Virus record (IMG/VR): IMGVR_UViG_3300027668_001658
Location: 1-25,405 of that record
From: a virus
Direction: 5' to 3' (one strand)
DNA length: 25,405 bases
Below the pieces are notes generated by a model. It searched no databases. It was given only the letters and a program-made list of their open reading frames with translations, and was not told the origin of the DNA. The position numbers and the translations under genes were made by a program. This document shows positions 1-25,405 of the stretch, one piece after another; positions within the stretch are counted from its first letter, which is position 1; each line of letters begins with the position of its first letter.

Positions 1-2
1 GT

Positions 3-3000
3 CTTAATGTAGGTGGAAACATTGCCGTGACTGGAACCGTAGATGGGGTAGATATAGCCTCAAGGGACAGCACATTAACTACTACAACTAACACAGCTAA
101 CTCAGCGTTATCTACAGCCAACTCAGCCACCACTACCGCTAATTCAGCTTTATCTACTGCTAACTCAGCTACTACGACAGCTAATGCCGCACTGCCTAAA
201 GCGGGAGGATCGCTAACAGGCACCCTGACAATGGGTTCTAATGCGATTTCCAGTTCAGGAACTATCTCTAGTGGAGCTATTACAGCAACATCTTTAGACA
301 TCTCTGGAAACATAGACGTAGATGGTGTTACTAACCTTGATGTCGTTGACATTGACGGTGCTGTGGATATGGCGAGTACCCTTACGGTCACTGGAGAGAT
401 CACAGCCAACGGCGGTATAGCTCTGGGTGATAATGATAAAGTCGTTTTAGGTGCTGGGTCAGATTTTGAAGTTTATTTTAATGGCAATCACGGAGTTATT
501 AGAACTGCCAGCGCCGCTGTGGGCGGTAACATATATATTCAGGACGATAATAATATTGTCCTAGGAAGTATCGGAGGTGAAAGCTACCTAAATGCCGCAA
601 AAGATGGGGCGGTAACACTGTACCATGATAACTCCCCCAAACTAGCCACAACCTCCACAGGTTTAAATTTAGTTGGTGGTCTTTCCATTGGCGGTGTAGA
701 GGTTATTACTTCTGGCAGGTTATTAACTAACATCGCTCTTGGCGATATTAATACAAACAAAATCACACTGCTAAATGGCGCATCTGCAAACATGGAGATG
801 TTCGTTTCTGGGACAGGCACAGCTACAACTAATTTCAGGCTTTCCACCGCCAGTTCTAACATAATGACTCTAACGCAAGCGGGAAATCTTAACCCGATAG
901 GAGGTTTGACAACCACCACAGGAGTATTTTCAAGCACAATCTCTAGTGGAGCTATTACTTCATCAGGTGGAGTATCTGGAACAACTGCAACATTTACTGA
1001 CTCTGTAACATTAAGCGGTTCAGGCATTGTTAATATCACCAAAGGTTTAGGCTTATATGTTTCAGCTAATTTAAGTGTTAGTGGACTCATTTTTAAGAAT
1101 GGAGGTGGTGATGTTGAGGTATCAGGTAATTTAAGAATTAACTCTGGTGGTTTGAAAATAGGTACTCAAGAGGTTATCACTTCTGGTCGCGCTTTAACTA
1201 ACATTACCACAATCTCTAGTGGAGCTATTACTACTACCGCCCTTACTTCATCTGGGTATGTAAAAACACCGACGGTTGGCATGGGTGCAGGGGCTTCAGT
1301 GGCCGCCTCAATAAATCACACAGCGTCAGTAAATGAAGGTCTTTTCTGGCACACAACTAACACTGATTACTTTATTGCGAGAACGTCTGGAGCGTGGTCT
1401 AGTCCTAATTACCAACAATTAAAATTGGACTGGGATACTGGCATTGAGTTAGATGGCGGCACAGCCTATGGAAAATCTGGTGTCAATATTAGTGCAGGTA
1501 ATTTTAAAGTTGGCGGCACAACTGTAATAGACGCTAGTAGAAATATAACAGGCGTTAATATAACCGCAAATGGAATTTATCCACTGACAGGCCTTTTCCT
1601 TGATCGCCAAACTAATGCGCGACATGGTATTAGTTGGTACGGTAGTTCATATCCTTCTTGGGCAACATATATGTCCTCCGCGGGAGCAACAGGATCAGGC
1701 CCGACAGGAACGCTTACAGCACCTTCAGGCTCTCTAGTTAGCTCATGGGCCTTACGCAGTTACATAGAGAATAATGCTGGGTATGGTTGGACATTTGAAT
1801 CTGCGGCGGGCATTACCAATACTAGCCCTACTGTTAGGTTTGAAATTAGATCATCAGATGGCTCTGCATATTCTCAGGGTAATATAACAGCGGCAAGTGG
1901 GTTCAAAGTCGGAACTACCACTGTAATAGACGCTAGCAGAAACCTAACGAATATAAATACTGCGTCTCCAGTGGAAGCCATTATTGGCCCTCACGCAACA
2001 AACGCCTATCTCAGCCCAAGCGCAGGGGCTTTGTACTTCGGCTCTAAAACTAACGGAAAGGCTTATAGTATAAACTCTGGGGCTATAGAAAATATAGGCG
2101 GCCCTTACACTAAGCTACATATTAACTGGCATACAGGCATTAAGATTGGTGCGGCTTACAATTATGGCGGCATCCGATTCTTTAATAACAGTCTTGACGG
2201 ATATACACCTGCCGAGCTTTTCTCTATTGGTAATACTGACCAGCACGTTAGAGCCGCACAGAACTTTTATTCAGGCGGTGAGATTCATGCAACCACCTCG
2301 GTAACTGCGCCTATATACAAGGTCGGAACAGCCACTGTAATAGATGCTAGTAGAAATATTGTAAGCACATCGTTTGCCTCACAATTAGCGACTACATTGT
2401 TTCAACAAAACGTCATAAAAAGTTCAGTAGCCAATCAGCAAGGCGCTTATATCCGAATGGCTGTTTCTAGTGCCGCTAATCCAACTTATGCTTGGGAAGA
2501 TGATACTGACACGGGTATGTACAGGACTAGTGCAAATGCATTGGCCTTGGGCGTTGGTGGAGTAGGACGTTTATTTATATCATCTTCTGGTAACGCCACA
2601 TTCTCTGGAACTATCTCTAGTGGGGCTATTACAGCACCATCATTTAGCGGTGCTGTTTTCGGTGCGGCTAGTGGAGCGCCTGACTCTACTATTTGGGGTA
2701 TCAGTAGAGACTCATACCCTACTTATGGCATTTTTTATGATGAAGGCAACCCTGACAAAATACTTTACAAATGGGCTGGCGTAACTAAATTTAATATAAA
2801 CATGGAAACAGGTGCGCTAGATACTCCATCAACTATCTCTAGTGGGGCTATTACCGCGAGTGCAGATATTAATATAACAGCAGGGACATTAAAGCTCAAA
2901 AATGATGTCGCGCTAGACCACGATGGTAGTTCTTTATATATCAAAGCTCCAAGTGCTATTTATTTTTATCCAAGCAATACGAATCGTGGAAACATAGACA

Positions 3001-4040
3001 CTTCAGGCAAAATTACTTTAAACGCTTATGCAATAAACGGCACTACAGTAATAGACGCTAGTAGAAACCTTACAGCGGCACAAGGTAATTTCACAGAAAG
3101 TCTTCAAGTAGGAGGCGTTGCGACAGATAATTCTTATGATAACGGGAACCACAGACTTTTGTTTGGGGGCGGTAATTCTGATTCTGTAGGAAACTATTAC
3201 ATCGGTACTAACCTAGAGAATGTTAGTGGCAATTACTCAAAACTAGATTTGAGGTGGCACACTGGCATTCGCATGGGCGCACAAGCAGGCTATGGTGGTA
3301 TAAGGTTCTACAACAACGAAGATTTATCTTCAAAGCTAATGTCTATCGGTGAGGGTAATACTGACGTAAAAGTCTATACCCTCTTGAACGTAGTATCTAA
3401 TATAGCAATCAACGGTCAAACGGTAATAACCAGTGGACGCGCCATTACAAACTGCACAGGCATAACTCTTACAGGCGGTAGCATATCTTCTTACGGTAGT
3501 GTTACAGCAGGGCTAGGCAGTTTCCTTGTCGGTAGTCGCGGAAAGATGGGGCAGGTTAGCAACGACCTTTTTGTTTGCTCAACTACCTCTCAGCACTCAG
3601 GTTTACGCTTTGCTAACGGTGCAATCCACCCTACAGATAATACAGGCGCACAATCTGATTCTGCTCAGATAGATTTAGGTGCTTCAAGCTATCGCTTTAG
3701 CGACATTTTTGCTCGCAACGGCACTATTAATACTTCTGATAGAAACGAAAAACAAGATATTGAGGTTTTATCAGCCGCAGAACAGCGCGTAGCAGTGGCG
3801 GCTAAAGGTCTGCTACGGAAGTTTAGGTGGAAAGATGCGGTGTCAGAAAAGGGCGATAGTGCAAGAATACACTTTGGTATCGTAGCGCAAGATTTACAGG
3901 CCGCGTTTGTTGCCGAAGGGTTGGACGCAGGACGATATGGAATGTTTACAAGCGACACTTGGGATGAGGATGGTGTAGATAAAACTAGAATGGGTGTAAG
4001 ATACAGCGAATTACTCGCATTTATTATTTCAGCAATTTAA
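3..4040 (+). CDS. Tail fibre with C-terminal S74 autoprocessing chaperone (5' partial)
   Basis: Long repetitive receptor-binding fibre. The frame is open to the left edge (reading LNVGGNIAVTGTV before the GTG at 27), so the true start lies outside the window. The N-terminal part has Ala/Asn/Ser/Thr heptad-like repeats, then an ALPKAGG turn as in other marine phage fibres. The middle is built from recurring TISSGAIT, VIDASRN/VITSGR and W-x-TGI modules, consistent with trimeric beta-helical shaft segments. The last ~110 residues match the intramolecular chaperone of endosialidase type (peptidase S74): TSDRNEKQDI with the Ser-Asp cleavage pair, an F-x-W strand, GIVAQDL, and YSELLAF at the end. 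In this family the chaperone trimerises the fibre and then cleaves itself off at the Ser. The host-recognition role is inferred from the family. It is followed closely by a small gene and the lysis genes. Confidence 0.9.
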   Translation, partial: LNVGGNIAVTGTVDGVDIASRDSTLTTTTNTANSALSTANSATTTANSALSTANSATTTANAALPKAGGSLTGTLTMGSNAISSSGTISSGAITATSLDISGNIDVDGVTNLDVVDIDGAVDMASTLTVTGEITANGGIALGDNDKVVLGAGSDFEVYFNGNHGVIRTASAAVGGNIYIQDDNNIVLGSIGGESYLNAAKDGAVTLYHDNSPKLATTSTGLNLVGGLSIGGVEVITSGRLLTNIALGDINTNKITLLNGASANMEMFVSGTGTATTNFRLSTASSNIMTLTQAGNLNPIGGLTTTTGVFSSTISSGAITSSGGVSGTTATFTDSVTLSGSGIVNITKGLGLYVSANLSVSGLIFKNGGGDVEVSGNLRINSGGLKIGTQEVITSGRALTNITTISSGAITTTALTSSGYVKTPTVGMGAGASVAASINHTASVNEGLFWHTTNTDYFIARTSGAWSSPNYQQLKLDWDTGIELDGGTAYGKSGVNISAGNFKVGGTTVIDASRNITGVNITANGIYPLTGLFLDRQTNARHGISWYGSSYPSWATYMSSAGATGSGPTGTLTAPSGSLVSSWALRSYIENNAGYGWTFESAAGITNTSPTVRFEIRSSDGSAYSQGNITAASGFKVGTTTVIDASRNLTNINTASPVEAIIGPHATNAYLSPSAGALYFGSKTNGKAYSINSGAIENIGGPYTKLHINWHTGIKIGAAYNYGGIRFFNNSLDGYTPAELFSIGNTDQHVRAAQNFYSGGEIHATTSVTAPIYKVGTATVIDASRNIVSTSFASQLATTLFQQNVIKSSVANQQGAYIRMAVSSAANPTYAWEDDTDTGMYRTSANALALGVGGVGRLFISSSGNATFSGTISSGAITAPSFSGAVFGAASGAPDSTIWGISRDSYPTYGIFYDEGNPDKILYKWAGVTKFNINMETGALDTPSTISSGAITASADINITAGTLKLKNDVALDHDGSSLYIKAPSAIYFYPSNTNRGNIDTSGKITLNAYAINGTTVIDASRNLTAAQGNFTESLQVGGVATDNSYDNGNHRLLFGGGNSDSVGNYYIGTNLENVSGNYSKLDLRWHTGIRMGAQAGYGGIRFYNNEDLSSKLMSIGEGNTDVKVYTLLNVVSNIAINGQTVITSGRAITNCTGITLTGGSISSYGSVTAGLGSFLVGSRGKMGQVSNDLFVCSTTSQHSGLRFANGAIHPTDNTGAQSDSAQIDLGASSYRFSDIFARNGTINTSDRNEKQDIEVLSAAEQRVAVAAKGLLRKFRWKDAVSEKGDSARIHFGIVAQDLQAAFVAEGLDAGRYGMFTSDTWDEDGVDKTRMGVRYSELLAFIISAI
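93..176 (+). repeat. Two tandem 42-bp coding repeats in the fibre
   Basis: Two consecutive 14-residue units TANSALSTANSATT (93-134 and 135-176) are identical in protein but differ at eight codons, all synonymous by my comparison. A degenerate third copy (TANAALPKAGG) follows. This looks like an old duplication held by selection on the protein, probably a coiled-coil or stalk segment. Confidence 0.75.
261..2855 (+). repeat. Dispersed 24-bp TISSGAIT-encoding repeats
   Basis: Five dispersed copies of a 24-bp unit encoding TISSGAIT lie at 261-284, 936-959, 1209-1232, 2610-2633 and 2832-2855 and are nearly identical in DNA. A second repeated element encodes VIDASRN (near 1525, 1925, 2340 and 3050), and VITSGR variants occur near 700, 1180 and 3425. 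These are module joints in the fibre shaft and provide short homologies for recombination between modules. Confidence 0.8.
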
Positions 4041-4059
4041 TTATTAGGAGAGATTCAAG

Positions 4060-4323
4060 ATGGCTATTACTAAAACAGAAGTATTGCAACGATGTGAAAC
4101 ATACCCCGCGCAAGATTCAACAGCGGCCTCGTCAACTAATGAGGGAAATCCAACCTTGATGGTTGTTATGACGATTACTTTTGATGACGCGGGAGATGCT
4201 GAATTACCTGCTATAAGCAATCATGTAACTCACTTGTCGCGTTACGATGCAAACGGAGACCCCACTGTAATCAGCGGACAAACTGCTTTAGTCCAAGCTA
4301 TTTGCGGAGCAGTCTGGGCTTAA
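4060..4323 (+). CDS. Small hypothetical protein after tail fibre
   Basis: 87-residue protein that I do not recognise. It begins MAITKTEVLQR and is neutral to acidic, with a hydrophobic centre (LMVVMTITF) and a Thr/Val-rich C-terminal half ending AICGAVWA. There is no clear signal peptide or membrane helix. AGGAG (4046-4050) sits 9 bases before the ATG. It lies between the tail fibre and the holin, so a small virion-associated or fibre-accessory role is possible, but that rests on position only. Confidence 0.75.
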   Translation: MAITKTEVLQRCETYPAQDSTAASSTNEGNPTLMVVMTITFDDAGDAELPAISNHVTHLSRYDANGDPTVISGQTALVQAICGAVWA

Positions 4324-4340
4324 ATTAATGGGAGAATACC

Positions 4341-4724
4341 ATGAGTTTAATAGCGTCATTGGTGGGTCCAGTAACAGGATTGCTGGACAAGTTCATTGAA
4401 GATAAAGATCAAAAGAATGCTCTAGCGCATGAAATAGCTACTATGAGCGATAAGGCGGCTAATGAAAATGCCATCGCTCAAATTGAGTTAAACAAGGCTG
4501 AGGCTCAATCTGGGTCTCTGTTTATTGGCGGGTGGCGACCCTTCGTTGGCTGGACATGCGGCTTGGGGCTTGCTTACAATGTAATCATATCTCAGATACT
4601 TTCTATTTGGTTTGAGGTTCCAGAGGTTGACCCATCCTTACTAACTCCAGTTTTGATGGGGATGCTTGGCATGGGAGCGATGCGCTCTTACGAAAAGAAA
4701 AATTCGGTAGCGAGGGAAAAATGA
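4341..4724 (+). CDS. Holin, GTA/three-TM holin family
   Basis: 127-residue protein resembling the 'holin of 3TMs for gene-transfer release' family. An N-terminal amphipathic/soluble stretch (residues 1-60, including DKFIEDKDQKNAL and an Ala/Glu-rich helix) is followed by the conserved GGWRPFVGW motif leading into a hydrophobic helix (about 65-88). A second hydrophobic segment lies at about 97-114, and the end is a charged Lys/Glu tail. Holins of this kind assemble in the inner membrane and set the time of lysis. GGGAG precedes the ATG at 4341. The stop overlaps the start of the peptidase gene by 4 bases (ATGA), the usual holin-endolysin coupling. Confidence 0.85.
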   Translation: MSLIASLVGPVTGLLDKFIEDKDQKNALAHEIATMSDKAANENAIAQIELNKAEAQSGSLFIGGWRPFVGWTCGLGLAYNVIISQILSIWFEVPEVDPSLLTPVLMGMLGMGAMRSYEKKNSVAREK

Positions 4725-5068
4725 ACGAATTTAAATACTTCAAGATTGAAGACTTTGATTGCAAAGAGACAGGCGAGAACGCTATGGATGAGGAGTTTAT
4801 TAAAGGTTTAGATCATCTTCGTCAGATTTGTAATTTTCCGTTTATCGTGACGAGTGGTTTTAGGTCTGTTACCCACAGCGCAGAAAAAAGAAAATCAAAA
4901 GGCGGCACTCATACAATGGGAATTGCGGCCGATATAAGGGTTTCTGGTGGAGCGCAACGTATGGCCATAGTAAAACACGCATCGGCTTTAGGGATGAGCG
5001 TAGGCGTTGCTAAGACGTTTGTTCATGTTGATTCAAGAAAGTCTGAGCAAATGTGCTGGTGCTACTAA
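4721..5068 (+). CDS. M15-family D,D-peptidase endolysin
   Basis: 115-residue single-domain peptidase of the M15A (DUF/peptidase_M15_3) type. Visible landmarks are the SGFRS strand (45-49), H64-x6-D71 in THTMGIAAD, and FVHVD with H102, which together give the expected zinc ligands His64, Asp71 and His102. Such enzymes cut peptide cross-links of peptidoglycan. There is no signal peptide, so export would depend on the overlapping upstream holin. The C-terminus is short and Cys-rich (MCWCY). The assignment as endolysin rests on the motifs plus the lysis-gene context. Confidence 0.88.
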   Translation: MNEFKYFKIEDFDCKETGENAMDEEFIKGLDHLRQICNFPFIVTSGFRSVTHSAEKRKSKGGTHTMGIAADIRVSGGAQRMAIVKHASALGMSVGVAKTFVHVDSRKSEQMCWCY

Positions 5069-5295
5069 TGAGCCTGTCAAAAACTCAAGCGAATCGTCTA
5101 GGTAGTTTACTGGCAGTAATGTCTAATGATGAGGTTCCAGTTACGCTTATATCCGAGTCAATAGAGAGCGGATATGTGGTTCCTCAAGATGGGCGGCTAA
5201 GGTTGTCGGATAAAGGCATTGATGAGAAAAATAGACTCTGCACTCTTGCTGGACTCAACATAAAATACTCATCTGAAAGAGCAAAAGAAAAATGA
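5068..5295 (+). CDS. Hypothetical 75-residue protein in lysis operon
   Basis: The ATG at 5068 overlaps the preceding stop as TAATG, which I prefer over the upstream GTG at 5053. The GTG lies inside the peptidase gene and has no ribosome site. The product begins MSLSKTQANRLGSLL, is charged and mainly helical, and ends KYSSERAKEK. LRLSDKGIDE resembles a small winged-helix or helical hairpin, but I do not recognise the family. It is not hydrophobic enough to be a holin and carries no obvious lipobox, so a spanin role is unsupported. Its stop overlaps the next ATG by 4 bases. Confidence 0.65.
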   Translation: MSLSKTQANRLGSLLAVMSNDEVPVTLISESIESGYVVPQDGRLRLSDKGIDEKNRLCTLAGLNIKYSSERAKEK

Positions 5296-5654
5296 CCCCA
5301 TACACTTATAGATGCACTCTTGACAGGGTGATAGACGGTGACACCATTGATGTGCATATTGATCTTGGCTTTAATGTTTGGCTTAACAAGCAAAGAGTCA
5401 GACTAGCAGGTATTGACACCCCCGAAAGCAGGACTAGAAACTTAGATGAGAAGGCTCTTGGTTTAGCGGCTAAGGCGCGTTTGATTGAGCTATGCAATGG
5501 CACTCTGACAATCATATCTCACGGCAGGGGCAAATACGGTCGCATTCTAGGGGTGCCATACACAGAGAGCGGTGCTGATATGTGCCAAACCCTCATTGAA
5601 GAGGGTCATGCGGTTGAATATTGGGGTGGTAAGAAGGTTAAGGTCTGGGGTTAG
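5292..5654 (+). CDS. Staphylococcal nuclease-fold (thermonuclease-like) nuclease
   Basis: 120-residue SNase-like OB-fold nuclease. VIDGDTIDV (13-21) gives the Ca-binding aspartates. RLAGIDTPE places Arg37 and Glu45 eight residues apart, as in staphylococcal nuclease (Arg35/Glu43). GKYGR supplies the third catalytic residue, Arg84. All three catalytic positions are therefore present. There is no N-terminal signal sequence, so the enzyme would act in the cytoplasm or after lysis. It is the last gene of the plus-strand lysis block, coupled by ATGA to the preceding gene, and may degrade host DNA or help release. Those roles are inference. Confidence 0.9.
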   Translation: MTPYTYRCTLDRVIDGDTIDVHIDLGFNVWLNKQRVRLAGIDTPESRTRNLDEKALGLAAKARLIELCNGTLTIISHGRGKYGRILGVPYTESGADMCQTLIEEGHAVEYWGGKKVKVWG

Positions 5655-5683
5655 CGGGAAGCCAAATCCGATCGGCTTTGCGC
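5654..5683. terminator. Candidate hairpin between converging operons
   Basis: Arms 5654-5663 and 5674-5683 pair with one G-G mismatch and one G-U wobble around a 10-base loop. The hairpin begins at the stop of the nuclease gene, and converging minus-strand genes end at 5697. No clean T-tract follows on either strand, so termination is uncertain. Confidence 0.3.
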
Positions 5684-5696
5684 TCTTGCTTGGCAG

Positions 5697-5924
5697 TTAT
5701 ACTTCTCTACAACCTTCCTGCATATCTTCTATTAGATACGCATATACTTTAGGCATTACTCCCGCCCCTGTGTAACCGAAGCTAATTACAATGCAACTAG
5801 CAGACGTGGCATGCCATTGCCTAGACTCTGGAAGCCATGCCTCTGCCTCTCCAAATTCTCTATCAATTATTAACTCTGCATTGTGCTTTGCGGCTTCTTT
5901 CTTTAGTTGCGCTAATGTTGCCAT
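5697..5924 (-). CDS. Small hypothetical protein, last gene of minus-strand operon
   Basis: 75-residue protein beginning MATLAQLKKEAAKHN, not recognised. It has a charged N-terminal helix, then a mixed alpha/beta segment with AEAWLPESRQWHATSAS and a Val/Ile strand, and an acidic end. A good ribosome site (AGGGG) lies about 8 bases before the ATG. It is the most distal gene of the early operon, facing the lysis block tail to tail. The N-terminal helix resembles those of small phage DNA-associated proteins, but the similarity is too weak for a call. Confidence 0.7.
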   Translation of the reverse strand: MATLAQLKKEAAKHNAELIIDREFGEAEAWLPESRQWHATSASCIVISFGYTGAGVMPKVYAYLIEDMQEGCREV

Positions 5925-5963
5925 TTTATATCCCCTTTAATATGCCCTAAAAGGGCGGTTAAT

Positions 5964-6332
5964 TTAATGAACTTCACCTAGCTCATACATATTCTTTTTA
6001 CCAGCCCAGTTAACGTAGCTAAACATCCATTTCCCGCCAGTAAACTCTAAAAGACTTGGCTTTTCCCAGTGTTCACAAACGCTCTTCTCATCCTCTTCTA
6101 TTGACCAATCAAGAATGTACTCTTCCCAGTAGTTATTTGCCTTAGATATTAAAGACGCAATGTTAGGGATTCCATTGCTCAGTATTTTTTTCTTGCACAT
6201 CTCAGATAGGTTTTCCATAACGTAAGTGTTACCACCCTTGAACTTCCAGTACTTAGGGCATTCTCCCTTGCCGTCCCAATCGTGCGCTCCGTAGTTCTCT
6301 TTGCATTGCGTTTGAATTACTAACTTAGCCAT
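5964..6332 (-). CDS. Hypothetical protein with N-terminal QTQCKENYGAHDWDG motif
   Basis: 122-residue acidic protein. The conserved-looking beginning (VIQTQCKENYGAHDWDG, then CPKYWKFKGG) is of a type I associate with widespread small phage proteins of unknown function. Two cysteines early (Cys10, Cys25) and Trp/Tyr-rich strands suggest a compact beta-rich fold; there is no catalytic signature. The ribosome site AAGGAG lies 7 bases before the ATG. It is the first gene after the promoter at 6360-6389 and its operator-like motif, so it should be strongly expressed early. Confidence 0.75.
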   Translation of the reverse strand: MAKLVIQTQCKENYGAHDWDGKGECPKYWKFKGGNTYVMENLSEMCKKKILSNGIPNIASLISKANNYWEEYILDWSIEEDEKSVCEHWEKPSLLEFTGGKWMFSYVNWAGKKNMYELGEVH

Positions 6333-6355
6333 AACATACTCCTTTTTTAATATAC

Positions 6356-6374
6356 GTTTAGTATAGCATACAAT
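6356..6374. promoter_or_regulatory. Operator-like 19-bp motif, copy 1
   Basis: GTTTAGTATAGCATACAAT matches the element at 9997-10015 in 17 of 19 positions. Its centre is the inverted repeat GTAT-N3-ATAC, and it covers the -10 box of the minus-strand promoter at 6360-6389. Binding by a phage repressor or activator (three HTH proteins are encoded nearby) is inferred. Confidence 0.5.
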
Positions 6375-6389
6375 GTTTAGTTATGTAAA
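6360..6389 (-). promoter_or_regulatory. sigma70-like promoter for gene at 5964-6332
   Basis: On the minus strand TTTACA (6389-6384), an 18-base spacer and TATACT (6365-6360) lie 28 bases before the ATG of the 122-residue gene, in an AT-rich gap between genes. Confidence 0.6.
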
Positions 6390-6411
6390 CAAAGTTTATA
6401 AAAGAAAATGT

Positions 6412-6657
6412 CTATTTTTTACTGGCCAACCTATCAAACGCTATCCTGACATGAGTTTCTACTAGCGCCCGATATTGCTCAGGAACTTGGCTTAACAGCT
6501 CGCGCCTTTCTAAGATGGTTTTTTTCTCTATGATTTTTGAGGCGTACTGTCTAGGTCTATTTCCTAGCTCCAGATGCTTTGTGAAAAAGTTAGACTGAGG
6601 GTTTAGTTGGTCAATAAATATGTGGCCACCCTTTGAATCTTTATTGTGTCTTTTCAT
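6412..6657 (-). CDS. Small basic hypothetical protein
   Basis: 81-residue, Lys/Arg-rich protein not recognised. The N-terminus (MKRHNKDSKGGHIF) is basic and probably unstructured. The C-terminal half is an amphipathic helical segment (ILERRELLSQVPEQYRALVETHVRIAFDRLA), a pattern I have seen in small phage proteins of unknown role. No strong ribosome site precedes the ATG; a 29-codon reading frame overlaps its start by 17 bases and could couple its translation. It precedes the 6360-6389 promoter, so it probably ends an upstream transcription unit. Confidence 0.7.
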   Translation of the reverse strand: MKRHNKDSKGGHIFIDQLNPQSNFFTKHLELGNRPRQYASKIIEKKTILERRELLSQVPEQYRALVETHVRIAFDRLASKK

Positions 6658-6730
6658 ATTCTAAAACGGCTCTTATTCTTGACAGCTTTTGCATTTCTTT
6701 TAGGCACTTCGATCTAATCGTTGTATCCAT
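6641..6730 (-). CDS. Possible 29-residue leader-like small protein
   Basis: The ATG directly abuts the stop of the PP-loop gene (TAA-ATG, 6733-6728). The frame gives 29 residues starting MDTTIRSKCLKEMQKLSRI, a basic amphipathic helix, and runs 17 bases into the next gene. It fills the only gap between two tightly packed genes that otherwise has no function, and may couple translation. The ribosome site (GTGGTG) is weak. It may equally be chance. Confidence 0.4.
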   Translation of the reverse strand: MDTTIRSKCLKEMQKLSRIRAVLEYEKTQ

Positions 6731-7519
6731 TTAATCACCACAAAAACAAGCTATTGATTCATCATCAAAATCAAATAGCTGTCCTTGATCTGTTGCAATT
6801 AATTTCATATCTGCGTAGCTAGGCTGATCAAATCTAAATCTTGAATTGATTAACTTTTCTTGTTCTGCCCACCAATCAGCTGTATGAGGGAAATGCTCAA
6901 CTATTGATCTTTTTATTTTGTAACCTTTTAAAAAACAAAGATCACAGTTACTTAGTGTATTTACACCGGCATTCGGCATGGCTAAGTCAAAGTTTTGAGA
7001 TTGCCAAAAATTATCAATATCTTTTTCGCTTACCTTTGCTATAGCCATCGGCAAATAATGATCTTCTTTGCTTTTCATTTTTGCGACTCTGCGCGGTTCA
7101 TCTGCTCTAATGCCAATCAATCGTAAATAATTTTCAGTTTCTAAATATCGGCTTATAGTCAAAACTTTTAGTTCACTTGTGCAAAATCTAGCCATCATGT
7201 TTGGTAAATACTGTTTATCTTTAATCAACTGTGCAAATGGCTCTCCTTCTCTGCTTGCTGTTTTGTAATCAACAATCTTAAATGCTTTTTTGCCGCTGTA
7301 CTCAAGCCAAATTATTTCAACACCCCAATTCATGGCGCAGTCATTAACAAAATTCAACGTCTGTGGCATTTCTTTTCCAGTGTTGCAAAAAATGACGGAG
7401 AGATAATCCGGCAAAACAAAATCATGTGCTTCAAGAACCTTGTACAACATATATGAGCTAGATCGACCACCACTAAAAGCAATAACAGCTTGTTCGTTAA
7501 TAAAATATGGGTTGCTCAT
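6731..7519 (-). CDS. PAPS-reductase-like PP-loop protein with cysteine clusters
   Basis: 262-residue member of the phosphoadenosine-phosphosulfate reductase/adenine nucleotide alpha-hydrolase superfamily. The PP-loop is FSGGRSSS (15-22), followed by FCNTGKE (about 44-50), ARFCTSELK (about 110-118), GIRADEPRR, then CDLCFLKG and a C-terminal CFCGD. The four later cysteines could hold an Fe-S cluster or zinc, as in phage and DndC-like relatives. The family activates substrates by adenylation or reduces PAPS; the actual substrate cannot be read from sequence. AGGA lies 7 bases before the ATG. It lies in the early operon, far from the other PP-loop gene at 20616. Confidence 0.85.
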   Translation of the reverse strand: MSNPYFINEQAVIAFSGGRSSSYMLYKVLEAHDFVLPDYLSVIFCNTGKEMPQTLNFVNDCAMNWGVEIIWLEYSGKKAFKIVDYKTASREGEPFAQLIKDKQYLPNMMARFCTSELKVLTISRYLETENYLRLIGIRADEPRRVAKMKSKEDHYLPMAIAKVSEKDIDNFWQSQNFDLAMPNAGVNTLSNCDLCFLKGYKIKRSIVEHFPHTADWWAEQEKLINSRFRFDQPSYADMKLIATDQGQLFDFDDESIACFCGD

Positions 7520-7544
7520 TATTTAATCCTATCGTTTAAGGTTA

Positions 7545-7652
7545 TCATTCATCTTTGTTTTTATTATTTTCCCACTGTTTTTGCTTGTCGCACACAATCA
7601 GATAAGCGCCATGCATTAGCACACTAAGGGACAGCAAAAATGCACATCCCAT
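7545..7652 (-). CDS. Possible 35-residue single-span membrane peptide
   Basis: Frame starting ATG at 7652 gives MGCAFLLSLSVLMHGAYLIV, then CDKQKQW and a Lys/Asn-rich polar tail. One hydrophobic helix (about residues 2-20) is followed by a charged tail, a classic small membrane protein layout (N-out or N-in unknown). AGAG stands 6 bases before the ATG. A TTG five codons upstream overlaps the stop of the preceding gene and could be an alternative start. It explains the otherwise empty gap 7520-7663. Function unknown; membrane alteration or superinfection functions are common for such peptides but are not shown here. Confidence 0.45.
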   Translation of the reverse strand: MGCAFLLSLSVLMHGAYLIVCDKQKQWENNKNKDE

Positions 7653-7663
7653 AATAAGCTCTA

Positions 7664-7882
7664 TCAATCTTTGCTTTTCCACATATCTTTTACATCCATA
7701 ACGCCCATCAACTCCTCAGCAACTTCATCGCAAACTTTGCAGAAACGAACCTCACAACCATCTTCATCTTCACCATAAGATAACTCAAGATCATGTGCAT
7801 CGCAATATTCGGCATCATCTTTAGTCCAAGGGCAATCAGGTAGGGATTCGTCACAATCCCCCCTGTCCAGCATCGTACTCAA
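7664..7882 (-). CDS. Acidic Cys-containing hypothetical protein (TTG start)
   Basis: 72 residues, rich in Asp/Glu, with cysteines at CDESLPDC, YCDAHD, and FCKVCDE. The arrangement could be a small zinc knuckle. Strong acidity raises the possibility of a DNA mimic, but this is speculation. The TTG at 7882 is chosen because AGGGG stands about 9 bases before it and it overlaps the upstream stop as TTGA; the next ATG (7873) lies too far from that site. Confidence 0.65.
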   Translation of the reverse strand: MSTMLDRGDCDESLPDCPWTKDDAEYCDAHDLELSYGEDEDGCEVRFCKVCDEVAEELMGVMDVKDMWKSKD

Positions 7883-8136
7883 TGTAAATCACCCCTTACT
7901 GAAACATCCGCTTTTTTGGAGGTGTGAACCGTTTTCCAGCTTTTTACCATTGATTCCATAATCTCAACAAACTCATTGAAGCTATATTTTTTAGTATCAT
8001 TGTCTACACCGCTATGCTGTTGAGCCTTAATGGTAATAATTACAGACTCCATAATATCAACGCCTCCAGAACGGTATTGCTCTTCCATCATTCTGGGAAG
8101 CTCACTGTCAAAAAACTTATCAATAGAGTTACTCAT
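7879..8136 (-). CDS. Small hypothetical protein
   Basis: 85-residue protein starting MSNSIDKFFDSELPRMMEEQYRS. It looks largely helical, with many Met and Lys/Glu residues and a Val-rich basic C-terminus (KKADVSVRGDLH). No family is recognised. AAAGGG stands 8 bases before the ATG. It overlaps the XRE regulator gene upstream by 8 bases and the acidic protein gene downstream by 4 bases, so the three are probably translated from one message. Confidence 0.7.
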   Translation of the reverse strand: MSNSIDKFFDSELPRMMEEQYRSGGVDIMESVIITIKAQQHSGVDNDTKKYSFNEFVEIMESMVKSWKTVHTSKKADVSVRGDLH

Positions 8137-8338
8137 GTGATGCGCCCTTTGAAGTTAAAAAAATTGTAACAAGCATTTCAATTCTTGAATTTATATCTTG
8201 GGTTCCATTCTCCATCCTAGATATTACAGATCGGTTTGGTTCGCCTTTGGTGTAATATCCCAAGTAAGCGGCTAATTCTGATTGAGTTGCTCCGCTAGAT
8301 ATTCTCATAGCTTTTAATGTTTTTCCATCAAGTCTCAT
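8129..8338 (-). CDS. XRE/Cro-type helix-turn-helix regulator
   Basis: 69-residue DNA-binding protein from the ATG at 8338; AAGG 9 bases upstream favours it over the ATG at 8347, which immediately abuts that site. A HTH_3 domain covers most of the chain: LKAMRISSGATQSELAAYLGY, then SVISRMENGTQDI as recognition helix and following turn. It is of the size of single-domain Cro or antitoxin-like regulators, without a dimerisation extension. It lies within the early minus-strand operon, so it may tune that operon; candidate targets are the twin 19-bp motifs at 6356 and 9997. Confidence 0.85.
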   Translation of the reverse strand: MRLDGKTLKAMRISSGATQSELAAYLGYYTKGEPNRSVISRMENGTQDINSRIEMLVTIFLTSKGASHE

Positions 8339-8525
8339 TTCTTGCATCCTTACCAGCTTTTGCTGGCTCTCTGTTTTCTAACATGAATTTTCTATATGGG
8401 CGCATCTTTACATCAACGCAGGTATCACAAACAATAACTTGGAATGTTGTTTGGTCGCACTCCATCCAAGCCTCACCTCTATCGCAAACGTGGCGAGATA
8501 ACATATCATCAGTATATTTCATCAT
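8328..8525 (-). CDS. Small Cys-rich hypothetical protein
   Basis: 65 residues beginning MMKYTDDMLSRHVCDRGEAW. Cysteines at VCDRG, MECDQ and IVCDTC (four in total) could bind zinc in a small ribbon, with a basic C-terminal tail (KFMLENREPAKAGKDARNET). No family is recognised. It overlaps the upstream gene by 17 bases and the downstream regulator gene slightly, as in the rest of the operon. Confidence 0.65.
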   Translation of the reverse strand: MMKYTDDMLSRHVCDRGEAWMECDQTTFQVIVCDTCVDVKMRPYRKFMLENREPAKAGKDARNET

Positions 8526-8706
8526 CTAGCTCGTCCAATTTAATGCCTAGAGATTGCTCTCTAATGGCAGAAGATAAGGCATCTTGAACACTTGAAAGCT
8601 CGTCAATCCAACCAGACTTACTTCTCTGCTCTACTTTTCTAGTCACAACCGCTTCCAGCAAAAGATACACTTGCTGTTTTGTAAGCGGCACATTTAAAAC
8701 GTCCAT
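8509..8706 (-). CDS. Small hypothetical helical protein
   Basis: 65-residue protein starting MDVLNVPLTKQQVYLLLEAV. Predicted by eye as two or three helices with an acidic end (LDELDDEIY). Family unknown. GAGGG stands about 8 bases before the ATG, inside the end of the upstream 50-codon gene. The Gln/Leu/Val-rich first helix and Lys/Arg-rich loop (TRKVEQRSKSG) are the only notable features. Confidence 0.68.
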   Translation of the reverse strand: MDVLNVPLTKQQVYLLLEAVVTRKVEQRSKSGWIDELSSVQDALSSAIREQSLGIKLDELDDEIY

Positions 8707-8707
8707 T

Positions 8708-8860
8708 TTAAGAACCCTCTATAATCTTGTTTAACTGGTCAAGGTCGCCATCATCTAATATTGATTGCAAAGCAAGCATAGGAACATCCATCAGGCATTG
8801 GCCATACTTAATTTCTAGCTCGTCAAGAAACTGGCTTATATCAGAAATGTTATTTTTCAT
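8708..8860 (-). CDS. 50-residue hypothetical protein
   Basis: An open frame of 50 codons from the ATG at 8860 to the TAA at 8708-8710, starting MKNNISDISQFLDELEIKYG and ending DLDQLNKIIEGS. It is acidic and helical. It overlaps the end of the upstream gene by 11 bases and ends one base before the next ATG, filling exactly the gap between them. This strict tiling is strong circumstantial support for a real gene although it is short. Function unknown. Confidence 0.7.
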   Translation of the reverse strand: MKNNISDISQFLDELEIKYGQCLMDVPMLALQSILDDGDLDQLNKIIEGS

Positions 8861-9068
8861 CAGCACATTCAGAGTCGTACCATTGCCAGACTCTCTCCTT
8901 GCAGTTTTCCCAAGCCGTTCCGAATAATCTGGCCAGCCTTACGTTAGCTTCGTCATGACCATACTCGTCAACAAACTCCTCATAATTATGCTTTATGCAA
9001 CTCAAGGTCAGCATATCTGTTGCCTCTTTAGTCTCAAACATATCAAAATCAAATATTACTTTAACCAT
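8850..9068 (-). CDS. Small acidic hypothetical protein
   Basis: 72 residues starting MVKVIFDFDMFETKEATDML, with a conserved-looking FDFDMFETKE strand/turn followed by helices and a Trp/Cys-containing end (WQWYDSECADEK). The family is not recognised. A strong ribosome site (GAGGAG) sits just upstream. It is the first gene after the promoter at 9089-9117 and starts the cluster of small genes running down to the PP-loop gene. Confidence 0.72.
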   Translation of the reverse strand: MVKVIFDFDMFETKEATDMLTLSCIKHNYEEFVDEYGHDEANVRLARLFGTAWENCKERVWQWYDSECADEK

Positions 9069-9088
9069 AAATTTCTCCTCAGTTTTTT

Positions 9089-9117
9089 ATAGTAAACTTT
9101 TTTGGCCTAAATTGCAA
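9089..9117 (-). promoter_or_regulatory. sigma70-like promoter within early operon
   Basis: Minus strand TTGCAA (9117-9112), 17-base spacer, TACTAT (9094-9089), followed 21 bases later by the ATG at 9068. Good spacing and position, in the only sizeable gap between 9068 and 9129. Confidence 0.55.
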
Positions 9118-9128
9118 CCCATAACGTG

Positions 9129-9428
9129 CTAATTCCAGCGGTATGAATCTTTCAGTATTAAGACATTGCCAAGAATGCCTTGCTTAGACATATTGACGCC
9201 CTCTGGTTTTAGCATCGCTGTTGCGGCTAGGTTTGGAGTTAATACATTCCCATCCCTACCTCTGCCATCCTCGTTCATTAAAACTTGAGTCCCATTACGC
9301 AATGTAATTAATTGCACATAGCCATCAACAAAATCTTGAGCTTCTTTTAGCGGCACTTTATGCGCGGATATAACAATAATGTTATCGCTGTCATCGTTAA
9401 TTATTTTAAAGGGGTTTTTACTAGACAT
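9129..9428 (-). CDS. DUF3846-like protein
   Basis: 99 residues from the ATG at 9428 (MSSKNPFKIIN). The upstream extension to 9530 is rejected because it would run 110 bases into the previous gene, and GGAG stands about 10 bases before 9428. The order LKEAQDFVDGYVQLITLRNG, then VLMNEDGRG, then TPNLAA and ILGNVLIL matches the DUF3846 pattern (a G-Y-hydrophobic strand, a NE-x-G loop, a PN-x-A turn and a G-x-hydrophobic strand). Function of that family is unknown; it is common in phages and plasmids. It overlaps its upstream neighbour by 8 bases. Confidence 0.75.
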   Translation of the reverse strand: MSSKNPFKIINDDSDNIIVISAHKVPLKEAQDFVDGYVQLITLRNGTQVLMNEDGRGRDGNVLTPNLAATAMLKPEGVNMSKQGILGNVLILKDSYRWN

Positions 9429-9753
9429 TTTTAGGGTTCTCCACATTTCTATCAATGACGTTAGCAAGGTCATCAAAATAAATCTCGTGCAAAACGGTAA
9501 TGCAGTTTCCATTCGTCTCAATGAACTCAATCATATAAAGATCATCCCAGCCTAAAGTCACCTTCACTTGCCCAGCAAATAAGGCACCATCAACAGTAAA
9601 CTCAAGAAACCCTCTCCCTTCATCGCTATCGGAGGTTTTTCCCCAAGGATTTTGGAACGCCCAGCACATCATCATGTGGCTACCGCTATTTCCATGAGAA
9701 TCTTGCCCGCACTTTATCTGAGCTAAAATAGTATTCGCTACATAGTTTTCCAT
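9421..9753 (-). CDS. Hypothetical protein
   Basis: 110 residues from the ATG at 9753 (MENYVANTILAQIKCG), chosen because GGGG stands 7 bases before it and the upstream gene ends at 9755. The sequence is a beta-rich mixture with Gly/Asp/Trp (CWAFQNPWGKTSDSDEG, FTVDGALFAGQVKVTLGWDDLYMIEFIE), which suggests a compact beta-barrel or sandwich. Four Met/Cys residues cluster in the middle. No family is recognised. Confidence 0.68.
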   Translation of the reverse strand: MENYVANTILAQIKCGQDSHGNSGSHMMMCWAFQNPWGKTSDSDEGRGFLEFTVDGALFAGQVKVTLGWDDLYMIEFIETNGNCITVLHEIYFDDLANVIDRNVENPKNV

Positions 9754-9754
9754 C

Positions 9755-9958
9755 TTACTTCCCCTCGTAGGCATTGCGCCCATCTTCGTATAAGTTAATA
9801 ATAAACTTTGCTTCAGCGGTTATACCGTGATGCCTCTTTAGGGCGCTCTTGTACGCTTTTTGTAAAGCCGCTTTATCTAAGAATTTCGCGCCAATAGCAA
9901 CTTGGTTCATTCCATGCATCTGGCGAGTAGCGTTTAAAGTTCTAAAATAATTTTGCAT
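9755..9958 (-). CDS. Small basic hypothetical protein
   Basis: 67 residues from the ATG at 9958 (MQNYFRTLNATRQMHGMNQ), preferred over a GTG at 9967 because AAGG stands 8 bases before the ATG. The middle (LDKAALQKAYKSALKRHHG) is a basic helix that loosely resembles a J-domain helix, but the HPD signature is missing, so I do not call it DnaJ. It is the first gene after the promoter at 10001-10029. Confidence 0.68.
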   Translation of the reverse strand: MQNYFRTLNATRQMHGMNQVAIGAKFLDKAALQKAYKSALKRHHGITAEAKFIINLYEDGRNAYEGK

Positions 9959-9996
9959 TTTTAACACCTTTTATAAGTTAGTTTTTGCTTTACTAA

Positions 9997-10015
9997 GTTT
10001 AGTATACTATACAAT
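9997..10015. promoter_or_regulatory. Operator-like 19-bp motif, copy 2
   Basis: GTTTAGTATACTATACAAT: second copy of the element at 6356-6374 with the same GTAT-N3-ATAC core, again over the -10 of a minus-strand promoter. Confidence 0.5.
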
Positions 10016-10029
10016 CAATGCAAATAAAA
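10001..10029 (-). promoter_or_regulatory. Candidate promoter for genes from 9958 downward
   Basis: Minus strand TTTTAT (10029-10024, weak), 17-base spacer, TATACT (10006-10001). The -10 lies in the shared operator-like motif. A weak -35 suggests dependence on an activator, but this is inference. Confidence 0.45.
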
Positions 10030-10049
10030 GCCCATTTCGTGCATTTTGT

Positions 10050-10346
10050 TTATTTATTTTCGTAAAGGGATTGAGCTAATTCTTGCCCGAATGTCTCTGA
10101 TCTAAAGTATCGTGCGAAGAATTTAAATTCGTTTCCAAATTTTACATGGAGTTGTGAGTGATGAAAGAAGCATAGCGGGATAGCGTTTCTATCGTCGGCT
10201 CTCATCCCCATGCCGCGCCCACCGACCCAAGGCTTCATTAGATGGTGCGCTTGGGTATGTCCATTGCATGAAACGTCTTTGACACAGCATTCAAGATCAG
10301 CAACAAACTCAAGGTGCCTTCTATCCTTAACTCTATTTTTTTTCAT
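10050..10346 (-). CDS. DUF968/Ref-like HNH nuclease
   Basis: 98-residue protein with the HNH-type zinc-finger nuclease pattern of DUF968: a Cys pair (Cys20/21 and Cys27), AHHL with His34/His35, a Gly/Arg-rich loop (GGRGMGMRADD), IPLC (Cys59), FFHH (62-63) and QLH (His67). The family includes phage P1 Ref and relatives that nick or cut DNA at recombination intermediates. Nuclease activity itself is inferred. It overlaps the cytidylyltransferase gene by 14 bases and sits beside the SSB/ERF/exonuclease set, consistent with a recombination role. Confidence 0.82.
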   Translation of the reverse strand: MKKNRVKDRRHLEFVADLECCVKDVSCNGHTQAHHLMKPWVGGRGMGMRADDRNAIPLCFFHHSQLHVKFGNEFKFFARYFRSETFGQELAQSLYENK

Positions 10347-10752
10347 TTTTTATAACTCTTCTTCTTAAATCTCTGGTTGAAAACCTATGATTTCTATTAT
10401 TAAAGTATAAATCTACATTTAAAGTGTCACACAAATCTCTGCCAGTAAAATCTTTATCCTTGTACTCAACGCCTAATATTCTTACATCAATTTTGTACAT
10501 TGTTAAAATATCAATTAAATCTTGTTCTGTTGCGTAAACCAGAATTTCATCAACATATTTTATTGCAGATAGCTGAGAATATCGCTCCACTATAGTCTGT
10601 ATAGGGATATTCTTTTTTGACCTATCTAGGCTTGGGTCTATTTGCAAGCCGCAGATTAAATAATCACATTGATCTTTAGCTTCTCTTAACATAGCAATAT
10701 GACCAGCATGAAGAAGATCAAATGCACTAGCTGTAAATCCTACTATAGCCAT
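10333..10752 (-). CDS. Cytidylyltransferase-like nucleotidyltransferase
   Basis: 139-residue enzyme of the HIGH-motif nucleotidyltransferase fold. FDLLHAGH (11-18) is the catalytic HxGH, and HRFSTRDLRRRV near 122-133 matches the second motif (R-x-S-T/S-x-x-R). The length and motif set match glycerol-3-phosphate or related CDP-linkage cytidylyltransferases, which form CDP-activated small molecules from CTP and a phosphorylated substrate. Substrate is not readable here. An AGAGGT site precedes the ATG. In a phage it may supply an activated precursor for capsule or DNA decoration, or rework host envelope metabolism; none of this is shown. Confidence 0.85.
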   Translation of the reverse strand: MAIVGFTASAFDLLHAGHIAMLREAKDQCDYLICGLQIDPSLDRSKKNIPIQTIVERYSQLSAIKYVDEILVYATEQDLIDILTMYKIDVRILGVEYKDKDFTGRDLCDTLNVDLYFNNRNHRFSTRDLRRRVIKNEKK

Positions 10753-10767
10753 TTTTACCTCTTATTA

Positions 10768-10796
10768 AACCGCGCCCACCATAGATAGGCGCGGTT
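10768..10796 (-). other. 9-bp perfect GC-rich hairpin between SSB and transferase genes
   Basis: AACCGCGCC (10768-10776) and GGCGCGGTT (10788-10796) pair perfectly around an 11-base loop. No T-run follows on the minus strand, so it is more likely an attenuator, RNA-stability or processing element than a full terminator. The SSB gene lies upstream and the cytidylyltransferase downstream. Confidence 0.6.
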
Positions 10797-10807
10797 CTAA
10801 TTCTACT

Positions 10808-11224
10808 TTAGAAAGGAATGTCGTCTTTGTCAAAGCTATTTGTCTGAGGCTGTTGGTTGGCTGATTGCTGGTTGCTAGAACCAAAATGCTGACTGCCCCC
10901 ATCATTGACACTCATAGATATGCCTAGGTAGTTCTGTCCAGATGCCGCAACATTATTCCAAGCCCCAAATTTATAACCCTGTCCATCAATAGTAACTTTC
11001 CCACTAACATCTGGAGATTTTGGGTTCTGCTTTTTTTCTGGAGGGTTGTAATAAACTCTACCAGCGGATACGGCAAGCTCATAAATCTCTTCACCCTTCT
11101 GTGACTGCGCTTTTAAAAGAGAGCAGTATCTAGTGGCACCATTAACGGTAATCGTACCTTTACTCATTATCTGGCAATTTCCATCAACAAAAAACGCGCC
11201 TTTTAACTCTTCGTTATCACTCAT
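10808..11224 (-). CDS. Single-stranded DNA-binding (SSB-like) protein
   Basis: 138-residue protein with an OB-like beta-rich core (GAFFVDGNCQIMSKGTITV, later YKFGAWNNVAASGQNYLGISM), a Gln/Asn/Ser-rich linker (about 113-130) and the acidic tip DKDDIPF, the hallmark of bacterial and phage SSB C-termini that recruit partner enzymes. It lies next to ERF and exonuclease genes, as SSBs often do in phage recombination modules. Its core also resembles DUF736-like proteins, so the exact family is open, but the tip is strong evidence. The start overlaps the upstream stop by 4 bases (ATGA). Confidence 0.8.
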   Translation of the reverse strand: MSDNEELKGAFFVDGNCQIMSKGTITVNGATRYCSLLKAQSQKGEEIYELAVSAGRVYYNPPEKKQNPKSPDVSGKVTIDGQGYKFGAWNNVAASGQNYLGISMSVNDGGSQHFGSSNQQSANQQPQTNSFDKDDIPF

Positions 11225-11505
11225 AATATAGCCTCATTGTTAGTTACTAACCTGTATTGATAACCTCTAGCTGGAATGCCAGTGTTTGAAGGTATCTTTT
11301 CTTTAAATAAAACTTCACCTGAAAGTGGCAAGTCGTATTTCTTTCTTTTGTCATAATGCCTCAGCGCCCTAATTCCTGCGCTAATTGTTGGCTCACCATA
11401 GTAACAATCATATCTATGGTTAATTGCTTCTTGCAAACCCCAGAACGTCCAAGGGCGTCCATCTGACATTAACTCTGCTATTGCGTCTATAAGACCTTTT
11501 TTCAT
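11221..11505 (-). CDS. Winged-helix-like small protein
   Basis: 94 residues from the ATG at 11505 (MKKGLIDAIAELMSDGRPWTF), which lies 6 bases after GAGG; ATGs at 11517 and 11508 are alternatives, the first overlapping the ERF stop. The pattern helix, DGRPWTFWGLQEAI, helix, TISAGIRALRHYDK, then beta wing (PLSGEVLFKEKI, GYQYRL) suggests a winged helix. No DNA-binding proof. Coupled to ERF and SSB, so it may act in recombination or replication control. Confidence 0.6.
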   Translation of the reverse strand: MKKGLIDAIAELMSDGRPWTFWGLQEAINHRYDCYYGEPTISAGIRALRHYDKRKKYDLPLSGEVLFKEKIPSNTGIPARGYQYRLVTNNEAIL

Positions 11506-11513
11506 CATGCACC

Positions 11514-12200
11514 TCATTTCTCATATAGTTTAATTAGCTGGCCAAAGCTGGTTTTAATGGCGCTTCCATCGGGACTGTTACTCAGTGCCGTTTTAATATA
11601 CCCCTGTGTTTCCGAGTTATATATATTTTGACAAGCCTCTGATTCTGGATTGGCTAAATGCTTTCTGCACTGTCCAAGAAATTCACTCTCTCCAGTACAC
11701 GCCTCTATCAAAGTTCCTTGCAACATAATTTTGTACAAGGCGTTTGTATCCGTTGTCGGTACGCTGACACTTTCCTTTTTAATAGCTTTTGGTGCGGCAT
11801 AAACCTTGTCTGTTTTCTTGCGGTCAATCATAGCGGTTTCAGCATCATCATCTTTCTGGTGTCCAATTCCGCAAGCCATAGAAAGGCTATATCTTTTTGC
11901 GTAGGTAAGGGCAGAGCCAAATCCTTGGGGGTCGCGCTTATCTGCTGGAACGGTAAACTGTCCAGTGCGTAGCTCACCACCATGTCCATAGAATACAGTC
12001 TCAACACAAACCCCAATATCAGAAGGGTGGCATATCTGCTGGAACATAACACCATTGTCATTTAATGGCGGTTTAACAGTAGTTATCACTTCTTCAAGGG
12101 TAGCGTAGTCACTTTTAAAATAAGGGTTCTTGCCATCTTTGCTGGCGTGGGTTATTGCTTTTTGCGCCTCTATGAGAGCGGCTATCAATTTATCGTTCAT
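11514..12200 (-). CDS. erf: ERF-family single-strand annealing protein
   Basis: 228-residue protein of the ERF superfamily. The N-terminal half carries the family's signature: KNPYFKSDYATLEEVI, NDNGVMFQQI, PQGFGSALTYAKRYSLSMACGI and DDDAE. ERF proteins form rings that anneal complementary single strands, promoting phage recombination and circularisation. The C-terminal part (from ~130) is Lys/Ser/Thr-rich and unconserved-looking, with several Cys. It overlaps the downstream winged-helix gene by 4 bases and precedes SSB; upstream lies the exonuclease. This is a textbook annealing set. Confidence 0.9.
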   Translation of the reverse strand: MNDKLIAALIEAQKAITHASKDGKNPYFKSDYATLEEVITTVKPPLNDNGVMFQQICHPSDIGVCVETVFYGHGGELRTGQFTVPADKRDPQGFGSALTYAKRYSLSMACGIGHQKDDDAETAMIDRKKTDKVYAAPKAIKKESVSVPTTDTNALYKIMLQGTLIEACTGESEFLGQCRKHLANPESEACQNIYNSETQGYIKTALSNSPDGSAIKTSFGQLIKLYEK

Positions 12201-12393
12201 TATTTAAATCCTTTATTTTTTGAGTTAAAACTTCGTTTTTTATGGCCAATATAATTTTTCTCTCAACGGTAGATCTCGCGTTTATTTCGCTTTTAGAATA
12301 AAACCCTGAATCGTCACCTTTAATTTCTAAATCCATTAGCTGTATAGATTGTCTAATCACCTCTACTTCTTGTTCTGTAAAATAAAATTTCAT
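12190..12393 (-). CDS. Small hypothetical protein
   Basis: 67-residue helical, charged protein (MKFYFTEQEVEVIRQSIQLM...KIKDLNNER), not recognised. It sits between exonuclease and ERF genes with a 10-base overlap into ERF, and GGAG stands 10 bases before its ATG. Phage recombination operons often carry such accessory proteins, but no specific role can be assigned. Confidence 0.68.
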   Translation of the reverse strand: MKFYFTEQEVEVIRQSIQLMDLEIKGDDSGFYSKSEINARSTVERKIILAIKNEVLTQKIKDLNNER

Positions 12394-12396
12394 TCT

Positions 12397-13173
12397 TTAA
12401 ATTCTCCATAGTTTTCTAGCGGCAACTCTTTCTCCATCAGACCAGCGCCAATCATCAAGGTCAGGAATCATTAAACTGGCTACCTCCTCAATGCTGTCCG
12501 AGTAACTTAGCAGTCGCATCATATTTGTAGCGGCCTGTCTTACAACAACCATATGAGCATCAACATTCTCAACAGGCATCACAACTACCTTAGAAGCCGT
12601 CTTGGTAGCATGTACATAGTCAACAATAGGGATGCAGTTCTCAGCGGTGGCGTAAATAGAAAGCTGTCTACAGGTTGCCGTAGGCACTTTAGTAGGTAAG
12701 CGACCAACTGTTTTTATATCTCGCACAACTCCGTCATATAGAAGATCAAGGTATCCAATAATAGGAATTGGCAACTCTTCAAATTCTAGTTTTATTTTCT
12801 TCTGAGAGGCTAGGGGTTTACCTAGAGATCTAAAGTGTGGAATTGCAGGGGTAAGGTAACGAGAAAGGTTATCTCTCTCAGATTCGGCTCTGGTGCTGTT
12901 AACTGGTATTCTATCGCTAATAGCGCCTTTATGCTCTTCGTCAAAATAATTTTGCGCCCAAGCTATTATTTGAGCATCACTTACATCAGGCTCCTCTATA
13001 GAGATGGTTAACGCTTTATCTACAGCGGTGCCTCTCCACATAGCAGGAATGCCAAACCTATCTCTGAAGCCAGAGACATGGAGTATCCACCGTTGGGGGT
13101 TGGTTATAAATTCGTTTATTGAGCTTGCGCTCAAGTGTCCTACATTGTGTTTTTCAAATGGGTTATTGCTCAT
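12397..13173 (-). CDS. PD-(D/E)XK exonuclease (Cas4/RecB-like)
   Basis: 258 residues with the nuclease core: LSASSINEF helix (14-22), a W-R-G-x3-D element (46-52), GYLDLLYDG with Asp143, VVRDIKTVG with Asp152-x-Lys154, and a QLSIYA helix that supplies the late Gln-Y motif (QxxxY). This is the order in PD-(D/E)XK RecB/Cas4-type and phage exonucleases. Its single Cys does not show the Cas4 Fe-S cluster. As the promoter-proximal gene of the minus operon, it pairs with ERF and SSB as an alternative to lambda Exo/Bet. Confidence 0.85.
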   Translation of the reverse strand: MSNNPFEKHNVGHLSASSINEFITNPQRWILHVSGFRDRFGIPAMWRGTAVDKALTISIEEPDVSDAQIIAWAQNYFDEEHKGAISDRIPVNSTRAESERDNLSRYLTPAIPHFRSLGKPLASQKKIKLEFEELPIPIIGYLDLLYDGVVRDIKTVGRLPTKVPTATCRQLSIYATAENCIPIVDYVHATKTASKVVVMPVENVDAHMVVVRQAATNMMRLLSYSDSIEEVASLMIPDLDDWRWSDGERVAARKLWRI

Positions 13174-13205
13174 ACATCAGGCACCTTGTTTTTGTTTGTG
13201 GGCTA

Positions 13206-13234
13206 ATTATGGGACAAATTGGGTTGATATGCAA
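13206..13234 (-). promoter_or_regulatory. Early minus-strand promoter
   Basis: Minus strand TTGCAT (13234-13229), 17-base spacer, CATAAT (13211-13206), 33 bases before the exonuclease ATG; AAGGTG is the ribosome site. Its -35 abuts the plus-strand -35. Confidence 0.6.
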
Positions 13235-13252
13235 GCCGTTTCTTGATACCAT
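13224..13252 (+). promoter_or_regulatory. Early plus-strand promoter
   Basis: TTGATA (13224-13229), 17-base spacer, TACCAT (13247-13252), about 22 bases before the ATG of the Cro-like gene. Overlaps the minus-strand promoter, so RNA polymerase can serve only one at a time. Confidence 0.55.
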
Positions 13253-13273
13253 GCATTAACTAAAGGCGTTACT

Positions 13274-13480
13274 ATGAAACTATCAGCTTGGCTAAAAGAA
13301 AATAAAATGACTCAAAAGCAGTTTTTAGAAATTGCCGCTAATTCTCATTCTGCTAACTTTAGTTATCACGCTTTGGTAAAATGGTGTAGTGGACAAAGAA
13401 TCCCTAGACCAGAAGATATGAAAGTTATTCATAAAGCCACTGATGGAAATGTTTCTCCAAACGACTTTTATCTCTTGTAA
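13274..13480 (+). CDS. Cro-like helix-turn-helix regulator
   Basis: 68-residue single-domain protein (MKLSAWLKENKMTQKQFLEIA...). An HTH is visible from KMTQKQFLEIAANSH to ALVKWCSGQRIPRPEDM, the size and layout of Cro-type regulators. AAAGG lies 7 bases before the ATG. It is the first gene of the plus-strand replication unit and is transcribed from the divergent promoter pair, so it is well placed to control that pair, in the manner of lambda Cro. No CI-like partner was seen in this window. Confidence 0.82.
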   Translation: MKLSAWLKENKMTQKQFLEIAANSHSANFSYHALVKWCSGQRIPRPEDMKVIHKATDGNVSPNDFYLL

Positions 13481-13494
13481 TTCTCTAGCGCATA

Positions 13495-13507
13495 GCCCAT
13501 TATGGGC
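13495..13507. promoter_or_regulatory. Perfect 13-bp dyad just before replication gene
   Basis: GCCCAT-T-ATGGGC ends 2 bases before the ATG at 13510. It replaces any clear ribosome site, and a related ATTATGGG occurs at 13206-13213. It may be a protein binding site that regulates expression of the replication gene. Confidence 0.4.
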
Positions 13508-13509
13508 AG

Positions 13510-13920
13510 ATGAGTACAGACGCAATAAATTGGGTTAGGTTATTACCTTGCCCCACCCCAACCACAAAGCTAGTTCTTTTTATGCTTGCAAACTATGCGA
13601 GAAAGGGAACTCATAAGTGCTACCCATCTGAAAAACACCTTGCAGAAATATGCGGAGTATCCGATAGATCAGTGCGTAGGTGCATCGCTTCTCTTGAAGA
13701 GCTTGAGTATATTACAGTTCAAAAAAGATTGGGAACAACCAACCTATATAAGTTAGGCATGGACACCAGAGTCCACCCCCCTGCGGACACCAGTGGCCAC
13801 CCTACTCAGGCCACCAGTGTCCACCCCCCTAGGACACCAGTGTCCTCCAATACATTACCTATACATATTATAAACCCCCCACAAACAAGAAGGAGAACAA
13901 AAAATGACCTTGCTGGATGA
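13510..13920 (+). CDS. Winged-helix replication initiator, lambda O-like
   Basis: 136-residue protein. Residues 1-85 carry a winged helix (HTH_36 type): KLVLFMLANYARKG, CYPSEKHLAEICGVSDRSVRRCIASLEELEYI, then the wing LGTTNLYKL. The C-terminal part is Pro/Thr/His-rich and low complexity. That stretch coincides with four palindromic DNA iterons, so the DNA sequence, not the protein, may be under selection there. In lambda the O protein binds iterons within its own gene. The gene is followed by a primase-helicase (17-base overlap). Lambda O is longer, so the helicase-loading part may be reduced or absent. Confidence 0.78.
   Translation: MSTDAINWVRLLPCPTPTTKLVLFMLANYARKGTHKCYPSEKHLAEICGVSDRSVRRCIASLEELEYITVQKRLGTTNLYKLGMDTRVHPPADTSGHPTQATSVHPPRTPVSSNTLPIHIINPPQTRRRTKNDLAG
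13761..13845. repeat. Four palindromic iterons inside replication gene
   Basis: Four copies of the 14-base dyad GGACACCAGTGTCC at 13761-13774, 13785-13798, 13809-13822 and 13832-13845, each with at most one mismatch (the fourth is exact). Spacing is 24, 24 and 23 bases, close to two helix turns and slightly more, with conserved C-rich linkers (ACCCCCCT). Layout and location are as in lambda-type origins. Confidence 0.88.
13846..13880. other. AT-rich candidate unwinding element of origin
   Basis: Directly 3' of the fourth iteron, 13849-13875 is almost only A and T with a few C. Together with the iterons (13761-13880) it resembles a replication origin where the duplex opens next to initiator binding sites. 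Not proven by sequence. Confidence 0.55.
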
Positions 13921-15616
13921 AGCGTTTGAAAAGCATGGCCTTAAAATAGGCCACTTAGATGAAGGGAACCACAAAATAAAATGTCCAGAGTGCCAACCAC
14001 CTCACGACTCACATGATAGGCCAATGTCTGTAGAAATATCTCACGATAAGGTTGTGTTCTTTTGTCACCACTGCGAAAACAAGGGAGGAGTAATGGAGCA
14101 AAGCGCATTAACTGGCACACAAAAAAGAACAGTTCCTCAGAGAAAACCTTTCACACCTAACACCGCAAGCACCTCAACTTTCTTAGATGATTATTTTGAG
14201 AAGAGGGGCATTTCAAAAGAGACCTACGAAGCCTTTAAGGTGTTTTCTGAAAATGATGAGTGGATAGGCTTTCCTTACAATGGAGAGTCAGGACAGTGCG
14301 ACAACATAAAATACAGGCATAAAGATAAGAGATTCAAGCAAAGCAAAGACCCAGTGAAATCTTTATATAATTACAAAGCGGTGGCTGAATCAAATGTGGC
14401 AATTTTTGTAGAGGGCGAAATGGATGCCTTGAGCGTTCACGAATGCGGGTTTACTTGCGTGACTACTTTGCCAGATGGTGCGCCAGCTAAAACCTCCTAC
14501 AAGGAAAATGACAAGAGGTTTCAGTGCTTGCAAACCCATCCACTAAAAGCAAATAAGATTGTTTTATTTTGTGATGCTGATGGTGCTGGTGACAATTTAA
14601 AGAAGGAGCTGATGCATAGATATGGAAAAGTAAAGTGCTGGTATGTGGTTCCTCCAGAAGATTGCAAAGACGCTAACGATGTTCTTATAAAGCATGGCAA
14701 GGAATATTTGCACAACCTGATAACTAATGCGCGGCCTTGTCCAGTTGATGGGCTTTATACGGTAGGCACTTATTACAATGAGGTGATGGACTTATACAGA
14801 GGCAATTACGATAAGCCTGTAAATGTTGGGTACGCAAATCTTGATAAAATTTACAAGGTTATGAAGGGAACATTCCACGTTTGGACAGGTATTCCGAACC
14901 ACGGCAAGAGTACATTTTTAGACCAGTGCTTGATACAGCTTGCAAAAAACCATGATTGGAAATTTGTAATGTTTTCTCCAGAGCATTCCACAAAAATGCA
15001 TATCAGGCGGTTATTGCAAATGCTTACTGGCAAACCTTTTGACCAAGGATTTAATGGGCGAATGACAGAGGAGGAGGCAACCGAAGGGATGCGTTGGATA
15101 CAAAAGCATTTTTTCTTTATAGAAACTAGGGAGCATATCCCTAGCGTGGATAAGATTCTTGAGCTTGCCAAGGTGAGCATACAAAAGTACGGATGCAATG
15201 GCATTGTTATTGACCCTTATAACGAGGTTGACGCAAGTAGAAAGGGTAGCTATAGGGAAGACGAGCATATCCGAGATTTTATTAGCAAGTGCAAGCGGTT
15301 TTGTAAGATGCATGATATTACAACGTGGGTTGTTGCCCATCCTACCAAGCTACAGAAAGAGAACAACGGATACCAAGCGCCCAGCGCATACGACATTAGT
15401 GGCGCGGCTCACTGGCATAACCAAGCTGATGCGGTGGTAGTAGTTCATAGAGATTTTGACAATAACAGTATTCAAGTGATAACGAGGAAGATTAGAGAGC
15501 AAGGAATGTACGGACAGATAGGCGAGGCTACATTTAATTTTGACTTTGCCAGTAGGACGTTTGTAGAGCCTCCTAACGAGGAATATGGATATGGAGGGCG
15601 TGGTAATGGCCGCTAG
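13904..15616 (+). CDS. Primase-helicase, T7 gp4/Twinkle-like
   Basis: 570-residue bifunctional replication protein. A zinc ribbon has CPEC (27-30) and CHHC (54-57). A TOPRIM primase domain shows VEGEMDALS (about 169-177) and FCDADGAGDN (about 222-231). A RecA-like helicase domain has Walker A GIPNHGKST (about 328-336), ending with a hydrophobic strand carrying an acidic residue (GIVIDPYNEVD) and WVVAHPTK. The domain order matches phage T7 gp4 and mitochondrial Twinkle, which unwind DNA and lay down primers at the fork. AAGGAG stands 8 bases before the ATG. It overlaps the initiator gene by 17 bases. Confidence 0.92.
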   Translation: MTLLDEAFEKHGLKIGHLDEGNHKIKCPECQPPHDSHDRPMSVEISHDKVVFFCHHCENKGGVMEQSALTGTQKRTVPQRKPFTPNTASTSTFLDDYFEKRGISKETYEAFKVFSENDEWIGFPYNGESGQCDNIKYRHKDKRFKQSKDPVKSLYNYKAVAESNVAIFVEGEMDALSVHECGFTCVTTLPDGAPAKTSYKENDKRFQCLQTHPLKANKIVLFCDADGAGDNLKKELMHRYGKVKCWYVVPPEDCKDANDVLIKHGKEYLHNLITNARPCPVDGLYTVGTYYNEVMDLYRGNYDKPVNVGYANLDKIYKVMKGTFHVWTGIPNHGKSTFLDQCLIQLAKNHDWKFVMFSPEHSTKMHIRRLLQMLTGKPFDQGFNGRMTEEEATEGMRWIQKHFFFIETREHIPSVDKILELAKVSIQKYGCNGIVIDPYNEVDASRKGSYREDEHIRDFISKCKRFCKMHDITTWVVAHPTKLQKENNGYQAPSAYDISGAAHWHNQADAVVVVHRDFDNNSIQVITRKIREQGMYGQIGEATFNFDFASRTFVEPPNEEYGYGGRGNGR

Positions 15617-15941
15617 TTCAAAAGGTGAAGAGGCGCTTTGCATATTGCTTAGGCACTACAAAATACCTTATCACAGAGAGTTTAGGTTTCACGATATAAG
15701 AAAGTGGCGGTTTGACTTTGTGATAGGGGACTTTCCTTCAATGCTAAAAATTGCGATTGAGGTTGAGGGGGGTGTCTATGCTAATGGGCGGCATACAAGA
15801 GGGTCGGGGTATTCTGCTGATCTGATTAAGTACAACACCGCAATGATGGGTGGGTGGCGAGTCTTAAGATATACAACCAGCCAGATAAGCGAAAACGTGA
15901 TACATGATATTAAATACTTAATAAAAACGGAGAGAAAATAA
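15606..15941 (+). CDS. Vsr/DUF559-like endonuclease-fold protein
   Basis: 111 residues from the ATG at 15606; GGAGG stands 8 bases upstream, so the in-frame ATG at 15585 is rejected. The core RKWRFDFVIGD...IAIEVEGGVY...GRHTRGSGYSADLIKYN...GWRVLRYTTSQI matches the DUF559/Vsr-type PD-(D/E)XK fold: acidic residue after the first strand (Phe-Asp), E-x-E, and conserved YN/GWRVLR. Family members repair mismatches or act as nicking nucleases. It overlaps the primase stop by 11 bases, so it is part of the replication transcript, perhaps for resolving or restarting forks. Confidence 0.8.
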   Translation: MAASSKGEEALCILLRHYKIPYHREFRFHDIRKWRFDFVIGDFPSMLKIAIEVEGGVYANGRHTRGSGYSADLIKYNTAMMGGWRVLRYTTSQISENVIHDIKYLIKTERK

Positions 15942-16189
15942 TGAAAAAAATGAAAAAGACGGAAAAAGAATTATCAAGGTTAGATGCCCTTTCAACAAAT
16001 GTTATCAGGTTGATGCGAGAGCATGGAGTAAGCCAGAGCGATATTTCTAGGGCTACAGACCTATGCCAACCACTTATCAGCAGAACCTTGTCTGGATGCA
16101 ACCCAAGAGTTACGACTGTGCAGACTTTAGCTGATTACTTTGATGTAAGTATGGATGAACTGCTAAGGAGAAAACGACGTGAATGGTGA
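15941..16189 (+). CDS. XRE-type helix-turn-helix regulator
   Basis: 82 residues with a Lys-rich N-terminal arm (MKKMKKTEKEL) followed by an HTH: VIRLMREHGVSQSDISRATDLCQPLISRTLSGCNPRVTTVQTLADYFDVSMDELL. The arrangement fits SinR/XRE single-domain regulators. ATG overlaps the upstream stop as TAATG. It is co-transcribed with primase genes and could repress early promoters later in infection; targets are unknown. Confidence 0.86.
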   Translation: MKKMKKTEKELSRLDALSTNVIRLMREHGVSQSDISRATDLCQPLISRTLSGCNPRVTTVQTLADYFDVSMDELLRRKRREW

Positions 16190-16535
16190 AAACAATTCTT
16201 ATACACAAAACCTAAGGTCTGACCCTCTTGATAAATGCATTGAAGTTTGGGAGGACGCTATTGCTAACTATGAGGCGGCTCAAATTAGATATATTGAGGT
16301 TGAATCTAGCTTTAAAGCGTGGGAGGCCGCTATCAAGATGGCGCATATGAGAAATAAGGCATCGGGGGTTATGGCAGAGGGGCTAGTGAGAACCCATAAC
16401 GATTGGGAGGGAAGGTATCTTGAGGCTCAAACTTTATCGGTTAGGGCTGAGACAGCCAAAAGGATATTAAGAATATCAGAGGCCAAATGGGAAACGGAAA
16501 GATCACGACAGGTAAGTCTAAGAAATTTAAAGTAG
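16179..16535 (+). CDS. Coiled-coil hypothetical protein (GTG start)
   Basis: 118 residues starting at GTG 16179 (AAGGAG 8 bases upstream), overlapping the regulator stop. The chain is highly helical, Ala/Glu/Arg-rich and probably a coiled coil (EVWEDAIANYEAAQIRYIEV... and RAETAKRILRISEAKWE). Similar small helical proteins follow primase genes in other phages, but I cannot name a function. It ends the plus-strand unit, just before a gene-free repeat-bearing region. Confidence 0.7.
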   Translation: MNGENNSYTQNLRSDPLDKCIEVWEDAIANYEAAQIRYIEVESSFKAWEAAIKMAHMRNKASGVMAEGLVRTHNDWEGRYLEAQTLSVRAETAKRILRISEAKWETERSRQVSLRNLK

Positions 16536-16545
16536 ACAAAAAACC

Positions 16546-16676
16546 ATTTTAAAATGCGCTCCAAAAACCAAAAAACTTTTTAAACGAAAAAGAGTTGATC
16601 AAATTTTTATAGGACTAGCGAATAATTTAAAATGTTGCCGAAAAAAGCAAAAAACTTTTTAAGCGAAAAAGAGTTG
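16546..16676. repeat. Direct repeat A, two ~52-bp copies
   Basis: Copies at 16546-16597 and 16624-16676 share a 29-base core (16569-16597 and 16648-16676) with one mismatch, CAAAAAACTTTTTAA followed by a variable base, then CGAAAAAGAGTTG. The upstream part TTTAAAATG is also conserved. One base is inserted between copies. Confidence 0.8.
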
Positions 16677-16843
16677 CGTTTTTTTTAGTTGATGGCTGAA
16701 TAAATAAAAAAATGGCTGAAACTTTTGAAAACCTAAAGTAAAATCACGCTACTCTACAGCCCTTTAACTGCGGGGCTTTCAGGGGGTGACATTTTATTTT
16801 CATTTTTGAATGGGCTTGAATTAGTCCAATAAAAACAACTTAC

Positions 16844-16977
16844 TTTTTTTGACTGGTTTTTAAGGCTTTAGAAATTTACAATTTTTTTGGAGGTCAAACT
16901 TAGGTCTAAATAATTAAGTAATTTTTTTGACGCTGTTTTAAGGGTCTCAGAAATTTATAAAATATTTTAGGGTCTAA
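16844..16977. repeat. Imperfect direct repeat B, two copies
   Basis: Copies at about 16844-16909 and 16922-16977 share the order TTTTTTTGAC, a GTTTTTAAGG-like run, AGAAATTTA, and GGTCTAA. Divergence is greater than in repeat A. The two may form part of one array of binding sites or RNA elements. Confidence 0.6.
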
Positions 16978-17002
16978 TTGTGCGTTTAAAAAAGAAGAGA
17001 AA

Positions 17003-17034
17003 AAACCCCACTTAGTAGTCAGCTAGTGGGGTTT
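17003..17034. terminator. Bidirectional rho-independent terminator
   Basis: AAACCCCACT (17003-17012) pairs perfectly with AGTGGGGTTT (17025-17034), a 10-bp stem with 12-base loop. T-rich tails follow on both strands (TTTGTTTTT on plus, TTTTTTCTC on minus). It separates the plus-strand replication unit from the minus-strand cyclotransferase/amidoligase unit. Confidence 0.85.
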
Positions 17035-17038
17035 GTTT

Positions 17039-17470
17039 TTATTGCTGGTTTAAATAACTATCGGTAACAGCATCTTTGAGCTTTCTGTTGTCTAGCGAGA
17101 AATCATAATATCCTGTAGCAATTCCGTCAAGGTAGCAGTTGGAGGGTGGAGATATCCTATCTTGGTTTCGCATAATGTAAATCATAACCAATCCATGCTC
17201 TGTCTCAATAAACTTTTTAACGTACAGGTTAGGGTACCCTTCGTATCTATCAAGGCTCTTTTCACAATCTTTTGTTATCTTCCACAATCCTAGTGGAACA
17301 GAACTTCCATCTGTAGATACCTCTACATCGGCAACCCCTCTAAATTTTAGCGCGTGTCCCTTCAGCGTATAGCTTTCTACAGGCGTAGCGTTCTTGCATC
17401 TAAACTCCATCTGGTCTTTGTTAAGGTTAGAGCCATAAGCCCCATATAAGTATTCAGTTATTGTATTCAT
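17039..17470 (-). CDS. Gamma-glutamylcyclotransferase-like (AIG2/GGCT) protein
   Basis: 143-residue enzyme fold of the GGCT-like family. YGSNL (12-16) forms the substrate-binding loop, and LDRYEGYP carries the catalytic acidic residue Glu77. The family cyclises gamma-glutamyl amides to release 5-oxoproline, i.e. cleaves gamma-glutamyl linkages. There is no signal peptide; the enzyme should be cytosolic. It lies 36 bases downstream of an amidoligase gene on the same strand. Ligase plus cyclotransferase pairs are described in phages (Iyer and colleagues on amidoligases), which suggests that one makes and the other removes an amide. AAAGGA precedes the ATG. Confidence 0.88.
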   Translation of the reverse strand: MNTITEYLYGAYGSNLNKDQMEFRCKNATPVESYTLKGHALKFRGVADVEVSTDGSSVPLGLWKITKDCEKSLDRYEGYPNLYVKKFIETEHGLVMIYIMRNQDRISPPSNCYLDGIATGYYDFSLDNRKLKDAVTDSYLNQQ

Positions 17471-17505
17471 CTTGATGTTTCCTTTTTGGGTTGTTTAATT
17501 TGGTT

Positions 17506-18519
17506 TTAAGAAAGCTCTTCTTGGCGCTCTCTCAGGTAATCTTGCACTTGGGTACTCACCCCTTGGTATAAGCCAGAATCTACAACGCCTGTAGCTCTTG
17601 CTAGTGGGCGGCTAGTGTTAGGCATGGTGTAGCACTCAAAACGCTCAAGAAAGCTGTTGGCTCTGGCCTCAGTAAACACACCCTCGGCAGTGTAATAATC
17701 ATTTAACTCAGGGTTAGTTATTACTGTTGCGCTTTCACCTACAGTAAGGTTCCACGCTTGCAGGTTTCTATTCCAAACCATAGAGCCGTTAGCGTTCTCA
17801 ACAGCATTTCTAATGGCAGAGTAGGCGCGTTTTGTGGGTGGGCGCTTGCCTGTACCGCTGGCCGCTACTGCACAGCTAGTTTCAACAAATTGCATTAAAA
17901 AGCTCAACCAGTTAACAATTTTCTTAAACTCAGTAGTTCCGCTATGCTGGCGAAACTCAATAGAGCCTCTACTGGCTATGTTAGTTAGGTTTACTTTGTA
18001 GTAACGCTCTGCGGCTCTAGCCGCGTTAGGCTTACACGTTGCGCGTTTAACAGCGTTCTTTACGCTTTCAGTGCTGGCACACCAGCGAGGGCTACCTCTG
18101 CGAGAGCGAGGCATACAAAGATCAATTTGCTCTTCGTGGTTTGAGTACCGCTCATAGGTAGTTTTGATTTCATTAATGTTCATTTCACGGCAATCTAAAT
18201 GAACGTGCAACCCGCAACTTCTGTTAACAGTAACGCCCTCAACAGAGTTGAGCGCCTCAATAACTTTCTCAAGCTCTCTGACACCCTCAACACCGTTAAG
18301 AATAGGGCTAACCAACTCGCCAGCATGGCCGCGAACACCGTTTAGAGATCCATCATATACAACTTTCCAGTAGCTAGTTGTTTGGTGAGTGTAGCCAGCA
18401 TAAACACATTCAACACCCTCAAGGCTGTTTATAACTTGAGCAACTTGCCTAGGGCAAGCGCCAACAAACTCAACTTCAATTCCGAAACTCTTGTTGCTAA
18501 TTACTGGTAAATTTAACAT
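17506..18519 (-). CDS. Amidoligase (COOH-NH2 ligase, glutamine-synthetase fold)
   Basis: 337 residues from the ATG at 18519 (MLNLPVISNKSFGIEVEF); AAAGG stands upstream, so the longer in-frame extension to 18609 is rejected. Motifs: GIEVEF strand, YDGSLNGVRGHAGELVSP, CGLHVHLD, and KVNL-x-GSIEFRQHSGT near 210-230 make the glutamine-synthetase-like active site that forms amide bonds from ATP, a carboxylate and an amine. In the amidoligase_2 family, the substrate is unknown; peptide tags or small-molecule amides have been proposed. Arg- and Ala-rich middle and C-terminal regions are unusual. Paired with the cyclotransferase. Confidence 0.88.
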   Translation of the reverse strand: MLNLPVISNKSFGIEVEFVGACPRQVAQVINSLEGVECVYAGYTHQTTSYWKVVYDGSLNGVRGHAGELVSPILNGVEGVRELEKVIEALNSVEGVTVNRSCGLHVHLDCREMNINEIKTTYERYSNHEEQIDLCMPRSRRGSPRWCASTESVKNAVKRATCKPNAARAAERYYKVNLTNIASRGSIEFRQHSGTTEFKKIVNWLSFLMQFVETSCAVAASGTGKRPPTKRAYSAIRNAVENANGSMVWNRNLQAWNLTVGESATVITNPELNDYYTAEGVFTEARANSFLERFECYTMPNTSRPLARATGVVDSGLYQGVSTQVQDYLRERQEELS

Positions 18520-18565
18520 TTTCAAGCACCTTTTATGGGTTGGTTTCTTTCTCTCTACATAATTT

Positions 18566-18593
18566 ATTATACAGAGTTTCCTATGGTAAACAA
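18566..18593 (-). promoter_or_regulatory. Promoter for amidoligase unit
   Basis: Minus strand TTGTTT (18593-18588), 16-base spacer, TATAAT (18571-18566), about 47 bases before the ATG at 18519. Confidence 0.6.
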
Positions 18594-18604
18594 GGGTTAA
18601 TTTG

Positions 18605-18669
18605 CACATATTGTACTTTTTTTTATTCTTTTTGGGCTTTTCTCACTGCAACCCATGATGTACAATGTG
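18605..18669. promoter_or_regulatory. Inverted GTACAAT motifs in divergent intergenic region
   Basis: CACATATTGTAC (18605-18616) and GTACAATGTG (18660-18669) are near-complements in opposite orientation, 43 bases apart. TACAAT at 18661-18666 could be the -10 of a promoter for the ParB gene, with only a weak -35 near 18638. A shared regulator for both units is possible. Confidence 0.35.
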
Positions 18670-18695
18670 TTTTTGACTTACAAAAAGAGTGTCAG

Positions 18696-19274
18696 ATGAC
18701 TACAATTCACGCCAAAGATATGACAGAAGTTCCCGTCGACGATTTAATTCCTTATGATAGAAACCCTAATATTCATTCAAATGAACAAATAATTCAGCTT
18801 GCAAATAGCATCCGAGAGTGGGGTTTTACAGTCCCAATATTGATTGATGAAAATCAAGTTGTCCTTGCTGGGCATGGTCGACTGTTCGCGGCTAAATCTT
18901 TAAGTATGGAAACGGTTCCATGTATCACGGCAAGAGGTTGGTCAGACACTCAGAAAAAGGCGTACGTCATTGCGGACAATAAGTTGTCAGAGGGTAGCGA
19001 GTGGGATAGCTCTCTGTATTTTTCAGAGCTTAAAGAGATAAATAGTTCAGGATTCAGTCTTGATTTAATTGGTTTTGATGAAAGCATTTCCTTAGATTTT
19101 GAGCCAAATTTACAGCCGACAACTTCGTTTGCAGATGTTAATGAGGGTGATATAAATAAGGCCGAAACAGCAATGTCAGATAACATGGATAGGCTAACTG
19201 GAGATCGTTCAGAAAAAGGGACTGAGGTTATGTGTCCATATTGTGCAGAGAGCTTTATTTTTGACGGCATTTAA
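18696..19274 (+). CDS. ParB/sulfiredoxin-domain protein with C-terminal CxxC
   Basis: 192 residues from the ATG at 18696 (MTTIHAKDMTEVPVDDLIPYDRNPN), the first credible start; the 52-codon upstream extension is hydrophobic and runs into the control region. The N-terminal ParB nuclease-like domain has DLIPYDRNPN, SIREWGFTVPILID, and AGHGRLFAAKSL. The middle is acidic and linker-like. The end is VMCPYCAESFIFDG, a short zinc-finger-like tip. Phage ParB domains of this kind often precede a DNA methyltransferase domain in one chain; here none is attached. First gene of the right-hand plus operon. Confidence 0.85.
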   Translation: MTTIHAKDMTEVPVDDLIPYDRNPNIHSNEQIIQLANSIREWGFTVPILIDENQVVLAGHGRLFAAKSLSMETVPCITARGWSDTQKKAYVIADNKLSEGSEWDSSLYFSELKEINSSGFSLDLIGFDESISLDFEPNLQPTTSFADVNEGDINKAETAMSDNMDRLTGDRSEKGTEVMCPYCAESFIFDGI

Positions 19275-19551
19275 TAGAGAAAACCAGACTAATGCGTTAT
19301 CTAAAGTGCTAGAAAAGCATGATTGGGTATTTGCTAAAACAATGCCTAAAAACCCTCATTTCTATACGCGCAAAAGAGATTGGAGCGACCAAGAATTGTT
19401 TGTAAAATGCGCTCACAAAATAAGGGAGCTAGGAAAATCCGAGATGTTTCGGGGTTGGCCTTACGTTTGTTTTAACTTTAATGGATATAAATATTGGGTT
19501 ATGGATAAGAATCCAAGCGATGCGGTAATTATAAACAGGAAAGTGTTATGA
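19261..19551 (+). CDS. Small hypothetical protein
   Basis: 96 residues from TTG 19261, 8 bases after AGAGAG; GTG 19243 is an alternative. WVFAKTMPKNPHFYTRKRDW, then FNFNGYKYWVMDKN and IINRKVL recall a recurrent small phage family with a PHxYTxR-x-W block and GYKYW, whose function I do not know. It lies between ParB and glycosyltransferase-like genes and overlaps both, so it belongs to the same operon. Lys/Arg/aromatic richness would be compatible with nucleic-acid binding. Confidence 0.65.
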   Translation: MTAFNRENQTNALSKVLEKHDWVFAKTMPKNPHFYTRKRDWSDQELFVKCAHKIRELGKSEMFRGWPYVCFNFNGYKYWVMDKNPSDAVIINRKVL

Positions 19552-20111
19552 GATATATTTTGCGGACTTGTGCTGGTAGAGAGCATTATGCTGATTATGT
19601 AAAGAAATGCATTCCATCAGTAGAGGTGTGCTTTGACCAAAAACTGGGTGCAATGAGTAACTTTTTGCAGTCTCTTGAGATGGCAGGTGATGATGCCGTT
19701 GTTAATTTAGAGGATGATATTTGGATAACTCATAATTTTGAGGAAAAGCTAAGGGCAGTTGTATCTGGCAATCCAAACTCAGTAATTCAATTTTTTAGCA
19801 TGAGAAAAGCTGATCGGGATATTGGCAGTAGGTGGGACTCTGGGAAATCTTACCTGATGGCACAATGCACTTACCTACCTAAAAAAGTATCGCGTGGCAT
19901 ATTAGCATTCAGCAAAAAGTACGATAATATTGAACACAAATCGCACCCTTTAGATTCAATGGTTGCTGATTACTTGAGCAAAGCAAGAATGAAATACTGG
20001 ATTCATTGTCCAAGTTTAGTTGACCACAGAGTTGGTAAATCAATGATAGACCCAAGAAGAGCAAGCACAAACAGACAATCGTTTACTTTTAGGGATGGAA
20101 TATATGGCTGA
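19548..20111 (+). CDS. Glycosyltransferase-like protein (GT-A fold suspected)
   Basis: 187 residues. MRYILRTCAGREHYADYVKKCIPS is a Rossmann-like start. AVVNLEDDIWI (about 50-60) places Glu55-Asp56-Asp57 after a hydrophobic strand, as in the metal-binding DxD of GT-A enzymes or the LEDD of GT25. YWIHCPSLVDHRVGKS near the end resembles the C-terminal Pro-x-Leu-x-x-His motif of phage glycosyltransferases. Acceptors in such enzymes may be modified DNA bases or surface sugar; which applies here is unknown. AGGA 7 bases before the ATG. Beside an oxygenase-like gene. Confidence 0.65.
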   Translation: MRYILRTCAGREHYADYVKKCIPSVEVCFDQKLGAMSNFLQSLEMAGDDAVVNLEDDIWITHNFEEKLRAVVSGNPNSVIQFFSMRKADRDIGSRWDSGKSYLMAQCTYLPKKVSRGILAFSKKYDNIEHKSHPLDSMVADYLSKARMKYWIHCPSLVDHRVGKSMIDPRRASTNRQSFTFRDGIYG

Positions 20112-20619
20112 TGTAAAGTGGGATGCCCCTTTAACAAAAGAGCAAAGAGCAAATCCAGTTGTCTATTCTGCGAAAATTGATCTTCCTAGCATGATAAAGA
20201 TACCTACTGACTCAGAGCTTGAAATAATATTTAAAACAAAAGGCTATAAACTGCAAACGTGGGGGAGGTCAAAAGATGAGCGCGGAAAAGAAATAAAAAC
20301 AAATGACCCGCATTGGATTGGAGTTAGAAATGGCACTCCTTTGCATACTGATAAGGCTTATCCTAGATATTCTCATCATTTAAAGGTAAGGGTTGATGAT
20401 GGAATAGTTGTAAGAGGAGTTGATAAAACCGAGCTTCTTTTAGAGAGAGGTGTTTTTTATATTTTGGATACTCACAGCCCCCATCAAGTTCTGCACAAAA
20501 AGGAAAGTGCTGTATGGAATGTTGCAGTATCTATTGATTCCCACGTTCTACTTGACCCTATGGAGTGCATAAAGAAAAGCATCCAATTTGCGGCATCCAC
20601 TAAGATAACTAAAAGATGA
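20104..20619 (+). CDS. Possible 2-oxoglutarate/Fe(II) oxygenase-fold protein
   Basis: 171 residues from the ATG at 20104 (MADVKWDAPL), 9 bases after AGGG; the ATG at 20095 abuts that site. GTPLHTD gives His81-x-Asp83, and DTHSPHQV gives a distal His (127, or 124), the two halves of a facial-triad iron site on a beta-rich jelly-roll. The 2OG-binding Arg is not evident at its usual position; Lys132/133 or a non-2OG cupin role are alternatives. If an oxygenase, it could hydroxylate a base or amino acid ahead of glycosyltransfer. Overlaps both neighbours. Confidence 0.5.
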   Translation: MADVKWDAPLTKEQRANPVVYSAKIDLPSMIKIPTDSELEIIFKTKGYKLQTWGRSKDERGKEIKTNDPHWIGVRNGTPLHTDKAYPRYSHHLKVRVDDGIVVRGVDKTELLLERGVFYILDTHSPHQVLHKKESAVWNVAVSIDSHVLLDPMECIKKSIQFAASTKITKR

Positions 20620-21794
20620 AAATATTTCTTAAAGATAACGTATTTGATGAAGCTATAGAAAGAATAACTTTCTTGTTCCGAGAGTTTGATGAAGTGGTAG
20701 TCAGCTTTAGCGGGGGCAAAGATAGCACCGTAACGCTTGAAATGGCGCTGTTAGTTGCTGAAAAAGAGGGCAAATTACCCCTTACAGTGATGATGCTTGA
20801 CCAAGAGGCCGAGTGGCAAGCTGTTGTTGATTATGTAAAAAGGGTTATGTATCGCGACGAAGTGACCCCTCACTGGCTACAGGTGCCTATCAAATTATTT
20901 AATGCGACCACTATGGATTACCCTTGGTTGAACTGTTGGGATTTAAATGAAGAACACATGAGGGAGAAAGACCCTATAAGCATCAAAGAAAATACTTACG
21001 GTACTGATCGCTTTTATAATATGTTTCCCAAGTATCTGGCAAAGCATTACAAGGGTAAGTCAGTTGCTTTACTAGGGGGTGTCAGAGCAGAGGAAAGCCC
21101 AAACAGACGAGCAGGTTTGACTAATGGGGCTACCTATAAAGACATAACCTATGGCAAGGTCTACGATGAGAAGCAAGGCCATTATGTTTTCTATCCTTTG
21201 TATGATTGGAGCTATACCGATATTTGGAAAGCAATTCACGACCACAGTTGGGATTACTGCAAAATATATGACGAGTTTTATAGGTATGGGATAGCCCCAA
21301 TAAAAATGCGGGTGAGCAACCTTCACCATGAAACGGCTGTAGATCAGTTATTTTATTTGCATGAGCTAGAGGGTGACACTTGGAATGCGTTAACTAAAAG
21401 ACTTAAAGGCATTAATCAAACTAAGCATATGAAAAAAAATGAAATGTTTAGGGCTAATGAGTTGCCGTTTATGTTTAAAGATTGGAGGGAGTACAGAGAT
21501 CACCTTTGCGATAATCTAATACAAGATGATGGCATAAGGAAAAAGCTAGAGAAAAAGCATTTATGGATGGATGGAAAGTTTAGTGATATGAATAACATCC
21601 ATGAGATGTACAAAACCCAGATACTAGGGATACTTGCCAATGATTTTGAGTTTGCAAAAATAGGTAACTTTCTTGGTAGACCAGAAGTGATTAACTTTTT
21701 AAAGTTCAAGCGAGGGGTGGAAATTAACTGGAATCGTCCAGAGAGAGACCTTAGGTTCATAAAGCCACATCAGAGAGGCACTACCCATGAGTGA
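20616..21794 (+). CDS. IbrA-like PAPS-reductase family protein (DUF3440)
   Basis: 392 residues. VSFSGGKDSTV (PP-loop Ser32-Ser37), MMLDQEAEW, GGVRAEES and YPLYDWSYTDIW follow the PAPS-reductase/DUF3440 pattern. The C-terminal third is helical and lacks the Cys clusters of the 6731 protein, so an Fe-S role is unlikely. E. coli IbrA, of the same family, is encoded next to the ParB-like IbrB and controls expression of Eib genes; the biochemical role is unsettled. Here the same two-gene order occurs. Start overlaps the upstream stop by 4 bases. Confidence 0.88.
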   Translation: MKIFLKDNVFDEAIERITFLFREFDEVVVSFSGGKDSTVTLEMALLVAEKEGKLPLTVMMLDQEAEWQAVVDYVKRVMYRDEVTPHWLQVPIKLFNATTMDYPWLNCWDLNEEHMREKDPISIKENTYGTDRFYNMFPKYLAKHYKGKSVALLGGVRAEESPNRRAGLTNGATYKDITYGKVYDEKQGHYVFYPLYDWSYTDIWKAIHDHSWDYCKIYDEFYRYGIAPIKMRVSNLHHETAVDQLFYLHELEGDTWNALTKRLKGINQTKHMKKNEMFRANELPFMFKDWREYRDHLCDNLIQDDGIRKKLEKKHLWMDGKFSDMNNIHEMYKTQILGILANDFEFAKIGNFLGRPEVINFLKFKRGVEINWNRPERDLRFIKPHQRGTTHE

Positions 21795-22368
21795 TATACC
21801 AAACCAACCAATTAGCGATGTTTTATGGGTGTCTGTTGATGATGTAGAGCCAAACGACTACAACCCTAACTCAGTTGCAGGGCAAGAGATGAAATTGCTA
21901 CATACCTCAATCAAGCACGATGGTTATACACAGCCTATAGTTACAATCTACGATGAAGAAAAAAAGAAGTATGTGATTGTTGACGGCTTCCACAGATACT
22001 TTACCTGTAAGAACAACAAGGATATATTTGACACCACTCAAGGTAGGGTTCCAATAGTTGTAATCAAGAAAGATATTAATGAAAGGATGGCCGCTACAGT
22101 TAGGCACAATAGGGCAAGGGGACAGCACTCAGTAAGTGGCATGTCCAGTATGGTATTCTCTATGCTTGATAACGGTTGGAAGGATGAAGAGGTATGTAAT
22201 CACTTAGGGATGGAACCTGATGAGTTGCTTAGGTTAAAGCATATCACTGGATTCTCTAAGCTCTTTGCAGATACAGAATACAACAAAGCATGGGTAACAA
22301 AACACCAGATACGAATTAAGAAAGAATTTAAAGATTCGGAAAAGATAGAAAATAACGGTAACGGTTAA
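21787..22368 (+). CDS. IbrB-like ParB-domain protein
   Basis: 193 residues with a ParB nuclease-like domain: VSVDDVEPNDYNPN, IKHDGYTQPIVTI, VDGFHRYFT, then ATVRHNRARGQHS and a C-terminal helical part with HLGMEPDELLRL. The pattern is that of the IbrB family and many phage ParB-like genes located just upstream of terminase. It overlaps the IbrA-like gene by 8 bases with AGAGG as ribosome site. The pair probably acts together; whether on DNA is unknown. It directly precedes TerS, so a link to packaging or transcription of late genes is conceivable. Confidence 0.86.
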   Translation: MSDIPNQPISDVLWVSVDDVEPNDYNPNSVAGQEMKLLHTSIKHDGYTQPIVTIYDEEKKKYVIVDGFHRYFTCKNNKDIFDTTQGRVPIVVIKKDINERMAATVRHNRARGQHSVSGMSSMVFSMLDNGWKDEEVCNHLGMEPDELLRLKHITGFSKLFADTEYNKAWVTKHQIRIKKEFKDSEKIENNGNG

Positions 22369-22372
22369 GCAT

Positions 22373-22933
22373 ATGGCAATCAAGTTAACAGAAGATCTAA
22401 AACTAGCTATTAGAGATGAGTTTGTTCACGGAGTGACTAACGAGGAGGGTGTGAGACAGTACCCAACTATGAAGGCTCTAGTGATAAAGCATGGGGTATC
22501 CAGCACTACCCTTTACAGCTACTCATCCGATGAGAACTGGCAAGGCCAGAAAAACCAAGTTCAGACAGACATTCAAGAGAAGGTTGATGCTGATAGGGTT
22601 GAGCGAATGGTGTCTGACAGCAAAAGGCTAGACGATACGGCCATCCAGATAGCTCAAGCACTATTAGGTAGGGTAGGCCGAAAGCTACAAAAGGCTTATC
22701 AAGAAGAGGCTAACAACCCCGCTGTTGAGGCTATATCTATGCAAGAGCTACAGGCGGCTTCTCACGTTGCACAGAACGCCCAAAAACTTGGGAAACTCGC
22801 ACTAGGCGAAGCACAGGAAATTTCAAAGGTATCCGCAAATGTCAGCAATCCAGAAGCCTTCCACCGAGTTATGGACCAACTTGACGAGCTTGCGAACGCA
22901 AAGTCACAAGGCGGTAGCAAGTCTCTACACTGA
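22373..22933 (+). CDS. Terminase small subunit (candidate)
   Basis: 186 residues. N-terminal HTH-like segment (FVHGVTNEEGVRQYPTMKALVIKHGVSSTTLYSY), followed by long charged helices (IQEKVDADRVERMVSDSKRLDDTA... and EAISMQELQAASHVAQNAQKL) suited to oligomerisation. Such a layout, with the large subunit immediately downstream, identifies a DNA-recognising small terminase subunit. No specific family motif was recognised. Its 3' end overlaps the TerL start by 95 bases. Confidence 0.75.
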   Translation: MAIKLTEDLKLAIRDEFVHGVTNEEGVRQYPTMKALVIKHGVSSTTLYSYSSDENWQGQKNQVQTDIQEKVDADRVERMVSDSKRLDDTAIQIAQALLGRVGRKLQKAYQEEANNPAVEAISMQELQAASHVAQNAQKLGKLALGEAQEISKVSANVSNPEAFHRVMDQLDELANAKSQGGSKSLH

Positions 22934-24140
22934 TTGGCTATCTACAGCTAGGCCGACTCAACTAACTCCAGTTGGTGATTGGAATATATGGCTCATCCTT
23001 GCTGGTAGGGGGTGGGGTAAGACTAGAACAGGGGCATCCGATGCGTTGCTTTACGCTCTTAGAAATCCAAATGTTCAGGTAGCCGTACTAGCTCCTACGT
23101 TTGGAGATATTAGAAGGGTTGCCTTTGGCGGGGTGTCAGGGATACTAAAAACCTGCCCAGAGGAGTGTATGCTCAAGGGTAGGGGTCAGGGTTACAATTC
23201 ATCTGCATCTGAAATACGCTTGTTTAATGGCTCTATAATTTATGGGTTTTCTGCTACTGAGCCAGAGCGTTTACGAGGTCCACAGTTTCACAGAGCTTGG
23301 TGTGATGAGCTTGCGGCATGGAGATACCCAGAAGCCTTTGACCAGCTAATGTTTGGCTTACGTCTAGGTGAGAACCCCAAGTGCATCATTACCACCACAC
23401 CCAAACCCACGCCTCTCATCCGTAAGTTGCTAGATAGAAAGGATGTGGTTGTTACTACAGGTAACACTTTTGAGAACTCTGATAACTTAGCGGCATCTAC
23501 GCTGGCTATGCTAAAGGAAAAGTATGAAGGGACTGCGCTGGGTAGGCAGGAACTCTATGCGGAAGTGCTTGATAACCTAGAGGGGGCGCTATGGAATCAC
23601 AGTATGATAGACGCTTGCAGGTTGCCGAGAGACACCAAGCCAGAGTTTACTAAAATAATTGTAGCGGTTGACCCAGCGGTTACTGCTAACGCTGATTCTG
23701 ACGAGTCAGGGATTGTTGTAGTAGGAAAAGACGCTGAGAAGAAGTATTATCTGTTAGATGATCGTTCTGGTGTCTATACTCCAAACGATTGGGCAAGGCT
23801 CTCTGTAGAGCTTTATCACACATGGCAAGCTAACCTGATCGTTGCGGAAGTTAACAATGGCGGTGATTTAGTTGAGAGTCTAATTAGAAGCGTTGATGTA
23901 AACTGCAAGTATAGATCGGTTCATGCTAGTAGAGGAAAGATGCTTAGAGCGGAGCCAATATCAGCGTTATACGAGCAAGGCAAAGTCCACCACATTGGAA
24001 TTTATCCAGAGCTAGAAGAACAGATGTGTACTTACACAGGTGACAGGCCAAAACCCTCCCCCGATAGGCTTGATGCCTTGGTATGGGGATTAACTGAATT
24101 AAGCAAATCATCAGGTGATATTGCTTGGAGAATTTCATAA
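22839..24140 (+). CDS. Terminase large subunit
   Basis: 433 residues. The ATPase half has Walker A AGRGWGKTRTG (55-65), a Walker B-like strand RAWCDELAAW, and a coupling-motif-like IITTTPKPT segment. The C-terminal half has the RNase H-like nuclease elements IVAVDPAV and, later, SPDRLDALVWGLTEL (terminase_6C type). It pumps DNA into procapsids and cuts it. ATG 22839 has AAAGG upstream; this gives a 95-base overlap with TerS and no closer start exists in frame except internal TTG codons. Length is typical for the family. Confidence 0.92.
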   Translation: MSAIQKPSTELWTNLTSLRTQSHKAVASLYTDWLSTARPTQLTPVGDWNIWLILAGRGWGKTRTGASDALLYALRNPNVQVAVLAPTFGDIRRVAFGGVSGILKTCPEECMLKGRGQGYNSSASEIRLFNGSIIYGFSATEPERLRGPQFHRAWCDELAAWRYPEAFDQLMFGLRLGENPKCIITTTPKPTPLIRKLLDRKDVVVTTGNTFENSDNLAASTLAMLKEKYEGTALGRQELYAEVLDNLEGALWNHSMIDACRLPRDTKPEFTKIIVAVDPAVTANADSDESGIVVVGKDAEKKYYLLDDRSGVYTPNDWARLSVELYHTWQANLIVAEVNNGGDLVESLIRSVDVNCKYRSVHASRGKMLRAEPISALYEQGKVHHIGIYPELEEQMCTYTGDRPKPSPDRLDALVWGLTELSKSSGDIAWRIS

Positions 24141-25405
24141 TGGCTATATTTGATAGGTTTAGAGCAAAAACAGTAGAACCAGTAAGCACCAAGAACTCAT
24201 CTATGGTCGGGTATTTCGGAGTAGGGTCTACCCAGCCAACAAACTACCAATACGAAGATTTAGCATCAGAAGGGTACATGAAGAACGCTATCGTTTATCG
24301 GTGCGTTAATGAAATAGCAAAAGGTGCGTCAGGTGTGCCATTCAAGATATGCAATGCTGATGGGGATGAAATAGAGAACCATCCAGCTAAAAGCCTTCTC
24401 AAAAGACCCAACCCACTTCAAAGCTATTCTGAGTTTATGAACGCCTTATTTGGCTATCTTCTTTTATCTGGCAATAGCTATATGCTGAAGGTGGCGGGTA
24501 TTAGTAACGTCCCTAAAGAATTGCACCTTCTACGTCCCGATAGAATTACCATTAGCGGTGGTCGCGGGGCTATGCCAGCAAGGTATGATTACAAGGTAAA
24601 CGGACGAACTGAGGCTGTTTATGATGTAGACCAAGATAGCGGATTTAGTGAGTTAAAGCAGACTAAGCTATGGAACCCGCTTGATGACTTTTACGGCCTA
24701 TCACCACTTAACGCGGCCGCTGTTGAAGTTGACCAACATAACCTATCAAGCAAGCACAACATTAACCTTCTCAATAATGGAGCTAGGCCATCAGGGGCAG
24801 TTATATTTAAGCCTAAAGATTCAGACGGTTTTGCAACCAGCCTAACCGCAGGGCAACGACAGCAACTTATGACTGATCTAAATAATAGGTTCTCTGGAAC
24901 TGATAATGCAGGTAGGCCGATGCTGTTAGAGGGTGATTTTGATTGGAAAGAGATGGGGCTGTCACCCAAGGATATGGACTTTATTAACCTAAAACACATG
25001 AGTGCAACCGATATTGCCATGTGTTTTGGCGTCCCTAGTCAGTTGGTTGGCGTACCAGACGCACAAACTTACTCAAATGTAGCTGAGGCGCGATTGGCTC
25101 TTTATGAAGAAACAATATTGCCTATGCTATCAAAGGTTCAGTCAGATATTAACGAATGGCTGATGCCTCAATTTAGCGAGGATGTTTACTTTAAGTTTGA
25201 CACCGACGAGATACCAGCCTTGTCAGAGCGCAGAAAGAGAATCTATGACAATGTTATCGGTGCAGTAAAGGAAGGCATCATGACTAGGAACGAGGCAAGA
25301 GAGCGCCTTGGCCTAAACGCTATTGATGGAGCGGATGGCTTGTTGGTTAACGCTAGTTTATTCCCTTTGAATGAAGGGCTACCAGATGCCCCAGTAGAGG
25401 AAGAA
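24140..25405 (+). CDS. Portal protein, HK97 family (3' partial)
   Basis: Open from the ATG at 24140 (TAATG overlap with TerL) to the window end: MAIFDRFRAK... with NAIVYRCVNEIAKGASGVPF, ENHPAKSLLKRPNP, SEFMNALFGYLLLSGNSYM, LHLLRPDRITI, DDFYGLSPLNAA, and later ATDIAMCFGVPSQLVGVPDAQTYSNVAEARLALYEETI. This is the HK97-type portal pattern (Phage_portal, PF04860). The portal forms the dodecameric ring through which DNA enters. A protease and capsid gene are expected beyond the right edge. Confidence 0.93.
   Translation, partial: MAIFDRFRAKTVEPVSTKNSSMVGYFGVGSTQPTNYQYEDLASEGYMKNAIVYRCVNEIAKGASGVPFKICNADGDEIENHPAKSLLKRPNPLQSYSEFMNALFGYLLLSGNSYMLKVAGISNVPKELHLLRPDRITISGGRGAMPARYDYKVNGRTEAVYDVDQDSGFSELKQTKLWNPLDDFYGLSPLNAAAVEVDQHNLSSKHNINLLNNGARPSGAVIFKPKDSDGFATSLTAGQRQQLMTDLNNRFSGTDNAGRPMLLEGDFDWKEMGLSPKDMDFINLKHMSATDIAMCFGVPSQLVGVPDAQTYSNVAEARLALYEETILPMLSKVQSDINEWLMPQFSEDVYFKFDTDEIPALSERRKRIYDNVIGAVKEGIMTRNEARERLGLNAIDGADGLLVNASLFPLNEGLPDAPVEEE

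Follow-up and report, generated by a model that had tools for sequence, protein, structure and literature searches.

A phage amidoligase/gamma-glutamyl cyclotransferase gene pair with an exchangeable C-terminal cassette in its ligase

The locus analyzed here raises the question of what a phage could do with an amidoligase and a gamma-glutamyl cyclotransferase (GGCT) encoded side by side, and which part of the pair might set its target. Phage annotations have included modules of this kind for years, and the excerpted literature offers a guess at the cell wall as their function. The window, as the stretch of DNA analyzed is called hereafter, comprises the 25405 bases of an IMG/VR virus record and encodes a tail fibre, a holin, an M15 peptidase, Erf, a primase/helicase, a terminase and a portal, and no near-DNA matches to it were found in the phage collection searched.

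Gene organization and predicted enzymes

Two ORFs on the minus strand were identified as an amidoligase (17506..18519, 337 aa; Amidoligase_2 with a GS fold, a predicted ATP-dependent carboxylate-amine ligase by Pfam, PHROGs and model) and an AIG2/GGACT-type GGCT (17039..17470, 143 aa), and their Pfam and PHROGs matches agree with the identities given in an earlier note on this DNA. They are separated by an intergenic gap of 35 bp (17471..17505, minus strand), where an AAGGA before the GGCT resembles, by eye, a ribosome-binding site. The ligase start, MLNLP, is common to 10 of the 12 aligned close relatives, and the ORF is extendable to 18609. Both flanking genes, one at 16179-16535 and a ParB-like gene with its ATG at 18696, lie on the plus strand, so the pair indeed runs opposite to its neighbours, as had been claimed. 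Directly 3′ of the GGCT lies an intrinsic-terminator-like hairpin followed by a U run (17003..17034, minus strand; −15.1 kcal/mol, z −3.66, with 0 of 200 shuffles as good, for a stretch chosen by eye), which is absent from the list of a simple terminator scan. The claim of an own promoter stood in part: a perfect TATAAT, resembling a −10 box, was found in the gene-strand sequence at 18566..18571 (minus strand), 46 nt 5′ of the ligase ATG, while the promoter scan listed no two-hexamer promoter 5′ of the ligase.

The ligase matched PF12224 (Amidoligase_2) with an E of 3.3e-34 and 119.3 bits, against a curated cut-off of 22, and PHROGs family 2443 (amidoligase) with an E of 3e-42. Its AlphaFold model (pLDDT 92.2) aligned with glutamine synthetases at a best Z of 12.8 and an rmsd of 3.4 Å over 205 residues, and a Foldseek search with the model retrieved YbdK, GS, PafA and Dop (E 6.5e-6 to 1e-3, TM-scores of only about 0.3-0.4), with GmaS also among the structural matches. 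The GS-type ligase fold is therefore common, by structure matches, to the window ligase, the pupylation enzymes PafA and Dop, and YbdK, but a profile of 67 ligase sequences found no PDB sequence at E up to 1, and the single ligase sequence gave no credible PDB match (one chain at E 1.6). Viral fold matches included Catovirus and Hyperionvirus, which makes giant-virus members possible. The N-terminal ligase region (residues 1-212; 17884..18519, minus strand) carries the conserved core residues E15, E17, W51, D56, E68, G103, H105, H107, N177, E188 and R190. In a comparison of 144 distinct ligases longer than 230 aa, every one of these was retained in 141-144 of 143-144 sequences: E68 in 144/144, H105 and H107 in 143/144, E15, E17 and E188 in 142/144, and R190 in 141/143. 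The conserved acidic, His and Arg residues presumably serve metal and ATP, as assigned in the Amidoligase_2 family. In the predicted model, a GS-type fold with intact active-site residues was confirmed, and ATP-dependent amide formation is predicted for the window ligase.

The GGCT matched PF06094 (GGACT; E 1.2e-7, 32.8 bits, curated cut-off 22.8) and PHROGs 2520 (gamma-glutamyl cyclotransferase; E 2.3e-27). The catalytic Glu earlier ascribed to it corresponds to the putative Glu77, kept in 116 of the 117 sequences with a residue there (124 distinct GGCT ORFs). A sequence match to human GGCT, though weak (E 0.043 and above), places Glu77 opposite the Q or A of chains 3cry and 2rbh, which are catalytic-Glu mutants. 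With the profile, a YGSN loop (residues 12-15) and the putative catalytic Glu, the protein carries the marks of the AIG2-like family, and release of 5-oxoproline from gamma-glutamyl amines is predicted. In-frame TAG codons were seen within the GGCT matches of four records (G032, G034, G068 and G071), and these phages possibly recode TAG.

Linkage and genomic setting of the pair

Viral and genome loci were retrieved by ligase patterns only, with the best 80 of each taken, and one locus reached via its GGCT (L092) brought the viral loci to 81. In 58 of the 81 viral loci (at most 350 bp away in 54 of the 58) and 71 of the 80 genome loci (all within about 410 bp), a GGCT on the ligase strand started no more than 1.5 kb downstream, counts that are not independent because many loci are close relatives; in eight of the 23 viral loci with no downstream GGCT, the ligase ends within 70 bp of the contig end. 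The pairing was confirmed as not due to chance. A match to the phrog_2520 profile was present somewhere in 67 of 80 viral records, and also in 8 of 14 well-known cellular genomes used as a control, so this family is broad. In the phage collection (50,697 records), the window ligase matched 143 records and the window GGCT 44 by tblastn.

Relatives were also chosen by their terminase, independently of the pair. Among the best 80 such loci, both genes were present in 13, neither in 66 and the ligase only in one, which is cut by the contig end, in the stretch examined. The 32 loci with at least 7 kb upstream contained both genes in 10 cases, neither in 22 and a single gene in none (Fisher p 1.6e-8 for joint presence, with relatedness ignored), and three of the 10 (L187, L189 and L193) are records also reached via the ligase. 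The pair is therefore an accessory module that is gained and lost whole. The earlier note had seen in it a pair of a kind predicted to make and remove amide-linked products, and had named failure to co-occur in related phages among what would speak against this; co-occurrence was found instead, and the joint gain and loss together with the conserved active-site residues bear the pair out as a functional unit.

Not every amidoligase has a GGCT nearby, and in some loci a GATase-II-like gene takes its place or accompanies it. Class-II glutamine-amidotransferase-like genes, recognized by eye from their MCG start, were found near the amidoligase in 11 loci (L048, L057, L059, L060, L062, L063, L065, L069, L070, L071 and L081), nine of which have no GGCT within 1.5 kb downstream; the gene lies downstream on the amidoligase strand in 10 and on the other strand in L062. 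By profile, all three annotated phage regions chosen by GGCT matches had the adjacent pair, and none of the four chosen by ligase matches did; an annotated GGCT lies further on from the ligase in Bacillus 035JT001 (about 1.1 kb) and Escherichia ev_rybdy8 (4.4 kb). Two contigs of 123 and 245 kb (L045 and L055), with runs of small similar genes, encode amidoligases that lack an adjacent GGCT, and a GGCT-family match occurs far off in each record.

Wherever a terminase match was present in the flanks (44 of 81 viral and 53 of 80 genome loci), the pair lay upstream of it. Of these viral loci, 30 have the two on opposite strands and 14 have them on one strand, while in the genome loci they share a strand in 52 of 53, the exception (L101) being of the window's type. 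Among neighbours of at least 60 aa, the commonest family was ParB-like, found in 39 loci, with 67 of 69 copies on the strand other than that of the pair. In the window, a gene with a PAPS-reductase domain (PF01507, weak DUF3440) overlaps a ParB-like gene at 20616-22368, and a second ParB-like gene lies nearby at 18696-19274; this arrangement resembles IbrA/IbrB. On genome contigs, the amidoligases of L115 and L117-L125, which come from Clostridium, Bacillus, Ureibacillus and further genera, are 97-100% identical among the pairs listed. A terminase follows these amidoligases at a distance of about 2 kb, and the pattern points to recent wide transfer by prophages.

The C-terminal part of the ligase is an exchanged cassette in the window's clade

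A comparison of 13 close ligases, one of them identical to that of the window, revealed a conserved core and a C-terminal part of two types, A and B. The exchangeable part covers about residues 216-315 (17575..17874, minus strand), a window block that is unalignable to the relative G007 between aligned stretches, and it is followed 3′ by a C-terminal tail helix (17506..17574, minus strand) that is better conserved than the cassette where the types differ. At the DNA level, L004 and L010 are 99.13% identical over 3004 bp, unalignable over 280 bp and then 99.25% identical over 2133 bp, with the 280-bp block being the sole unalignable one between bases 156 and 5572 of L004. The window and G007 are 96.9% identical over 10763-17574, fail to align over 17575-17874 and are then 85% identical; besides the cassette, two further differences between them lie at 10352-10762 and 19505-20609. 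Compared part by part, the window and L007 have 97.2% identity in the ligase core, 19.3% in the cassette and 96.5% in the GGCT, whereas L007 and L009 share 83.5% in the core, 93.1% in the cassette (type B) and 70.4% in the GGCT. A further, partial replacement was observed between L004 and L006 (core 98.6%, cassette 61.4%, GGCT 97.7%).

The high identity of cassette B in L007 and L009 despite their divergent cores indicates recombination between lineages and not slow drift. In the window's clade, the last ~100 residues or so of the ligase are thus shown to be an allelic, exchanged cassette. Chimeric assembly was considered as a source of the cassette types; it is made unlikely by the occurrence of the exchange in two lineages, whose copies of the shared cassette are about 7% different. 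Results vary beyond this clade: among five further pairs of similar loci, an unalignable C-terminal block was found in one (L038/L040), before a 92% identical GGCT, and none was found in L023/L025, L029/L031, L046/L047 and L239/L254, while the Firmicutes ligase pairs listed show roughly equal conservation of their C-terminal and N-terminal parts.

In the predicted models, types A and B have the same order of elements, helix-strand-strand-strand-helix. Type A matched only PF01373 in Pfam, at an E of 0.062 and below its cut-off, and nothing in PHROGs; type B matched no Pfam family, only phrog_16115 (E 0.22) in PHROGs and nothing in the phage collection. When each cassette was used as a single-sequence query, the ORFs of the window and of the first 180 loci yielded amidoligases only, and the structure searches used whole-protein models. 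No neighbour gene was found to track the cassette type, as L003 (type A) lacks the gene at 19548 and L010 (type B) has it. No published statement of an exchangeable ligase cassette was found in the open-access literature, and both this cassette and the literature precedent for the pair go beyond the content of the earlier note.

On these grounds, we give about an even chance to the reading that the pair is a mobile two-gene module for reversible gamma-glutamyl amides, with constant donor chemistry and an acceptor set by the cassette; what we infer is the chemistry in both directions, what the cassette does and the purpose served. The GS-fold ligase would use ATP to activate a carboxylate, most probably the one at the gamma position of glutamate or a glutamyl residue, and couple it to an amine, and the GGCT would take off the glutamyl group as 5-oxoproline, freeing the amine. 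The donor side would be constant, as the ligase core and GGCT differ little between close phages, and the cassette would set the acceptor. This would probably be an amine of the host or the phage that differs from one host or strain to another, such as a polyamine, a lysine of a protein or a precursor of the envelope. Since the changing part adjoins the catalytic core and the GGCT is constant between close pairs, a fixed donor chemistry with a cassette that picks the acceptor is the simplest account, and a GGCT that reads the constant glutamyl part would be expected to stay unchanged. The cassette could instead change oligomerisation or assembly, or allow escape from a host inhibitor. We tentatively suggest, as a rather doubtful extension, that phages trade the cassette as an acceptor-recognition unit, much as tail-fibre tips or the target-recognition domains of restriction enzymes are exchanged. 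These ligases would then form a family of programmable gamma-glutamyl modifiers for an arms race between host and phage or among phages, and the GGCT would be their shared eraser. The clean cassette pairs, with 99% identical DNA around the replaced block of ~280 bp, are natural domain swaps, and the acceptor, and with it the function of the amidoligase/GGCT family, could emerge from a comparison of the two alleles.

Related modules, possible functions and local variation

Amidoligase/GGCT modules in phages have already been published (PMC11318856, PMC11253131, PMC11945000, PMC7824862, PMC10580990, PMC6209634 and PMC5498523), and the excerpts of these papers credit the cell-wall hypothesis to Iyer and colleagues (2009 in most, 2002 in PMC5498523) and Hardies 2013. 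As in the window, the 'peptidoglycan modification cassette' of phiEco32, RIO-1 and PSA-HP1 combines an amidoligase and a GGCT in tailed phages, but cassettes of that type have five (phage U17) to seven (PSA-HP1) genes and add an ATP-grasp, a GATase or aminohydrolase and a second ligase, according to excerpts of PMC5498523 and PMC11945000. The unit in the window consists instead of two genes, is followed by a terminator-like hairpin of its own and has a C-terminal cassette that can be exchanged. No ATP-grasp ligase or glutamine amidotransferase was matched by Pfam in the 40 window ORFs scanned, the record being a 25.4-kb fragment, and the pair was therefore not filed as a larger phiEco32/RIO-1-type cassette; it is filed as a two-gene variant of the known phage module with an exchangeable ligase domain. 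Terrisporobacter phage TPDSL_ph1 and the C. clostridioforme prophages, where the genes are named as PHROGs 2443 and 2520, also have the ligase shortly before the GGCT in excerpts of PMC11253131 and PMC11318856. TPDSL_ph1 differs in carrying two amidoligases on the strand of their neighbours, whereas the window has one, against its neighbours.

The published idea, put forward for phiEco32, RIO-1-like phages and Clostridia prophages in the excerpts concerned, implies that the pair remodels peptide linkages or precursors of peptidoglycan so that competing phages fail to adsorb or inject. An accessory unit with an exchangeable domain might well fit such a host-specific surface target, but the ATP-grasp and GATase genes of the fuller cassettes are unrecognised in the window, and the excerpted accounts report no tested effect. 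The glutamate of the stem peptide has an acylated alpha-amine, so by general chemistry the GGCT should not act on intact stems, and we regard superinfection exclusion by this route as possible but unlikely. Nearly as plausible, and still on the unlikely side, is a role in small-molecule metabolism, in which gamma-glutamyl amines or peptides of polyamine or glutathione-like pools would be made and recycled, redirecting host nitrogen or redox. GS-like folds do include small-molecule enzymes, among them the structural matches GmaS and YbdK; exchange of a single domain would, however, be unexpected for a conserved small metabolite, and Pfam recognised no polyamine or glutathione gene in the 40 ORFs scanned.

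The position upstream of the terminase, and PafA and Dop among the structural matches, would suit a ligase that, late in infection, attaches glutamate to lysines of a host protein or a structural protein of the phage, with the GGCT trimming it. The opposite strand in the window group nevertheless speaks against simple co-expression with packaging genes, and no third gene with the strand and spread of the pair was found among neighbours of at least 60 aa (viral and phage loci, 40 largest clusters), which leaves tagging of proteins or virions improbable. Least likely is DNA modification or counter-defence, in which the ligase would amidate a modified base or nucleotide together with ParB-like, methyltransferase and PAPS-reductase neighbours. 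ParB-like and PAPS-reductase genes do lie near the pair, methyltransferase genes adjoin it in L117, and ParB-like or methyltransferase-like genes were seen by eye in other Firmicutes loci inspected, but the neighbour genes vary and Pfam found no base-hypermodification enzyme in the same 40 ORFs.

Local variation around the pair was also observed. A cytidylyltransferase-like gene at 10333-10752 has no match in G006, G007, G008, G011 and L010, the five relatives compared whose stretch includes both its neighbour genes. The window and the otherwise near-identical G007 differ in a variable block at 19243-20619, where a 102-aa gene has diverged (51%) and a 187-aa glucosyltransferase-like gene (phrog_854) and a 174-aa gene have no match in G007. 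Between the helicase-side genes and the pair, the intergenic stretches 16563-16677 and 16908-16997 match another site of G007 at 77-78%, and they are possibly a dispersed repeat or regulatory sequence.
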